In this document: positions 1 to 64,000 of the stretch, piece after piece
How the letters are laid out: each line of letters starts with the position of its first letter
Numbering within the stretch: the stretch's first letter is position 1
Source of the DNA: Phycisphaerae bacterium RAS1
GTDB taxonomy: Bacteria > Planctomycetota > Phycisphaerae > UBA1845 > Fen-1342
Assembly (NCBI GenBank): GCA_007859745.1
Contig: SMLU01000002.1
Location: 302,942-366,941 of the forward strand
Direction: 5' to 3'
DNA: 64,000 nucleotides
Position numbers and translations under genes: made by a program
The notes under the pieces: generated by a model
Database searches by the model: none
The model's input: the letters and a program-made list of their open reading frames with translations, nothing else
What the model was told of the DNA's origin: nothing

Positions 1-1
1 G

Positions 2-316
2 CCGTGGATGTACTTCAACGGGAAGATCGACGAGGTCGAGATTTTCAGCCGCGCCCTCACTCCCGCGGAGGTCTGGGAGATCTACGACGCCAAGCAGACG
101 GGCAAGTGCCGGCCGGACTATTCCGGCGGCGACACCAACTGCGACGGCGAGGTGGATATTCTGGACATCAACAGCTTCATTCTCGCGGTCGGCGACCCGG
201 CGGCCTACGCGGCCGCGTATCCGGGCTGCAATGTTCGCGCGGCGGATGCCAACGAGGACGGCAGCGTCGACGTGCTGGACATCAACCCGTTCATCGCCCT
301 GCTGGCGGGCGGTTAG
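2..316 (+). CDS. Dockerin-tailed LamG-type secreted protein, C-terminal part
   Basis: The gene enters from outside the window; only about 104 C-terminal residues are visible. The first part (WMYFNGKIDEVEIFSRALT) is the typical last strand region of a LamG/concanavalin-like jelly-roll domain. A short linker (TGKCRPDYSGGD) leads into two EF-hand-like dockerin repeats: NCDGEVDILDINSF and [14 protein letters not shown], ending LLAGG and a TAG stop. Such tails in planctomycetes sit at the C-terminus of secreted proteins and are thought to bind calcium; whether they bind a cohesin is unknown. The real start lies upstream of base 1, so the ATG at 8 is internal. Confidence 0.85.
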   Translation, partial: PWMYFNGKIDEVEIFSRALTPAEVWEIYDAKQTGKCRPDYSGGDTNCDGEVDILDINSFILAVGDPAAYAAAYPGCNVRAADANEDGSVDVLDINPFIALLAGG

Positions 317-347
317 CAGCCCGCGGAAATGGAAGCGCTTTGCCGAC

Positions 348-423
348 CGTAGCGTCGGACCTTGGCTTCTGACGGTGTCTTCCGCGCGATGTCACACCGT
401 CGAATACAGAGGTCCGACGCTGC
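348..423. repeat. GTAGCGTCGG-family inverted repeat
   Basis: Left arm CGTAGCGTCGGACCT at 348-362 is mirrored by AGGTCCGACGCTGC at 410-423. The same arm sequence is found inside hypE (42903-42982) and in the hydrogenase protease gene (48918-48946), and as half-copies near 18399 and 32965. Confidence 0.75.
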
Positions 424-473
424 ACCCCCTTTTCAACGGGTACTCTGTCGCGGCACAGACCGCGGGCTTGCAT

Positions 474-576
474 TTCCGAACCCGCCGCGCCAAGCGGCGG
501 GTCGACGTCCCCAAGCCCATCAGGCGCCGCTCGCCCGCGGTCGTCAACCCGCCGCTTGGCGCGGCGGGTTCGGAAA
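474..576. repeat. GAACCCGCCGCGCC-family inverted repeat, copy 1
   Basis: Two arms of about 28 bases, TTCCGAACCCGCCGCGCCAA... and its complement, are separated by a spacer of about 45 bases. Each arm contains its own small hairpin (CCGCCGC/GCGGCGG). Seven copies of this element occur in the window, all outside genes. Confidence 0.85.
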
Positions 577-727
577 AGCGGCCGGGCCGACGGCGTCTGC
601 CAAAAACTCCGCTGACACTCGAGTCCTGCCCGCGGCCTACGTGGCCCGAAATTCCGTATCCGCCGCCGTGGGCGGCGCGGTAAAGTGCACCGATCGGGTC
701 CAATTCGCCCCTGTTCGGAGACCGATT

Positions 728-2227
728 GTGCTTGCATCTCGCTTCGCCGCGCCCGGGCTCTTCCTGGTCGCCTGGCTTCTCGCGGCCGACGCCCCGGCTA
801 CCAGCCGCAACAACGGCCAGAACGGTTACACGCGCCAACCGACGCCGCTGCTGGTTCCCGTGCCGATCGGGCATGTCTTGCAGGCGGTCGTCATGCAGCC
901 GCACTCAACGATCCGACTGCGGAATAACCGCCGCCTGACGGACACGACCGTCACGAGCCTCATACAGACCAGCCTCGTCAGCAACGGCCAGCCCAAGTAT
1001 GAGAAGATGGTGCTGCACATGGCGCAATGCTACGGCGGCGGGTTCATCGACGAGCTGGAGGACGCCGCGGTGCTGACGAACTTCTCGATCAACACCAGCT
1101 CGTTCTGGGAGCACGTTTCGTACGGGCAACTCAACGCGGGCGGCAACCCGCGCAATTATCACAGCCACAGTTGGCGCGAGCAGGTCAACACGCCGAACAC
1201 GCCCAAGGCGATGCTGGCGTCCTACAGCGATTCACTGACAGCCCAGATTTACAACATCGCCCATCCGGACAAGGGCAACCAGATTCTGCGAAACCTGGAG
1301 CGGCCGCAGTTCTTCAGCCGTCCCAACGCCGCCGATGATCACACGCTCACGCGCTCCGCCGACCAGAATGTCGCGCTCATCTTCGTCGGCGAGGATCGCG
1401 AGCGGAACAACCCGCGCGACACCCGCCATTTCCGGGATGCCGGCCGTATGTACGACACGCTCCGCGCTTACGGCTTCACGGACGCGCAGATTTCCTTTCA
1501 GTACGTCGACGGCACGACCCCCGCCGGCGGCAACGACGCCCGCATCGACGGCGCCGCCTCGCTGCTGACCTATCTCGGTTTCATCAGCGGCGCAGGCGTC
1601 GCCTGCGGCGATCAGAACGACTTCGTCTTCATCTGGACTTCCGGTCACGGCGGCACGTACGCCGATGTCCAGGGAATCGTCCAGTTGCTCCCCATCGGCG
1701 CCGGCGTCGGAGTCGCGGAGGCCGAGTACGACCTGCCGCTCTGGGGAGGGTTCCTCGACGCGGCGATTGGCCCGTGGGCGCCCTACGCCGGCGACGATCC
1801 GATCCTCGAGATGAGTGACTTCACGCTCGCCCCCGGGGACGCGCTGCAGGTCTTTCTGAACGACAGCTTCATTGGCTCCATCGGCGACTCGCAGCCGGTT
1901 GAGTTGCCGTTTTCGCCGTCATTGCTGACGCAGACGCAGAATCGACTCCGATTCGTGGGCACCTCGCCGCAAACCGAGATTCGGCGCTTCAGTCTGCACC
2001 AATTCACGAACACGGCGCCGGTGGATGAACCGTCGCCGGGCGACATGAACTGCGACGGCGCGGCGGACATTCTCGATATCAACGCGTTCATTCTGGCCCT
2101 GATTGACCCGTTTGCCTACGCGGCCCAGTTCCCCGGCTGCGACATCAACAACGGCGATCTCAATGGCGACGGAAGCGTGAACGTGCTGGATATCAACCCG
2201 TTCGTGGCGCTGCTGGCGGGGGGCTGA
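728..2227 (+). CDS. Secreted caspase-like protein with dockerin-like tail
   Basis: 499 residues from a GTG start chosen because GGAGA lies six bases upstream and a signal peptide follows directly (VLASRFAAPGLFLVAWLLAAD). The middle has the pattern of a caspase/legumain-like fold: a first strand ALIFVGEDRERNN, a segment DAGRMYDTLRAYGF, then a hydrophobic strand ending in TSGHGG, with the candidate catalytic His at residue 307. I do not see the DxC-type strand with a catalytic Cys in the following 100 residues, so peptidase activity is doubtful. A dockerin-like tail ([28 protein letters not shown]) closes the protein. Longer upstream starts at 362 would run through repeats and are rejected. Confidence 0.75.
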   Translation: MLASRFAAPGLFLVAWLLAADAPATSRNNGQNGYTRQPTPLLVPVPIGHVLQAVVMQPHSTIRLRNNRRLTDTTVTSLIQTSLVSNGQPKYEKMVLHMAQCYGGGFIDELEDAAVLTNFSINTSSFWEHVSYGQLNAGGNPRNYHSHSWREQVNTPNTPKAMLASYSDSLTAQIYNIAHPDKGNQILRNLERPQFFSRPNAADDHTLTRSADQNVALIFVGEDRERNNPRDTRHFRDAGRMYDTLRAYGFTDAQISFQYVDGTTPAGGNDARIDGAASLLTYLGFISGAGVACGDQNDFVFIWTSGHGGTYADVQGIVQLLPIGAGVGVAEAEYDLPLWGGFLDAAIGPWAPYAGDDPILEMSDFTLAPGDALQVFLNDSFIGSIGDSQPVELPFSPSLLTQTQNRLRFVGTSPQTEIRRFSLHQFTNTAPVDEPSPGDMNCDGAADILDINAFILALIDPFAYAAQFPGCDINNGDLNGDGSVNVLDINPFVALLAGG

Positions 2228-2581
2228 TGACAGGCGCGGGCGGGGCCGAAGGCGGTCAAGCGCGATGGCGAGCGGCGGATAAGATCGGCCCCACGATGGC
2301 CTGGGCTGAAGGTGCGCAAGGTGCGCATTTTGTGTGAGGCCTACTTGCGCACCTTCGGCGGGCGGGGGGTTGCGGCGGGTTTTTATGGGGCCGGACAGCG
2401 AGGGTGCAGGGGTCATCAATGATTCTCCGGCGGGCCGCGCGGGCCCCCGGGGCCCGCGATGTCGGAGTGTATCTAGCATTCGTAGGAAGTCGAGCAGCGG
2501 CACGCCCGCCCCGCGGTGCCCTCTTGTCGGCGTGCTCGCCGAGTGTGACTGCGCCGAACCGGCGTTGGCCGCGACCAATCG
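2228..2581. other. Gap between convergent genes with inverted repeats
   Basis: No gene seen in these 354 bases. An inverted repeat GCTGAAGGTGCGCAAG (2305-2320) with CTTGCGCACCTTCGGC (2344-2359) could form a 16-bp stem between the two convergent genes. A second GC-only palindrome (about 2436-2459, CGCGGGCCCCCGGGGCCCGCG-like) follows. Neither has a T tract, so they may act as bidirectional transcript ends or be repeats. Confidence 0.5.
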
Positions 2582-5500
2582 CTACAGCATCGTCGCCAGT
2601 CGCGCCTCAAGCCCGGCGATCTCATCAGCGTTCAGCCCCGCCATGGCATACAGGATGCGGTCGATGAGATCTTGCAGTGGCTGCGCGGCAGGATCGAGAG
2701 CGGAGCGCTCGACGCGCGCAATCTCGCCGCGCGCGGCCTCGATCGCCATGATCCGACGCACCAGCTCGGCGATTACATCCTGCACACCGAGCGGGAACGG
2801 AGCGTTATTCAGCTCGGGCGCTAACAGCTGGGCCGCGTCCTCAATATCCTCGGCGTTTACGGCCGCCATTACGCTCTCACTGATCTTGGCATCGGCATCT
2901 GTGCGACCGGTGGCACAAACCGGGCACGGGAGGTTGTAGAGCTGATAATGGCTGACGTGGGCGTTTGTGCTGCCGAGCCGAAAATACCAGTCCGCGAGCT
3001 TGCAGTTCAGTATCGCAAGCACGAAGTACAGGTCGATGGTTGATTTGTGCGCGGGGCAGTAGTTGACCGTGTGATTCGTAAACTCGCCCGCCGATAGATA
3101 TGCGGCGATGATCCGTCGAAAGTTGTTCTGTGGGCTCGATTCCTGGAGCACAACGCGCGGTTGGCGATGGTGAAATGACTTGCTTGACTCATCCGCGTTC
3201 TGCAGAAATTGAGGAACGTCCAAGTAGAGGTTTTCACCCTGAGATGCTTCTCGCACGCTGTATAGGCAGACGGCGGCGCCACGCGTAACAAGCTTGCCGC
3301 CCCGCTCCCGGAGATTCCCAGCGCGGCGCTGAATGGTCTCGTTTACTTCGCCTTGAAAGAACTCGCAGAATCGACTCAGTCGACTCAGCCGCCCGCTTCC
3401 CATGATCCGCACCGCCAGATCCCAGTCCTCCTGCGAACAGCTCACAATCGCGCGATTCGACGGATCGTAGAGCGGTATTTGTTCCGTCGTCAGTTTCAGG
3501 GAAGGCGATGACTCGTCAATGCGGTCCGCCGGGTGTTGGCGCGACCTGAACGGCGTCCGCCGAACGCTCTCATCGGCCGTCTTCAGCAGCGTAAAGACGC
3601 AGGTCGAGAGCTTGGCATCCGGAAAGACGCGCCGCGCCGGATCGTCCTTCTGCGGAAACGCCTCAACTGCGGTGAGCGCGCCGGCCTCCAGCATGGCCCG
3701 TCGCAAGTCGGCCGCCTGGTCGTCGCCCAGGAGCGCCATCGGCACGATGAACCCGAATCGCCCGCCATCGGCGAGCAGTTCCAGCGCCCGGCAGATAAAC
3801 AGCTTGTAGAGGTTGTTCTTGCCGCGCCGCGAAGGCGTGTACGTCGCGTCGTGCTCGATGAATGACTTCAACGCCGACAGGTCGCGACCTGTTTCCCGCT
3901 CCGAAAGGACATCGTAGGGCGGATTCCCGATGATCGCATCGAAGCCACCCTCGGCGCGCCTGCCGGTCAGGTCGAAGAACGCCTCCGGAAACGCCAGCTC
4001 CCAGTGAAACGCCCGCAGCGGTGCATCCGCCGCGGCCGCCCGCGCTGCCTGGAACCACGGTTGGATCTTCAGCGCCTCGAACCCGCCGGAACCGGCCAGC
4101 GCAAGGAGCGCCGCGTCATAATTCGCGGGGGAGACGCGATGCTCCTCGGGTGCGAAGAATGTGGAGCACCACAGATCGCCGATCGCACTGAACATGTCGC
4201 ACAGCGGCGTGAACGCCAGGCGATACATGTTTTCTTTGGCCTTGATCTGTGCCGGTGTTTGGGAGGGCGTGGCGCGAATTTCGTGCAGGGGCCTCAGCAG
4301 GATCGGAAGGCGCTGCTCCACCTGCTGCTTGAAAATGTTCGCCGTCCCGCCGGGGAAGTCGGGCAGCGAGCCGAGGTCGGTAATCCGGGCGCCGACCAGG
4401 CTGTTTCCGGGGCGGAGGTGATGCTCCAGGAACGTCAGCGGCTCGCTGGTGGACACCGACTCCAGCCAGAGCGCCAGCGTCGCCAGCTCGACCGCCATCG
4501 GGTTGAAGTCGACGCCGAAAATGCAGGACTCGACCACGCGCCGCTTCCAGTACACCAGCGTGGGGGCGTCGCCGACGGCGGGGTCCAGGGCCGGGTCCGA
4601 GGCGTGGGGGTTCGTGGCGAGCTCTTCGGCCAGATACTGGCAGGCGCGCACCAGAAAATGCCCCGAGCCCATGGCGGGGTCTAGCACGCGCAGGCGCAGG
4701 ATGCGGTCGTCGAAGCCGGCCCGCAGCGCGTCCAGTTCCTTCTGCAAGGCGTCGCGGTTAGCCCCCCGCGCGCGTCGAAGCTTGGTCTCCGTCTGCGCGA
4801 TTTCGGCGTTCAGGCGCTGGTCGATTTCACGGCAGAGCGGACCGAGCGTGTTTTCGACGATGTAGCCCACGATCGGATCGGGCGTGTAGTAGGACCCGCT
4901 CGCGCGGCGCTCGCCCTTGTCGGTTTGCAGATACACGCGGCCGCGCTCGTAGCGCAGGCCGGTTTCCTCCCAGCCGGGCGGCGTCGGTTCGGAGCGCGGG
5001 ACGATCCTCTCCGAGCGGCGCGCGCCGCGCCGCTCGCGGATGACCACCATGGGCGCGGTCGCAAAGTGGGGGCGCAGCTCCAGCAGACCTTCGTAGATGC
5101 TCCCGAGGTGCTGAATCGCCAGGTCGCGGTAATCGACGCGAAACAGCCCGCGCTCCGGATGCTCCGGGTCGGCGGCGCGGCCAAGCTGGTCGATCACGCG
5201 GGCCAGGTAGCGGTCCGGCAGCGCCGCACGGCTCAGGAATTCGTGCCGCTGCGCGTCAAACAAACCGCCGTTGTATGCCGGGACGGCGTAACGCGCGTGC
5301 CCATGGTCGATCAGGTCGAACAGCGAGAGGAGATCCTGCCAGATCGCTGTCTGGCCGAGGGCGTACTCCGGATCCCGGCCGTGCGCAACGCGGTCGAGCA
5401 CGTCGGCGATTTCATCGCGATGCCGGGCGAGGCTCCGGTTTCGCGTATACAGGTCATTTCGCCGATAGGGCAGCAGCGACCGGTCCTCGGCGTACATGAT

Positions 5501-6442
5501 GAAGAGCAGGCGATACAGGAGGACGAAACTCTGCTCGCGGCACAGTTCCAGGTCGCGCGGCGCGTTGAGCCGATTGGGTGCGTGCGTCAGAAAGCCCTCG
5601 ATGCACAGGCGGAGCGCTTCAAACACGCGCTCTTTGAGATCCTCGCCAATGCTGAGCGCGTACTCCGAGCTGCCGGCCAGCGCCCGCGCAACCAGCGGTT
5701 GCCGCCCGGATAGAGAGGCAAGGCCGGCCGGACCGAAGAACAGAAAGAAGCGGAAAAAATCATCGAAGGCAGCCTGTTCCTGGTGCAGTGCAAGCTGGCC
5801 TCTTCCCGGGGCGTCTTCCACGCTCGTAAGCAGGCGCGCCAGGTCGCACTCGTAGTAGGTTTGGAAGCGCGCTTTTCCTGGGGCTCGTTGGCGCGGCACG
5901 AGCCGCCAGAGCCGCCCGTTCGTGAGGATTGCGTAGTCAACGCCGCTTCGGTTGAGGTACCACTCGATCTGCTGTGGCGGATACTCACGCTCAGCCCCGA
6001 CTCCCGTCGGCCGGTCCAGGCTCACGTGCCATGCTTTTGCGTCGGCCAGGGCCGCCGGATGCTGCCAGAATTCCGGCTGATTGCGTCCAGCGCGTAGCGC
6101 GGCGTCCAGCGCCTGCTCGCTCAGGAACAGCGCGTAATCGGGCTTGCGCCCGTCGAGCCATGTTTGGTATTTCAGAATCCACCCGAGCGTGGCGAGCAGC
6201 GGCTGAATGAACGCCTGCTCAAGGCCGGCTTCGTCGCCGTAATGCTCGACGCGGCTGCGTTGCATTTCCCAGAGTTGCCGGACGCTTCGAAACGCCAGCC
6301 CCGCGGCGTCGCGTAATTCGGCAAACTCCGGCTCCAGTTGGAGTCGGTGTTGCAGCCAATGGTTCGAGAAGAGCTCGCTGTTCCGCAATGCCCCGAACGG
6401 CAGCGGCGCGGTGTCAGCGGGCGGGGGGCGGCGGGTCGGCAT
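2582..6442 (-). CDS. Type IIG (Eco57I/MmeI-like) restriction-modification enzyme
   Basis: 1286 residues: one polypeptide combining endonuclease, N6-adenine methyltransferase and target recognition. Residues about 70-140 carry a PD-(D/E)xK-type nuclease pattern (P101-D102 after DGRK, then D134-A-K136-AW). The methylase has motif I VLDPAMGSGHFL near residue 582 and motif IV IIGNPPYDV near 840. The region after about 950 looks like a TaqI/Eco57I-type specificity domain and contains SHYQLYNLPCPVC. The family methylates one strand and cleaves outside the site. No separate methylase, specificity or control gene flanks it, so it is a solitary system. Its right-hand neighbour is a dockerin gene remnant, suggesting arrival by insertion. 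The length is normal for the family and I see no frameshift. Confidence 0.9.
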   Translation of the reverse strand: MPTRRPPPADTAPLPFGALRNSELFSNHWLQHRLQLEPEFAELRDAAGLAFRSVRQLWEMQRSRVEHYGDEAGLEQAFIQPLLATLGWILKYQTWLDGRKPDYALFLSEQALDAALRAGRNQPEFWQHPAALADAKAWHVSLDRPTGVGAEREYPPQQIEWYLNRSGVDYAILTNGRLWRLVPRQRAPGKARFQTYYECDLARLLTSVEDAPGRGQLALHQEQAAFDDFFRFFLFFGPAGLASLSGRQPLVARALAGSSEYALSIGEDLKERVFEALRLCIEGFLTHAPNRLNAPRDLELCREQSFVLLYRLLFIMYAEDRSLLPYRRNDLYTRNRSLARHRDEIADVLDRVAHGRDPEYALGQTAIWQDLLSLFDLIDHGHARYAVPAYNGGLFDAQRHEFLSRAALPDRYLARVIDQLGRAADPEHPERGLFRVDYRDLAIQHLGSIYEGLLELRPHFATAPMVVIRERRGARRSERIVPRSEPTPPGWEETGLRYERGRVYLQTDKGERRASGSYYTPDPIVGYIVENTLGPLCREIDQRLNAEIAQTETKLRRARGANRDALQKELDALRAGFDDRILRLRVLDPAMGSGHFLVRACQYLAEELATNPHASDPALDPAVGDAPTLVYWKRRVVESCIFGVDFNPMAVELATLALWLESVSTSEPLTFLEHHLRPGNSLVGARITDLGSLPDFPGGTANIFKQQVEQRLPILLRPLHEIRATPSQTPAQIKAKENMYRLAFTPLCDMFSAIGDLWCSTFFAPEEHRVSPANYDAALLALAGSGGFEALKIQPWFQAARAAAADAPLRAFHWELAFPEAFFDLTGRRAEGGFDAIIGNPPYDVLSERETGRDLSALKSFIEHDATYTPSRRGKNNLYKLFICRALELLADGGRFGFIVPMALLGDDQAADLRRAMLEAGALTAVEAFPQKDDPARRVFPDAKLSTCVFTLLKTADESVRRTPFRSRQHPADRIDESSPSLKLTTEQIPLYDPSNRAIVSCSQEDWDLAVRIMGSGRLSRLSRFCEFFQGEVNETIQRRAGNLRERGGKLVTRGAAVCLYSVREASQGENLYLDVPQFLQNADESSKSFHHRQPRVVLQESSPQNNFRRIIAAYLSAGEFTNHTVNYCPAHKSTIDLYFVLAILNCKLADWYFRLGSTNAHVSHYQLYNLPCPVCATGRTDADAKISESVMAAVNAEDIEDAAQLLAPELNNAPFPLGVQDVIAELVRRIMAIEAARGEIARVERSALDPAAQPLQDLIDRILYAMAGLNADEIAGLEARLATML

Positions 6443-6809
6443 ATTGGATCGCTATGGTGCCGCAGGAGTCGCTCGGCGGCAATCGGCGAAGCACACCCCG
6501 CTTCGCCACTTCGCATCGACCCGCACCAAGCGTCCAGCGACGGGAATGTGGATGTGCTGGACATTAACCCGTTCATCGGCCTGCTTGCCGGCGCGTAGCC
6601 AACGCGAGGCCGGCCGCGTCGCGGCGATCCGGGGGACATTCGGCAAAACCGGAAAACCCGGCCGCACGAGGGGTGCAGCCGGACCCGTTTGGGGGGCCGG
6701 GGGCGACAATCCGGCGAATATTCCGAATTGCGCGTGTAGGGGGGTGGCTGCGGCTCGCTCGTAAGCTGCGTCCGGAAGTCCCTTGCGAGTCACAACGAGG
6801 AGAACCACC
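6443..6809. other. Gap between R-M gene and next gene, with dockerin remnant
   Basis: This 367-base gap between divergent genes holds the dockerin fragment at 6524-6598. The rest shows nothing I can name. The promoters of the R-M gene and of the plus-strand gene at 6810 must lie here. Confidence 0.5.
6524..6598 (+). pseudogene. Orphan dockerin-tail remnant
   Basis: Reads [19 protein letters not shown] and ends LLAGA with a TAG stop, exactly the last dockerin repeat of the neighbouring genes. The first dockerin repeat and any upstream domain are absent; upstream is the 5' end of the R-M gene on the other strand. This looks like the 3' scar of a dockerin gene removed when the R-M gene arrived or by deletion. 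Confidence 0.75.
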
Positions 6810-9146
6810 GTGCGGAAGCTCTGCGCATCAACTGCTTTCATCGGCCTGCTGGCGTTTGCGGGCGCCCCGGCCTGGGCCATCGACGACCACGGCGACATGT
6901 GCGGCACGGCCACCGCCGTCACCACCGATGGCGTCCCGACCGCCGCGATCATTGATCCCGTGACCGATGAAGACTGGTTCAGCTTCAGCGCCACGGCCGG
7001 CAATCGTTACGAGGCGACGACGTTCGTCGCGTCCACCGCGTTCAGCTATCGCGTCGAGGTGATCGCGCCCAACTGTACCGACGTGATCGCAACCTGGAAC
7101 TACTACAGCCCGGACGAGCGCAGCGTCGTTCCGCCGACCACCGACACGTACTACGTGCGCATCGCTTCAACCGCCGCCGCGTACGTCGGTTACATCGAGC
7201 TGGGGCTGACCGATCAGGGGCCGTCGATGGACGACCACAGCGGCCGGCAGGCAGATGCGACGCCGATCGCGGCCAACGGCGCGGCCCTTGCGGCGGGCAT
7301 CGATCACATCGGCGACGTGGACTGGTTCGTCTTTTCCGGCGTCGCGCAGCATTTGTATCGCATGGACGTGCGGGCGCTGCCGGCGGCGCTCGCTACCTAT
7401 GTGCGTGCCGAGCTCTATCAGGGACCGGGGTACCTCGGCGGGACGGGGTGGTCGTACACCAATCCCGGCGGCCCGGAGGGCGAGTGGGTTTCCTCCGCCT
7501 TCTACGTTCCCGTCGGAGGCGACGGCGATGTCAGCGTCCGCGTCAGCGGCTGGCCCGACGGCGTCGGGCCGTACGAAGTGCGCGTGACCGACCTGGGCGG
7601 GGCCGGCGGCGACGACCACGGGGACGACTGCGGCATGGCATCCGCAATCGTCGCCGATGGCAGCGTCACATCCGTCACCACTGATCCGCCGACGGACGTG
7701 GACTGGCTGAGCCTGAGCGTCGTGGCGGGCAATCGCTACGAGCTGACGACGTTGACTGCGTCGGGCACGTTCTACTCGCAGGTGCAGCTTATCGACTCCG
7801 ATTGCGCCGGCCTGCTGGCCGAGTGGGTCTACGCCGACACGGATGAGCTGAGCTTCTTTGCAACCGCGACGACCACGGTTTATTTCAAGCTCACCTCGGC
7901 CCTGGGCACGCAGGTCGGAAACGTGGCGCTGGGCGTCACCGATCGCGGGCCGCAGGCGGATGATCACAGCGGCATGCAGTCCGCCGCAACGGTCGCGCCG
8001 GCCAATGGCGACGTGCAGAACGGGACGATCCACTATCCCGGCGACTATGACTACTTCTCATTCAACGCCCTTGCCGACCACACGTATAGCGTGCAAGTTC
8101 GCGCGCTGACGCACACCGAGTCGTGGACGGTCGCGACAGTGCTCTTCGACGGCGGCTCGCAACTCGACTTCTCCGATTTTTCGAACGGAACGCCAGACGG
8201 ACCGGGTCTGTGGGCCGGTGTCGTCTATGGCGTGCCGCCCACCGGCGGCGGAACGCTCTACGTGCTCGTCTACGCCGGCATCGCTGACGTCGGCGGGTCA
8301 TATGAGCTGACGATCACCGACCTGGGACCGACGCCGGCCGACGATCACGCGGACGAAGCCGCGACCGCCACGCTCCTCATGACCGACGGAACGCCGGTCG
8401 GCGGGTTGCTCGGTCACGGTGGCGACAGCGACTGGTTCCGCTTCGTCGCGGATCCGCAGCGGGTCTACTCTGTCGAGGTCAAGGCGCTCCTCAGCCCGGA
8501 CGCCGGCCTCGCGGGCGGAAATCTGTTCGCGACCGACACGATCACCTACCTGGGATTTGCGGGCTGGACTTACGGCGGGCCGGCCGGCGACGGCGACTGG
8601 GCGCGCGTGCTGTATTACGTCCCCGCGGATGCCGCCGGCGATTACTTCGTGCAGGTGCTCGGTTTGAGCTTCACAGCGGGTCTCTACCAGACGCGCGTGA
8701 TTCTCGGCGCCGGCCTGCCCGGCGACTTTGACAATGACGATGTGCCCGACCCGTTCGACAACTGCCCGACTGTCTACAATCCGAACCAGGACGATTCGGA
8801 CGAGGACGGCATCGGCGACTGCTGCGACCCCGATTCGCCTGATCTGGACAATGACGGCGTCGCCGATACCTGCGACAACTGCCCGACGGTCTACAACCCC
8901 GGCCAGCTCGATACGGACGGCGACGGCGTCGGCGACGTGTGCGAGTTCGCGCTGGGCGACATGAACTGCGACGGCGCGGTCAACGTGCTGGACATCAACC
9001 CATTCGTCCTCGCGCTGATCGACCCGGTCGCGTACGCCGCCCAGTTCCCCGGCTGCAACATCCTGAACGGCGACACGAACGGCGACGGGAACGTCGACGT
9101 GCTGGATATCAATCCGTTCGTGGCGATTCTCGTCGGCGGGGGATGA
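6810..9146 (+). CDS. Secreted PPC-repeat/TSP3 protein with dockerin-like tail
   Basis: 778 residues from a GTG start preceded by GAGGAG; a TTG nine codons upstream is less likely. A signal peptide (ends GAPAWA) precedes several repeats of about 115 residues. Each begins with DDHGD or DDHSG and contains [13 protein letters not shown] strands, as in bacterial pre-peptidase C-terminal (PPC) beta-sandwich domains. Residues about 640-715 are two thrombospondin type 3 calcium-binding repeats ([22 protein letters not shown]). The dockerin-like tail follows. No enzymatic motif is visible; a structural or surface-binding role is inferred. A GC-rich hairpin (arms 9165-9176 and 9181-9192) follows the stop. 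Confidence 0.85.
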
Positions 9147-9164
9147 TGCGAGCCGTCGGCATGG

Positions 9165-9192
9165 CGCGCGGCGCCGCGAGCGGCGCCGCGCG
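9165..9192. repeat. GC-rich hairpin after stop codon
   Basis: Arms CGCGCGGCGCCG and CGGCGCCGCGCG around a 4-base loop, 18 bases after the preceding stop. There is no T run, so a terminator role is uncertain. Confidence 0.45.
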
Positions 9193-9350
9193 TGGAGCCA
9201 GACGTCCGAATGCGGACGGTGAGTGGATTCGCGGCAGCGCAGGGCGGGGCTAGGCAGATTCTCGTTGCGTTGGGGTGAGCAGCGGTGTAGAGTATCTCCC
9301 GGTGTTCGTCCATTTCGCGCAGCAAGCTCAACGAACTCGGGAGAATCTGC

Positions 9351-11915
9351 ATGATGCCAGGAGTGCGCGTTCGCAGGCGGCGCGCGGCCGTTCTGGCCGC
9401 CGGTGTGCTGATTCTCGGCATCGGCTCCGAGGCGGCGCTTGCACAGTATCACTACGTCTACCGCGGGCAACCCGTTCCGCTCGCACTGCGCGCGGACCTG
9501 CTGGCCTCTTTCGCCGCCGACGGTGACGAAGCGGCGACCGTGCTGCGGAATTTCGGCGCAGCCCCGGCCGAAGCCGACTGGGCCGGGCCGCGCGGCTGGT
9601 CGATGTTCACGGCGCTGAGCTCAAAGGCGCGCCCGGAAGACGTTGAAGCTCTCGTCGCCGCGGCGGCCGATATGCCCGCCGTCGAATTCGCCTCACCGGT
9701 GTTCATCGACCGGCTGGGTGGCCCGCTGGTCGTTACGCCCGACATCCTGGTCGCCTTCGACCCGACTGTCCCGCCCGACGAGCGGCGGCGCTTGCTTGAC
9801 CGCGTCGTCGGCGGGCACCTGCTGGACGAAAACTGGGCCCGTATGGAGGGCGTCTATCGCGTGCGCAGCCTGAGCCGCAACGGCTTCGACGTCTTGCGCG
9901 AGGCCAATGCGCTCAGCATCGAGCCGGGCGTGCGATTCGCCGAGCCGGACATGATCTTCAGCGGCCGTGCGTCGCTGATCTGCACGCCCAACGACTCGCT
10001 CTACCCGTCTCTCTGGGGGCTGAACCAGGCGTCCGACGTGGACATGGACGCACCGGAAGCCTGGCAGATCACGCGCGGTTCCGCGGCGATCCGCGTGGTG
10101 GTCATCGACGTCGGCGTGCAGCAGGACCATCCGGACATGAATCAGGCGCCCGGGGCCGATTTCACCGGCTCGGGCGGAGGCGGCGGCCCGGTCAACCAGT
10201 GCGACAATCACGGCACCGCGGTAGCCGGGTGCGTCAGCGCGACGATCGATAACGCGCTGGGAGTCGTCGGCCTCGCGCCGCTCTGCCTGTCGGCGTCAGC
10301 CCGCTGCTTCAACAGCAACTTGAGCTGCAACGGGAGCTGGAGCGGTCAGGCGAGCTGGACGGTGGCCGCGCTGGACTGGGCCCAATCCAGCGGCGCACGC
10401 GTGACCAACAACAGCAACTACTATGGCTTCACCTCCTCCGCCATTGAGCAGAAATACAATGACACGCGCAACGCGGGCATCGTTCATTTCGCGTCGGCGG
10501 GAAATGACTCCAGCGCAACGATCGGCTATCCAGCGAGCCTGCCGACGGTCAACGCGATCGCGGCTCTTTCGCAAAGCGGCGCACGCGCGAGCTTCAGCAA
10601 CTGGGGCACCGGCCTGGATTTCTCCGCGCCCGGCGTCGGCATCTGGTCCACGGACCGCACCGGAAGCGATGGTTACACCGCTTCCGATTACGCCAGCGTT
10701 CAGGGCACGTCGTTTGCTTCACCCTACAGCGCGGCCGTCGCGGCGTTGCTCCTGTCGTACAACCCGGGCCTCTCTGCCCCGCAGGTGGAATCCACCATGG
10801 CCGCCGGCTGCACCGACCTGGGAACCGCCGGCTACGACACCGACTTCGGCTGGGGCATGGTGAACGCCTACGCCACGTTGCTTCAGTTCGCGTCGCCGCC
10901 CGCGCCGCCGGGGCCGTTCTCCCTGATGTTGCCGGAGGAAGCGGCGGTCGCCGTAGCGGATCGGCCGGTGTTCATGTGGTCGGCGTCCGCGGGAGCGGTC
11001 GAGTATTCTCTGACGGTCGATGACAACGCAAACTTTGGCAGCGTCGACTACTCAGCCGCAGGCATCGCGGGCACGTCGCACCAGCCGCCGCAGGCGCTGG
11101 AGCAGAACCGCACCTACTACTGGCGCGTCACTGCTGTCAATTGCATCGGACAGGCCGGCGCGACCCCGGCGAGCGGATCGTTTTCCACCTGGCTGGACTG
11201 CAATGACAACGACGTGCCCGACGCAGTCGATATTTCCGGCGGCTTTTCGCAGGACTGCAATAAGAACGGCCAGCCGGACGAATGCGATCTGGTCGCGGCG
11301 TTCCGGGCTTCGTCGGCGGACATGACGCCGATCAATCGCAATGTGTCGCAGACGTTCAGTTACGCAGCGCGGCCGGCGGTCGCAAGCGTCTCGCTCGCAT
11401 TCTCGGCCTTTGCCGACTTGAATTTCGCCAGCGAGTCATTCGACGTCCGAATCAACGGCGTCTCGGTTGGAACGGCATTCGGCCCCGCCGGGCAGGACTG
11501 CCCGCTGACGCCGAGCCAGGAGACGCTGATGGTCCCCGCCGCCACGTACAACGCGCTGATCACGACCGGCGGCCCGACCGATCTGACCGTTGTCGCCAGC
11601 ACCGGCGTCGATGAGACGTGCGCCCCGGCGTCGTGGGTGTCTGTGATCATCACGTACGTGGGCGTTGCGACCAGCGCCGACGAGAACAGCAACCAGACGC
11701 CGGACGAATGCGAGAATCCGTTTGCACTCGGCGACATGAACTGCGACGGAAACATCGACGTGCTGGATATCAACCCGTTCATTCTGGCGCTCTCCGATCC
11801 GATTGCATACGCGGCGCAGTATCCGACGTGCGACATCAACAATGGCGACATCAACAACGACGGAAATGTGGATGTGCTGGATATCAATCCGTTTGTGGCG
11901 CTGCTCGTGGGTTGA
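9351..11915 (+). CDS. Secreted subtilisin-like (S8) serine protease with dockerin-like tail
   Basis: 854 residues. Signal peptide ends EAALA. A prodomain-like region of about 200 residues precedes the S8 domain, whose triad can be read: Asp253 in VVVIDVGVQQDHPD, His287 in DNHGTAVAGC and Ser454 in QGTSFASPYSAA, with the oxyanion Asn385 in ASAGND. A fibronectin type III-like segment follows (YYWRVTAVNCIG), then an Asp-rich DCNDNDVPDAVDI...DCNKNGQPDECDL linker, another beta-rich region and the dockerin-like tail. It likely degrades extracellular protein. ATG 9351 is preceded by GGGAGAA; an adjacent ATG at 9354 is also possible. Confidence 0.92.
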   Translation: MMPGVRVRRRRAAVLAAGVLILGIGSEAALAQYHYVYRGQPVPLALRADLLASFAADGDEAATVLRNFGAAPAEADWAGPRGWSMFTALSSKARPEDVEALVAAAADMPAVEFASPVFIDRLGGPLVVTPDILVAFDPTVPPDERRRLLDRVVGGHLLDENWARMEGVYRVRSLSRNGFDVLREANALSIEPGVRFAEPDMIFSGRASLICTPNDSLYPSLWGLNQASDVDMDAPEAWQITRGSAAIRVVVIDVGVQQDHPDMNQAPGADFTGSGGGGGPVNQCDNHGTAVAGCVSATIDNALGVVGLAPLCLSASARCFNSNLSCNGSWSGQASWTVAALDWAQSSGARVTNNSNYYGFTSSAIEQKYNDTRNAGIVHFASAGNDSSATIGYPASLPTVNAIAALSQSGARASFSNWGTGLDFSAPGVGIWSTDRTGSDGYTASDYASVQGTSFASPYSAAVAALLLSYNPGLSAPQVESTMAAGCTDLGTAGYDTDFGWGMVNAYATLLQFASPPAPPGPFSLMLPEEAAVAVADRPVFMWSASAGAVEYSLTVDDNANFGSVDYSAAGIAGTSHQPPQALEQNRTYYWRVTAVNCIGQAGATPASGSFSTWLDCNDNDVPDAVDISGGFSQDCNKNGQPDECDLVAAFRASSADMTPINRNVSQTFSYAARPAVASVSLAFSAFADLNFASESFDVRINGVSVGTAFGPAGQDCPLTPSQETLMVPAATYNALITTGGPTDLTVVASTGVDETCAPASWVSVIITYVGVATSADENSNQTPDECENPFALGDMNCDGNIDVLDINPFILALSDPIAYAAQYPTCDINNGDINNDGNVDVLDINPFVALLVG

Positions 11916-12067
11916 CAACCCGTCAGAGAATGGTAACCCGGTCGCCCTCGACCGGTTGTTCATCGGAGCGAGGTGGGGCAGGTCGCGGCCGTGTGCGACC
12001 TGCCATGCAGGGTAGCGGAGGGGCAGGATGCAAACCGTCGCAACCCGTCCTAATTGTTGGAAGGACG

Positions 12068-13840
12068 ATGATGAATACGAGCATTCGCCGTGTCCTGATT
12101 GGCGTCGTGGTATTCGCGTCCAGCGCCCGCGCGTGGACCAGCGGACAGGAAAGCGTGCCGGAGGGCCTGTCGGCGCCGGACTGGTCGAGCATTCGCGCGG
12201 CGTATGAGGCCAACCGCCATGTCGCCGTCGCGCAGCAGGCCTACCTCAAGTCATCGAACACGGATGCAGGCGACAACTTCGGCTTCTCCGTGGCCGTGTC
12301 CGGTGACACGCTGGTGATCGGCGCGCCTTTCGAGGACAGCAGCGCCACGGGCGTCAACGGCGACCAGTCCGACAACAGTGCCAGCGATTCGGGCGCGGCG
12401 TACGTCTTCGTCCGCGACGCCGGCGGAGTCTGGAGCCAACAAACCTACCTCAAGGCGTCGAACACCGGGGCTGGCGACGTTTTTGGTTACCCGGCGGTGG
12501 CGGTGTCCGGCGACACAGTGGTGATTGGAGCGCCCGGCGAAGACAGCAACGCCACGGGCGTCAATGGCGACCAGAATAACAACAGTGCCAACGGGTCCGG
12601 CGCGGCGTACGTCTTCATCCGCAGCGGGACGACGTGGAGTCAGCAGGCCTACCTCAAAGCATCGAATACGGGTACGTCGGATAGCTTTGGTGACGCGGTG
12701 GCCATAGCGGGCGACACGATTGTGGTGTGGGCATCCGGCGAGGACAGCAGCGCCACCGGCGTCAATGGAAATCAGGCCGACAACAGTGCCAGCAATTCCG
12801 GGGCGGTCTACGTATTCGTTCGTTCCGCCGGCGCCTGGAGCCAGCAGGTTTACCTCAAGGCGTCGAACACCGATTCAGGCGACCGGTTTGGCTACGCATT
12901 GGCCGTGTCAGGCGACACACTGGTCGTCGGGGCGCCGGGCGAGGACAGCAACGCCAGCGGTCTCAACGGCAACCAGAACGACAACAGTGCCAGTGGTTCG
13001 GGCGCAGCGTATGTCTTCATTCGCGACGCCGGCGGCGTCTGGAGCCAGCAGGCCTACGTCAAGGCGTCGAATACGGGGACGTCCGACAGTTTCGGAGCGT
13101 CTGTGGCCATGTCAGGCGACACGCTGGTGGTCGGAGCGCGTAATGAGGACAGCAACGCAATGGGTATCGACGGCGACCAGAACGACAACAGCGCTGAGGA
13201 TTCCGGTGCGGCGTACGTCTTTGACCGCAGCGGCACGACCTGGAGCCAGGAGGCGTACCTCAAAGCCTCGAACACCGGCGCGGGAGACCAATTCGGCATT
13301 TCGGCGGCCATGTCGGACGGCAGGGTGGTGGTGGGGGCCTGGTGGGAGGACAGCAACGCAACGGGCATCGGCGGCGACCAGGCCGACAACAACGCCGCGG
13401 ATTCCGGCGCGGCGTATGGGTTCGTCCGTGACGCCGGCGGCGTCTGGAGCCAACAGGCCTACCTCAAGGCGTCGAACACCGGGGCGAACGATTATTTCGG
13501 CTTCTCCGTGGGCGTGTCGGGCGACACGGTGGTGGTCGGGGCGTGGCAGGAAGACAGCAACGCCACGGGCGTAAATGGCAACCAGGCAGACAACAGCGCC
13601 AGCCTGGCCGGCGCGGCGTACGTAATCACGGGTGTTACCGCGGATCTTCTGGGCGACATGAACTGCGACGGCAACATCGACGTGTTGGATATCAACCCGT
13701 TCATCCTGGCCTTGTCCGATCCGGTCGCGTATGAAGCGCAGTATCCGAACTGCGACATCAACAACGGCGACACCAACGACGACGGCAACGTCGACGTGCT
13801 GGATATCAACCCGTTCGTGGCGCTGCTGGCAGGGGGGTGA
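12068..13840 (+). CDS. Secreted FG-GAP beta-propeller protein with dockerin-like tail
   Basis: 590 residues from ATG 12068 (GGAAGGA just upstream). The signal peptide ends SSARA. About seven repeats of 60-65 residues follow, each reading FGxxVAVSGDTLVIGAP, EDSNATGVNGDQ..., SGAAYVFVR and WSQQAYLKASNT. This is the FG-GAP/integrin-alpha-like propeller pattern, with Asp/Asn-rich calcium loops. The repeats are very alike at both protein and DNA level, suggesting recent internal duplication. A dockerin-like tail ends the protein. Role unknown; adhesion or binding is inferred. Confidence 0.88.
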   Translation: MMNTSIRRVLIGVVVFASSARAWTSGQESVPEGLSAPDWSSIRAAYEANRHVAVAQQAYLKSSNTDAGDNFGFSVAVSGDTLVIGAPFEDSSATGVNGDQSDNSASDSGAAYVFVRDAGGVWSQQTYLKASNTGAGDVFGYPAVAVSGDTVVIGAPGEDSNATGVNGDQNNNSANGSGAAYVFIRSGTTWSQQAYLKASNTGTSDSFGDAVAIAGDTIVVWASGEDSSATGVNGNQADNSASNSGAVYVFVRSAGAWSQQVYLKASNTDSGDRFGYALAVSGDTLVVGAPGEDSNASGLNGNQNDNSASGSGAAYVFIRDAGGVWSQQAYVKASNTGTSDSFGASVAMSGDTLVVGARNEDSNAMGIDGDQNDNSAEDSGAAYVFDRSGTTWSQEAYLKASNTGAGDQFGISAAMSDGRVVVGAWWEDSNATGIGGDQADNNAADSGAAYGFVRDAGGVWSQQAYLKASNTGANDYFGFSVGVSGDTVVVGAWQEDSNATGVNGNQADNSASLAGAAYVITGVTADLLGDMNCDGNIDVLDINPFILALSDPVAYEAQYPNCDINNGDTNDDGNVDVLDINPFVALLAGG

Positions 13841-13924
13841 CGTGCCGGCCAGGGAGTATCGATGCCGCGCCTCGGCTTTCGTCGAGCCACCGCTACTTCC
13901 GGCGCTTGCGGCAAGCCGCCACGG

Positions 13925-13930
13925 TATAAT
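13925..13930 (+). promoter_or_regulatory. Possible -10 box
   Basis: TATAAT 33 bases before the ATG at 13963. The nearest -35-like hexamer (TTGCGG, 13906) is only 13 bases upstream, so this is a weak call. Confidence 0.3.
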
Positions 13931-13962
13931 GACCACCGCGGCGGGGGAAACAGGAGCCTCTC

Positions 13963-15735
13963 ATGCGTCAGCTCGATCGAGCTTGCGGAAAATCCGTCGC
14001 GTCACGCTGGGCGATCGCTGCACTGCTGATCTGGGCGCCGCGCGCCCTGGCTCAGGCCGACAACTGCCTTGATGCGACCACCGTCGAGCCGGGCGTCACC
14101 TTCGGCACGACCATCGGCTCGAGCAACGACGGCTCGGCCAACTGCGGCGACTCGGCGACCAGCCCTGATGTCTGGTACGTGTACACCGCCCTGGAGGATT
14201 GCGTCCTGCGGCTGACTACCTGCGGCAGCACCTGGGACACGGTCCTCTCGCTGCACACCGCCTGCCCCGGCACGTTCCTCAATCAGCTCAACTGCAACGA
14301 CGACTCCTGCTCGTACCAGTCTGCCATCGCGACGCCGGTCACCGCCGGCAACACGTATTACATCCGCGTCGCGGGCTGGCGCGGCGCGACCGGCGCGTTC
14401 CAACTGAACGTTTCCTGCAACCCGCCGCAGCCGCCCATCGGCGCCGACGTGCTGATTGGCGAACTCGGCTCGATGGTGCAATTCGGCCGCCTCGGCGACG
14501 TTGTCGGCTGCGCGATCGATAGCCCGCTCTGCAATGCCGGCGACGAGCCGCTCGACTGGTACCCCAACCCCGACCCGCGCCACCCGTTCATGATCTTCAA
14601 CATGTATCGCCTGAAGGCCGGCCGCTTCGAGCAGATCGGCGGCTCATGGGTCAAGCACGGCTGGTCGGCGGCGCAGGGCAACGCCTGCGGCCTGGGCTGC
14701 CAGCAGAACCCGGACAATCTGCGCCTGGGGGTCGGCTGCTCGGATATCTATTCCGCCGCCGCCAACGCCGGCCAGACCACGCTCGGCCCGCGCTACGAGG
14801 TCGATCCGTACACCGGTTCATTCACCTACGCCGGTTCGCATTTCGACACGCAGCCCGGCGGGCACACGCCGATTTCCCATCGCCTCCAGCTTCGCGACGC
14901 CGACATTGATCCAGCCCAGAACCCCGGCGCCACCTACTTTGGCGAAGTCTACATCACCACGCACGACGACTATGAACATATGAACAGTGTCGCACGCGAG
15001 GCGGTGACTATTTCCGGAGCCCCCGGCGGCACGTGGACATTCAATATGAGCGGCTCCACCAGCATTGTCGGCCCCGCCATCGAATCCTGGCCCGGCGCCA
15101 CCCGCACCATGATCCCCGCCGACCCGGCCGGCATCGGCCGCTGCATTCTCGGCGTCACGGTGACCAGTAACGGCGATGGTACGTGGCACTACGAATACGG
15201 CATCTACAACCACGACCTGCCGCGCGCCATCCGCTCCTTCTCGATTCCGGTCCCCACGGCCGCCAATGTGACCGGCATCGACTTCTCCGCCGTTCGCTCG
15301 CACGACGAGCCATTCAGCAATGATCCGTGGACGGCGACGCACGCCGCCGGCGTGCTCACATGGTCCACCGAAGCTCCCGGCGACATCAACCCGGGCAACC
15401 CGCTCCGCTGGGGCACGCTGTACAACTTCCGCTTCAACGCCGCCGCCCCGCCCGCCGCCGCGACCGCGACGCTCGGCCTCTGGCAGCCGGGCGCGCCTTC
15501 GCAGCTCAGCGGCCAAACGCAGGCGCCGGTCCTTCAAGCCGTGCCGGGCGACCTGAACTGCGACGGCCTGGTGAATATCATCGACATCAACCCCTTCACG
15601 CTCGCGCTCTCCGACCCGATCGCGTACGCCGCAGCATATCCAACCTGCAATATCAACAATGGCGACGTCAATGGCGACGGAAATGTGGACGTTTTGGATA
15701 TCAATCCGTTCGTGGCGTTGCTGGCCGGAGGGTAA
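13963..15735 (+). CDS. Secreted PPC-domain protein with dockerin-like tail
   Basis: 590 residues, ATG preceded by AGGAG. The signal peptide ends APRALAQ. Residues about 25-150 form a PPC-like beta sandwich (SPDVWYVYTALEDCVLRLTT, NTYYIRVAGWRGATGAFQLN), a common non-catalytic domain. The central 350 residues (LIGELGSMVQFGRLGDVVGC, HPFMIFNMYRL, IGGSWVKHGW) are a family I cannot name, rich in Trp, Asp and Gly and without a clear catalytic motif. The dockerin-like tail ends LLAGG. A 4-base Asn-rich variation (NCDGLVNIIDINPF) distinguishes its first repeat from the others. Confidence 0.82.
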   Translation: MRQLDRACGKSVASRWAIAALLIWAPRALAQADNCLDATTVEPGVTFGTTIGSSNDGSANCGDSATSPDVWYVYTALEDCVLRLTTCGSTWDTVLSLHTACPGTFLNQLNCNDDSCSYQSAIATPVTAGNTYYIRVAGWRGATGAFQLNVSCNPPQPPIGADVLIGELGSMVQFGRLGDVVGCAIDSPLCNAGDEPLDWYPNPDPRHPFMIFNMYRLKAGRFEQIGGSWVKHGWSAAQGNACGLGCQQNPDNLRLGVGCSDIYSAAANAGQTTLGPRYEVDPYTGSFTYAGSHFDTQPGGHTPISHRLQLRDADIDPAQNPGATYFGEVYITTHDDYEHMNSVAREAVTISGAPGGTWTFNMSGSTSIVGPAIESWPGATRTMIPADPAGIGRCILGVTVTSNGDGTWHYEYGIYNHDLPRAIRSFSIPVPTAANVTGIDFSAVRSHDEPFSNDPWTATHAAGVLTWSTEAPGDINPGNPLRWGTLYNFRFNAAAPPAAATATLGLWQPGAPSQLSGQTQAPVLQAVPGDLNCDGLVNIIDINPFTLALSDPIAYAAAYPTCNINNGDVNGDGNVDVLDINPFVALLAGG

Positions 15736-15781
15736 CGATCGTCAAACCGGCGTAGGGGCGTTCAGGCCGGGAGATACGCAA

Positions 15782-18304
15782 ATGCGTACGAATCCCCTTG
15801 GGCATTCTCGTGTTTGGCAAGGTCGACTGATCTGCTTCGGTACGCTTCTCCTTACTGCTGCCGCCGCGCCCCGCACGCTGGCTCAATGCGAGCACCTGTG
15901 GACCAGCCGCGGCTCGCTGCCCGGCGTCAGCGGCAGCGTGGATGCAATCGCAGTCTACGACGACGGCAGTGGACCGGCTTTTTACGCCGCCGGCAGCTTC
16001 GTCGTCGCGGGTAACGTCACTGCCGCGAACATCGCCCGCTGGAATGGTGCTGCGTGGAGCGCCCTGCCCGGTTTGAACGGCCGGGTTCGCGCCATGGCCA
16101 TCTTCAACGGAACGCTGATCGCCGCGGGCGACTTCACCACCGCCGGCGGTGCATCCGCCGACCGAATTGCCTCGTGGAATGGTGCTGAGTGGACCGCTCT
16201 GGGCGCCGGAGTCGCCGACAGCGTGCGGGCGCTGGCCGTTTTCAACGGCGCACTCGTGGTCGGCGGTGTCTTTCCCGGCGGAATCAGGCAATGGAATGGC
16301 GCGGCCTGGTCATTCCCTTACGGCGCCGCCGATTCGTGGGTCGAGAGTCTCGTCGTTTTCAACAACCAGCTCGTCGCCGGTGGGGCGTTTTCGATGATCC
16401 GCGGTGTGCCCGCCCGCAACGTCGCCCGCTGGACCGGCACAACCTGGGAACCTCTCGCCGCCGGCCTCGACGGGCGCGTGCTGGCGCTGCGCGAGTTCAA
16501 CGGGGACCTCATTGCCGGCGGCTACTTCAACCAGGCTGGCAGCGCACCCTTTGTCGCGCGCTGGAGTGGATCGGCGTGGAGCGGCATGGGCAGCGGCATG
16601 AGCTTCTGGGTGCAGAGCCTTCACGTCTTCGCCGGCCAGCTTTACGCCGGCGGCGGCTTTTCCACGGCGGGCGGCGCGACCGTCAGCTACGTCGCGCGCT
16701 GGACCGGAACGGACTGGGCGGCCGTCGGCGGCGGTCTGGGTGCATACGTCTACTCGCTGGGCGACTTCGCAGGCGCCCTCTTTGCCGGCGGCTCGTTCAA
16801 CGACGCCTCTTCCAACGGCCGGCCCCTGGCAGGCATCGCACGTTGGGACGGGAGCAACTGGACGCCCGTGGGCGGGGGGCTCGACGATGACGTCCGCGTA
16901 TTGGCGGTCCACAACGGCGATTTGTACGCCGGCGGGACATTTTGGACTGCGCACGGCCTGACGGTGAACCGCGTCGCCCGCAAGGTCGGCGATACGTGGC
17001 AGCCGCTCGCCTCCGGCCTCAGCGGCACGCCGGCCGCGATGGTCTCGTTCGACGGTCGCCTGATTGTCGGCGGTTCTTTCTACTATGCCTCGGGAACACC
17101 GGTGAATCATATCGCCGCATGGGACGGGCAGTCTTGGCACCCACTGGGCAGTGGACTCGGCACTGGCGGCTACGTCTCCGCGCTCACCGCATACGCAGGG
17201 AGCCTGATCGCGGCCGGTCATTTCGATCGCATCGGCGGCGTGGACGCCGCCAACATCGCGCGTTGGGACGGACTGAACTGGACGCCCCTCGCCGCGGGGC
17301 TGACGGGCGGATACGTGCAGGTTAACGCGCTGTGTACTTACCACGACGAACTGTATGCGGCCGGTGCATTCTCGACCGCCGGCGACAGCCCGGCCGCGCA
17401 GATCGCCCGCTGGAACGGTACCACCTGGTCTCCGGTGGGCGGCGGCATCACAGGATCCATCAGCCCGGAGGTGGAAGCGCTGGCGGTCTACAACGGAGAG
17501 CTGATCGCCGCCGGAGGGTTTGACTCCGCCGGCGGCGTCTCAACCGGGTCGATTGCCCGCTGGAACGGCAGCGGCTGGGCGCGCCTCGACAGAGTTCACA
17601 CCGGCAGCCCCAGGGAGTTGCAAGTCTACGACGGCGTGTTGTTCGCGTCCGGTCCGGTATCAGGTGACGACATCATGGGCTGGGGGGGGCTGAATTCGTT
17701 TGTCGTCGCCGACAATGTGGGCAGCGCGATCGACGCGCTCGTGCGATACGGAGAAAGCGTGTACATCGGCGGGCGCTTTCTGACGGCCGAAGGCGTTGCC
17801 TCGCCATACCTGGTCGAGCTCGCGCCGGCCTCGCCACGAATCACGCGGCAGCCCGGCGCCGTTGCCACGGTCGCCGGAGGCGTCGCCGTGTTCTCCGCCG
17901 ACGTTTTGCAGTACAGCTCGATCCGCTGGCGGCGGAATCAGGTGTCGCTCAGCGACGGTCCGACCGGCTCCGGCAGCGTGATCAGTGGCGCGATGACTCC
18001 GACGCTCACAATCGCGAACGCGCAATCCTTCGACGCAGCGGGCTACGACGCCGTCGTCACCAACGCCTGCGCCTCGATCCGATCGCTCTCCGCGACTCTG
18101 GCGCTCGTCGCGCCCGGTGACTTGAACTGCGACGGGGCCGTGAACATCCTCGACATCACTCCGCTCGTGCTGGCGCTAATCGACCCGACGGCGTATGCGG
18201 CGCAATACCCGGGCTGCGACATCGCCATCGGCGACATCAACGACGACGGAAACGTGGACGTGCTCGACATCAACCCGTTCGTGGCGCTGCTGGCCGGCGG
18301 GTGA
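15782..18304 (+). CDS. Secreted beta-propeller/Ig-like protein with dockerin-like tail
   Basis: 840 residues from ATG 15782 (GGGAGA upstream); the signal peptide ends PRTLAQ. Roughly a dozen repeats of about 45 residues follow, each with the pattern IARWNGAAWSALPG then a hydrophobic strand plus FNGxLIAAGDF. This is a kelch/galactose-oxidase-like propeller pattern, probably more than one propeller. Residues about 680-770 form an Ig-like domain (ITRQPGAVATVAGGVAVF, YDAVVTNAC). The dockerin-like tail has NCDGAVNILDITPL and [14 protein letters not shown]. No catalytic site can be assigned. Confidence 0.85.
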   Translation: MRTNPLGHSRVWQGRLICFGTLLLTAAAAPRTLAQCEHLWTSRGSLPGVSGSVDAIAVYDDGSGPAFYAAGSFVVAGNVTAANIARWNGAAWSALPGLNGRVRAMAIFNGTLIAAGDFTTAGGASADRIASWNGAEWTALGAGVADSVRALAVFNGALVVGGVFPGGIRQWNGAAWSFPYGAADSWVESLVVFNNQLVAGGAFSMIRGVPARNVARWTGTTWEPLAAGLDGRVLALREFNGDLIAGGYFNQAGSAPFVARWSGSAWSGMGSGMSFWVQSLHVFAGQLYAGGGFSTAGGATVSYVARWTGTDWAAVGGGLGAYVYSLGDFAGALFAGGSFNDASSNGRPLAGIARWDGSNWTPVGGGLDDDVRVLAVHNGDLYAGGTFWTAHGLTVNRVARKVGDTWQPLASGLSGTPAAMVSFDGRLIVGGSFYYASGTPVNHIAAWDGQSWHPLGSGLGTGGYVSALTAYAGSLIAAGHFDRIGGVDAANIARWDGLNWTPLAAGLTGGYVQVNALCTYHDELYAAGAFSTAGDSPAAQIARWNGTTWSPVGGGITGSISPEVEALAVYNGELIAAGGFDSAGGVSTGSIARWNGSGWARLDRVHTGSPRELQVYDGVLFASGPVSGDDIMGWGGLNSFVVADNVGSAIDALVRYGESVYIGGRFLTAEGVASPYLVELAPASPRITRQPGAVATVAGGVAVFSADVLQYSSIRWRRNQVSLSDGPTGSGSVISGAMTPTLTIANAQSFDAAGYDAVVTNACASIRSLSATLALVAPGDLNCDGAVNILDITPLVLALIDPTAYAAQYPGCDIAIGDINDDGNVDVLDINPFVALLAGG

Positions 18305-18489
18305 CAAAGCCGCCCGCTGCCCGCTGACAGCCCGCCGAAGAAACCATAGCATCGGCCCGCTGTGACCGACGGATGTACGAAAACACCGCGAAAACCGCCG
18401 TCGGCCAAAGAGGGCGGACGCTACGTCCACTTTTTGAACCAGCCACCGCCGTCCTGCGGCGCGGGCGCGGCCATCCTGGAAAAGGAAAA

Positions 18490-18511
18490 GGGCGAGCTGG
18501 AAAGCTCGCCC
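18490..18511 (-). terminator. Rho-independent terminator
   Basis: Stem GGGCGAGCT/AGCTCGCCC with a 4-base loop. Read on the minus strand it is followed by a T-rich stretch (TTTTCCTTTTCC, 18478-18489). It sits 27 bases beyond the stop of the lipoprotein gene at 18538. Confidence 0.7.
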
Positions 18512-18537
18512 TCGCCAATTCGGAGCCGCTGTCGCGC

Positions 18538-18822
18538 TCAATAGTCTTCGCGGATCGTCGCGCTCCAGGCGTCGTTGACATTATCCATAACGGACTGGCG
18601 GTAGTCGTTGGCCGCCTGGATCGTGCTGCTGGCGTCATAGGAACCGTAGCCGCTCGACCAGCCGCTGTAATCGCCCGGCCAGCCGCTGGTCGTGTCCCAG
18701 CCGCCCAGCCCGGAGTTCAGCCCGGCCGCATCCCACGTGTCGTCGCACGCCGTCAGCGACGGCAGCGCCAGCACCATCAGCACCGCAACTCCCACATTTC
18801 GCAAGCACTTCATCGACCGCAT
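18538..18822 (-). CDS. Small Gly/Ser/Trp/Tyr-rich lipoprotein
   Basis: 94 residues. The start at 18822 (MRSMKCLRNV) is preceded by GGAG then AAAGGAAG on the minus strand. A signal sequence ends in a lipobox LTAC at about Cys26. After that comes a low-complexity segment GLGGWDTTSGWPGDYSGWSS and a C-terminal helical part (AANDYRQSVMDNVNDAW). An upstream in-frame ATG at 18942 would add a non-signal sequence and is rejected. No known family recognised; the protein is probably membrane-anchored and outward-facing. It is followed by a good terminator, so it is likely transcribed alone. Confidence 0.75.
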   Translation of the reverse strand: MRSMKCLRNVGVAVLMVLALPSLTACDDTWDAAGLNSGLGGWDTTSGWPGDYSGWSSGYGSYDASSTIQAANDYRQSVMDNVNDAWSATIREDY

Positions 18823-19107
18823 CTTCCTTTCTCCTGTTCCGGCGGGCCGCGGGAGCCGACGAGCCGCCGTCTGCATCATTCCAAACGTCTTGCCCATTGG
18901 CAAATCGGCCTGCGGAATTCCTCGTGTACACCGGTAATACACGCCGCCCCCGCCGAATAGGCAATTTCCCTAGGTATTGTGCTCGTAACGCTCCCACCCG
19001 GAGCGAGTTATCTTCACCTTGTTCAACCTGCGGCGTGCTGCGCGATGCCGCAGGATGTTTCCTGCGGACAACCAAGAGGACATGCACGTGACGCTTTCGG
19101 CCGGCGC

Positions 19108-19743
19108 CTACGCGTTCGGCTCGGCGCCGGCGCTGCGAGCCAGGCACCATTGGTACTCGCGGATGACCTCCACGACAGATCCAAGCTGCAGCTTCAGAAG
19201 GATGTGTGCGCGGTGAATGTCCACCGTCTTGCTGCTCAGCCCCAGCTCCACCGCCGTCTGCTTGGACGTACGGCCGAGCAGAATGCGATCAAACACCTCG
19301 CGCTCGCGCGGCGTCAACTGGCCCAGCGCCGCCTGCTGCGCGGCGCGCGCGGCGAGCACGGCGCGATTCCGCTCGTCCAGCGCGATCGCTTCGCGCAAGC
19401 GCTCCAGCAGCACTTTCGGTTGGTAGGGCTTTCGCAGGAAATCCACGGCGCCGCTCTTCAGCGCCCGGACCGCGCTCTCGACCTCGCCGTGGGCCGAGAT
19501 CATCACGATGGGCAAATGAATGTCGCGCGCCAGCAACTCCGCCTGCACCTGCAGTCCATCCAGCTCCGGCATCCGCAGATCGAGCAGCACGCACCCGGGC
19601 CGATCCGGCCGGCACGCCTGGAGGAACGCCGTGGGGCTTGAAAACGTCTCCACCGGCATATTGACCGACTTCAGCAGCCGCGTGATGGCGGTGCTGACGG
19701 CCGCGTCGTCGTCCACCACAAACACGGTCGGCTCATGCGCCAT
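19108..19743 (-). CDS. FixJ/NarL-family response regulator
   Basis: 211 residues. Receiver domain at 1-120 has acidic residues D11-D13, phosphoacceptor D55 (CVLLDLRMPELDG) and Lys105 (FLRKPYQP). A LuxR-type helix-turn-helix lies at about 143-200 (LTPREREVFDRILLG, SKQTAVELGLSSKTVDIHRA). Its start codon lies inside the last codons of the upstream histidine kinase gene (overlap of 11 bases), so the two form one transcription and translation unit. By family knowledge it binds DNA when phosphorylated; no target site can be named here. Confidence 0.92.
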   Translation of the reverse strand: MAHEPTVFVVDDDAAVSTAITRLLKSVNMPVETFSSPTAFLQACRPDRPGCVLLDLRMPELDGLQVQAELLARDIHLPIVMISAHGEVESAVRALKSGAVDFLRKPYQPKVLLERLREAIALDERNRAVLAARAAQQAALGQLTPREREVFDRILLGRTSKQTAVELGLSSKTVDIHRAHILLKLQLGSVVEVIREYQWCLARSAGAEPNA

Positions 19744-21523
19744 CGCGGCCGGCTCCTGGCTCAAGGGGAAGCGTGAAACGCAGCGTGAGACCGCCGCCCG
19801 TGCGGCGCACGGCCCACAACCGCCCGCCGTGAGACTCGGCGATCGTGCGGCTGATCCGCAGGCCCATTCCCAGGCCGCCCGGCTTGGTGCTGTGAAAGAG
19901 CGTAAACAGGCGGCGAAAGTGCTGATCGTCGACCGGCGGCCCGGAGTCTTCGATCGCGCATTCGAATTGTCCATCCACCGTACGGGTGCGGATCTGGACC
20001 AGGCGCGTGGCGGCGGCGCCGCGCTCGATGGCCTCGACCGCATTCCGCAGCAGGTTGACCAGGACCTGCATCACCTGGACCGCATCGGCTCGAATCCGTG
20101 GGGCGCCGCCTGCAAAATCGAACCGGACCTCCACCCGCGTTTCACGCAATACGGGGGCCAGCAGGGCGACCGAATCACGCACCAGCCGATGCGGATCCTC
20201 AATCGCTCGCTCCGGCGGGCGCTTTTTCAGAAAGCGCCGCACGCGGTCCACGATGGCGGTCGCGCGCTGCGCCTCGTTCGCGATGGCGTCGAGGTCCTCG
20301 CGCGTGTCATCCGGGAGCTGACGCTCGACCGAGGCCCGCACACGGCATGCCTCGGCGTACGTCACGATGGCCGTGAGCGGCTGGTTGATCTCATGCGCCA
20401 GCCCGGTCGCCAGTTCGCTGATCGAGGTGACGCGCGCCACGTGCGAGAGCTCCTCGGCACGACTCAGCGCTTCGTGCCGCGTGAGCAGCAGGGCGCGGGT
20501 GGTGCGGAACAGGATGCCGGCGATCAGCCCCAGCAGCGCCACGGTCGCCGCGATGCTCAACCCCGGCAAGGCCGTGTTCACGCCCAGCGGCCCGAGCTGC
20601 GCCGCCAGATCGTACACGAACGCGAGGCGCCATGGCGCGCCGTCGGCCGGCCGGACGCGCGCCGTCAGCATCATCCATCCGGCGACGGTCCGCGCACCCG
20701 GCTCGCCGGCGCCGCGCGCCGCGACCGCCGCCGCAACCTGGGCCAGCATTTCCTCTCCGGCGCGCAGCCGCACCACGACGTTCGACGCCGAATCCAGCAA
20801 CACGGCCGACTCGGTCGCATCACCGGTTTCAAGCAGGTGCGCCAAGGTCTGCGAGGGGATCATGCCCGCCACGATGCCGCGCAGCACCGGGCCGTCGCGG
20901 ATGGGGACCGAATAGATGATGCCCGGCTGACCGACGCACAGCATCACCGGCGGACTCACGTCTTCGGTCGCGGCCGGGTCGGCGGCGAAGCGGCGGATCT
21001 GCTCACGCTGAACGGCGTACTCGACCGCCTCGCGATCGAGGCTGTGGATTTCGCTCAGCGAGGCGGCGCTCTCCTCGTGCTCAAACGTCATGAACGGGCG
21101 GCGCTGCCCGTCGAAGTCGCTCTGGATCACGTAAACCTCGGCCAATCGATGCCGGGCGTGGTTCTGCTGGTAGATTTCATCGATATAGTCGCGCGAGTCG
21201 GCGCGCATCTGCCGCACGCCGGGGGCGGACGCGATCGTTCGCAGCGTGATTCCGATGTGCGTCAGGTAGCTCTCCAGTCCGTCGGCCAGAGACGCGAGCT
21301 TCAGGCGATTTCGCGCCGCGATCTCGTCCTCCAGCCGCGCCAGGTCACGCCGTCCGCTCCACAGCGCCCAGCCGGCCGCGATCAGTCCGATCGTCGGGCA
21401 AAGCCAGGCCGCCACGCGCAGCCAACGCCCGGCGATTGGACGGTCAACGGTTGCGGGACTCGAAAAAGGCAAGTGTCTCTCGCTTGCGCCGCACCGGGCC
21501 GCGCGGGAACGATTTTGCACCAT
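19733..21523 (-). CDS. FixL-like sensor histidine kinase with extracytoplasmic sensor
   Basis: 596 residues. Membrane segment 1 (about residues 34-57, VAAWLCPTIGLIAAGWALW) is followed by an extracytoplasmic Cache-like region of about 230 residues (YIDEIYQQNHARHRLAEVYV, GQPGIIYSVPIRDG). Membrane segment 2 (SIAATVALLGLIAGILF) follows. The HisKA domain has phosphorylated His377 in LATGLAHEINQPLTAIVTY. The ATPase has the N box NLLRNAVEAIE, then EDSGPP and GGLGMGLRISRTIAESHGG. There is no PAS or heme motif, so it is unlike oxygen-sensing FixL; small-molecule sensing is likely. The start at 21523 lies only 27 bases from the divergent ATG at 21551; a TTG near residue 18 is an alternative. Confidence 0.9.
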   Translation of the reverse strand: MVQNRSRAARCGASERHLPFSSPATVDRPIAGRWLRVAAWLCPTIGLIAAGWALWSGRRDLARLEDEIAARNRLKLASLADGLESYLTHIGITLRTIASAPGVRQMRADSRDYIDEIYQQNHARHRLAEVYVIQSDFDGQRRPFMTFEHEESAASLSEIHSLDREAVEYAVQREQIRRFAADPAATEDVSPPVMLCVGQPGIIYSVPIRDGPVLRGIVAGMIPSQTLAHLLETGDATESAVLLDSASNVVVRLRAGEEMLAQVAAAVAARGAGEPGARTVAGWMMLTARVRPADGAPWRLAFVYDLAAQLGPLGVNTALPGLSIAATVALLGLIAGILFRTTRALLLTRHEALSRAEELSHVARVTSISELATGLAHEINQPLTAIVTYAEACRVRASVERQLPDDTREDLDAIANEAQRATAIVDRVRRFLKKRPPERAIEDPHRLVRDSVALLAPVLRETRVEVRFDFAGGAPRIRADAVQVMQVLVNLLRNAVEAIERGAAATRLVQIRTRTVDGQFECAIEDSGPPVDDQHFRRLFTLFHSTKPGGLGMGLRISRTIAESHGGRLWAVRRTGGGLTLRFTLPLEPGAGRDGA

Positions 21524-21550
21524 CCCAACGGTTGAAGAAAGAGGTGCCCC

Positions 21551-22138
21551 ATGCTTCGCACCGGGAAACTCAGGCCGAGCCGATGGCTGACCCGCGCGTC
21601 CGCGGCCGCCTGCTGCCTTGCGCTCACCGCAGGCTCGGCCCGGCCCGCCGGCGCCGCCGCCCCGCGCGAGGGCGAACGAATCGTCTCAACGCCCTACGTC
21701 GTGTTCGGCTACAACGACCTCGGCATGCACTGCATGAACGCGCACTTCTCCGAGATCATGGTGCTGCCGCCGTTCAACACGCTGCACGCCCAGGTCATTC
21801 GCCGCGGGACCGACCTGAACACGCTGATCGTCCCCGCCAGCGGCTGGACTCTCGACGCGGCCTGGGCGATCAACGACGTGGGCCAGATCGTCGGCACCGG
21901 CCAGAAGAAGGGCTTTCCGCGGGCATACCTCCTGCTTCCGATCAGCCCCGGCGACATGAACTGCGACGGCGCCGTGAACGTGCTCGACATCAATCCCTTT
22001 GTGCCCGCGCTGATCGATCCGGCCGGCTACGCCGCTCAGTACCCGACCTGTGCGCTGCTGAACGGCGACGTGAACGGCGACGGCGATGTCAACGTGCTGG
22101 ACATCAACCCGCTTGTGGCGCTGCTGGCAGGGGGGTGA
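21551..22138 (+). CDS. Short mosaic secreted protein (NDLGMHC segment + HAF repeat + dockerin tail)
   Basis: 195 residues; ATG preceded by AAAGAGG. Signal peptide ends around AAAPR. The segment FGYNDLGMHCMNAHFSEIMV up to NTLHAQVIRRG matches, as I remember it, the start of a much larger planctomycete/deltaproteobacterial secreted family. It then switches at RGTDLNTLIVPASGWTL to the pattern of a HAF-family extracellular repeat (WAINDVGQIVGTG). The dockerin-like tail follows ([28 protein letters not shown]). The protein is probably a fusion made by deletion between two dockerin genes, and may be nonfunctional. Confidence 0.7.
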   Translation: MLRTGKLRPSRWLTRASAAACCLALTAGSARPAGAAAPREGERIVSTPYVVFGYNDLGMHCMNAHFSEIMVLPPFNTLHAQVIRRGTDLNTLIVPASGWTLDAAWAINDVGQIVGTGQKKGFPRAYLLLPISPGDMNCDGAVNVLDINPFVPALIDPAGYAAQYPTCALLNGDVNGDGDVNVLDINPLVALLAGG

Positions 22139-22261
22139 TCTCGCGTCGAGCCGGATGACTAACGGTCGAGTATTTCGCGAGTGTTCTGCTGATCGACAAC
22201 AAAAGCATTGAATGATCGGAGTCCGTGTGTTCTCTCGCGTTGCTTCTAAAGGAGATGAAGA

Positions 22262-23842
22262 ATGTCAAGGTGGTCACTGAGATCGCGTCTACCGATGTGC
22301 GCGGCGGCAGTTCTGCTGTACGCGGCGGCGCCGCCAACGCGCGCCGACGTCGTTATCATCGGAAGCCTCGGCAATTTCGACGTGCACAATGAGACCGAGG
22401 GAGAATGCAACGAGTTCGATATCGAGCTGGAAGGCCCGCACCCCGAGGATGTCTACCACACCTACCATAACGGAAACTACGGCGCGCCGACGATCACGCC
22501 GCTCCCTGGAAATACCGGCATCCGTGTAGTCTACGCACATCCCAATCACGCAACCGCGCGCCACGCCATCGAGCACTTCGGCGTGTCGCTGCGCGCCGGC
22601 AACTCGATCACCGCGCAGCGCTTCAACTGGGTCCCCGGCGGCCTTAACCCGCCCTATCCGCCGCCGCCGCCCCCGCCCCCGCCGCCGCCGCTGGCCATGC
22701 CGCGAATCACCAGCGAAATCTTCTACCTGCCCACCGGCCCCATGCTGCGCGAGACGCTGACCAACGTCGACACCTTGCAGCGGCCGATCTGGATCATCCG
22801 CAAGGAAACCGGCGCCGCCCGCGAAGTCGCCCTCGAAGAACTGATGGTGAACGACCCGTTGATCCAGGGCGCCAACCAACTGGACCTCGAGCCTGAGCGG
22901 CTCCTCTTCGGAGCGCCGCTGGTCTTCGAGGAAGACGCCCCGCCGCCCGGCGAGCTGAAAAGCGAGGTCCTCGTTTACGAAGTCTACGAGAATCGCCGCG
23001 TCTTCAGCGGCGGCGAGTGGCACGACACGCCCGGCCCGATCTTTACCACGGTCATGAGCGCCGGGGTCGCGCAGGGCGCCGTCTGCCCGGAGCAGTATCT
23101 TCCCATCATCAACGTCCCGCCGCAGGACTATGTTGCACTTCTCGACGGCGCCGCCTTCTTCTCCGTCGACGCGGCCGATCCCTTCGGCGGCGAAATCACC
23201 TATCAGTGGCGGCACGAGGGACTGGACATCCCCGGCGAGCACGACGCGACGCTCGGCATTGATCCGGTCACGATCGAGAGCGCCGGCGCCTATGAATGCC
23301 TGGTCGGCAACGCCTGCGGCTTCACGATCACGCAGGCCGGGTACCTGACGGCCCTGTCCCCTTGCTCGATTCTCGACCAGCCGCAGCCGACCGTCGCCTG
23401 CGTCGGCGGCAGCGCCGTGTTCAGCGTCACCGTCCAGGGCACGCAAAAGGAGTACTTCTGGCGCCAGCGCGGCGCCGAAATTCCACTCAATGACCCGCAT
23501 CTGGTCACCTGGATCGCGCCCGACGGGTTGAGCAGTACGCTCACCATCGACAACGTGCTGCCCGGCGACGCCGGCAGCTACGACGTCATGCTCGCCGGCG
23601 ACTGCGATACGACGGTCAGCAGTGTCGCGATGCTGCAGCTCGATTCTCTCGGGCCGGCGGACATGAATTGCGACTGCTCCGTCAACGTGCTCGATATCAA
23701 CGCATTCGTGCTGGCGCTCTCCAGCCCGGCTGGCTACGCGGCGGAGTTCCCGACTTGCCCGCTGGCCAACGGCGATCTCGACGGCAACGGCGCGGTCGAC
23801 GTCCTCGACATCAATGGCTTCGTCGCCGCGCTCGGCGCGTGA
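22262..23842 (+). CDS. Secreted Ig-like-domain protein with poly-proline and dockerin-like tail
   Basis: 526 residues, strong AAAGGAG ribosome site before ATG 22262. The signal peptide ends PPTRA. An N-terminal domain of about 110 residues (GSLGNFDVHNETEGECNEFD, then His-rich YHTYHNGNYG) is followed by a run of eleven prolines near residue 140. A domain with EEDAPPPGE and two Ig-like domains follow (YQWRHEGLDIPGEHDATLGI, GAYECLVGNACG; AVFSVTVQGTQKEYFWRQRG). The dockerin-like tail is unusual: first repeat NCDCSVNVLDINAF, and it ends FVAALGA. Function unknown; not an enzyme by any motif I can see. Confidence 0.82.
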   Translation: MSRWSLRSRLPMCAAAVLLYAAAPPTRADVVIIGSLGNFDVHNETEGECNEFDIELEGPHPEDVYHTYHNGNYGAPTITPLPGNTGIRVVYAHPNHATARHAIEHFGVSLRAGNSITAQRFNWVPGGLNPPYPPPPPPPPPPPLAMPRITSEIFYLPTGPMLRETLTNVDTLQRPIWIIRKETGAAREVALEELMVNDPLIQGANQLDLEPERLLFGAPLVFEEDAPPPGELKSEVLVYEVYENRRVFSGGEWHDTPGPIFTTVMSAGVAQGAVCPEQYLPIINVPPQDYVALLDGAAFFSVDAADPFGGEITYQWRHEGLDIPGEHDATLGIDPVTIESAGAYECLVGNACGFTITQAGYLTALSPCSILDQPQPTVACVGGSAVFSVTVQGTQKEYFWRQRGAEIPLNDPHLVTWIAPDGLSSTLTIDNVLPGDAGSYDVMLAGDCDTTVSSVAMLQLDSLGPADMNCDCSVNVLDINAFVLALSSPAGYAAEFPTCPLANGDLDGNGAVDVLDINGFVAALGA

Positions 23843-23874
23843 GCGCTCTCACAGTCGCGTGTCTGTCCGAACCC

Positions 23875-23967
23875 GCCGCGCCAAGCGGCGGGTTGACGCC
23901 CCCGGCCTATGCGGCGCCGCTCGCCAATGTTTGTCAACCCGCCGCTTGGCGCGGCGGGTTCGGAAAA
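23875..23967. repeat. GAACCCGCCGCGCC-family inverted repeat, copy 2
   Basis: Two arms (TCCGAACCCGCCGCGCCAAG... and complement) with a spacer of about 40 bases, between the stop of one dockerin gene and a truncated gene. Confidence 0.85.
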
Positions 23968-23993
23968 ACGGCCCGGCCGCCAGGAGCTATCTC

Positions 23994-24290
23994 ATGAACG
24001 TCACGAAGCAGCCGCATCGTAGTTCTCGTGCTGCCTGGCCGGCGCTGGCACTTGCGGCCTCGGCGCCGCTGCTGGCGATCAACGCCGCGGCCGCGGTTCG
24101 CTTCGTCCGCGCCGGTGCGGCGGGCGCCAATGACGGTACGTCGTGGCAAGACGCCTTTGTCAGCCTTCAGGCCGCTCTCGCCGCCGCACAGTCCGGCGAC
24201 AGCGGGCATGTTGTTGCAGCCAGGCGTCACGCAACGCAACATAATATATGTTATAGGACGTTAACAATTTCTCAAGCTTTTCCTAGGTAG
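23994..24290 (+). pseudogene. Truncated secreted (parallel beta-helix type) gene
   Basis: 98 residues with AGGAG before the ATG, a signal peptide (ends INAAAA) and then FVRAGAAGANDGTSWQDAFV, SLQAALAAAQSGD. This is the N-terminus typical of large secreted right-handed beta-helix proteins (YVDANA..GDGLSWATAY..LQDAL). After about base 24200 the match stops and composition turns AT-rich (ATAATATATGTTATAGG), until a stop at 24288, overlapping the end of hisS by 8 bases. The body and any dockerin tail are missing, so the gene is broken, probably by a deletion or replacement at its 3' side. Confidence 0.65.
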
Positions 24291-25638
24291 CCAGTTGCCC
24301 GCCGGCCAGACCCATCGCACTTCTGGGGTTGTCGCGGAACTGCTCCACCGCCATCGACCATTGCTCGCCCGTCTTCAACCGCTTCACCGTCAGTCGCCCC
24401 TCGGCGTACTCCGACCCCACGACCACCGCGAGCGCCGCCCCGCGACCGTCTGCCTGCTTGAACTGCTTGCCCAGCGCCTGACGCTTCAGCGAAAAGTCCG
24501 CCCGCAGGCCGGCCCGGCGGGCGTGCGACGCCAGCTCCAGAACGGTCGGGAAAAGCGACTCATCCGCGTCAATGAAAAACACGTCGAGTTGGTCGGCCAG
24601 CTCCGGCAGCTTGCCCAGGTCCTTAAGCAGCTCCAGGATGACCGCATCGCCCATGCCGAACCCGACCCCGGAAAGCTGCGGCCCGCCCAACAGGCTCACC
24701 AGGCTGTCATAGCGTCCGCCGCCGGCGATCGCCCGAAACCGCCGCCGCCGGTCGCGGATTTCAAAGACCGCCCCCGTGTAGTAAGCCAGGCCGCGGGCCA
24801 GCTTGGGGCTGATCCGGCAGTATTCGGCCACGCCCAGCCGGCCCAGCCCCGCCCACAGTTCGCGAAACGCGCGTCGGGCGGCGTCCAGAGACTCGCCGCT
24901 GCTGCCCGGCGATTCGTCGCCCTCGGTCGCCGAAGCGAACTCTTCAATTCCGATCGGCCGGGCGGCGTCGCGCAGGAACTCCGGCTCGATCCGCTCGACC
25001 GGCGCCCCGCCGGCGGCGAAGGCCGCGTTCCATTGCCGGGCGAACTCCTCGGCCCCGAGTTTCTCGTGGCGATCCAGCAGGTCAAACGCCTGCGTCAGCC
25101 CCCCTGCCGCGACGCCTAGACTTTCAAGACGGGCGGCCGCGATCGGCCGGCTGTTCAGCTCGACGACGACGTCATCGCCGCTCAGGCCGCAGCGCCGCAG
25201 GAATTCGACCGCCGCGGCGATGACTTCGGCGTCGCACAGCGGATCGTCCGAGCCGATCGTGTCCACGTTCCACTGAAAGAACTCGCGCAGCCGCCCGCGC
25301 TGCGGCTTTTCCGCCCGGCACATGCGCGGCAGGCTGAACCACTTGATCGGCCGCGGCAGCGCCCCGGCCCGGGCTGCCACCATGCGCGCCAGCGTCGGCG
25401 TCATCTCCGGCCGGATGGCAAATTGCCGCTCGCCACGGTCGGTGAAATTGAACAGCTCGCTGACAATTCCCTCGCCGCTCTTGATCTTGTACAAGTCCAG
25501 CGACTCGAAGATCGGCCCTTCGTACTCCTCGAAGCCAAAGCAGCGCGAGACGCTCCGCCACTGGTCAAGCAGCCAGGTCTGCAGCCGCATGTCGGCCGGA
25601 TAGAAATCGCGCATGCCCGGCGGCGTCTGGATCTTCAC
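24283..25638 (-). CDS. hisS: Histidyl-tRNA synthetase
   Basis: 451 residues, normal length. It attaches histidine to tRNA-His in the cytoplasm. Class II motifs are visible: GMRDFYPADM near the start, motif 2 around FSLPRMCRAEKPQRGRLREF with FFQWNVDTIG, the histidine-binding loop GLAYYTGAVFEI (usual form GLDYYTGTVFE), and motif 3 GGRYDSLVSLLG. The C-terminal anticodon-binding domain (DVFFIDADESLFPTVLELA, ALAVVVGSEYAEG) is complete. The start at 25638 is followed by MKIQTPPGMRDF, the standard N-terminus. The 3' end overlaps a broken convergent gene by 8 bases. The small YkgJ-type gene lies directly upstream, 10 bases away on the same strand, so the two may be co-transcribed. Confidence 0.95.
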   Translation of the reverse strand: MKIQTPPGMRDFYPADMRLQTWLLDQWRSVSRCFGFEEYEGPIFESLDLYKIKSGEGIVSELFNFTDRGERQFAIRPEMTPTLARMVAARAGALPRPIKWFSLPRMCRAEKPQRGRLREFFQWNVDTIGSDDPLCDAEVIAAAVEFLRRCGLSGDDVVVELNSRPIAAARLESLGVAAGGLTQAFDLLDRHEKLGAEEFARQWNAAFAAGGAPVERIEPEFLRDAARPIGIEEFASATEGDESPGSSGESLDAARRAFRELWAGLGRLGVAEYCRISPKLARGLAYYTGAVFEIRDRRRRFRAIAGGGRYDSLVSLLGGPQLSGVGFGMGDAVILELLKDLGKLPELADQLDVFFIDADESLFPTVLELASHARRAGLRADFSLKRQALGKQFKQADGRGAALAVVVGSEYAEGRLTVKRLKTGEQWSMAVEQFRDNPRSAMGLAGGQLAT

Positions 25639-25648
25639 GAGCGTTCCT

Positions 25649-26218
25649 CTAGCTGGGTGCGACGGGCAAGAGCGGCAGTTGCACGCCGCGGATGTCGGCC
25701 GGCGCCTCGGCCACGTGGCGGTGGGCGTGCTCGCGGTGCGGCAGGAGCACGCCCGGGCCGAGCTTGACCTGCAGGCCCCTGCGGCCGTGCGCCGGAGCCG
25801 GGTTCAAGAGTTTCTTTCTATTCAAGCTATTACGAAACGACTTTGTTTTCCGTATTGTGGACGCTTTACGTTTATTCTTGAAATACTCGCGAACATAGAC
25901 ATCCAGATGCTCGGGACACGTGAAGTGCTGCGACCAGTTGTAATCGCCCGAGTGATAGTCGCAGCTCTCGGTCGTGTACTCGCGGCAGATCTTCGGACGC
26001 GTCGCGTACACCCCGCAACGGTTGTCCGCCTGAACGTGCCGGCAGGATGTCGACATCGTGATGTACCAGTCGCCGTCCTCGACAAACACGCCGATCCCCT
26101 CGTGCATCAGGTACCAGCGGACGTAGTCAAAATCCTCGCGGTCCTTCGGCGTGTCGATCGGCAGCGCAATGTAGCGGCAGCAGACTGCGGTGCAGTGCTC
26201 GCACAGGATTCCCGACAT
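25649..26218 (-). CDS. YkgJ-family Cys-cluster protein (putative metal-binding)
   Basis: 189 residues from ATG 26218, chosen because GGAGGAGG lies about eight bases upstream on the minus strand. The N-terminus has CEHCTAVCC, then CRHVQADNRCGVYATRPKIC, REYTTESC and FTCPEHLD: eight or more cysteines in the pattern of the UPF0153/YkgJ family, thought to bind zinc or iron-sulfur. The Lys/Arg-rich C-terminus after about residue 115 (KNKRKASTIRKTKSFRNSLN) is beyond the usual domain and its last 45 residues (HGRRGLQVKLGPGVLLPHRE) look unrelated. It lies 10 bases upstream of hisS. Its exact role is unknown. Confidence 0.8.
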   Translation of the reverse strand: MSGILCEHCTAVCCRYIALPIDTPKDREDFDYVRWYLMHEGIGVFVEDGDWYITMSTSCRHVQADNRCGVYATRPKICREYTTESCDYHSGDYNWSQHFTCPEHLDVYVREYFKNKRKASTIRKTKSFRNSLNRKKLLNPAPAHGRRGLQVKLGPGVLLPHREHAHRHVAEAPADIRGVQLPLLPVAPS

Positions 26219-26263
26219 CGCCTTCAACCTCCTCCGCGGCAACGCACGACGAATACGAGCGGC

Positions 26264-26395
26264 GCAGGGCGCAAGGGCGCAGGGCGCGGCCGTTCGGCGG
26301 CGCCCCGAACCCTGGCGCCCAGCCCCCCTCCCGATACCCTCACCTCGCCCATTCTCTGTGCCTCTGTGCCTCTGTGGTTCTCTTCGCCTGAACCC
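26264..26395. repeat. Low-complexity repeats including one arm of the CTCTGTGCCTCTGTGG element
   Basis: GGCGCAGGGCGCAAGGGCGC-type tandem repeats are followed by CATTCTCTGTGCCTCTGTGC CTCTGTGGTTCTC (26350-26384). The second part matches the arms of the element inserted in the hydrogenase large subunit gene at 47721-47896. Confidence 0.6.
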
Positions 26396-26399
26396 ACGT

Positions 26400-26855
26400 C
26401 TACTCTCCCGGCCGGCCGCCCCGGACCGGTTGCGACGCCGCCGACCCGACCCGCGTCCCGCCGCAGCGCGGACAGCGGATCATCTCGCCCTCTCCCGTCG
26501 GAACAAACTCCTCGCGACAGTCCCGGCAGACCACCAGCGCCTTGGCCCCACGCTGCTGGCAGAAGCTGCAGATCAGCGGAAACGAATCGCCCGGCCGCAC
26601 GCGCCGCGTTTCCACCGCCTTGCACGCGATGCACATCACTTTCACCGGGTACGAATTCGGCGGCGCCTCGGCCGACGGCTGCGCCAGGGCCCAGTACAGC
26701 CAAACCGCCGCGGCGATCAGTGCCACGCCCGAAAGCGATATGGCAACCTGACGCCGCCGACGGCGGCGGACTGACGCGCCGATCAGGATTTCGTCGTTGC
26801 CCGCCAGCGCCGAGCGATAATCCGACAAGTTTACGATGCGCCGCACGCGCGCCAT
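26400..26855 (-). CDS. Single-pass membrane protein with zinc ribbons
   Basis: 151 residues from ATG 26855, with GAGGAG about eight bases upstream on the minus strand. A basic N-terminus (RRRRRRQ) leads into one membrane helix at about 38-58 (VAISLSGVALIAAAVWLYWALA). After that come CIAC, CSFC, CRDC and CPRC pairs, i.e. eight cysteines in two zinc-ribbon-like modules on what is probably the cytoplasmic side or membrane-proximal. No enzyme motif. Similar short zinc-ribbon membrane proteins are common and unassigned in planctomycetes. Function unknown. Confidence 0.72.
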   Translation of the reverse strand: MARVRRIVNLSDYRSALAGNDEILIGASVRRRRRRQVAISLSGVALIAAAVWLYWALAQPSAEAPPNSYPVKVMCIACKAVETRRVRPGDSFPLICSFCQQRGAKALVVCRDCREEFVPTGEGEMIRCPRCGGTRVGSAASQPVRGGRPGE

Positions 26856-26903
26856 CCGCACGCTCCTCGCCCGGGATTGTACTGACGCGCCGCGATAAAA
26901 CGA

Positions 26904-26938
26904 ACGACGCCCGCGGCGGCTGAGGCTGCGGGCGTCGT
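26904..26938 (-). terminator. Rho-independent terminator
   Basis: Stem ACGACGCCCGC (26904-26914)/GCGGGCGTCGT (26928-26938), followed on the minus strand by TCGTTTTATCG. It lies about 95 bases beyond the stop of the lipoprotein gene at 27032. Confidence 0.6.
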
Positions 26939-27031
26939 CGAGTTGCTCGCCGCCGCGATTGCTCGGGTTCCACGCGGCGACCCGGCGGCGGATGGATAAG
27001 GCCGGAAGCGGCCGCCTGCGCGGGCGGCGTC

Positions 27032-28603
27032 TTACGGAGCGCCGTCGTCGCCGGGGAGCGGCAGTTCGACGCCGCGCCACACGCCCAGCAGCGGGCCGCC
27101 CGGCCGATTCGGCGCGTCGTCCCAGCGGCCGCGGAGAACGCCCTGCGGCTCCTTCTCGGCGTCGAAGTACTGACCCCGGAACACGCCCAGCCCGAACCGC
27201 CCGCGGCCATACACGCCGCGCACGTAGCCGATCAACTCGCCGTCGGAGTTGAGCACTCTGCCGTAGAAGCGGCCGCGAACGCGCGGGCCGGGAGGCTGGT
27301 CGCCGTCGCCGGCCGCGTCGTCCTCGCGCGCCACGTAGTGGCCCATCAGAACGCCTTCAACATCGCCGCCCGCGGTCCGCCAATGCGCCGCGAACACGCC
27401 GCCGCGGCGGTCCGGCTCGCCATCGCCGTCACTGTCGATCGGCCGCGGCAGGTGCCAGCCGCGCAGGAACCCGAACCGTCCGTCGAGGTCGATGCAATCC
27501 TCGACCGTGGCGCCATCCACCGCCGGGTCGTCGTCAAAGCCGACCTCGTCCGGGTCGATTTCGTCGTCGCTGGGCAGAGCCGGCTCGTCGGTCGCGGCGA
27601 TGTTGCCGAAGTCATTTGGCTCGAAGCGCACGTCGGGCATGCTGCCCGCCTCGCCGCAGATGCTGAAGCCGGCCCAGCGGCCTGCGAACACTCCGCCGGG
27701 CTTGTCCTCGACGTCGCGCCAGTGCCCGCGGACGACGCCGACCAGACGCTGGAATCGGTCAAACCAGCGGCCCGCGAACAGGTGGCGGCCGTCCGCCGAG
27801 TGGCCGTAGCGCCCGCGCAGAATCCCGCGGAACCGGCCGTTAAGATCGACAATCTTGGCGCGAATGAGGCCGCCGCCCACGATGCCCTCGGGCAGGTTGT
27901 CAGGGTCGATGGGAATGTAGACGCCGCGCAAGGCCCCTACCGCGTCGTTTTCGTGATTGAACCAAAGCCCGCGAATGACTCCACCGACGCGATCCGGATC
28001 ATCGCCGTCGCGCTCGGGAATCCAGCGGCCGCGCACGCCGCCCGTGACCTGCGGATCAGGCAGGTCGCCACGGCGTTCGCCGACGTCGCCGGCGATGGAG
28101 CCGGTCGAGACATCGATCCGCGCACCGCTCGCATCGGTGTAGAGCGCCGAGTTTTCGCCGAAGTACGGCGGGGAGTCAGCCGGCGCGTCAAACTCGTCCG
28201 CTTCATCCGTCGCCGCGGCAGCGCCGAGCAGGGCGAACACGCCATCGTCGGAGACGCCCGGCGTCCCGCCATCGCCGTCGGTTCCGCTTCCGTTGTCGCC
28301 GCTGCCGTCCGTCGTTCCGCCGCCCGGAAGCGCACCGTCGCCGCTGCCGTCGAGGGCGTCATCTGACGTTCCGCCGCCCTCGCTGGTGGTGGTGCGCGTG
28401 TCGCCCCCCGTGTCGGAACTCGAGTCGCCTGTCGCGGCGCCGTCGTTGGTGTTGTCGGAAGCGATGCGGTCGATCGCGTTGTTGATCGAATCAGTGACCG
28501 AGGCTGCTTCGGGGCATCCCGCCAGAAGAAGCGCTGAAAAGATGATTCCGAGGGTCGAGGAGAGAAAGAACCGGACGCGCCGGTCGGCGCTGGTGCGACG
28601 CAT
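27032..28603 (-). CDS. Repeat-containing lipoprotein (RGxW/GxFRG motifs)
   Basis: 523 residues. The start at 28603 follows AAAGGAG on the minus strand. Signal peptide with lipobox LLAGC at Cys30. Residues about 45-135 are a Gly/Ser/Thr/Asp-rich linker. The rest has about ten short repeats, each with a strand carrying G(V/I)xRGxW or GxFxGRW, e.g. VRGRWIPERDGDDPD, GALRGVYIPID, FAGRWFDRFQRLVGVVRGHW, GVFRGQYFDAEKEPQGVLRG. They suggest a beta-rich repeat domain, with frequent Asp-Gly turns. I know no named family for it. Probably outer-membrane attached and outward facing. Confidence 0.7.
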   Translation of the reverse strand: MRRTSADRRVRFFLSSTLGIIFSALLLAGCPEAASVTDSINNAIDRIASDNTNDGAATGDSSSDTGGDTRTTTSEGGGTSDDALDGSGDGALPGGGTTDGSGDNGSGTDGDGGTPGVSDDGVFALLGAAAATDEADEFDAPADSPPYFGENSALYTDASGARIDVSTGSIAGDVGERRGDLPDPQVTGGVRGRWIPERDGDDPDRVGGVIRGLWFNHENDAVGALRGVYIPIDPDNLPEGIVGGGLIRAKIVDLNGRFRGILRGRYGHSADGRHLFAGRWFDRFQRLVGVVRGHWRDVEDKPGGVFAGRWAGFSICGEAGSMPDVRFEPNDFGNIAATDEPALPSDDEIDPDEVGFDDDPAVDGATVEDCIDLDGRFGFLRGWHLPRPIDSDGDGEPDRRGGVFAAHWRTAGGDVEGVLMGHYVAREDDAAGDGDQPPGPRVRGRFYGRVLNSDGELIGYVRGVYGRGRFGLGVFRGQYFDAEKEPQGVLRGRWDDAPNRPGGPLLGVWRGVELPLPGDDGAP

Positions 28604-29307
28604 GGTTGGCTCCTTTGTGTGCTTGCGTGTCGGTCCGTCTGACCTGTTCAACGCCGGCGGCGCGGGGATATTGCGTTACGCGCGCGGGCCTCCGGAGCCG
28701 CAGGTTTCAACCCGCGCGCCGTATCCCGGCAAACCCGCGACCCAGCGGACTCGCGGCGCGCCGGCTAAAGCCAGCGGCTCCGGGGGCAGAGTCGTTTGGG
28801 CGAGAGAAACGGCCGCCAGATTTGTCATGCACCCGGCGGTCCGCATGGGGTGCGTGACAGTTGTGGCGGGCACGCGATTCATCCGTCCCCGTGGCCCGCT
28901 TGAAACGGCGGATTCGCACCAACGGTGCGTCCCAGCCACAGCCCAGGGCATCGCCCTGGGTTGCGGACGCGCAAGACGCAAAGCCCTGAAGGGGCGCGCC
29001 AGCCGCTGCGTTCGAGCGCCCTTTCAGGGCTTGGTTAGAGCGCGACCCAGTTCCCGGGGTGTTGCCCCGGGCTCTGACTATCATCGGCCCCTTTGGGGCA
29101 AAGAGACGGCCGCATGATCACATCCTCGCGCAGCACCTCGCTGCGGGCCGTCGGAGTGCGCGCTCCCGGCCGGCAGAAGTGTCAGGCACCCTCCGTATAC
29201 GGGTATACGACAATTCCGTTGCTCGGAGTGACTCGTGCGGTGTAGGATTGCGCCGTCGCCGTTCTCCGCGGCGCCGCGCGAGGGCGCCGGCAGTTCGGAG
29301 GGTCGCC
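28604..29307. other. 700-base gap rich in short palindromes
   Basis: No real gene is visible. Hairpins include GCCCTGAAGGGGC/GCCCTTTCAGGGC (about 28981-29030), CCCAGGGCATCGCCCTGGG (about 28944-28962), GGGGTGTTGCCCCGGG (29056-29072) and GGCCCCTTTGGGG (29084-29097). Such CCCAGGG...CCCTGGG palindromes are often repeated in planctomycete genomes (recollection). The promoter of the following gene must be in the last 150 bases. Confidence 0.5.
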
Positions 29308-31137
29308 ATGTCACGCCATTCGTTTGCGTGTTGGACGCTTGCGTTGCTGCTGGCGATGAGCCGGCCGGCGGCCGGCCAGTCAGACTCTCAAGCCGTGGGG
29401 TTCGTTCCGCACGAAGCGCCAAGCCGACATGGACACGTCAGAGCCGTCAACCCCGGCCGCTCGCGTCCGCCGGAGACGCTTCGTGTCCAACCCTACAAGA
29501 GCGTTCAGGTCAACGTCGACGCCAACGGCGATAACATCATCGACGACGCCGCGAACGAACCGTCGATCGCGGTTGATCCGGTTAATCCGCAGCGGATCGT
29601 GATCGGCTGGCGGCAGTTCGATTCGATCTTGTCCGATTTCCGACAGGCCGGATACGCGTACAGCCATGACGGGGGCGAAACGTGGACGTTTCCAGGCGTG
29701 ATTCAGCCGGGCGTTTTTCGCAGCGATCCGTGTCTGGGCGTTTCGCCGGATGGAAGCCGGTTCTACTACTACAGCCTCACCATGGACCCGCTTTTTCGCT
29801 ATTGGCTCTTCACGTCATTGGACGGCGGAGTGACGTGGGGGTCGGCTGTCGATGCCTATGGCGGCGACAAGGGGTGGATGGTCGTGGATCGCACGGATGG
29901 ACCAGGTCGCGGCAACATCTACGCCTACTCCAATGCTGATGACTACTTTGTCCGGTCCTTGGACGGCGGGCAATCATTCGACGCGCCAACACCACCACCG
30001 ATTAACACAGCGCCTCAGTGGGGAACATGCACCATTGGTCCGGACAGCTCGGTCTATCTATTCGGCACGGCCCCCGCGGAAACATCGCCGACGTTCTACT
30101 CGGCGCGCTCCAGCAATGCATGGAACGCCGCCGAACCACCTTCGTTCGAACTTCGTCGTACGTGCGACCTGGGTGGCCGCAACCGGAATCTCGCTGCGTA
30201 TCCAAATCCCGGAGGCCTGTCGGGCATGCAGTGGATCGTGTGCGACACGTCGGACGGACCCTACCGCGGCTACCTTTACGCCGTCTCGCCGATCTATTCG
30301 TCGGGCGCGTCGCCGCCCGACGCCCTGGACTTGCACTTCATCCGCAGCGTGGATCGAGGCGCCACGTGGAGTCAGCCCAGACGGATCAACGACGATCGGC
30401 CAGGCGACAGCGCGTGGCAGTGGTTCGCGACAATGTCCATCTCTCCGGGCGGGCGGCTTGATCTGGCGTGGTGCGATACGCGCGGATTCAGCGAGGACAT
30501 CCTGCACCCTTCGGCGTCGCGCGTCTATTACGCGTGGTCAGGCGACGCGGGCAGCACATGGTCGCGCGGCGTGCCGGTCAGCCCGGTATTCAGGACACCG
30601 CTAGGCTACCCGCAAGGCCAGCTCAAGATGGGAGATTATGTCCACATGGTCTCCACCGAGGATGCCGGCCACCTCGCCTACGCGGCGACCTTCAGCGGCC
30701 AGCACGACGTCTACTACGTTCGCCTCGGCGACTGCAATAACAACGGCGTGCATGACGGCCTCGACGTCGCCCGCGGCGCGTCGCTTGACGCCAACGGCGA
30801 CGGCGTCCCCGACGAATGCGGACACTTCATGGCCGACCTCAACTGCGACGGCTACGTGAGCGCTCTCGACGTGAATGCGTTCACCGCCGCCGTCCTCGAT
30901 CCGGACGGATACGCCGCAACCTACCCCGGCTGCGACATCCTCCTCGGCGACGCCAACAGCGACGGTGAAACGAACGTGCTCGATATCAACTGGTTCGTCG
31001 GGTTGCTGATCGGGGCGGCTGACACCCCGTCGAAAAAGTGTAGCCCGGCCGCCCTCGGCCGGGTCTTGGTCGGGGAATTCGCCTACTTCGCGCGGCTTCG
31101 TCGCGTTTTTCAACGGGCTGCTGACACCCCGTCGTGA
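29308..31137 (+). CDS. Secreted Asp-box (sialidase-like) protein with dockerin tail and repeat-derived extension
   Basis: 609 residues, ATG preceded by CGGAGGG. Signal peptide ends RPAAGQ. At least four Asp-box motifs of sialidase/Vps10-type propellers are visible: SHDGGETWTFPG, SLDGGVTWGSA, SVDRGATWSQP, SGDAGSTWSRG. A linker DCNNNGVHDGLDVARGAS then a dockerin-like tail (NCDGYVSALDVNAF, NSDGETNVLDINWF). Unlike all its relatives the protein does not stop after LLIG. It continues 34 extra residues (AADTPSKKCSPAALGR ... AADTPS) through an insert flanked by a 15-base direct repeat. No catalytic sialidase residues (RIP motif) are seen. Confidence 0.82.
   Translation: MSRHSFACWTLALLLAMSRPAAGQSDSQAVGFVPHEAPSRHGHVRAVNPGRSRPPETLRVQPYKSVQVNVDANGDNIIDDAANEPSIAVDPVNPQRIVIGWRQFDSILSDFRQAGYAYSHDGGETWTFPGVIQPGVFRSDPCLGVSPDGSRFYYYSLTMDPLFRYWLFTSLDGGVTWGSAVDAYGGDKGWMVVDRTDGPGRGNIYAYSNADDYFVRSLDGGQSFDAPTPPPINTAPQWGTCTIGPDSSVYLFGTAPAETSPTFYSARSSNAWNAAEPPSFELRRTCDLGGRNRNLAAYPNPGGLSGMQWIVCDTSDGPYRGYLYAVSPIYSSGASPPDALDLHFIRSVDRGATWSQPRRINDDRPGDSAWQWFATMSISPGGRLDLAWCDTRGFSEDILHPSASRVYYAWSGDAGSTWSRGVPVSPVFRTPLGYPQGQLKMGDYVHMVSTEDAGHLAYAATFSGQHDVYYVRLGDCNNNGVHDGLDVARGASLDANGDGVPDECGHFMADLNCDGYVSALDVNAFTAAVLDPDGYAATYPGCDILLGDANSDGETNVLDINWFVGLLIGAADTPSKKCSPAALGRVLVGEFAYFARLRRVFQRAADTPS
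31018..31134. repeat. In-frame insert with 15-bp flanking direct repeats
   Basis: GCTGACACCCCGTCG at 31018-31032 and again at 31120-31134. The 87 bases between start AAAAAGTGTAGCC and end CGCGTTTTTCAACGGGCT, so CCCGTCGAAAAAG and CGTTTTTCAACGGG form inverted ends. Removing one repeat plus insert (102 bases) restores a stop right after the dockerin. Confidence 0.75.
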
Positions 31138-31243
31138 TTGGGGCGGCGGGTTACGGCGCCGTGCCAGCCTGCGGCGGTCGCAAAGTCCACCGCCGGAAAA
31201 ATGACAGCATCGAGACGTCTTTCCCGCTCCATTGGACACCACG

Positions 31244-32884
31244 ATGAATCTGCAACGCAGTCGATTCCACTTGACATTCGTTCTGGCCCCCCTGCTCGCG
31301 GCGTCGCTTCACGCGGCCGACGGCTTCCCGCTGGGAGTCGCCGCCGGAGATGTCACCGATACGTCGGCGATTCTCTGGACGCGCGCCGACGATCCCGGCG
31401 ACGTCACGGTGCAGGTCAGCGACGATCCCCGCTTTGATTCGCTCGTGTTCAACGCCGTCGCCGCCGTGGGCGCGGATGCCGACCAGACCGTTCGATTCGA
31501 AGCGACCGGGCTAAGGCCAGCCACGCGCTATTACTACCGCTTCACACTTGCCGTGCCGGCGCAGGACTCTCCCGCCGGCGAACCTCCGCCCAGCCAGACC
31601 GGCACATTCAGCACCGCTCCACCGCCCGCCGCAGCTACGCCGCTGCGATTCGTCTTCAGCGGTGACTCGAATTTTCAGGTCGCCCCGTTCGTTATCCTGT
31701 CGCACGCCGCGCGCGAGAGCGCCGACCTGTTCATCTGGTACGGCGACACGATTTACGCCGACGTCCCGGCCGCCGGGCAGGGCGTCGCGACCACGCTTGA
31801 CGACTATCGCGCGAAGTACCGCCAGCTTCGCGGCGATCCGCACGTGCGAGAAATTCTGAGCGAAATGGCCGTGCTGGTCGGATGGGACGACCACGAAGTC
31901 GGCAACGACTACGCCGGGCTGGACCCGTCGCTCTCGCGCAGCCAGCGCGACGCGGCCTATCAGGCGTTTTTCGAACACATGCCGATCCGCCGCGACGCCA
32001 CGGACCCGACGCGCACTTACCGGCGGCTGCGCTACGGACGCAATGTCGAGGTTTTCGTGCTCGATACGCGGCAGTACCGCGACATCGACGCGGGCGCGGC
32101 GTGCAACAACAACCCCGATCCGGAAGGCCTGCTTCTCGGCCCCCTCGGCATCGACCGCGCTTGCGTGGAAGCATTGCGCCAGCCGCGCGAGTTGCTCGGC
32201 GCGGAGCAGTTCGACTGGCTCACGAGCGGCCTGGCCGAATCGACCGCGACAATCAAGTTCGTCGTGAACTCCGTGCCGCTCTCCAACTTCGCCATTCTTC
32301 CATACGACCGATGGGATGGGTACGACGCGCAGCGCAAGGCGCTGCTGGAATTCATCGATGCCGCGGGCGTCGAAGGCGTCGTCTTTCTGACGACCGACCT
32401 GCACAGCAACTTCTACAACCCGGACGTGATGCGCCATTTCCGCCTGTATCGGCCGGACTACGCGCTGAGAAGCGGCGTGCAGGTCGCCGAGCTGGTCGTC
32501 GGCCCGATCGGCACGAGCACGTTCTCGCAGACGCTGCGCGGCATCGCCGACAGACTGCTGGGCGGCCCGGAAAGCCCGGCGGCTCAGCTCGTCGGGGCGG
32601 GAGGCGAAGCGCTGGCGCTAGGCAAGCTGAACCAGCGGAACGGCTTCCTCTTCGCCGAGACGGATCGCTACGCGTATCTCGTCGTCGATGTGAGCGCGGC
32701 CGGCGAGGTCGACTTCACCTATCGCGGCGTCACGCCGGAATCTGCGCAGCAATCCGACGCGGAGATCGAGACGCTGTATGAAGCCCGCCTCGCCCCCGCC
32801 CCGCCGCTGCCCTGCTGCCTGCCGCTGTTTGTCCTGTCCACGTGCGCCGTGTTCCTTCGTCGGACTTCGTCGCCGCGGAGCTAG
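31244..32884 (+). CDS. PhoD-like metallophosphatase/alkaline phosphatase, secreted
   Basis: 546 residues. Signal peptide ends LHAADG. An N-terminal fibronectin-like domain (VAAGDVTDTSAILWTRADDP, LRPATRYYYRFTL) precedes the PhoD catalytic domain. Metal-binding motifs are visible: FSGDSNF, YGDTIYAD, GWDDHEVGNDY, DTRQYRD, VVFLTTDLHSNFYNP. This is the PhoD/PhoX-like calcium-iron alkaline phosphatase pattern acting on extracellular phosphodiesters. The C-terminus (LPCCLPLFVLSTCAVFLRR) is a hydrophobic segment plus basic residues, possibly a sorting or membrane anchor. ATG 31244 is used; a TTG at 31232 is possible. No phosphate-regulation box was recognised. Confidence 0.88.
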   Translation: MNLQRSRFHLTFVLAPLLAASLHAADGFPLGVAAGDVTDTSAILWTRADDPGDVTVQVSDDPRFDSLVFNAVAAVGADADQTVRFEATGLRPATRYYYRFTLAVPAQDSPAGEPPPSQTGTFSTAPPPAAATPLRFVFSGDSNFQVAPFVILSHAARESADLFIWYGDTIYADVPAAGQGVATTLDDYRAKYRQLRGDPHVREILSEMAVLVGWDDHEVGNDYAGLDPSLSRSQRDAAYQAFFEHMPIRRDATDPTRTYRRLRYGRNVEVFVLDTRQYRDIDAGAACNNNPDPEGLLLGPLGIDRACVEALRQPRELLGAEQFDWLTSGLAESTATIKFVVNSVPLSNFAILPYDRWDGYDAQRKALLEFIDAAGVEGVVFLTTDLHSNFYNPDVMRHFRLYRPDYALRSGVQVAELVVGPIGTSTFSQTLRGIADRLLGGPESPAAQLVGAGGEALALGKLNQRNGFLFAETDRYAYLVVDVSAAGEVDFTYRGVTPESAQQSDAEIETLYEARLAPAPPLPCCLPLFVLSTCAVFLRRTSSPRS

Positions 32885-32906
32885 CGCCGCGGCACGATCT
32901 CCTCTT

Positions 32907-32958
32907 GGGGAGCATCGGCGTCCCGCCGGTGCGCACCGGCGGGACGCCGATGCTCCCC
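32907..32958. repeat. Perfect 52-bp palindrome
   Basis: GGGGAGCATCGGCGTCCCGC... 26 bases followed at once by its exact reverse complement. The same 26-base arm occurs at 45239-45264 and 45307-45332, with a 42-base spacer. A GGCCACAAAGGGCTGACGCT half-element of the GTAGCGTCGG family follows at about 32965. Confidence 0.85.
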
Positions 32959-32995
32959 ACTGTGGCCACAAAGGGCTGACGCTACAGGCGGGGTG

Positions 32996-33907
32996 CTAGT
33001 GGCGGAATTGCGGCGTCCACGCCACGTCGGTCCGGTTCCCGGTCCATAGCGTGTTGTCGCCGTCGAGCGCGTAGCTGCTATTGGCGTTGAACGTGTAGCC
33101 CAGCGCCTTGGGCGAGCGCGAATCGGCGTGTGCGTCGACCCACAGCACGCTCGATTTACCGCGGTGCCGCGGATCGACCGCCGTGCGATGGTCCGGCAGG
33201 CCCGCCATTTCGCCGTTCATGGGATCGACTCGCGGCGGATCAAGATTAAACCCCTCGTTGCCCAGCCGGTTCGCGTCGCCGGTGTTGTTGCCGTAGGGCC
33301 CGCGGTCGCCGGGCGCTTCGCTCGCGGCAGTGCCCATGCAGTCCGCGACGGCAACTGTGTCGGCCGCGTGCCTGATGCGGTAAACCTGAACCGGCCAGTT
33401 CTTGAATGAGCTGGGGTTGGCCGAGTCGCTCAGGCGGGAGTTGCCGATGAACTGGTAATTGTAGCCGTAGCTGCCGTTGCGTTCGTCAGTCCAATCGGCG
33501 GCGCTGGGGCAGACGTAGATCGGACTGGCGTAGTTCTGTTTGTCCCCCGGCTCGCCGAAGCGATCCGTGGTGTTGCGGCAAAGCTGCGGGTCGGCGAAGG
33601 CCGGCACACCGACGCCCATGCTCATCATCGCCAGGAACGTCGGGCGGTATTTTCGGCCGCCGCGCACGTCGGCGTTCCAGTTGCAGTCATCCAGTCGCGG
33701 CAGGCGGCCCGGCACGAGGATGTCGCCGTTCTCGTTGGTATACATGGTCAGCCCCTGGCCGAGGGCATGCAGTTGCGCGACGCACTTGGTGCCGAGGGCG
33801 GCCTGCCGCGCCGACGCCAGCGTGGGCAGGAGAATGCTGATGAGTAGTGCGATGACAGCGACCACGACGAGCAGCTCGATCAGCGTAAACGCATTGCGGC
33901 GGAACAT
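32996..33907 (-). CDS. Type IV pilin-like prepilin protein (H-X9-D type)
   Basis: 303 residues. N-terminus MFRRNAFTLIELLVVVAVIALLISILLP is a class III prepilin signal with the conserved Glu at +5 of the mature protein. The rest is a large globular domain with a C-terminal HRGKSSVLWVDAHAD: His, nine residues, then Asp-Ala in place of the usual Asp-Gly of the planctomycete H-X9-DG proteins. Family members are secretion pseudopilins; this is the only one here and no other T2SS/T4P gene is near. The start at 33907 is the only one giving the pilin signal. Confidence 0.85.
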   Translation of the reverse strand: MFRRNAFTLIELLVVVAVIALLISILLPTLASARQAALGTKCVAQLHALGQGLTMYTNENGDILVPGRLPRLDDCNWNADVRGGRKYRPTFLAMMSMGVGVPAFADPQLCRNTTDRFGEPGDKQNYASPIYVCPSAADWTDERNGSYGYNYQFIGNSRLSDSANPSSFKNWPVQVYRIRHAADTVAVADCMGTAASEAPGDRGPYGNNTGDANRLGNEGFNLDPPRVDPMNGEMAGLPDHRTAVDPRHRGKSSVLWVDAHADSRSPKALGYTFNANSSYALDGDNTLWTGNRTDVAWTPQFRH

Positions 33908-34144
33908 GGAATCTCCACTTTGCCGGCTCTAGCGCAGGGAGCCGCCCCACCTCGGGCTCGCACTCAAGCACCCGCACGCGATCTTATCCTGAACGCCCGG
34001 TCGACGTCACGCGGATATTCCGCGAACCCCGCGAAACGTCCGTGGTATCGGCTTCCAGCCGTTTAGCTCGCTGTTTCTGCATGCTTCCAGCGGCTGAGCC
34101 GAGCGATTGCCCAACCCCCGCCGATCCCCGATAGTGTGCTCGGA

Positions 34145-34858
34145 ATGGCTGCAACCCCCGCCCCCACCGCCGCTTCACCGCCGCCCAAGCCGCTCCTGCT
34201 GGCGGACGCCATCGCCAAGTCCTACGCCACGCGCAGCGGCGACCTCGCCGTGCTGCGCGGCGTGTCGCTCGCCATGCGCTGCGGCGAAACACTTGCCATT
34301 ATGGGCCCTTCCGGATCGGGCAAAAGCACGCTGCTGAGCATCCTGGGCACGCTCGAACCGCCCACGTCCGGCCGGCTGACGATTGACGGCGTTGATCCAT
34401 TCAAGTTGCCAGAGCCGAAACTGGCGTCGTTGCGGAACCGGCGAATCGGATTCGTCTTTCAAGATCATCACCTGCTCCCGCAATGCTCGGTGCTCGAAAA
34501 TGTCCTGCTGCCGACGCTGACCGAGTCCGACGGCAAGGGCGACCGCAACCTGCCGCGGGCGCGCGAGCTGCTGAAACAAGTCGGGCTGATCGCCAGGATC
34601 GACCACTTGCCGTCAGAGTTGTCCGGCGGCGAGCGTCAGCGCGTCGCGCTGGCGCGGGCCCTGATGCGCCGCCCGGCGGTCGTGCTGGCCGATGAGCCGA
34701 CGGGCAATCTCGATCGCCGCAGCGCGGAGGCCGTGGGAGAGCTGCTGGCGGAGCTGCCGCGCTCGGAGGGGGCAGCGCTCATCGTCGTTACGCACAGCGA
34801 GCGCCTGGCGCGCACATTCGCCGTCGTGCGAGAGATGAACGATGGCCAGCTTGCGTAG
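34145..34858 (+). CDS. lolD: ABC transporter ATP-binding protein, LolD-like
   Basis: 237 residues. Walker A GPSGSGKST (54-62), Q-loop FVFQDHHLLPQ, signature LSGGERQR, Walker B VVLADEPTGNLDRR and the H-loop VVTHSERLA are intact. The DEPTGNLD motif and length match the LolD/FtsE-type (MacB) ATPases that drive lipoprotein release or peptide export. No permease gene (LolC/E-like) is adjacent. The first 18 residues are Pro/Ala-rich. ATG 34145 is followed by MAATPAPTAA; a start upstream is not supported. Confidence 0.88.
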   Translation: MAATPAPTAASPPPKPLLLADAIAKSYATRSGDLAVLRGVSLAMRCGETLAIMGPSGSGKSTLLSILGTLEPPTSGRLTIDGVDPFKLPEPKLASLRNRRIGFVFQDHHLLPQCSVLENVLLPTLTESDGKGDRNLPRARELLKQVGLIARIDHLPSELSGGERQRVALARALMRRPAVVLADEPTGNLDRRSAEAVGELLAELPRSEGAALIVVTHSERLARTFAVVREMNDGQLA

Positions 34859-34861
34859 GGG

Positions 34862-35000
34862 CCGGGGAGTGCGGGCGTCCCGCCCGCTTCGGCGGGCCAA
34901 AGCGCTTGCGAATATTTGGGTGGGACGGGCGTCTCGCCCGTCCTGCTGTCTCCGGAACGGGCAAGATGCCCGTTCCACCCGAATAAAGTTCACAGTCTCT
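34862..35000. repeat. GGGCGTCCCGCCC-family palindromes
   Basis: GTGCGGGCGTCCCGCCCGC near 34869 and GTGGGACGGGCGTCTCGCCC followed by GTCC at 34919-34942, plus GAACGGGCAAGATGCCCGTTCC (34957-34978). The same motif is at 62827-62852 and, in five tandem copies, inside the hydrogenase beta gene at 44531. Confidence 0.7.
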
Positions 35001-35060
35001 CCCGCCCGCGTCGAAGGACGCGACGCCAGGAACTTGCAGGTCTAGCGCCGCTTCCACCTG

Positions 35061-37151
35061 CTACGACTTGCGGTGATCGCCGATCAACTCGTCGAACGCG
35101 TCTTCATCCAGGATTCGTATTCCCAGCTCGCGGGCCTTGTCCGCCTTGCTACCCGCTTCGGCGCCGACGACGACATAATCCGTCTTCTTGCTCACGCTGC
35201 CCGCCGCTTTCCCGCCCAGACCCTTGATCAGGTCCTCGATCTCCTTCCGCGAGTAACGCGCCAGCGTGCCCGTGACGACCACGGTCTTGCCCGACAGCGG
35301 ACTGCCCACCGCAGGACGGGCCTTCCGCGGCTGCGTCGTGTTCACGCCCCCAGCCTTCAGGTCGTCCACGATCTGGCGGCCGCGCGGGCTTTGGAACCAG
35401 GATCGCACAGACTTCGCTACCTCCGGCCCGACGCCTTCGATCGCCTGCAACGCCGTTTCATCCGCCTCGACCAGCGCATCGATCGCGCCGAAGTGATCCG
35501 CGATCAGCTCCGCCGTCGTGCTGCCGACGTGGCGAATTCCCAGTGCCGCCAGAAGCCGCGCCAGCGGCCGGGCGCGGGCCGCGTCGATCCCGCGTAGCAG
35601 CGACTCGGTCCGTTTCTTGCCGAAGGTCACCGCCGTCCGCTTGATCTCGCCCCCCTCCTCGCGCTCCTGCGTGGCGAGCGTCAGCTTCTCGATCTGCTCG
35701 CGGCGCGGCTCCAGCCGGAACAGGTCGGCAAATGACTTGACCAGCCCCTCGGCCGCCAGCCGCTCAACCACCGCTTCCCCCACGCCTTCGATGTCCATCT
35801 GGTCGCGCCCGCAGAAAAAGCGCAGCCGCTCCACCCACTGCGCCGGGCAGAATTCGCTCGTGCAGCGTAAGTAGACGCCGCCCTCATCCTGTGCCACCGC
35901 CGCGCCGCACTCCGGGCAGCGCTGCGGCGGCGTCACTGGTTCGACCCGCGGATTGCGCGCCGCCGCATCCACCGCAACCACCTGCGGAATGATCTCGCCC
36001 GCTTTCTCGATGGTCACGCGGTCCCCGACGTGCAGATCCAGCCGCCGAACCTGCTCGAAATTGTGCAGCGTCGCGCGGCGGACCGTCGTCCCCGCCAGGA
36101 GCACCGGGTCGAGGTTCGCGACCGGCGTGATCGTCCCCAGTTTTCCCACCTGAAACGTCACTGACAACAGCGTCGTCTGCGCCTGCTCGGCCGCGTACTT
36201 GTACGCGATGCACCAGCGCGGCGATTTCGACGTGGCGCCCAGGCGCTCGCGCTGCTCGAGCCGGTCGACCTTGATCACCAGTCCATCCGTGTCGTAGCCC
36301 AAGCCGCGGCGGCGGCCGTCCCACTCGGCCACGAACGCAATGACCGCGTCAATGTCGTCGAAACGCCGCGTGTGCGGACTGGTCGGCAGGCCCCACGCTC
36401 GAAATCGCTCGATCAACCCGCTGTGCGTCTCAACCTTCTTCGGGAACGGCTCGATCACGCCGAAGCCGTGCGCGCAGAACGCCAGGCCGCGCGTCGCCAC
36501 CAGCCGTGCGTCCAGTTGCTTGAGCGTCCCGGCGGTCGCGTTGCGCGGGTTCGCAAACGGCGGCTCGCCCGCCTGGGCGCGCTGCTGGTTGTGCCGCTCG
36601 AACGCCGCGCGCGGCCAGTAGACCTCGCCGCGAACTTCGAGCGCCTCGGGCCAGTCCTTTCCGCTGAGCTTCAGCGGCACGCTGCGCAGCGCCCGCAGGT
36701 TCTGCGTGACGTCATCGCCGCGCTCGCCGTCGCCGCGCGTCGCGCCCAGCTTCAGAACGCCCCCCTCGTACCGCAGCGACACGGCCACGCCGTCGATCTT
36801 CGGATCAACCACGTACGCCAGCGGCTGGTCATCGATCACGCGCCGGACGCGGGCGTCGAATTCACGAACCTCCGCCGGCGAGTACGTGTTGTCGATCGAC
36901 AGCATCGGCACGCGGTGCGTGACGTGCGCAAAACCATCCAGCGGGCGCTCGCTGACCCGCTGCGTCGGCGAGTCGGCCGTGACCAGCGCCGGGTGCGCGG
37001 CCTCCAGCTCGCGCAGTTCGCGCATCACCCGGTCGTAGTGCTCGTCACTGATCTCCGGCTCGTTTTCGACGTAATAGAGATGATCGTGCCGGCGGATTTC
37101 CGCCCGCAGCGACTCGATCCGCTCCGCCGGCCCGCGCTCACTTCGGGCCAT
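35061..37151 (-). CDS. ligA: NAD+-dependent DNA ligase LigA
   Basis: 696 residues. Joins nicks in DNA in replication and repair using NAD+. Adenylation active site Lys118 in PKIDGVAVS; the Ia/adenylation region (SDEHYDRVMRELREL) and motif LRYEGG follow. An OB fold (FQVGKLGTITPVANLDPV), a C4 zinc finger (CPECG...CTSEFCPAQW), helix-hairpin-helix repeats (LAALGIRHVGSTTAELIADH, IEGVGPEVAKS) and a C-terminal BRCT domain (LSGKTVVVTGTLARYSRKEI) are all complete. Its start lies within the last 14 bases of the upstream lipoprotein gene, so translation may be coupled. Confidence 0.96.
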   Translation of the reverse strand: MARSERGPAERIESLRAEIRRHDHLYYVENEPEISDEHYDRVMRELRELEAAHPALVTADSPTQRVSERPLDGFAHVTHRVPMLSIDNTYSPAEVREFDARVRRVIDDQPLAYVVDPKIDGVAVSLRYEGGVLKLGATRGDGERGDDVTQNLRALRSVPLKLSGKDWPEALEVRGEVYWPRAAFERHNQQRAQAGEPPFANPRNATAGTLKQLDARLVATRGLAFCAHGFGVIEPFPKKVETHSGLIERFRAWGLPTSPHTRRFDDIDAVIAFVAEWDGRRRGLGYDTDGLVIKVDRLEQRERLGATSKSPRWCIAYKYAAEQAQTTLLSVTFQVGKLGTITPVANLDPVLLAGTTVRRATLHNFEQVRRLDLHVGDRVTIEKAGEIIPQVVAVDAAARNPRVEPVTPPQRCPECGAAVAQDEGGVYLRCTSEFCPAQWVERLRFFCGRDQMDIEGVGEAVVERLAAEGLVKSFADLFRLEPRREQIEKLTLATQEREEGGEIKRTAVTFGKKRTESLLRGIDAARARPLARLLAALGIRHVGSTTAELIADHFGAIDALVEADETALQAIEGVGPEVAKSVRSWFQSPRGRQIVDDLKAGGVNTTQPRKARPAVGSPLSGKTVVVTGTLARYSRKEIEDLIKGLGGKAAGSVSKKTDYVVVGAEAGSKADKARELGIRILDEDAFDELIGDHRKS

Positions 37152-37866
37152 CGGCGGCGGTCCGAACCGGTGGCGCGGGCTTTGTCAGCAGGTCCATCTT
37201 CAGCCCGCTGAGCTTCAGCACCGAGGCGGCGGAATGCCCCTCCTTCACCCCGACCGCTGCCTGCCCGGCCGCATAGATGTTGATGCTGTCGCCCGGGCCA
37301 AGCGTCACGAAGAAGCTCAGCTCCTGGCTCGATTTCGACGCCGCGAGGCCGCGATCGCTCGAATGCAGCGCCACATCCAGATCGTGAAGCACGCGGCTGC
37401 GCTGATCGATCGCGAATATCTTGAGGCTGACGCTCGAATCGGGTAATGGCGACGGCGGATCGGCTTTTGTCTCGAATTCGTAGGCGAGTGAAACAGCCAC
37501 CTGCAGCTCGATCTGCCGGTTTGTGGCGTTCCTCACGGCGTGGCCCAGTTGAAACGTCCCCGCGGCGCTCCCGCCGTTGGAGACGTCCGCCGACGCGGCC
37601 GCCGCACCGGTTCTCTCGGCCGACGCGTCGGCGTTGGCGGTCCCGCCCAGCGCGGCCTCCTTCGTCGCTTTGGGCAGCCGGATCGTGAACGCCTCGTCCG
37701 CCGGAAGAGAAAGCTTCTCCCCGTCCGCGTTCTTCAAGTCGCGCGGCTCGGGGCGGGCCGTCAACTCGGCGCCAAACCCCCCGGCGCCACAGCCGCCCGG
37801 CGTCGCGACGATCGTCAAGGCCAGCCCGGCGGCAATCACGGCGCGTTCAAGGACGGATCGCGGCAT
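37138..37866 (-). CDS. Putative lipoprotein of unknown function
   Basis: 242 residues. N-terminal hydrophobic segment (VIAAGLALTIVATPGGC) could be a lipobox with Cys27. The remainder is mostly beta-type with alternating pattern (RQIELQVAVSLAYEFETKAD, SFFVTLGPGDSINIYAAGQA) and a low-complexity Ala/Ser/Gly part at 75-105. No named family. It overlaps ligA by 14 bases and precedes it, so they are likely co-transcribed. The start at 37866 is the only reasonable one. Confidence 0.65.
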   Translation of the reverse strand: MPRSVLERAVIAAGLALTIVATPGGCGAGGFGAELTARPEPRDLKNADGEKLSLPADEAFTIRLPKATKEAALGGTANADASAERTGAAAASADVSNGGSAAGTFQLGHAVRNATNRQIELQVAVSLAYEFETKADPPSPLPDSSVSLKIFAIDQRSRVLHDLDVALHSSDRGLAASKSSQELSFFVTLGPGDSINIYAAGQAAVGVKEGHSAASVLKLSGLKMDLLTKPAPPVRTAADGPK

Positions 37867-38291
37867 TCGGGAATCTCCTCAGCGACGACGAGCATTGGAG
37901 CATGCAGCGCGAGCGCGGGCAAGTGCCGCAGGGAACTCGGGAGCCGGTCAGACCTGGGTCAGCATGGGGGGATCGGCCCCGGCGTGTGGCCATGGGGGAT
38001 CGGCCTCGGCGTGTGGCAAAGATCTTGGCGGCTCGGCGACCCTGTTTGTCCGAACCCGCCGCGCCAAGCGGCGGGGTGAGGTTCTGGCGCGTTCGCGGCG
38101 GCGCGTCGTAGATTGACGACAATCGCCGTGCGCGCCTCATCCCGCCGCCTGGCGCGGCGGGTCCGGAAATCAAGACCGCCCGCGCGGAAAAGCGGGCACA
38201 CCCGCCTCGCAAACTCCGGACGCTTCTTTTGCGTCAGCACCCGATCGCGGTTACAAAACAGGGCTCGAAACTCAGCAGGAGCCGACCGCGT
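37867..38291. other. Divergent intergenic region with tandem repeat and inverted repeat
   Basis: No gene. It holds a near-tandem duplication of about 28 bases (ATGGGGGATCGGCC(C/T)CGGC, 37964-38018) and copy 3 of the GAACCCGCCGCGCC inverted repeat at 38049-38168. It is the probable promoter region for typA (plus) and the ligA pair (minus). Confidence 0.5.
38049..38168. repeat. GAACCCGCCGCGCC-family inverted repeat, copy 3
   Basis: Left arm intact, right arm CCCGCCGCCTGGCGCGGCGG has one changed base. Confidence 0.75.
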
Positions 38292-40111
<1,820 letters not shown>

Positions 40112-40115
<4 letters not shown>

Positions 40116-40882
40116 ATTCGCTCCACCACCACGAGCAGCCGGAACGCCAGCAGCCGCGCCAGCGGCCGAAGGAATCTCTCCATCCCCCACGCCACTCCCG
40201 CCAGCCACGAGGGGATCAGGCACGGCCCGGAAAAGCCGCCGCTGAGTGGATAGACAAATACGCTATCGAGTCGGCACGCGCCTACACGAAGCGCCGTGAA
40301 TCGCGCGGCGAAGCGCGCTGCGTGGCGTCGAAAAAGCAGTGTCGGAATCGCCTGGTTGGAATCAAACGGTCCGCCGCCGGAAAACAGCGGCGCGTCCTCC
40401 TGCGGCAGCGGGTCGATCGACATGTCGACCGGCTCCGGGTGAGCCAGCTTGAACACCAGCCGGCTCGCCGGCGAAATGTGCGGCTCCAGCATGACCAGCC
40501 GGCCGCCGGGCCGCAGCACCCGCGCCGCTTCGTCGAACAGCACCCATGGCCGCGGCAGGTGGTGCAGCACGTCAATCATGAACAGGTTGTCCACTCCCCC
40601 GTCGCGCAGCGGCAGCCGCATCGCATCGGCGACGAAGTCAACGTGGGGCGTCCCGACGATGTCGCTGATCAGCGCGGCCGGGAGAAACTCGCGCGCCATC
40701 CCCGATCCGCCGCCGATCTCGATGGTGACGCGGCCGGGGGCCAACTCGCCGCTGATCGCAGCAAAGTAGCGTCGGTAGATTTCGCGTAACAAGGGCTTGC
40801 GCCGCCAGATGTCGTGGCGCATGTCGAGCACCTCGGCCGCGGACTGGCCGGCGCTCGGAACGGTGGCGGAGGGACGGCGCAT
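40112..40882 (-). CDS. SAM-dependent methyltransferase (class I)
   Basis: 256 residues. Motif [18 protein letters not shown], then [20 protein letters not shown] and [20 protein letters not shown], followed by [11 protein letters not shown]. This is a Methyltransf_11/UbiE-like Rossmann fold. Substrate unknown. The C-terminal 90 residues ([20 protein letters not shown]) resemble methyltransferases near cell-surface sugar pathways, but no linkage is visible. Start 40882 ([10 protein letters not shown]) avoids repeat-derived sequence; longer starts at 41011 would run through the repeat array. Confidence 0.82.
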
Positions 40883-40919
40883 GGGTGCGGATGTTATCGC
40901 GGTACGTCGCGTTAGCGGC

Positions 40920-41124
40920 GTCTGTCCGAACCCGCCGCACGACGGACGCGGCCGTCTGTCCGAACCCGCCGCCGCACGGGCGCGGCCGTCTGTCCGAACC
41001 CGCCGCCGCACGGGCGCGGCCGTCTATCCGAACCCGCCGCGCCAAGCGGCGGGTTGACGTCCGTTGCGCTGGGAGCGTCAGTCAGCCACGACGGTCGAGC
41101 CGCCGCTTGGCGTGCCGGGTTCCG
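40920..41124. repeat. 34-bp tandem array leading into GAACCCGCCGCGCC element, copy 4
   Basis: Three units of 34 bases (GTCTGTCCGAACCCGCCGC...) at 40920, 40954 and 40988 (the second and third identical) run into the left arm of the standard inverted repeat (41022 on), whose right arm ends at 41124 with a base change (GGCGTGCCGG). Confidence 0.8.
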
Positions 41125-41321
41125 ACGCCAACCGATCGCCTGAACCGGATTCGGGTGCCAACGCGCGGGGCGCGGGCGAAATGCCACAGTAGGTGCGCGA
41201 AACGACCCACCCCCTTCCACGAGCCACGCAGCCGAGATTCTGCACACGCACTAGAAGGCCCTCAACGCAGCACGCGGACGCGCCGAAAATGTGACACCGC
41301 GAGCACGGAATCGCGCCGTCG

Positions 41322-41337
41322 TGGCACGCCACTTGCG
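41322..41337 (+). promoter_or_regulatory. Sigma-54 (RpoN) promoter of hydrogenase operon
   Basis: TGGCACGCCACTTGCG: the conserved TGGCACG and TTGC elements with 10 bases between GG and GC. The match to the sigma-54 consensus TGGCACGN4TTGC is complete over those conserved positions. It lies 57 bases before the hypC start. Sigma-54 controlling hydrogenase and hyp genes is established in other bacteria. An activator-binding site was not identified. Confidence 0.75.
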
Positions 41338-41393
41338 AGTAACTCCCCCGGCAGCGGCCCGGCTCGACGCCGGCCCCCACGCGAGGCCCGATC

Positions 41394-41660
41394 ATGTGTC
41401 TGGCAGTTCCTGGAAGAATCGTCGAACTCCGTTCGGCCGGCGCACTGGTTGACTTCCAGGGAAACCGCCAACGCGTGGATATCACGCTCACGCCCGACGT
41501 CCGCGCCGGCGAGTGGGTCCTGGTTCACGCGGGTTTCGCCATCACCCCCATCGCCGAAGCCGACGCGCTCGAAACGTGGGACTACCTCCGCGGCGAGTCC
41601 ACGGCCAATGTACTCGACGAAGCCGGCGGCGAGCGCGCCGCGGGAGCCGGCGATGGTTGA
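41394..41660 (+). CDS. hypC: Hydrogenase maturation chaperone HypC
   Basis: 88 residues. Begins MCLAVPGRIVEL, the exact HypC/HupF signature with the Cys2 that holds iron with HypD. Then VDFQGNRQRVDITLT and VLVHAGFAITPIAE. It passes the Fe(CN)2CO unit into the large subunit. First gene of the operon, 57 bases after the sigma-54 site. It ends 8 bases inside hypD. The extra C-terminal tail after DYLRGE is normal in length variation. Confidence 0.95.
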   Translation: MCLAVPGRIVELRSAGALVDFQGNRQRVDITLTPDVRAGEWVLVHAGFAITPIAEADALETWDYLRGESTANVLDEAGGERAAGAGDG

Positions 41661-42801
41661 GTCCATTCGATTACCTGCGGTGCAGCAGCACGGAGGCGCG
41701 TCACCGCTCCGCGACTCCGCTGCGGCGTTGCAAACGCAGATTGCGTCGCTCGCGCGTCGAATCGGCCGCAAGACGCAGTTCATGGAAGTCTGCGGCACGC
41801 ATACCGTCTCGATTTTCCGCACCGGCATCCGCGGCATGCTCCCGCCGAACGTCCGCATGCTGAGCGGCCCCGGCTGTCCGGTGTGCGTGACGGCGCAGCG
41901 CGACATCGACGCGGCGATTGAGTTGGCGGCGCGTCCGGGCGTCATTCTGGCGACCTACGGCGACATGCTCCGTGTTCCCGGCCGCCTGGGCAGCCTGGAA
42001 CGGCAGCGGGCGGCCGGCGCGGACGTGCGCGTCGTCACCAGCGCCCGCGCCGCACTGCGAATCGCCCGCGAAAACCCGCAGCGCGAAGTCGTCTTCCTGG
42101 CCGTCGGCTTCGAGACCACCGCGCCGGCCACCGCCGCCGTGATTCGCACCGCGGAATCCGAGTGCGTCAAGAACTTCAGTGCGCTCGTATCGCACAAGCT
42201 GGTCGTGCCCGCCATGCGAGCGCTGCTCGACGCCGGTGACGTGCGGCTGGACGGATTCCTCTGCCCCGGGCACGTCAGCGTCATCATCGGGGCCGAAGCC
42301 TACCGGCCGATCGTCGATCGCTATCGTCAGCCGTGCGTTGTGGCAGGCTTCGAGCCGCTTCAGATTCTGCGCGGAATCGCCGCGCTCCTGACGCAAGTCG
42401 CGCGACGCGAAGCACGATTGGAGAATGTCTATACCGCCGCCGTGCCGCCGCGCGGAAACGCCGTCGCGCTCCACCTGCTTGCGGAAGTTTTCGCACCGTC
42501 GCGCACCGCGTGGCGCGAACTGGGCGAAATCCCCGGCAGCGGATTGGAGCTGGCCCCGCGTTATTGCCGTTTCGACGCCGCGCGGCGCTTCGGCATCACG
42601 CTCGGCCCGGAAGTGAACAACCCCGCCTGCCTGTGCGGCCAGGTGATCTGCGGCCGGGCTGAGCCGTCGGATTGCGCCCTGTTCCGAAACGGCTGCACGC
42701 CGCTGACGCCCATCGGGCCGTGCATGGTCAGCAGCGAAGGTACCTGCGCGGCATGGTTCAAGTATGCCGCGCCCCGGCCGAGCGCGGAGGCTGCATCATG
42801 A
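41653..42801 (+). CDS. hypD: Hydrogenase maturation protein HypD
   Basis: 382 residues. Iron-sulfur protein that assembles the Fe(CN)2CO centre together with HypC. Conserved features: MEVCGTHTVSIFRTG, SGPGCPVCVTAQRDID, VFLAVGFETTAP, GFLCPGHVSVIIG and C-terminal NPACLCGQVICGRAEPSDC for the [4Fe-4S] cluster. ATG 41653 lies inside the end of hypC (overlap 8). It ends in a 4-base ATGA overlap with hypE. Confidence 0.95.
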   Translation: MVESIRLPAVQQHGGASPLRDSAAALQTQIASLARRIGRKTQFMEVCGTHTVSIFRTGIRGMLPPNVRMLSGPGCPVCVTAQRDIDAAIELAARPGVILATYGDMLRVPGRLGSLERQRAAGADVRVVTSARAALRIARENPQREVVFLAVGFETTAPATAAVIRTAESECVKNFSALVSHKLVVPAMRALLDAGDVRLDGFLCPGHVSVIIGAEAYRPIVDRYRQPCVVAGFEPLQILRGIAALLTQVARREARLENVYTAAVPPRGNAVALHLLAEVFAPSRTAWRELGEIPGSGLELAPRYCRFDAARRFGITLGPEVNNPACLCGQVICGRAEPSDCALFRNGCTPLTPIGPCMVSSEGTCAAWFKYAAPRPSAEAAS

Positions 42802-43928
42802 CCACCGCCGTCGCCAGCCAGACCGAGTGCGTCATGCTCGCCCATGGCGGCGGCGGCGAGCTGATGCACCGCCTCATTCGGGATCGGCTGTTGACCGCAC
42901 TTCGTAGCGTCGGACCGCCGCGTCCGGCGGCGCACGCGAGCAACGTTCCTCGCGCCGTCGGCCACAGAGGGCCGACGCTACGGCGCGAATCATGCCCGGC
43001 GCACACCGTATCGCGCGGCGTGCTGACCGATGGCGCCGTCTTACCGTGGACCGCCGACAACATCGTCTTCACGACCGACTCCTACGTCGTCACGCCGATC
43101 GAATTCCCCGGCGGCGACATCGGTCGCCTGGCCGTGTGCGGCACGGTCAACGACCTGACCGTCATGGGCGCGCAGCCGGTGGCGATCAGCCTGGGCCTCA
43201 TTCTCGAAGAGGGCCTGCCGCTGGAGACGCTCGATCGCGTCATGCGCTCCGTCGCCGGCGCCGCCCGGGAAGGCGGCGTCGAAATCGTCACGGGCGACAC
43301 GAAAGTCATCGAGCGCCGCGGATCGCCGCCGGAGCTGTTCATCAACACCGCCGGCATCGGCCGCCTGCGCGACGGCGTGCAACTCGGCGCCGAGCACATC
43401 GAGCCCGGCGACTGCATCCTGATTAACGGCCCGATTGCCGAACACGGCCTGGCCATCATGTCCGTTCGCAACGGCGTCGAATTCGAAACGCCGCTGCGCA
43501 GCGACGCCGCCCCGCTGAATCACCTGATCGCCGACCTTCTCGACATCGGAGCGAGTGTGAAATTCCTGCGTGATCCCACACGCGGCGGCGTCGCGGGCGT
43601 GCTGGCGGACATTTGTGACGACACCGGACTATCGATCGAAATCGACGAAACACGCCTGCCGCTATCGCCGGCCGCCCGCTACGCGTCGGAAATGCTGGGC
43701 ATAGAGCCACTTACGTTCGCCAACGAGGGCAAGGTGATTTGCGTCGTTGCCGCGGCCGACTGCGAAAAATCACTCAGCGCTCTGCGCACGAATCCTCTCG
43801 GCAGGCACGCCGCGTGCATTGGTTCTATTTGTGATCGCCATCCGGCGCTGGTCGAACTGACCACGAGATACGGGGGTCGGCGAATCGTCCAGCGGTCGTA
43901 TGGCGAGGATTTGCCTCGGATTTGCTGA
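42798..43928 (+). CDS. hypE: Hydrogenase maturation protein HypE with repeat-derived insert
   Basis: 376 residues. HypE converts carbamoyl groups from HypF into cyanide on its C-terminal cysteine. That cysteine is present (ends PRIC). The N-terminal ATP-binding HGGGGELMHRLI, FTTDSYVVTPIEFPGGDIG, and GDTKVIERR are intact. Residues about 36-62 (RSVGPPRPAAHASNVPRAVG and on) are not part of the family; the DNA is one GTAGCGTCGG element at 42903-42982, read in frame. Start and stop overlap neighbours. HypF is not in the window. Confidence 0.93.
   Translation: MTTAVASQTECVMLAHGGGGELMHRLIRDRLLTALRSVGPPRPAAHASNVPRAVGHRGPTLRRESCPAHTVSRGVLTDGAVLPWTADNIVFTTDSYVVTPIEFPGGDIGRLAVCGTVNDLTVMGAQPVAISLGLILEEGLPLETLDRVMRSVAGAAREGGVEIVTGDTKVIERRGSPPELFINTAGIGRLRDGVQLGAEHIEPGDCILINGPIAEHGLAIMSVRNGVEFETPLRSDAAPLNHLIADLLDIGASVKFLRDPTRGGVAGVLADICDDTGLSIEIDETRLPLSPAARYASEMLGIEPLTFANEGKVICVVAAADCEKSLSALRTNPLGRHAACIGSICDRHPALVELTTRYGGRRIVQRSYGEDLPRIC
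42903..42982. repeat. GTAGCGTCGG inverted repeat inside hypE
   Basis: Arms CGTAGCGTCGG (42903-42913) and CCGACGCTACG (42972-42982), in frame inside hypE; about 80 bases including spacer. Confidence 0.85.
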
Positions 43929-43952
43929 CAGATGCCGGAAAGGAAGTGCGGC

Positions 43953-45221
43953 ATGGTTGGCTCGATACACCCAGAGGGCTGCGAAGCGGATGGGCCGGCT
44001 GCGGACGATGAGCCTGAGCTTCACGGCCTCATCACGCGCGAAGCCCTCCTGGAGCGCATTGACGGATTGACCGCAACGCACAAGCTGATCGGTCCGGTGC
44101 AACGCAGCGAGCCGCAGTGCAACCCGCCGCGACGCTTTTTCTATGAGCCGGTCACGCGCGCCAGCGAGCTGGCGCTGGATTTCGACTACTGCGTCTACGG
44201 TCCGAAATCCGTGCTCCTCCCGCCGCGCGAGACCCTGCTGCGCTACGACACGCGCCATCGCCGCTTCGAGGCGGTTGCCGCGGCGCCGGCCGAGAGCACG
44301 GCGCTCGTCGGCGTGCATCCGTGCGATGTGCATGCGATCGCGACGCTCGACCGCGTCTTTGAGCAGGATCACCCGGACGAGCACTACCTGAGCCGGCGCG
44401 AAAGGCTCTTTGTCGTCGGCATCGATTGCCCACGGCCCTGCGCGGCCGGCGCGTTCTGCGCCGACCTGCACACCAATACCGCGTCCGCCGGCTTCGACGT
44501 CATGCTGTATCCATTCGAGGTCCCAGCCGGCGTCTCGCCCGCACATGCGGGGGGTGCGGGCGTCTCGCCCGCACATGCGGGGGGTGCGGGCGTCTCGCCC
44601 GCACATGCGGGGGGTGCGGGCGTCTCGCCCGCACATGCGGGGGGTGCGGGCGTCTCGCCCGCACATGAATTCGGTGTTGTGTTCGGAACGCAATCCGGGC
44701 GCAATTGGCTATCCGAAGCCGTGCGCCGCGTGTCTCCGGGGGATCGGCAGCGCTTCCGGACGTATCTGCAAGCGAAAGCCGCCGCCTTCCCGCGACGGCT
44801 GACGGCGCCCCGCGAACGTATCCCCGCGATCTTGCGGGCCTCCTACGACTCGCCGGTCTGGGAAGCCAACGCGCTGCGCTGCTATTCGTGCAGCTCCTGC
44901 AACCTCGTCTGTCCAACCTGCTACTGCTTCGACATCCAGGACGAACTCGACCTGCCGCCGGAGAGCGGTTGTCGCACCCGGGCGTGGGACAGTTGCATGC
45001 TGCGCGATTTCGCGCTGGTCGCCGGCGGACACAATTTTCGGTCGAAGCAGGCCGCCCGGCTGCGGCACCGCATCCTGCGAAAAGGCGCCTGGATCGAACA
45101 GCGCAGCGGCCGCAGCGGATGCGTCGGCTGCGCCCGCTGCGAGCGGGCCTGCACCGCCCACATCGGCATTTCGGACATCATCAACCAGCTTTCTGAGGAG
45201 CATCCGGGTGCGAAGGCCTGA
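43953..45221 (+). CDS. Group 3b [NiFe]-hydrogenase beta subunit (4Fe-4S, HydB/ShyB-like) with tandem insert
   Basis: 422 residues from ATG 43953 (GGAAAGGAAG six bases upstream); ATG 43932 also in frame. Electron-transfer subunit of the sulfhydrogenase-type hydrogenase. N-terminal half carries KLIGPVQRSEP, DYCVYGPKSVLLPPRE and GVHPCDVHAIATLDR, the family pattern. C-terminal ferredoxin part has CYSCSSCNLVCPTCYC and CVGCARCERACTAHIG for two [4Fe-4S] clusters. Residues about 194-238 are 4.6 copies of GVSPAHAGGA encoded by a 30-base tandem repeat. It is followed by an intergenic palindrome before the gamma gene, the only real gap in the operon. Confidence 0.88.
   Translation: MVGSIHPEGCEADGPAADDEPELHGLITREALLERIDGLTATHKLIGPVQRSEPQCNPPRRFFYEPVTRASELALDFDYCVYGPKSVLLPPRETLLRYDTRHRRFEAVAAAPAESTALVGVHPCDVHAIATLDRVFEQDHPDEHYLSRRERLFVVGIDCPRPCAAGAFCADLHTNTASAGFDVMLYPFEVPAGVSPAHAGGAGVSPAHAGGAGVSPAHAGGAGVSPAHAGGAGVSPAHEFGVVFGTQSGRNWLSEAVRRVSPGDRQRFRTYLQAKAAAFPRRLTAPRERIPAILRASYDSPVWEANALRCYSCSSCNLVCPTCYCFDIQDELDLPPESGCRTRAWDSCMLRDFALVAGGHNFRSKQAARLRHRILRKGAWIEQRSGRSGCVGCARCERACTAHIGISDIINQLSEEHPGAKA
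44531..44667 (+). repeat. 30-bp tandem repeat, 4.6 copies, inside beta gene
   Basis: Unit contains GTGCGGGCGTCTCGCCCGCA, a palindrome of the GGGCGTCCCGCCC family; the four full units are identical. The period is divisible by three, so the frame is kept. Confidence 0.95.
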
Positions 45222-45238
45222 CCCTTTGACATCGACGT

Positions 45239-45332
45239 GGGGAGCATCGGCGTCCCGCCGGTGCCCACGAAAGCGTCTCCGATGCGCACGGTCGAGGCAC
45301 CCGGACGCACCGGCGGGACGCCGATGCTCCCC
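45239..45332. repeat. Inverted repeat of 26-bp arms between beta and gamma genes
   Basis: Same 26-base arm as the 52-bp palindrome at 32907, here split by a 42-base spacer (45265-45306). It could form a stable stem in the operon transcript between the beta and gamma genes. Confidence 0.85.
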
Positions 45333-45361
45333 GCGAGTGAATGCCGGACGGAGAAAAATCC

Positions 45362-46216
45362 ATGCCGTTCGCTGAAATCCAATCCGAGCGCGCCGCAAGC
45401 GTCTACCTACCGGAGCCGGCGGACGTGCTCGCCGTCAAACCTCTGACCGCGCTCGAAACCCAGTACGATCTGCAGTTGCAGAGCGGCGAGCCGCTTTGCC
45501 ACGCACCCGGACAGTTCGTTCAAGTCTCGATCTTCGGCGTTGGCGAGTGCCCGATCTCGATCTGCTCGTCGCCCACGCGGCCGCGGACGTTTCAACTGAC
45601 GGTCCGGCGCGTCGGCGAGGTGACCAGCGCGATACACACACTGAAAGCCGGTGACCAGGTCGGCATTCGCGGCCCGCTCGGTCGCGGATTCGATGTCGAG
45701 GCGCTGCACGGCCATGACATGCTGATCGTCGCCGGCGGATGCGCCCTTGCCCCGGCCCGCTCGCTGATTCACTACATCCTCGATCGCCGCGGTTCGTTTG
45801 GCGAGTTTCACCTGCTTTACGGCGCGCGCGCCCCGGCCGAGCTGCTCTTCCGCGACGAGTTGGACCAGTGGCAGGCCGATCGCGAGGTGAACTGCCTGGT
45901 CACCGTGGATCGTGGTGATCCAACCTGGACCGGTAACACCGGCGTCGTCACGCGCCTGTTCTACAAGCTGCCCCCGCTCGATCCGGCCCGCACAAAGGTC
46001 GCGGTCATCGGGCCGCCGGTGATGTTCAAGTTCGTCATGCTGGAGCTGGTCGCCCGCCGCATTCCGCAAAGGAACATCTTCTGCTCGCTGGAGCGCCGCA
46101 TGAAGTGCGGCGTCGGCAAGTGCGGCCACTGCCAGGTCAATCATCTGTACGCATGTTTGGACGGCCCGGTGTTTTCCTACGACGAGATTGCGGCCGTCCG
46201 GGAGGCGATCGAATGA
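45362..46216 (+). CDS. Group 3b [NiFe]-hydrogenase gamma subunit (FAD/NAD(P)-binding)
   Basis: 284 residues; ATG 45362 with GGAG eight bases upstream. A ferredoxin-NADP-reductase-like protein that passes electrons between the hydrogenase clusters and NAD(P). FAD site: APGQFVQVSIFGVGECPISI and SSPTRPR; NAD(P) site: LIVAGGCALAPARSLIHYIL. Near the C-terminus MKCGVGKCGHCQVNHLYAC gives four Cys for a [2Fe-2S] cluster. 4-base overlap with the small subunit. Confidence 0.92.
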   Translation: MPFAEIQSERAASVYLPEPADVLAVKPLTALETQYDLQLQSGEPLCHAPGQFVQVSIFGVGECPISICSSPTRPRTFQLTVRRVGEVTSAIHTLKAGDQVGIRGPLGRGFDVEALHGHDMLIVAGGCALAPARSLIHYILDRRGSFGEFHLLYGARAPAELLFRDELDQWQADREVNCLVTVDRGDPTWTGNTGVVTRLFYKLPPLDPARTKVAVIGPPVMFKFVMLELVARRIPQRNIFCSLERRMKCGVGKCGHCQVNHLYACLDGPVFSYDEIAAVREAIE

Positions 46217-47031
46217 TCTCCGCGCCCGAGCGATTCTGCCCCACGCCGCAGGCGGAGCAACTCCCGGCCCCGAGCGCCGGGCCGACCGCCAAGCCGAGAA
46301 TCGCGATATTCAGCCTGACGAGCTGCGAAGGATGCTCACTGGCGATCCTCGAGCTGGAGGACGAGCTGCTGGCCATTCTCGGCGCCGTGGAAATCGTCAA
46401 CTTCCGCGAGGGCATGAGCGAGCGCGCCTGGGATATCGACATCGGCTTCGTCGACGGCGCCGTCTCGACGCCGCACGACGAGCAGCAAATCCGCCGCCTG
46501 CGCGAGCATTGCAAGACGCTCGTGGCGATCGGCGCCTGCGCCTGCCTGGGCGGAGTGAACACCCTGAAGAATCACCAGAGCGAGGAGGCCTACCGTCGCT
46601 ACGTCTACGGTGACCGCGCCCGCCTGTTCCCGACGCTCGCCGCCCAACCGCTGTCGGCGGTCGTGAAAGTGGATTACGAGCTGCCCGGCTGCCCGATGAC
46701 CAACGAGGAGTTCCTCCGCTTCGTGAAGTGCATGCTCGCCGGCCGGCCTTTCAAGCTGCCCAACTACGCTGTGTGCGTCGAGTGCAAGCGCCGCGGAATT
46801 CTCTGCCGCTATGAATCCGGAGACATCTGCCTCGGGCCGGTGGCGCGAGCCGGCTGCGACGCGATCTGCCCGCAGTACGGCACGGCCTGCGAAGCCTGCC
46901 GCGGAATCGTCAGCGACGAGGCGCTCGCAGCGCTCGGCCGCAACATGCGCGAGCGCTACGACGTGCCGCTCGACGACGTGGTCGCCAGCCTGCGGCTCTT
47001 CGGCGCGAGTCAGAAAGGAGAGCTGCCGTGA
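46213..47031 (+). CDS. Group 3b [NiFe]-hydrogenase delta (small) subunit
   Basis: 272 residues, begins MISAPERFCP. Small subunit of the hydrogenase: holds the proximal [4Fe-4S] cluster at SLTSCEGCSLAILE (Cys38, Cys41), then IGACACLGG and a Pro/Cys-rich region ELPGCPMTNEEF. Also a C-terminal cluster set CVECKRRGILC, CLGPVARAGCDAICP, CEACRGIV. No Tat signal, so cytoplasmic, as expected for group 3. Ends in a GTGA overlap with the large subunit. Confidence 0.93.
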   Translation: MISAPERFCPTPQAEQLPAPSAGPTAKPRIAIFSLTSCEGCSLAILELEDELLAILGAVEIVNFREGMSERAWDIDIGFVDGAVSTPHDEQQIRRLREHCKTLVAIGACACLGGVNTLKNHQSEEAYRRYVYGDRARLFPTLAAQPLSAVVKVDYELPGCPMTNEEFLRFVKCMLAGRPFKLPNYAVCVECKRRGILCRYESGDICLGPVARAGCDAICPQYGTACEACRGIVSDEALAALGRNMRERYDVPLDDVVASLRLFGASQKGELP

Positions 47032-48542
47032 AGCGCGACGATCCATCGCCGAAGAAGGGCGACGGCGCCTCCGGCCCGGTCACGATCGAAGTGCACGAGG
47101 TCACGCGCGTCGAGGGCCACGGCAGCATCAGCGTCCGGCTCGACGACGGCGAGATCACGAAGCTCGAATTGCAGATCATCGAAAGCCCGCGGTTCTTCGA
47201 GGCCTTTCTGCGCGGCCGGCGCTACGACGAAGTCCCGCACATCACCGGCCGCGTCTGCGGCATCTGCTCCGTCGGCCACACCACCGCCGCGACCAAGGCG
47301 ATCGAGGCGGCCTGCGGCATCGCACCGAGCGAGCAGACGCTGCGGCTGCGCAAGCTGATCCTGATGGGCGAGGAAATTCAGAGTCACGTGCTGCACCTGT
47401 ACTTCCTCGCGGCTCCCGATTTTCTGGGCGTCGGGTCGGTCATCCCGCTTGCGAAAACTCACCCGGACGTCGTCAAGCGCGCCCTGCGAATGAAAAAGCT
47501 CGCCAACGACCTGTGCCGCATCGTCGGCGGACGCCACATTCATCCCATCGCTTATCACGTGGGCGGCTTCTCGCACTGGCCGAAGATTGATGAGTTGCGC
47601 GAAATGAAGCAGCGGCTGGAAACAGCCCGCGCCGATCTCGAAGAAACCGCGGCGCTCTTCTCCAGGCTGGCCGTGCCGGAGCTGCATAGAGATACCGAGT
47701 ACCTGTCGCTCACTGACACAGGCGGAAAACAACCACGGAGACACGGAGGCACGGAGAAAGACGAACGTGCGGGGACTGGGCCTGGTGACATCGATCCCGT
47801 TCGAGGCTCGCGCAGAAAAGAGCGCCAGTCCGAAGAGCAAGACACGCCGCTCCCTCATTCTCCGTGTCTCCGTGACTCCGTGGTTGGATTTTCCGGCGAG
47901 TACGCCTTCTACGACGGCGACCTGGTTTCGACGCGCGACCCGCGGCCGACGCCCGTGGCCGACTATCGGCGGCGCGTCATTGAGGACGTGGTCGCGCACT
48001 CCGCCGCCAAGCACTGCCGCTCGCCGCATTCGCCCACGTTCGCGGTCGGCGCGCTGGCGCGCTTCAACAACAACCACGCGCAGCTCCACCCGGCGGCGCG
48101 GCGCGTGGCCGAGGCGCTCGGCCTGAAGGCGCCTTGCGACAATCCGTTCCACAACAACACCGCGCAGCTCGTCGAAACGGTGCACTGCATGGAAACGGCG
48201 ATCAGCCTGATCGACGCCCTGCTCGCTGACCCGCCGCGACCCGAGCCGCGCGTCCAGCCGACCCGCTTCGCCCGCGGCGTCGGAGCCGCCGAAGTTCCGC
48301 GCGGCGTCCTGTTCCACGAATACACGCTGGACGACAAGGGCCGCGTGGCGGAGGCGAACCTGATAATTCCGACAGGCCAGAACCTGGCGAACATCGAGGC
48401 CGACATGCGCGCGATCGTGCCGCAGATGCTGGGGCAGGGCGCCGAAAAGGACCAGATTCAGCAGCGGCTGGAGATGCTGGTGCGCGCCTATGACCCGTGC
48501 ATCTCGTGCGCAACGCACTTTCTGGATATCGAGTGGGTGTGA
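47028..48542 (+). CDS. Group 3b [NiFe]-hydrogenase alpha (large) subunit with in-frame insert
   Basis: 504 residues, GTG start overlapping the small-subunit stop by 4 bases, with AAAGGAG upstream. Catalytic subunit. Ni-Fe ligands: L1 RVCGICSVGH (Cys77, Cys80) and L2 DPCISCATH (Cys491, Cys494, His497), followed by a 7-residue C-terminal extension that the protease removes. TRVEGHGS at the start fits group 3. Residues about 231-289 (GGKQPRRHGG ... VVGFS) are absent from the family and are coded by an inverted-repeat element; the frame resumes at EYAFYDGD. No Sec codon is present at the ligand sites. Confidence 0.92.
   Translation: MKRDDPSPKKGDGASGPVTIEVHEVTRVEGHGSISVRLDDGEITKLELQIIESPRFFEAFLRGRRYDEVPHITGRVCGICSVGHTTAATKAIEAACGIAPSEQTLRLRKLILMGEEIQSHVLHLYFLAAPDFLGVGSVIPLAKTHPDVVKRALRMKKLANDLCRIVGGRHIHPIAYHVGGFSHWPKIDELREMKQRLETARADLEETAALFSRLAVPELHRDTEYLSLTDTGGKQPRRHGGTEKDERAGTGPGDIDPVRGSRRKERQSEEQDTPLPHSPCLRDSVVGFSGEYAFYDGDLVSTRDPRPTPVADYRRRVIEDVVAHSAAKHCRSPHSPTFAVGALARFNNNHAQLHPAARRVAEALGLKAPCDNPFHNNTAQLVETVHCMETAISLIDALLADPPRPEPRVQPTRFARGVGAAEVPRGVLFHEYTLDDKGRVAEANLIIPTGQNLANIEADMRAIVPQMLGQGAEKDQIQQRLEMLVRAYDPCISCATHFLDIEWV
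47721..47896. repeat. 175-base inverted-repeat element inside alpha subunit gene
   Basis: Arm at 47721-47758 (GCGGAAAACAACCACGGAG and on) mirrored at 47856-47896 (ATTCTCCGTGTCTCCGTGAC and on). About 38-base arms, 97-base middle. The repeated CACGGAG blocks match the CTCTGTGCC arm at 26350. Confidence 0.85.
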
Positions 48543-48543
48543 A

Positions 48544-49170
48544 ATGAGGGAGCAGGGAACAGGCGGCCGGGAACAGACGGTGCTGGGCGCCGGGCGTTCG
48601 GCGCACGGGGCGGCGCTGATCATCGGTTGCGGCCGGCGCCATCGATGCGACGATCAAATCGGCCTGCTCGTCGCCGAGCACGTCGTGGCGAGCGCACCAC
48701 CCAACACAACTACGCTGTCTTCCGAAGCCCCCGGCCCCGACCTCCTCGCCGAGCTGACTGGAATGGAGCTGCTCATCGTCATCGACGCCGCTCAGGCTGC
48801 GCCCTCGCTGCCCCTCGGAGCCTGGCGGCGATTTTCGCTGGATGCCGTCGACCCGGCCCTGCTCCACAGCGTCGGGCCTCTCAGCCCGTCGCCGCTCTCG
48901 GAGCGCACGCCGATGCTCCGTCGGACGCGGATGTCCGACGCTACGGCGCATGCCGCGCCGCACGCGCTGGGCGTCGCCGACGCGCTCGAACTCGGTGAGA
49001 CGCTCGGCCTGCTCCCGCCCGACGTCTGGGTCTACGCCGTCGCCGGTGTGAACTTCGGCTATGGCGATGAACTGAGCGACGGATTGAAGGCCGTGATCGA
49101 TCAGGTTGCCGACGCCATTGGCCGTGATCTGGCTCGCTGGCAACGCGCGCGGAGCGTATCGCATGCATGA
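48544..49170 (+). CDS. Hydrogenase maturation endopeptidase (HyaD/HybD/HoxM-type) with inserts
   Basis: 208 residues; starts one base after the alpha stop. Nickel-dependent protease removing the C-terminus of the alpha subunit. Family signs: LIIGCGRRHRCDDQIGLLVA (the usual GNPLRGDDGVG loop, altered but with the Asp pair), LLIVIDAAQ and HALGVADALELGETLG (His of the active site). N-terminal residues 1-24 (REQGTGGREQTVLGAG) and residues about 109-135 (VGPLSPSPLSERTPMLRR and on) are repeat-derived and not in the family. The C-terminal VYAVAGVNFGYGDELSD is intact. 8-base overlap with hypA. Confidence 0.82.
   Translation: MREQGTGGREQTVLGAGRSAHGAALIIGCGRRHRCDDQIGLLVAEHVVASAPPNTTTLSSEAPGPDLLAELTGMELLIVIDAAQAAPSLPLGAWRRFSLDAVDPALLHSVGPLSPSPLSERTPMLRRTRMSDATAHAAPHALGVADALELGETLGLLPPDVWVYAVAGVNFGYGDELSDGLKAVIDQVADAIGRDLARWQRARSVSHA
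48867..48946. repeat. Repeat-derived insert in protease gene
   Basis: CGTCGGACGCGGATGTCCGACG palindrome (48919-48940) followed by CTACGG, plus a piece of the CGCCGATGCTCC arm (about 48908-48918). Two families meet inside the frame. Confidence 0.7.
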
Positions 49171-49540
49171 GCTCGCGATAGCCCAACAGCTTGTCGAACT
49201 CGCCGGCGAGCACGCGCGCCGCGCCGGCGCGCGGCGCGTCACGCGGCTGAACTGCCGCATCGGCGCGCTGCGGCGACTTGAGAGCGACCTGATGAGCAGC
49301 GCCTTCGAAATCGCCCGCGCCGGCACGGCATGCGAAGAAGCCGAGCTGGTGGTCGAATGCGTGCCGATCCGCGCCCGCTGCCCGATCTGCGCACAGGTGT
49401 TTGCGGTCGCGGATTGGAACTGGCGCTGCCCGGATTGCGCAGTTGAGGGCGAGCCGCTTCCGGGTGGCGACGAACTCGAGCTGATCTCCATCGACGCGGA
49501 CAACGAACTCACCCCCGGCGCCGCGGAGCACGAATCATGA
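49163..49540 (+). CDS. hypA: Hydrogenase nickel-insertion protein HypA
   Basis: 125 residues. Starts MHELAIAQQLVELA; His2 is the nickel ligand. Zinc site CPIC...CPDC. It delivers nickel to the large subunit together with HypB. Overlaps the protease gene by 8 bases and hypB by 4. I see no insert in this gene. Confidence 0.94.
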   Translation: MHELAIAQQLVELAGEHARRAGARRVTRLNCRIGALRRLESDLMSSAFEIARAGTACEEAELVVECVPIRARCPICAQVFAVADWNWRCPDCAVEGEPLPGGDELELISIDADNELTPGAAEHES

Positions 49541-50232
49541 ACGTCCCCATCGTCCGCAAAGTGCTCGAAAAAAACGACGCGGCCGCCGCGCAGAATCGCG
49601 AGCGCTTCGACCGCCTCGGCCTGACCTGCGTTGACCTGCTCGGCGGCGCGGGCAGCGGCAAGACGGCCCTGCTCGAGGCCGTGCTGCCGATCCTGACGCG
49701 CAACCTCCGCGTCGCCGTTCTCGAAGGCGATATCGCCACGACCCGCGACGCCGAGCGCATCGCCGCCCTGGGCGTGCCGGTCGTGCAACTTACGACTGAG
49801 GGCGGCTGCCACCTCACCGCGCCCCACGTGCAGCGAGCGCTGGGTGAGCTGACGCTCGACGAGCTCGACCTGCTCATCATCGAAAACGTCGGCAACCCCA
49901 TCTGTCCGGCGAATTTCGCCCTCGGCGAGCACGCCCGCGTCGCGCTCCTGAGCGTGGCCGAAGGCGACGACAAGCCCGCCAAGTACCCGCTGCTGTTTCG
50001 CGGGGCCGACCTGGTTGTCATCAGCAAGTGCGATCTGCTGCCGCACGTCGATTTCAACCTGGCCGCGGCGAAGACGGACCTGCGGCGTGTGAACGCCGCT
50101 GCCCCGCTGCTCGAAACCAGCGCCCGCTGCGGGACAGGCATTGACCGGCTGGCCGCCTGGCTGGCCCATCTCGTAGGGTCCGCTCTGCGGATCGATGCGG
50201 CAGGGTCCGCTGTGCGGACCAATCGCAAATAA
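49537..50232 (+). CDS. hypB: Hydrogenase nickel-incorporation GTPase HypB
   Basis: 231 residues, last gene of the operon. P-loop GGAGSGKT (36-43), EGDIATTRDAERIA, TTEGGCHLTAPHV, ENVGNPICPANF and ISKCDLLPH. GTPase that loads nickel with HypA. No His-rich N-terminus. The final 18 residues (SALRIDAAGSAVRTNRK) come from the GTCCGC repeat that continues past the stop, so the normal C-terminus has been replaced. Its family core ends about ETSARCGTGIDRLAAWL. Confidence 0.92.
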   Translation: MNVPIVRKVLEKNDAAAAQNRERFDRLGLTCVDLLGGAGSGKTALLEAVLPILTRNLRVAVLEGDIATTRDAERIAALGVPVVQLTTEGGCHLTAPHVQRALGELTLDELDLLIIENVGNPICPANFALGEHARVALLSVAEGDDKPAKYPLLFRGADLVVISKCDLLPHVDFNLAAAKTDLRRVNAAAPLLETSARCGTGIDRLAAWLAHLVGSALRIDAAGSAVRTNRK

Positions 50233-50296
50233 GCAACACACGAGGGTCCGCACAGCGGACCCGACACGAGCGGTCCGCACAGCGGACCCTACAGGA
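50173..50296. repeat. GGGTCCGC(N)GCGGACC repeats at hypB 3' end
   Basis: Four copies of a GGTCCGCTNTGCGGA-type palindrome (about 50177, 50203, 50243, 50271), alternating orientation, spanning the hypB stop and ending nine bases before malic enzyme's start. Confidence 0.8.
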
Positions 50297-50304
50297 GTCC
50301 GAAC

Positions 50305-52029
50305 GTGTCCACTATGATGGCCCGACCGATGGCCGAACCCCGAACCGAACCACCGCTCTGCGGCGCCGCCATGCTGCGCGACCCGCGCCTGAACAAGGAC
50401 GCCGCCTTCACCATGCCCGAGCGCGACCTGCTCGGCCTGCACGGCCGCCTCCCGCCGGGCGTGATGTCCATGGAGCAACAGGTCGCTCTCGAACTCGAGC
50501 ACCTCCGCTCCAAGCGCGACGACCTCGAGAAATTCATCGGACTGATCGCGCTGCAGGACCGCAACGAAACGCTTTTCTACCGCCTGCTCATCGAAAACCT
50601 GAACGAGCTGATGCCGATCGTCTACACCCCCACGGTCGGCCACGCCTGCCAGCAGTACAGCCACATCTTCCGCCGCCCGCGCGGGCTGTGGATCACGCCC
50701 GACGACATCGATCGCATCCCGCAGGTGCTGCGAAACGTGCACGATCCCGAGCGCATTCGCATGATCGTCGTGACCGACAACGAGCGCATCCTGGGCCTGG
50801 GCGACCAGGGCTGCGGCGGCATGGGAATCCCGGTCGGCAAGCTGATGATCTACTGCGCCGGCGCCGGCATCGACCCCGCCCGCTGCCTGCCCATCAGCCT
50901 CGACGTCGGCACCAACAACGCCGAGCTGCTGCGCGACCCGTACTACATGGGCTATCGCCAGCGGCGGCTGCGCGACGCGGCGTATGACAACTTCATCGAG
51001 GCGTTTGTCGAGGGCGTGCTGGAGGTCTTCCCGCGGGCGCTTCTGCAATGGGAGGACTTCCACAAGAACAACGCCTTCACGCTGCTCGACCGCTACCACA
51101 AGCGCATCACCAGCTTCAACGACGACATCCAGGGAACCGCCGCCGTCGTCCTCGCCGGCATCTGCTCCGCGCTGCGCATCACCGGCGGCAAGCTGAGCCA
51201 GCAGCGCATCGTCACCGCCGGCGGCGGCGCCGCGGGCGTGGGCATCGGCCGGCTGATCCGCTCGGCGATGAAGAACGATGGCGCCGACCTGAGCGCCATT
51301 CGCGCCGCCCAGGCGTTCACCGACAGCGAAGGCCTGATCCACGAGGCGCGCGAAATTCGCGACGCGCACAAGAAGGAGTTCGCCCTGTCGCGCGACGCCA
51401 TGCAGCATTACGGCTTCAAGGCTGACGGGCCGTTTGACCTGCTCGAAACCGTCCGTCGCGTGCGACCCACGATCCTGATCGGCACCACCGCCGAGCCCGG
51501 TCTCTTCACCGAGCCGATCATTCGTGCCATGGCCGAGCACTGCGACCGGCCGATCGTGCTGGCCCTCAGCAACCCGACCATCAAGTGCGAATGCACGCCG
51601 GAGGAAGCCCTCCGCTGGACCGACGGCCGCGCCATCGTCGCCACCGGCAGCCCGTTCGAGCCGGTGGTCTACAAGGGCAAGACGTACGAGATCGGCCAGG
51701 GCAACAACGCCTTCATCTTCCCCGGCGTCGGCCTGGGCTGCATTCTGGCCGAGGCCCGCGAAGTGAGCGACCAGATGTTCATCGCCGCCGCCGACACCCT
51801 CGCTCAGTGCATCAGCCCCGAACGCCTCGCCGCCGGCGCGGTCTATCCGCCGGTGTCCGCCCTGCGAAACGTCAGCGGTCGCATTGCGGCGGCGGTGATC
51901 CGCGTGGCGCGGGACATGCAGATCGGCCGGATGATCCGCGACGACCTGGTCGAGCCGCTGGTTCGCAAGTGCATGTGGTTCCCGGAGTACCCGGTTTTCG
52001 ACGGCGCGAGCGCCGCGAAGTCGAAGTAG
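50305..52029 (+). CDS. maeA: NAD-dependent malic enzyme (oxaloacetate-decarboxylating)
   Basis: 574 residues. Converts malate to pyruvate, CO2 and NADH. Malic N-terminal domain: [29 protein letters not shown] and [23 protein letters not shown] domain: [32 protein letters not shown] and [17 protein letters not shown]. Long form (about 570) fits the NAD-linked SfcA/MaeA type. GTG 50305 with AGGAG seven bases upstream; ATG 50314 is an alternative. 72 bases after hypB. Confidence 0.94.
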
Positions 52030-52083
52030 CGGCCCGATCGCGCAGAATTCACTCCCTGGCGCGAGACAGGACCGGCGGCGTCT

Positions 52084-52183
52084 TTCCGAACCCGCCGCGC
52101 CAAGCGGCGGGTTGACTATCGTTTGCCATTGGCGCCCTACAGGCCTCTGACGTCACCTCGCCGCTTGGCGCGGCGGGTTCGGA
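52084..52183. repeat. GAACCCGCCGCGCC-family inverted repeat, copy 5
   Basis: Left arm TTCCGAACCCGCCGCGCCAA, right arm CTCGCCGCTTGGCGCGGCGG, spacer about 45 bases; between the malic enzyme and accD genes. Confidence 0.85.
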
Positions 52184-52290
52184 TGGAGTGTCTCTCGTGC
52201 GAGAAGCGCCTGGTGCGAGAATCCCTTCTCGCACCCACCCCATTTCACCCCCCCTGCCCCGCGCGATATCATCCCCCAACGGAGCAGAGC

Positions 52291-53124
52291 ATGGCCGAAT
52301 CCCCGGCGCCGCATCGTCGTAATGTCGAAGTCCCTGAGGGTCTGTGGATCCGCTGCACGCAATGCACGGCGATGATCTACCGACGAATTCTCGAGGAAGA
52401 GCTGCACGTCTGTCCGGAGTGCCAGTATCACTACCGGATTGACGCCCGCACCCGGATCAACCAGCTCAACGACCCCGGCACCTTCGAGGAGTTCCTGGCG
52501 GGCCTCGAATCCACCGATCCGCTCGAATTCACCGACCGCATCAGCTACAAGGAGCGACTCGAAGGCGTCAAAGCCGAGAGCAACGAGTCCGAGGCGGTGG
52601 TCGTCGGCAAGGGCTTCATCAAGGGCCGGCCGGTCATCATGGGCGTGATGAACCCCTTTTTCATCATGGGCTCGATGGGCTCGGTCGTCGGCGAAAAAGT
52701 CACCGCCGCCGCCGAGCGAGCCGCTGCGGAAAACCTGCCCTTCGTGATGGTCACGGCCAGCGGCGGGGCGCGCATGATGGAAGGCATGGTCTCGCTGGTG
52801 CAGATGGCCAAGACCTCCGCCGCCATCGCCAAGCTCGACGACGCCGGCGGCCTGTACATCGTCATCATGACCGACCCGACTACGGCGGGCGTCGCGGCCA
52901 GCTTCGCGTTTCTGGGCGACGTGACAATCGCCGAGCCGGGCGCGCTGATCGGCTTCGCCGGTCCGCGCGTCATCGCCAACACCATCAAGGCCACGCTTCC
53001 GGAGGGCTTTCAGCGGGCGGAATTCATGAAGGAGCACGGCTTCATCGACCGCATCGTCCATCGCCGCGACCTGCGCAGCGAGATTGCGCGCGTCATTGAC
53101 TACTGCAAGCCGGCCCGCGTGTAG
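52291..53124 (+). CDS. accD: Acetyl-CoA carboxylase carboxyltransferase beta subunit
   Basis: 277 residues. Transfers the carboxyl group from biotin to acetyl-CoA for fatty-acid synthesis. Zinc finger near the start (CTQC ... CPEC), then GFIKGRPVIMGVMNPFFIMGS, VTASGGARMMEGMVSLVQMA and IGFAGPRVIANTIKATLPEG. Complete. Starts ATG 52291 with GGAGC upstream. accA is not in the window. Confidence 0.95.
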   Translation: MAESPAPHRRNVEVPEGLWIRCTQCTAMIYRRILEEELHVCPECQYHYRIDARTRINQLNDPGTFEEFLAGLESTDPLEFTDRISYKERLEGVKAESNESEAVVVGKGFIKGRPVIMGVMNPFFIMGSMGSVVGEKVTAAAERAAAENLPFVMVTASGGARMMEGMVSLVQMAKTSAAIAKLDDAGGLYIVIMTDPTTAGVAASFAFLGDVTIAEPGALIGFAGPRVIANTIKATLPEGFQRAEFMKEHGFIDRIVHRRDLRSEIARVIDYCKPARV

Positions 53125-53305
53125 CGGAGTAGCCGATATCCCATAGCCGCCGCTTCCGTCCGAGCCGCGCGCGTAAGCAAGCGGTTCTTAAGCCTCCGCT
53201 CCCTGACGGTCGCGGCTCGGAAAGAGCGCCACGCTCGCGGCTCGGAAAGAACTCCACGGCCTCGGCTCCGAAAAAGCCCAGGGAGAGCCTCCAGGGAATC
53301 GTCCC

Positions 53306-53620
53306 TTGCTGACGTTGGCCGCTTTCACCATCGAGAGCTTCTTTCAGAAGCTCGGCCAGCCGCTCGTCCTGTTCGGCTTCGCCGGCCAGTTCGTCTTCAT
53401 GCTCCGCTTTGTGGTGCAGTGGCTCTCCTCCGAGCGCCGCGGCCGCAGCCATGTCCCGATCGGATTCTGGTATCTGAGTCTGGCGGGCGGGCTGATGCTG
53501 TTGATCTACGGCTGGCTGGATGAGGACCCGGTCATCATGGTGGGACAGGGGTTGGGCCTGGCGATCTACGTCCGCAACCTCATGCTCATTCACCGCGAGC
53601 GGGCACGCGGCAGCTTGTAG
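53306..53620 (+). CDS. Lipid A biosynthesis N-terminal (LAB_N) domain membrane protein
   Basis: 104 residues. Three membrane helices; GQFVFMLRFVVQWLSSERRG, VPIGFWYLSLAGGLMLLIYG and VGQGLGLAIYVRNLMLI are the LAB_N pattern. This small domain is found fused or next to lipid-A disaccharide or glycosyl enzymes. Function unproven. TTG start at 53306 with AGGGA upstream; a TTG at 53315 is possible. A 180-base upstream gap holds direct repeats CGCGGCTCGGAAAGA (about 53213 and 53238). Confidence 0.8.
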   Translation: MLTLAAFTIESFFQKLGQPLVLFGFAGQFVFMLRFVVQWLSSERRGRSHVPIGFWYLSLAGGLMLLIYGWLDEDPVIMVGQGLGLAIYVRNLMLIHRERARGSL

Positions 53621-53655
53621 CCGGCCGGCGGCCGGCGCCGCCGGCCAGGCCGTTT

Positions 53656-53756
53656 TTCCGAACCCGCCGCGCCAAGCGGCGGGTTGACGTCCCCGGCTGC
53701 CTGGGAGTCGATCGCTTACGATCGTCCAACCGCCGTCTGGCGCGGCAGGTTCGGAC
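53656..53756. repeat. GAACCCGCCGCGCC-family inverted repeat, copy 6
   Basis: Right arm altered (CCGCCGTCTGGCGCGGCAGG). It lies just upstream of tilS. Confidence 0.75.
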
Positions 53757-53839
53757 AGACATGCTCACCGAGACAACCCCACCCACGCGGTATACTGTCG
53801 CCGCCCACTGGCCGCGCCGCCGAACGAAAGGACGCCCAG

Positions 53840-55309
53840 GTGAACTGGGACACGTTTCTTGCACAGCTCGCCAACTGGCTTTCCGCGCGAAAGCTCCTGC
53901 AGCGCGACGCGCGCTGGGTGGTCGGCGCCTCCGGCGGGCCGGACTCAACGCTTCTACTGCACGCGCTGATCGACCTGTCGTCCCGGGAAAGCCTCGGCTG
54001 GGCCATTCATGCGGCCCATCTCCATCACGGCCTGCGCGCCGGTGACGCCGACGCCGACGAACGCTTCGTCGCCGCGCTGGCCGAGAGGCTCGGCGTCTCG
54101 CTTCACTCCGAACGAGCCGACATTCGCTCCGAAGTGGCGCAGGGCGGCGGCACCACCGAGGAGGTCGCTCGCAATCGTCGCTACGAGTTTCTCGAGCGCG
54201 TCGCGCTCACAACCGGCAGCGAGTGCGTTGCGGTCGCCCATCACGCCGACGACAACGCCGAGACCGTTTTTCATCGCATCTGCCGCGGCACCGGTCTGCG
54301 CGGCCTGGCCGGCATGGCCGACACGCGCGCCATCCAGCCTGGCAGCCGCGTGCGCCTGGTGCGGCCGCTTCTGCAGATGAAGCGAACCGAGATCGAGGCG
54401 CTCTGCACCGCGCGCGGCATCGAATTTCAGATTGACGAGACCAACACGTCGCCCAGCTTCACGCGCGGCCGAATCCGCACCACGATTCTGCCGCTGCTGC
54501 GCGAACAACTGAACCCGAACGTCAGCGAGGCGCTGCTGCGGCTGGCTGAGCAGGCACGCCGGCTGGGCACGTATCTCGAAGATGCCGCCGCCCGCACGTT
54601 TGACTCCCTGCTCGTGGCCGAAGAGCCCGGCCGGATCGTGCTGAACGTGTCCGCGCTGCGAAACAAGCAGTACATCGTGCAGGCCGAGGTCGTCCGCCGC
54701 GCCATCGCCATGCTCGCCCCCTCGGAGCAGGACCTGGGTTTCGGGCATATCGAGGCCGTCCTGCGGCTCGTGGAGGATTCGGCCAGCGGCAAGGAGATTC
54801 ACCTGCCCGGCTCGGTCGTGGCGCGCAAGCAGTATGACCGGCTCGAATTCCGTCCCCTGGTCGAAGAGGAGCCGCCGCCGCCGCTCGAAACCCTGCACAT
54901 CGCCTGCCCCGGGCGAACCGGCGTGCCGCAGTTGGCGGCCGAGCTGGTCGTGGACGTGCGCGAGCTGGCCGAGGGCGGCCTCGACCGCGTGCGCGAGAAA
55001 CCGCATCCGTACGAGGAGTGGCTGGACTACGACCGCGTCGTCTTCCCGCTGGTGCTGCGCGCGCGGCGCGAAGGCGACCGGTTTCATCCGCTCGGCGCGC
55101 CGGGCGCCAAGACGCTGGCCGATTTCTTCATCGAGCAGAAGGTCGAACCTTCAATGCGGGCGCGGATCGGCGTTCTCTGCGATCAGCTCGGACCCATCTG
55201 GGTGCTGCCTCTGCGGATCGACGAGCGCGTCAAGCTTCGGCCCGGAACGCGGCGCGTGCTCTGCCTGACGCTCCACTCTTACGCCGCCCGGAAACTGGGA
55301 GCAAGCTGA
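53840..55309 (+). CDS. tilS: tRNA(Ile)-lysidine synthase
   Basis: 489 residues from GTG 53840 with AAAGGA upstream. Converts C34 of tRNA-Ile2 to lysidine so it reads AUA. PP-loop motif SGGPDS (31-36), then HAAHLHHGLRAGDADADERF and AVAHHADDNAETVFHRI. The C-terminal domains (FHPLGAPGAKTLADFFIEQK) are complete. Its stop is one base before the membrane protein gene, suggesting an operon. Confidence 0.93.
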   Translation: MNWDTFLAQLANWLSARKLLQRDARWVVGASGGPDSTLLLHALIDLSSRESLGWAIHAAHLHHGLRAGDADADERFVAALAERLGVSLHSERADIRSEVAQGGGTTEEVARNRRYEFLERVALTTGSECVAVAHHADDNAETVFHRICRGTGLRGLAGMADTRAIQPGSRVRLVRPLLQMKRTEIEALCTARGIEFQIDETNTSPSFTRGRIRTTILPLLREQLNPNVSEALLRLAEQARRLGTYLEDAAARTFDSLLVAEEPGRIVLNVSALRNKQYIVQAEVVRRAIAMLAPSEQDLGFGHIEAVLRLVEDSASGKEIHLPGSVVARKQYDRLEFRPLVEEEPPPPLETLHIACPGRTGVPQLAAELVVDVRELAEGGLDRVREKPHPYEEWLDYDRVVFPLVLRARREGDRFHPLGAPGAKTLADFFIEQKVEPSMRARIGVLCDQLGPIWVLPLRIDERVKLRPGTRRVLCLTLHSYAARKLGAS

Positions 55310-55310
55310 C

Positions 55311-56528
55311 GTGGCGCGCCGCAGCGCCAACCTGACGCCGATGATGATCTTCATCGGGGCGCTTGCGCTGCGCGTCGCATACGTCGGCTGGCGCTGGAGC
55401 TGCAGCGGCGGCGACCTCGAATTCGACGACGAGCACCTTCACTGGCAGATCGCAAGCAACCTCGTCACGGATGGCAGCTTCGCCACCGACGACGGGCGCT
55501 TCGCCGCGCGCATGCCGCTGTACCCGTTGTTCCTCGCCGGCTTCGCCTGGCTCGGCCCCGGCGGAATTCTCGCCGCGCGCCTCGCGCAAACGGTGATCGG
55601 CGCCGCAACCGCCGCGCTCGCATATGGTCTGGCGCGTCGCGCGCTGGGCCGCCGGGCGGGAGTGCTGGCCGGGGTGCTCATCGCGCTCGATCCCTTCCAG
55701 GTCTTTTTCGCGAACATGCTCCTGAGTGAAGTGCTCTTCGCGCTCCTGGGCGTCGCGCTCGTCTACGCCGCTTGGGCCGCGCTGGACCGTCGCAATCAGG
55801 CGCTCTCCCCCGCGGCCATCGCGCTCGCGCTGCTAGGCCCGGCGATGATCATGACACGCCCGTCCGCCGCCGGCTGGATTGCGCTCCTGTGGATCGCCCT
55901 GTGCGTCGCGGACCGGTTCTCCTGGCGGGCGTGGCTGCGCTTCGGCATGAATGTGATCGCCCTTGTGCTGATCATGCTCCCCTGGGGACTGCGAAACGCC
56001 GCGGTCCTCGGCGACCCCTGCTGGCTCTCCGCCAACGGCGGCGTCACGCTCTTCGACGGCCAGCACGCGCTCGCCCGCGGCGACAGCGACCAGAGTTTTC
56101 TCGACGACATGCCCGAGCTGCGCGGACTGAGCGAGGTGCAGCGCGACCAGAAGCTGCGCGAGCTCGCCATCGCCCAGATGAAGAAGGACCCGCGCCGCGT
56201 GCTCGAGCTCGCCTGGATCAAGTTCCGCCGCACGTGGAACCCCCTGCCGAACGTGGCGGAGTATCGCGGCGGGGCGGCAGCGATCGCCAGCGTCGGATAC
56301 ACCGCTCCCGTGCTGCTGGGCTTCCTGATCGGAAGCTGGATGCAGCGGCGAAATCGCCGCTGGATCGTGCTCATCTGGCTGCCGGTTCTCTACTTTACGC
56401 TGCTGCACTGCGTCTACGTCGGCAGCGTTCGCTACCGCGTGCCCCTCATGCCCCTCGTCGCCATCGCCGCAGCCGGAATCGTCGGACACCGTGGCCCGAG
56501 ACAAACGCCGCTGCATCGCATGCCGTGA
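55311..56528 (+). CDS. GT39/ArnT-like membrane glycosyltransferase family protein
   Basis: 405 residues with about eight to nine membrane helices. The N-terminal loop between helices 1 and 2 holds GGDLEFDDEHLHWQIASNLV, the acidic motif of PMT_2/GT-C enzymes that transfer sugars from polyprenyl donors. Then RMPLYPLFLAGFAWLGP and LARLAQTVIGAATAALAYGL. GTG start at 55311 one base after tilS. Substrate unknown. A typical short planctomycete member, lacking the large C-terminal domain of ArnT. Confidence 0.8.
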   Translation: MARRSANLTPMMIFIGALALRVAYVGWRWSCSGGDLEFDDEHLHWQIASNLVTDGSFATDDGRFAARMPLYPLFLAGFAWLGPGGILAARLAQTVIGAATAALAYGLARRALGRRAGVLAGVLIALDPFQVFFANMLLSEVLFALLGVALVYAAWAALDRRNQALSPAAIALALLGPAMIMTRPSAAGWIALLWIALCVADRFSWRAWLRFGMNVIALVLIMLPWGLRNAAVLGDPCWLSANGGVTLFDGQHALARGDSDQSFLDDMPELRGLSEVQRDQKLRELAIAQMKKDPRRVLELAWIKFRRTWNPLPNVAEYRGGAAAIASVGYTAPVLLGFLIGSWMQRRNRRWIVLIWLPVLYFTLLHCVYVGSVRYRVPLMPLVAIAAAGIVGHRGPRQTPLHRMP

Positions 56529-56689
56529 CGAGCGTTTCCGTGCGAATTCGACCAGTCTCGGCCCCTTCCATCGACCGGGTCGATTTTCGTACAATGCGCA
56601 TAGGCGACGCGCGCTGGCGAGCCGTCCGCAATCCGCGTAGTTCCTCGGTATTTTCGGCCCTCCGCCAGGCTGCCCAGGGAGCAAGTCCA

Positions 56690-59600
56690 ATGAGTTCCTC
56701 GTATCTGCATTCATCGGTCCGGGCGCCGTTTCTCGGCGCATTCCTGTTCGTCAGTTTCGCCACGGCCGCGGCAAATGCCGCCGATCCCGCCGTGCCTGAT
56801 TCTTCGTCCACCTCGAGCGATGTAATCAAATGGCGCAGCGGCGTCGTGACGACGACCGGCGCTGCGGCGGCGGATGCGGCTGGGGCGTTGAGTTCGGCGG
56901 CGGCCGGCGGGCGGCGGGTGGTGGTGCAGTTCAATGCGCCGCTGACGGCGGCGCAGCAGGCGGCGCTGGATGTCGCGGGGGTGAAGCTGCTCAGCTATCT
57001 GAGCAACAACGCCTACTTCGCGCGCGTCGACGCGGCCCGTTTCGACGCCGCCGCGGTTGCGGCGAGCACGCTCAAGACCGCCCTGCCGGTCGAATTGGGC
57101 TGGAAACTCAGCCCGATTCTGATGGCCGACCAGGTTCCCGGCTGGTCGATCGTGGCGGCCGCCAAGCAGCCGGACTCGAAGGACGATCCGGCGGTGAACG
57201 AGCTGCACGCGATTGACGACGACATGATCGTCGCGGTTTACGCGATGTTTCACAAAGACGTGGATCTGAACGCCGAGGCGGTTCCGCTGGCGGTTCGCTA
57301 CGGCGCGAGCGTGGTGGGGTCGCTGCAGGGCGCCCACGCGCTGGTGCTCGAGCTGCCGGCGACGGCCATCAAGCCGCTGACCGGCGAAGACGCGCTGCTG
57401 TGGATCGAGCCGCCGCTGCCGCGCTTCGAGGAATTGAACGACAGCAACCGCGCCCGGGTGCAGGCCAATCAGTTGCAGGGCGCGCCCTACGGTCTGGACG
57501 GCACGGGCGTGGGCGTGCTGGTGTATGACGGCGGCAAGGTGCGCGCCACGCACCAGGACTTCGGCGGGCGCGTCACGCTGGGCGTCGGCGACGCCTCGCC
57601 CCAGTCCAGCCACTCGACGCACGTGGCCGGCACGATCGGCGGCAGCGGCGCGGCCAGCGCCGGCCTGCGCAAGGGCATGGCCCCCAACGTCAGCATCGTG
57701 TCCTACGGCCTGGAGCAGGTCGGCGGCCTGCACCAGGGCTTCCTCTACAACGATCCGTGCGACATCGAGGCCGACTACGGCATCGTCGGCATCAACACCT
57801 ACGATGCGCACATCGCCAACAACTCCATCGGCACCAACACCTCCACCAACGGTTATCCCTGCACCTGGCAGGGCGATTACGGCGTGACCGACACGGTCAT
57901 CGACGCGATCGTCCGCGGCAGCCTGAGCGGCGGCACGCCCTTCCGCATCGTCTGGGCCAACGGCAACGAGCGCCAGAGCACGCGCTGCCAGAACCTGCCG
58001 CCGCCCTTCCAGCAGTATCACCTGACCGCTCCGCCGGCCTGCGCCAAGAACCACATCGCGGTCGGCGCGCTGAACTCGAACGACGATTCGATGACGACCT
58101 TCTCGAGCTGGGGCCCGGCCGACGACGGCCGCCTCAAGCCCGACATCAGCGCTCCGGGCTGCGAGAGCGGCTCCGACGCCGCGCGTCACGTCGTGCAGCA
58201 GCAGCAGCGATACGTCGTATGCCTCGCTGTGCGGCACGTCGATGGCTTCGCCCACCACCTGCGGCGTCGGCGCCCTGCTCCTGCAGGACTTCCGCGCCCA
58301 GTTCCCCGGCGAGCCGGATTTCCGCAACTCGACGTTGAAGATTCTGCTGGCGCACACCGCGGTCGATCTGGGCACGCCCGGTCCCGACTTCCAGTTCGGC
58401 TACGGCTCGATCCGCGGCCAGGCGGCGGTGGATTTCATGCGCACCGGCAACTTCGCCGAGAATTCCGTCCCCGGCACGGGCAATTCGGTCAACTACGTCG
58501 TCGTGGTGCAGCCCGGCGACACGCTCATGAAAGTGACCATCGCCTGGGACGATCCGCCCGGAACGCCCAACGTCAGCCCGGCCCTGGTCAACGACCTGGA
58601 CCTGGTCGTCACCAGCCCCGGCGGCACGCGCTTCTACCCCTGGACCCACGGCGGCCTGGCCAACCCGGCCGCGGCCGCGGTGCAGACGCAGGAAAATCAC
58701 CTGGACAACATCGAGCAGGTGCTGGTGAACAATCCGCAGGTCGGAAGCTGGCAGATCGAGGTGCGCGGCACGGCCGTGCCCAGCGGCCCGCAGCCCTTCT
58801 CGATCGCCGCCGGCCCGTTCCTGGTCAACTGCTCGTCGATCGGCTCGATCTCGCTGAATGCCGACGAGTACAACTGCTCGTCCAGCGCCACGCTGCGCGT
58901 CGTCGATTGTGATCTGAACACGGACGCGGGCGCGATCGAGACGGTCAACGTCACGATCAACTCGACCAGCGAACCGGCCGGCGAAACCGTCCTCTTGACC
59001 GAGGTCGCCCCCGACGGCGCCACCTTCGTCGGCACGATCAGCCTCTCAACCACCAACGCGGCCGGCGTCCTTCAGATCGCCCACGCCGACACCGTCACGG
59101 CCACCTACCTCGACGCCAGCGACGGCCAGGGCGGCTTCAACATCGCCCGCACCGACACGGCCACCGTGGATTGCGTCGGACCGATCATCAGCAACGTGCA
59201 AGTGATCAACCTCGCGGCGCACAGCGCCACGGTCACGTTCAACACGGATGAAACTGCCCAGGGTACCGTGCGATACGGAACCGCCTGCGGCAGCCTCTCT
59301 TCAACATCACAGGGCAGCGCCAACACGGTCTCGCACTCATTCAGCCTCTCAGGTCTGACCGACAATACGACGTACTTCTTCGCCGCCGACGCCGTCGATC
59401 CGGCCGGCAATGCGAGCTCGGACGACAATGGCGGCCAGTGCTTCACGTTCACAACTCCCGAGATTCCGGATTACTTCACACAACTCTTCTCGACCGCGCT
59501 CGGCACGAACGATCTCGACAACCAGCAGTTCCTCTTCGTCCCGAATGGAACCGTGGATCGCTACGCCGCCTGCCGTGAGCCGAACATGACGCAGTTCCCG

Positions 59601-61139
59601 ACCGATCCGTCCGGTCACATGCCGATCGTGTTCCCCGGCACGCAGGATGACCAGTTTGTCGCGATTACACTCACGGGTGGGCAGCAGGTGCTTCTCTACG
59701 GCGTGCCCTACAGCACGTTCTATGTCGGCTCGAACGGCTACATCACGTTCAACTCGGGCGACACCGACAACACCGAGTCTCTCACCGACCATTTCGAGCA
59801 GCCGCACATTTCGCTGCTCTTTGACAATCTGAACCCGGCGACGGCTGGACAGGTCAGTTGGGCGCAGCTCGCCGACCGCGCCGTGGTCACGTTCAACAAC
59901 GTGGCCGAGGATGTCACCACCAACCCGCCGCTGAACAGCTTCCAGTGCGAGATGTTCTACGACGGGCGCATTCGCGTGACGTTCCTGAACGTTGGCATCA
60001 CGGACGGTTTGTTCGGCCTCTCCGCCGGGCAGACCACGCCCGCCGACTACACGCCGTCGGACTTCACGCTGTACGGCGCCTGCGGCCCGCGCCCGCCCAC
60101 GGCAACGGGTTCGACCGTCGGCACGCCCGCCGGCGCGCCGGTCTTGATCGAGCTGATCGCCAGTGACGACGGCCTGCCGGCGCCGCCGGCCCTGACGTAC
60201 ACGATCCTGTCGCTTCCCGCATTCGGCGTGCTCTCCGACCCGAACGGCGGCCCGATCAACGCCGTGCCCTACACGCTGATCGCCGGCGGCGACACGGTGC
60301 GCTACGGACCCCCGGGAATTCAGTCAGGCACAGTCACCTTCGACTTCAAGGCCAACGACGGCGGCGTCCCGCCGGAGGGCGGCGACTCCGGCACGGCCAC
60401 GGTCACCGTGAACATTGCTGACCCGAATACGCCTCAGCCCATCCACGAATTCCTGGTCGACGACACGCAGCCGGCGGGCTGGACGTGGGACGCGGACTGG
60501 GCCTTCGGCGATCCCGCCGGCCTGTCGGGCGATCCGCAAACCGGATTCACGGGCGTGAACGTGCTGGGCTACAACCTCAACGGCGCCTATCCGAACAGCC
60601 TCGCGCCTGTGCGTTACCTGCGCACGACCGCCATCGACTGCACCAACCTCTCGCAGGTGACGCTGCAGTTCATGCGCTGGCTCGGCATCGAGTCCGCCAC
60701 GTTCGATCACGCAACCATCGACGCCAGCACCGACGGGATGGCCTGGACCAACGTCTGGACGCATACCGGCGAGACGCTCAACAACCCGACCAGTTGGACG
60801 ATGGTGTCCTACAGTCTCGCGGCGATCGCCGACGACCAGCCGACGGTCTATCTCCGCTGGGGCATGGGAACGACCGATGTTTCCGTCGCGTACTGCGGCT
60901 GGAACATCGACGACATTCTCATCCTCGGCGTGCTGCCGGGTGGCACGCTCCTGGGCGACCTGAATTGCGACGGCGAGGTGAACATCCTCGACATCAACGC
61001 GTTCATCCTGGCGATCACCGACCCGGCCGCCTACGCCGCCGCGTACCCGGATTGCAACATCAACCTGGCCGACTGCAACGGCGACGGTGACGAGAACATC
61101 CTCGACATCAACCCGTTTATCTCGCTGTTGGGAGGATGA
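56690..61139 (+). pseudogene. Secreted subtilisin-like protease with dockerin tail, interrupted by a frameshift
   Basis: ATG 56690 follows AGGGAG; the signal peptide ends ANAA. The first frame holds the prodomain and S8 residues Asp280 (VLVYDGGK) and His311 (SSHSTHVAGTIGG). At about 58180-58186 (GACGCCGCGCGTCACG) one extra base moves the reading to another frame. The second frame holds GTSMASPTTCGVGALLL with the catalytic Ser (58239), P-domain-like strands, fibronectin-type parts, an Ig/cadherin-like part and a dockerin-like tail (NCDGEVNILDINAF, NGDGDENILDINPF). Dropping one base gives a 1482-residue protein. The frame change could be a sequencing error, or a real inactivation. Confidence 0.82.
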
Positions 61140-61167
61140 CGGTCGCGCTGAGGTGAGGTACAGAGCA

Positions 61168-61208
61168 AACCCGGGCGTCCGCAACCTGCGGCGCCCGGGT
61201 TCTGTTTT
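61168..61208 (+). terminator. Rho-independent terminator
   Basis: Stem AACCCGGGCG (61168-61177)/CGCCCGGGTT (61192-61201) with a 14-base loop, then CTGTTTT, 29 bases after the subtilase stop. Confidence 0.75.
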
Positions 61209-61219
61209 GAAGCGATATA

Positions 61220-61315
61220 CGGGAGTGGATGGGAATCGAACCCACCAGGCGCTGTTGGTACAACGCCTCAGCGGTTTTGAAGACCGTGGGACCCACCAGG
61301 CGTCCGGACACTCCC
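61220..61315 (-). tRNA. selC: tRNA-Sec (anticodon TCA)
   Basis: About 96 nucleotides, minus strand. Acceptor GGGAGTG pairs with CACTCCC. The anticodon stem-loop CGGTCTTCAAAACCG carries TCA (at 61278-61280 on the plus strand). There is a long variable arm (CTGAGGCGTTGTACCAACAG), a T arm GGGTTCGATTCCC, and a G discriminator with no encoded CCA. The size, the large variable arm and the UGA-reading anticodon identify the selenocysteine tRNA. The eighth acceptor pair is T opposite C, an imperfection. No selA, selB or selD is in this window. Confidence 0.93.
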
Positions 61316-61512
61316 TCGTCTTCCGCCGAGAAGTGTACCGCCGCCGGCGTGGTTCGACAGCTACGCGCAGCGCCGCCGCTGGCTGTCGCCTCTGCCCCGT
61401 CCGCCGCGACTATAATCGAACCGTGAAGCCGCCTCTCAATCGTCGGCTGCACCGTCCCGGTCATCTGTTCGCCGGAAGAGCTAATGCTGGAGCCCCCCGC
61501 GGAGGATGCACC

Positions 61513-61710
61513 ATGACATGGACCGACCCGGTTGTAGCCGAGATTCGTGCGAACGCGGCCAAGCTCGCCCACGAGTGCGGCGACGATATTCACGCGCTCG
61601 TCGCGTACTTCCGCCGCCGCGAGCAGGCGCACGCGGACCAAGTGGTGACGCGCCGTCGGCCCGCGCGGCCCGCCCCTGCGCCGCCGCCGCCCGACACGCG
61701 GCGCGAGTAG
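61513..61710 (+). CDS. Small protein of unknown function
   Basis: 65 residues, ATG with GGAGGA eight bases upstream. Reads MTWTDPVVAEIRANAAKLAH, then ECGDDIHALVAYFRRREQ and a Pro/Arg-rich end. It resembles the short MWKDPIVEE-type proteins common in cyanobacteria and planctomycetes (recollection). A possible -10 box TATAAT lies at 61411-61416. No membrane segment; no known role. Confidence 0.6.
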   Translation: MTWTDPVVAEIRANAAKLAHECGDDIHALVAYFRRREQAHADQVVTRRRPARPAPAPPPPDTRRE

Positions 61711-61773
61711 CGCTTCGCCGCCGCCATCAGGGGAGCTTCACGTCGCGGAAATTCCTGGGCGCGCGGCTTCTTC

Positions 61774-61897
61774 TTTCCGAACCCGCCGCGCCAAGCGGCG
61801 GGTTGAGCTGCGCGCGGCGGTCGGCGTCAATCCACTCTTACGCGCCGCCGCGAACGCGCCCGGCGTCACCCCGCCGCTTGGCGCGGCGGGTTCCGAC
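61774..61897. repeat. GAACCCGCCGCGCC-family inverted repeat, copy 7
   Basis: Both arms intact; longest spacer (about 65 bases) of the seven copies. Confidence 0.85.
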
Positions 61898-61937
61898 AAG
61901 CCGGCCGGCTCGCCCGGATATCTGGGCACACGCCTCG

Positions 61938-61966
61938 CCCGCCACTTCCGTGGCGGGTTCTGTTTG
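61938..61966 (+). terminator. Possible rho-independent terminator
   Basis: Stem CCCGCCAC (61938-61945)/GTGGCGGG (61950-61957), 4-base loop, then TTCTGTTTG. The T tract is interrupted and the nearest upstream stop is 230 bases away. Confidence 0.4.
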
Positions 61967-61981
61967 GGGCTCTAAGCCCAT

Positions 61982-61987
61982 TATAAT
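61982..61987 (+). promoter_or_regulatory. Possible -10 box
   Basis: TATAAT 26 bases before ATG 62013. No good -35 at 17 bases. Confidence 0.35.
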
Positions 61988-62012
61988 CGCCGCCGTACTC
62001 ACGGAGCACGAC

Positions 62013-62807
62013 ATGGCATCCGAGCCTCTCCCCATCCTCGACGCCCTCCCCTCCGAGCCGCCGCGGGCGCTGCTCGACGACCCGACCTATCAGCAAACCG
62101 TCGCCGCGATTCGCGCGCATCTGGAAACCGTCCAAAACCTTCCCGGCGTCGACCAGTTCATGCAGACCAAGTCCCTCGCGCAGGCGTTTTTTGACGAGCT
62201 CAACGCCGCCCTCGCCCTCTATGACAAGCTGATCGACCACGCTCTGGCCTTCGACGGAAGCGACAAGACCATCCAGTGCCGCAAAGGCTGCTCCAACTGC
62301 TGCATCGACCTCGTCCGCGGAATTACGACGCCTGAGATCATCAACATCTACCATCACGTCCGCCCCTGGCCCGACGCCCGCAAGCTGTTCGAGTATCACC
62401 GCGACTCGGCCGAGATGTTCATGGAGATCATGCAGGCCAAGCTGCACGAAAACGAATTCTCCTTCGGTGGGCGCGACCCGCGCGTGGTCGAGTCGCACGT
62501 CGAATACAATCGCCGCAACCGCCCCTGCGGCTTCCTCGACCGGGCCGCCGGCTGCTGCCGCATCTACCCCGTCCGACCCATCGCCTGCCGCTATTTCTTC
62601 AGCTTTGACCCGCCGGAACTATGCAGCCCGCGCAGCGAGAGCTACCTGAGCCGCAAGACGCGCACCGTTCACCTGCCGGAGGAGATTCACAAATTGCTGC
62701 TGGAGATCGGCCACAAGCTCGGTTTCCGCCCGTTGAATTACCTGTCCGGCGCGTTCTGCGGATTTGCGGCGGAAGTGATGAAAACGAAGCCAATCACCGT
62801 GGTATGA
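62013..62807 (+). CDS. YkgJ-family Cys-cluster protein
   Basis: 264 residues from ATG 62013 (ACGGAGCACG upstream). CRKGCSNCC in the middle is the CxxxCxxCC signature of the YkgJ/UPF0153 family, with further cysteines in RPCGFLDRAAGCCRIYPVRP and ACRYFFSFDPPELC. It probably holds zinc or an iron-sulfur cluster. An N-terminal helical part of about 85 residues (TVAAIRAHLETVQNLPGVDQ) is not part of the core. Related to but distinct from the gene at 25649; this one has the full long form. Function unproven. Confidence 0.85.
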   Translation: MASEPLPILDALPSEPPRALLDDPTYQQTVAAIRAHLETVQNLPGVDQFMQTKSLAQAFFDELNAALALYDKLIDHALAFDGSDKTIQCRKGCSNCCIDLVRGITTPEIINIYHHVRPWPDARKLFEYHRDSAEMFMEIMQAKLHENEFSFGGRDPRVVESHVEYNRRNRPCGFLDRAAGCCRIYPVRPIACRYFFSFDPPELCSPRSESYLSRKTRTVHLPEEIHKLLLEIGHKLGFRPLNYLSGAFCGFAAEVMKTKPITVV

Positions 62808-62826
62808 GCCCGCGCCGCCGCATTCG

Positions 62827-62852
62827 GGTGGGACGGGCGTCCCGCCCGTCCC
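62827..62852. repeat. GGGCGTCCCGCCC-family palindrome
   Basis: GTGGGACGGGCGTCCCGCCC with GTCCC following, between two convergent genes. Confidence 0.7.
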
Positions 62853-62854
62853 GT

Positions 62855-63628
62855 CTACAACTTTTCCGGCGACATCCACGACGGCGGACGCTTTTCGAGA
62901 AACGCAGTCATGCCCTCGCGCGCGTCAGAGCACTTGAAGCAGGTCGCGAATTCCTCCGTCTCCTTCTTCCCGCCCAGCACGCGCTTGATGCGCTTGACCG
63001 CCTCGGGCGAGCCGGGACGCATCGCCTCAATCCAGCGCCCCAGGGTCGCATCCAGCGCATCGGCAGCCACCACCTCGTCCACCAGGCCGATGCGATAGGC
63101 CTCGTCCGCCGGGATGGCCTCGCCGGAGAAGAGCAGGCGCTTTGCCCGCGCCACGCCGATCAGCCGCGGCAGCCGCGTGATCCCGCCCCAGCCGGGGATC
63201 AGCCCCAGGCGCGACTCGGGCTGCCCGATTTTCGCCGCGCTGACCATGACCCGGAAACTTGCCGCCAGAGCCAGCTCGCACCCTCCGCCCAGCGCGTGGC
63301 CGTTGATGGCGGCGATGGTGATCTGCGGCATGGCCTCGACCGCGTCCAGCACATGATGCCCGTGCTTCGAGAGCGCCTGTCCGCGCGGCTCGTCGAAGCT
63401 CGACATCTCGGCGATGTCGGCCCCGGCGACGAACGTGCGCCCTTCGCCGCGGAACACGCAGAAACGAGCCTTCGCGTCGGCGGCGATCTTCTCCACCGCC
63501 GTCCCCAGCTCGCCCAGCACGCGCGAGCTGAGCACGTTCACGCCCCCGTCGGTGACGAGACGGACGGTGGCGACATCGCCCTCGCGGCTGCATTCGACGC
63601 GGGTCATCGGCCTGTCAGCGTTGCTCAT
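62855..63628 (-). CDS. Enoyl-CoA hydratase/isomerase family protein
   Basis: 257 residues. Crotonase fold: oxyanion-hole segments [16 protein letters not shown] and [20 protein letters not shown], then the acidic segment [20 protein letters not shown]. It hydrates trans-2-enoyl-CoA or does a related reaction in beta-oxidation or butyrate metabolism. Start at 63628 lies inside the last 14 bases of the 3-hydroxyacyl-CoA dehydrogenase gene, so they are one operon. Confidence 0.9.
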
Positions 63629-64000
63629 AGTCGTAAAAACCCTTTCCGTTCTTGCGTCCGAGTTCGCCCGCGCGGACCTTCATGCGCAGCAGCGGGTGCG
63701 GGCGGTAGCGGTCTTCGCCCAGGTCGCGGTGAAGCACTTCCATGATGTTCAGGCAAACGTCCAGGCCGATCAGGTCGGCCGTCGCCAGCGGGCCCATCGT
63801 GTGGGCGCAGCCCAGCTTCATGATCTCGTCGATCGTGGGCGCGTCCGCGACGCCATCGCTGAAACAGGAGACGGCCTCGTTGATCAGCGGCATCAGCACG
63901 CGGTTGCTCACGAAACCGGGATAGTCGCGGACCCGCAGCGGCGTCTTGCCGAGCTGCTTCGAAAGATCGGTGACGAAGGCCACAACCGGTTCGGCGGTCT
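63615..64000 (-). CDS. 3-hydroxyacyl-CoA (3-hydroxybutyryl-CoA) dehydrogenase, C-terminal part
   Basis: Only the C-terminal domain (about 128 residues) is in the window; the gene continues beyond base 64000. [54 protein letters not shown] and [12 protein letters not shown] are the family pattern. It oxidises 3-hydroxyacyl-CoA with NAD. Its 3' end overlaps the enoyl-CoA hydratase gene. Confidence 0.92.

Follow-up and report, generated by a model that had tools for sequence, protein, structure and literature searches.

The dockerin gene and the element at its end

The locus lies in a 64,000-nucleotide stretch of the genome of Phycisphaerae bacterium RAS1 (hereafter the window, whose numbering is used throughout). 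It comprises a gene for a BNR-repeat/dockerin protein, the present open frame of which spans 692 codons from its longest start on the plus strand (29059–31137), although translation may in fact begin further downstream. Near the end of this frame an exact 15-base direct repeat, GCTGACACCCCGTCG, is present at 31018–31032 and again at 31120–31134, an offset of 102 bases with 87 bases between the copies. Such a pair is not a matter of chance, since exact repeats of at least 15 bases occurred in only 0.06% of simulations (P ~0.0006; 5000 stretches of 401 bp each with the dinucleotide make-up kept). The original prediction correctly recognized the exact repeat, the 87-base segment with inverted ends between its copies, and the insertion of a mobile element with inverted ends that lengthened the dockerin frame through to the stop at 31135–31137.

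The extent of this element has to be redrawn. Searching the genome revealed six other copies with 93–99% identity, and the matches start within the supposed direct repeat. Six of the seven copies, that of the window included, are full, while one (L007) is truncated and has lost one end. All full copies are exactly 98 bp long, show 0–3 differences from their consensus and share the ends CAGCCCGTTGAAAAA...TTTTTCAACGGGCTG. In the other full copies, the outer part of the terminal inverted repeat is formed by the 10 bases before AAAAA, where the element had been thought to begin (at AAAAAG), and the left copy of the 'direct repeat' is therefore mostly element. In the window, the 98-bp element (CACCCCGTCGAAAAA...TTTTTCAACGGGCTG) occupies 31023–31120 on the plus strand, between CTGA at 31019–31022 and CTGA at 31121–31124. 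Its left terminal inverted repeat, CACCCCGTCGAAAAA (31023–31037, plus strand), contains two substitutions, both within the outer 10 bases (CACCCCGTCG vs. the consensus CAGCCCGTTG), while the remaining 88 bases equal the consensus, as does the right terminal inverted repeat (31106–31120, minus strand). Between both ends, a REP hairpin of the GTAG type (GTAGCCCGGCCGCCCTCGGCCGGG, 31040–31063, plus strand) and a short second hairpin (GCGCGGCTTCGTCGCG, 31090–31105, plus strand) are found; a scan detected no intrinsic terminator in the element. Beyond the right CTGA, the flank repeats the left 10 bases of the element, CACCCCGTCG (31125–31134, plus strand), so that the 15-base repeat is made up of one chance base, the 4 bases of the duplicated CTGA and these 10 bases. 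Being short (98 bp), non-coding, present in seven copies, bounded by 15-base terminal inverted repeats and sharing its ends and duplication length with autonomous insertion sequences (IS), the element is a non-autonomous MITE.

Dockerin-like C-terminal domains number at least 150 in this one 5.5-Mb genome. Among 89 tails sampled from it, 76 stop 0–5 codons past the conserved end, most of them at +1, which agrees only roughly with the claim that all relatives stop just after the dockerin. Removing 102 bases does restore a stop, as had been proposed, but it lies six residues past LLIG and leaves an unusual tail. If the GGGG run were two Gs shorter, the frame would end at the TGA within the left CTGA (LLIGG*), which is the usual form; the corresponding sequences are CTGATCGGCGGCTGA at another dockerin gene (L155) and CTGATCGGGGCGGCTGA in the window gene. 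We infer that the gene originally ended at this TGA and was put into another frame by the gain of two Gs. Other dockerin frames of the genome are extended as well. At one of them (L172, G000:C1:637961-638143, minus strand), a REP-like palindromic insert right after LLAGG lengthens the frame, while at eight further loci (L181, L236, L257, L259, L267, L268, L272 and L285) a dockerin-like domain is followed in frame, with no stop, by RHS/YD-type sequence (…WDAENRL…).

Duplication length and the parent insertion sequence

The copies in the genome of the window, as well as full-length IS copies with the same ends in genome G023 (same family, other genus), carry 4-bp repeats on both sides; most of these are YTAR, and some contain one mismatch. 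Similar results were obtained for 28 paired elements from other genomes: exact 4-bp YTAR duplications were present in 23, and identity extends just 0–3 bases beyond them. These 4-bp flanks set the boundaries of the window copy given above. CTGA is one base off the YTAR consensus, while TTGA/TTGA was seen once among the copies. In contrast, a 15-base repeat was absent from all other copies, the very outcome that the original prediction had named as speaking against it, and its 15-bp target-site duplication has to be replaced by the 4 bp of CTGA.

The same-ended IS copies of G023 are 1450–1455 bp long and encode a transposase of 456 aa with DUF772 and DDE_Tnp_1 domains, both above the Pfam cut-offs. 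Judged by these two domains, the parent IS belongs to the IS5/IS1182-type DDE superfamily. The best match of the transposase is the NCBIfam IS1182 model, but its score of 169.8 bits falls below the cut-off of 270, and the IS is consequently not filed as a member of the IS1182 family. Among 27 genomes of this family, 7 encode relatives of this transposase. Neither such relatives nor a full-length helper IS were detected in the genome of the window. A different DUF772 IS is present in this genome in eight nearly identical copies (L412-L419; left end GAGAGTGAGAATAAATC); it was considered as a helper and rejected, as its ends are unrelated to those of the 98-bp element. A wider scan found these ends among records with the labels Planctomycetota, Verrucomicrobiota, Deltaproteobacteria and Pseudomonas, whereas a GTDB pattern scan for the interior of the 98-bp element gave no match outside the genome of the window.

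The insertion and the ten bases beyond it

Taken together, the locus is very probably the product of a 98-bp MITE with the ends of a DUF772/DDE IS (IS5/IS1182-type), which inserted with a 4-bp duplication of CTGA, and of a secondary event that gave rise to the 10-base identity. The ends, the constant length of 98 bp, the copy number, the 4-bp duplications and the same-ended full IS were all observed, and the register of the left end is exact (CTGA, then 10 bases, then AAAAA). However, the left end departs from the consensus at two positions that both equal the right flank, and a plain 4-bp insertion leaves them unexplained. The one-base deviation of CTGA from YTAR and the failure to detect a full-length helper IS in this genome likewise count against this scenario. 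A transposase acting in trans would have joined the 98-bp unit into CTGA and thereby duplicated these 4 bp, the TGA of which probably served as stop codon. With a gain of two bases in the GGGG run, the reading frame would have continued through the element and thus lengthened the protein. The additional 10-base identity would stem from a later local event, either an old related end combined with short-range copying or a copy of the left end placed across the element.

Two other explanations of the insertion have to be weighed against this one. An element reaching from AAAAAG to CGGGCT with a genuine 15-bp target-site duplication would agree with an exact repeat whose length exceeds that expected by chance. 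Yet the other copies possess 10 further inverted-repeat bases before AAAAA together with 4-bp flanks, and the left 10 bases in the window fit that inverted repeat at 8 of 10 positions in exact register, which renders this scenario highly improbable. Even less probable is that the whole unit moved in the manner of ordinary REPs, by means of a RAYT-type transposase (Y1 tyrosine transposase): in its favor, the hairpin within the unit is of the GTAG REP kind and arrays of this REP enclose a RAYT-type gene, but the outer ends and 4-bp duplications fit a DDE-type IS, and the conserved inverted ends, with their matching 4-bp flanks, lie outside the REP.

The insertion is ordinary in kind, and the adjoining 10-base repeat is its sole unexplained local detail. 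The identity of CACCCCGTCG between left end and right flank is unique among the elements examined. Within the window, at least 8 of 10 bases match the left end after 0.26% of the YTRR sites, and a target that resembled the element by chance is therefore unlikely. We favor an origin either from an older element end at the site with subsequent homogenization or from a later templated duplication. The former fits to the left end, where both departures match the right flank, as short-range conversion would produce; an older end at the site is plausible as well, because related ends begin exactly at other dockerin stops and elements can abut via a 4-bp spacer, which is all that separates neighboring elements at L115 and L355. 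A templated duplication following the insertion explains the ten bases almost equally well, although taken by itself we propose it only tentatively: replication might have switched between the CTGA copies and placed a copy of the element's left 10 bases in the right flank, the ancestral sequence being CTGA|TGATTGGGG. This would account for the exact identity without a lucky target, and the element ends can pair, which brings the CTGA copies together (fold z -3.2, minus strand). However, it requires two prior substitutions that both fell into the outer 10 bases, while the remaining 88 kept the consensus. The uninserted site is expected to read CTGATGATTGGGG in the case of a later duplication and CTGACACCCCGTCGTGA in the case of a pre-existing end. 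No empty allele was found, the nearest homologs being ~52% identical, and none of 60 relatives contains a full copy of the element.

Two further candidates were discarded. A second TGA after dockerin stops, considered in support of templated duplication, showed no enrichment among 76 tails, and the resemblance of upstream dockerin sequence to the right end of the element (family D2) is attributable to chance by a rough count.

Gene ends, nested REPs and known systems

Several related elements are placed exactly at the stop codons of genes, and the duplication rebuilds the stop. For example, a decayed element with ends of the same type and a different REP pair (313–440, plus strand) starts at the TTAG with which another dockerin gene terminates (GGT TAG|CAGCCCG), while the decayed left half of the 98-bp element (38 of 51 bases; 11912–11966, plus strand) sits right behind TTGA, the stop of yet another. 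Based on ORF length and GC3, a likely gene end was called at the 4-bp site for 5 of 10 related elements in the genome of the window, compared to 5 of 41 YTAR sites within the window and, at other loci, 5 of 59; in addition, an element (L004) is located behind a dockerin gene whose last bases are the duplicated CTAG. Targeting is not claimed, as the sample is small and selection removes insertions inside genes. It is rather doubtful that this class of elements prefers stop codons beyond the YTRR motif, with Y plus TAA, TAG or TGA as target and a 4-bp duplication that rebuilds the stop. If it did, such an element could spread along gene ends, those of dockerin genes foremost, and leave the protein unharmed. 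The placement at stop codons hints at a simple explanation for the tolerance of such insertions, as the duplicated target restores the stop. A literature search for cases in which an insertion restores the stop codon gave no direct precedent.

At 18324–18440 of the window, a decayed element whose end is similar follows CTGA (CAGCCCGCCGAAGAA); it is located ~20 bases past a dockerin stop. A same-ended element of 469 bp (L051, G000:C1:1408008-1408488) has CTAG on both sides and lies between two convergent open frames, each of which ends in that CTAG.

The hairpin GTAGCCCGGCCGCCCTCGGCCGGG recurs alone many times in the genome (as short matches), and its arrays flank a Y1 (RAYT-type) transposase gene on both sides (C1:699,246). 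Another Y1 gene (L074) has REPs of a second type at its flanks, and that REP type also occurs inside other same-ended elements. Thus a GTAG-type REP of RAYT arrays rides, as the inner hairpin, within a DDE-type miniature element, and two unrelated mobile systems are nested. The abundant palindromes of the genome are GTAG-type REPs around RAYT-type genes, and one of these REPs is a passenger inside the 98-bp element. The suggestion that the insertion is a clue to how the palindromes of this genome move in general is not supported, and they should be reread with a 4-bp DDE-type signature in mind, not a 15-bp one. Another aspect concerns the site of one such array: in the region of G000:C1:699246 (L075, ORF 667-3231, minus strand), the Y1 transposase gene and its REP arrays lie apparently in frame inside a gene for glycine dehydrogenase (subunit 2-like), the whole forming a single frame of 854 codons in which enzyme sequence precedes and follows the transposase part.

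Compared to known systems, the element resembles MITEs of the IS5 superfamily in being short and gene-free and in sharing inverted ends and a 4-bp YTAR-type duplication with a transposase-bearing IS; the YTAR target motif is documented for IS5 (PMC10359306). It differs by the RAYT-type REP hairpin inside, by a genome in which no helper IS was found, and by the extra 10-base flank repeat of one copy. The IS1182 family provides the transposase model closest to the same-ended IS (170 bits), albeit below the cut-off of 270. With the GTAG REP/REPtron system (PMC3733652), the inner hairpin shares the GTAG tag, the many copies and the arrays around a Y1 gene, features that apply to this hairpin only. 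The study of that system (PMC3733652) describes REP dimers located within longer palindromes, as well as REP ends that can provide ORFs with TAG stops. In contrast to that system, the whole mobile unit at this locus possesses DDE-type ends and 4-bp duplications.
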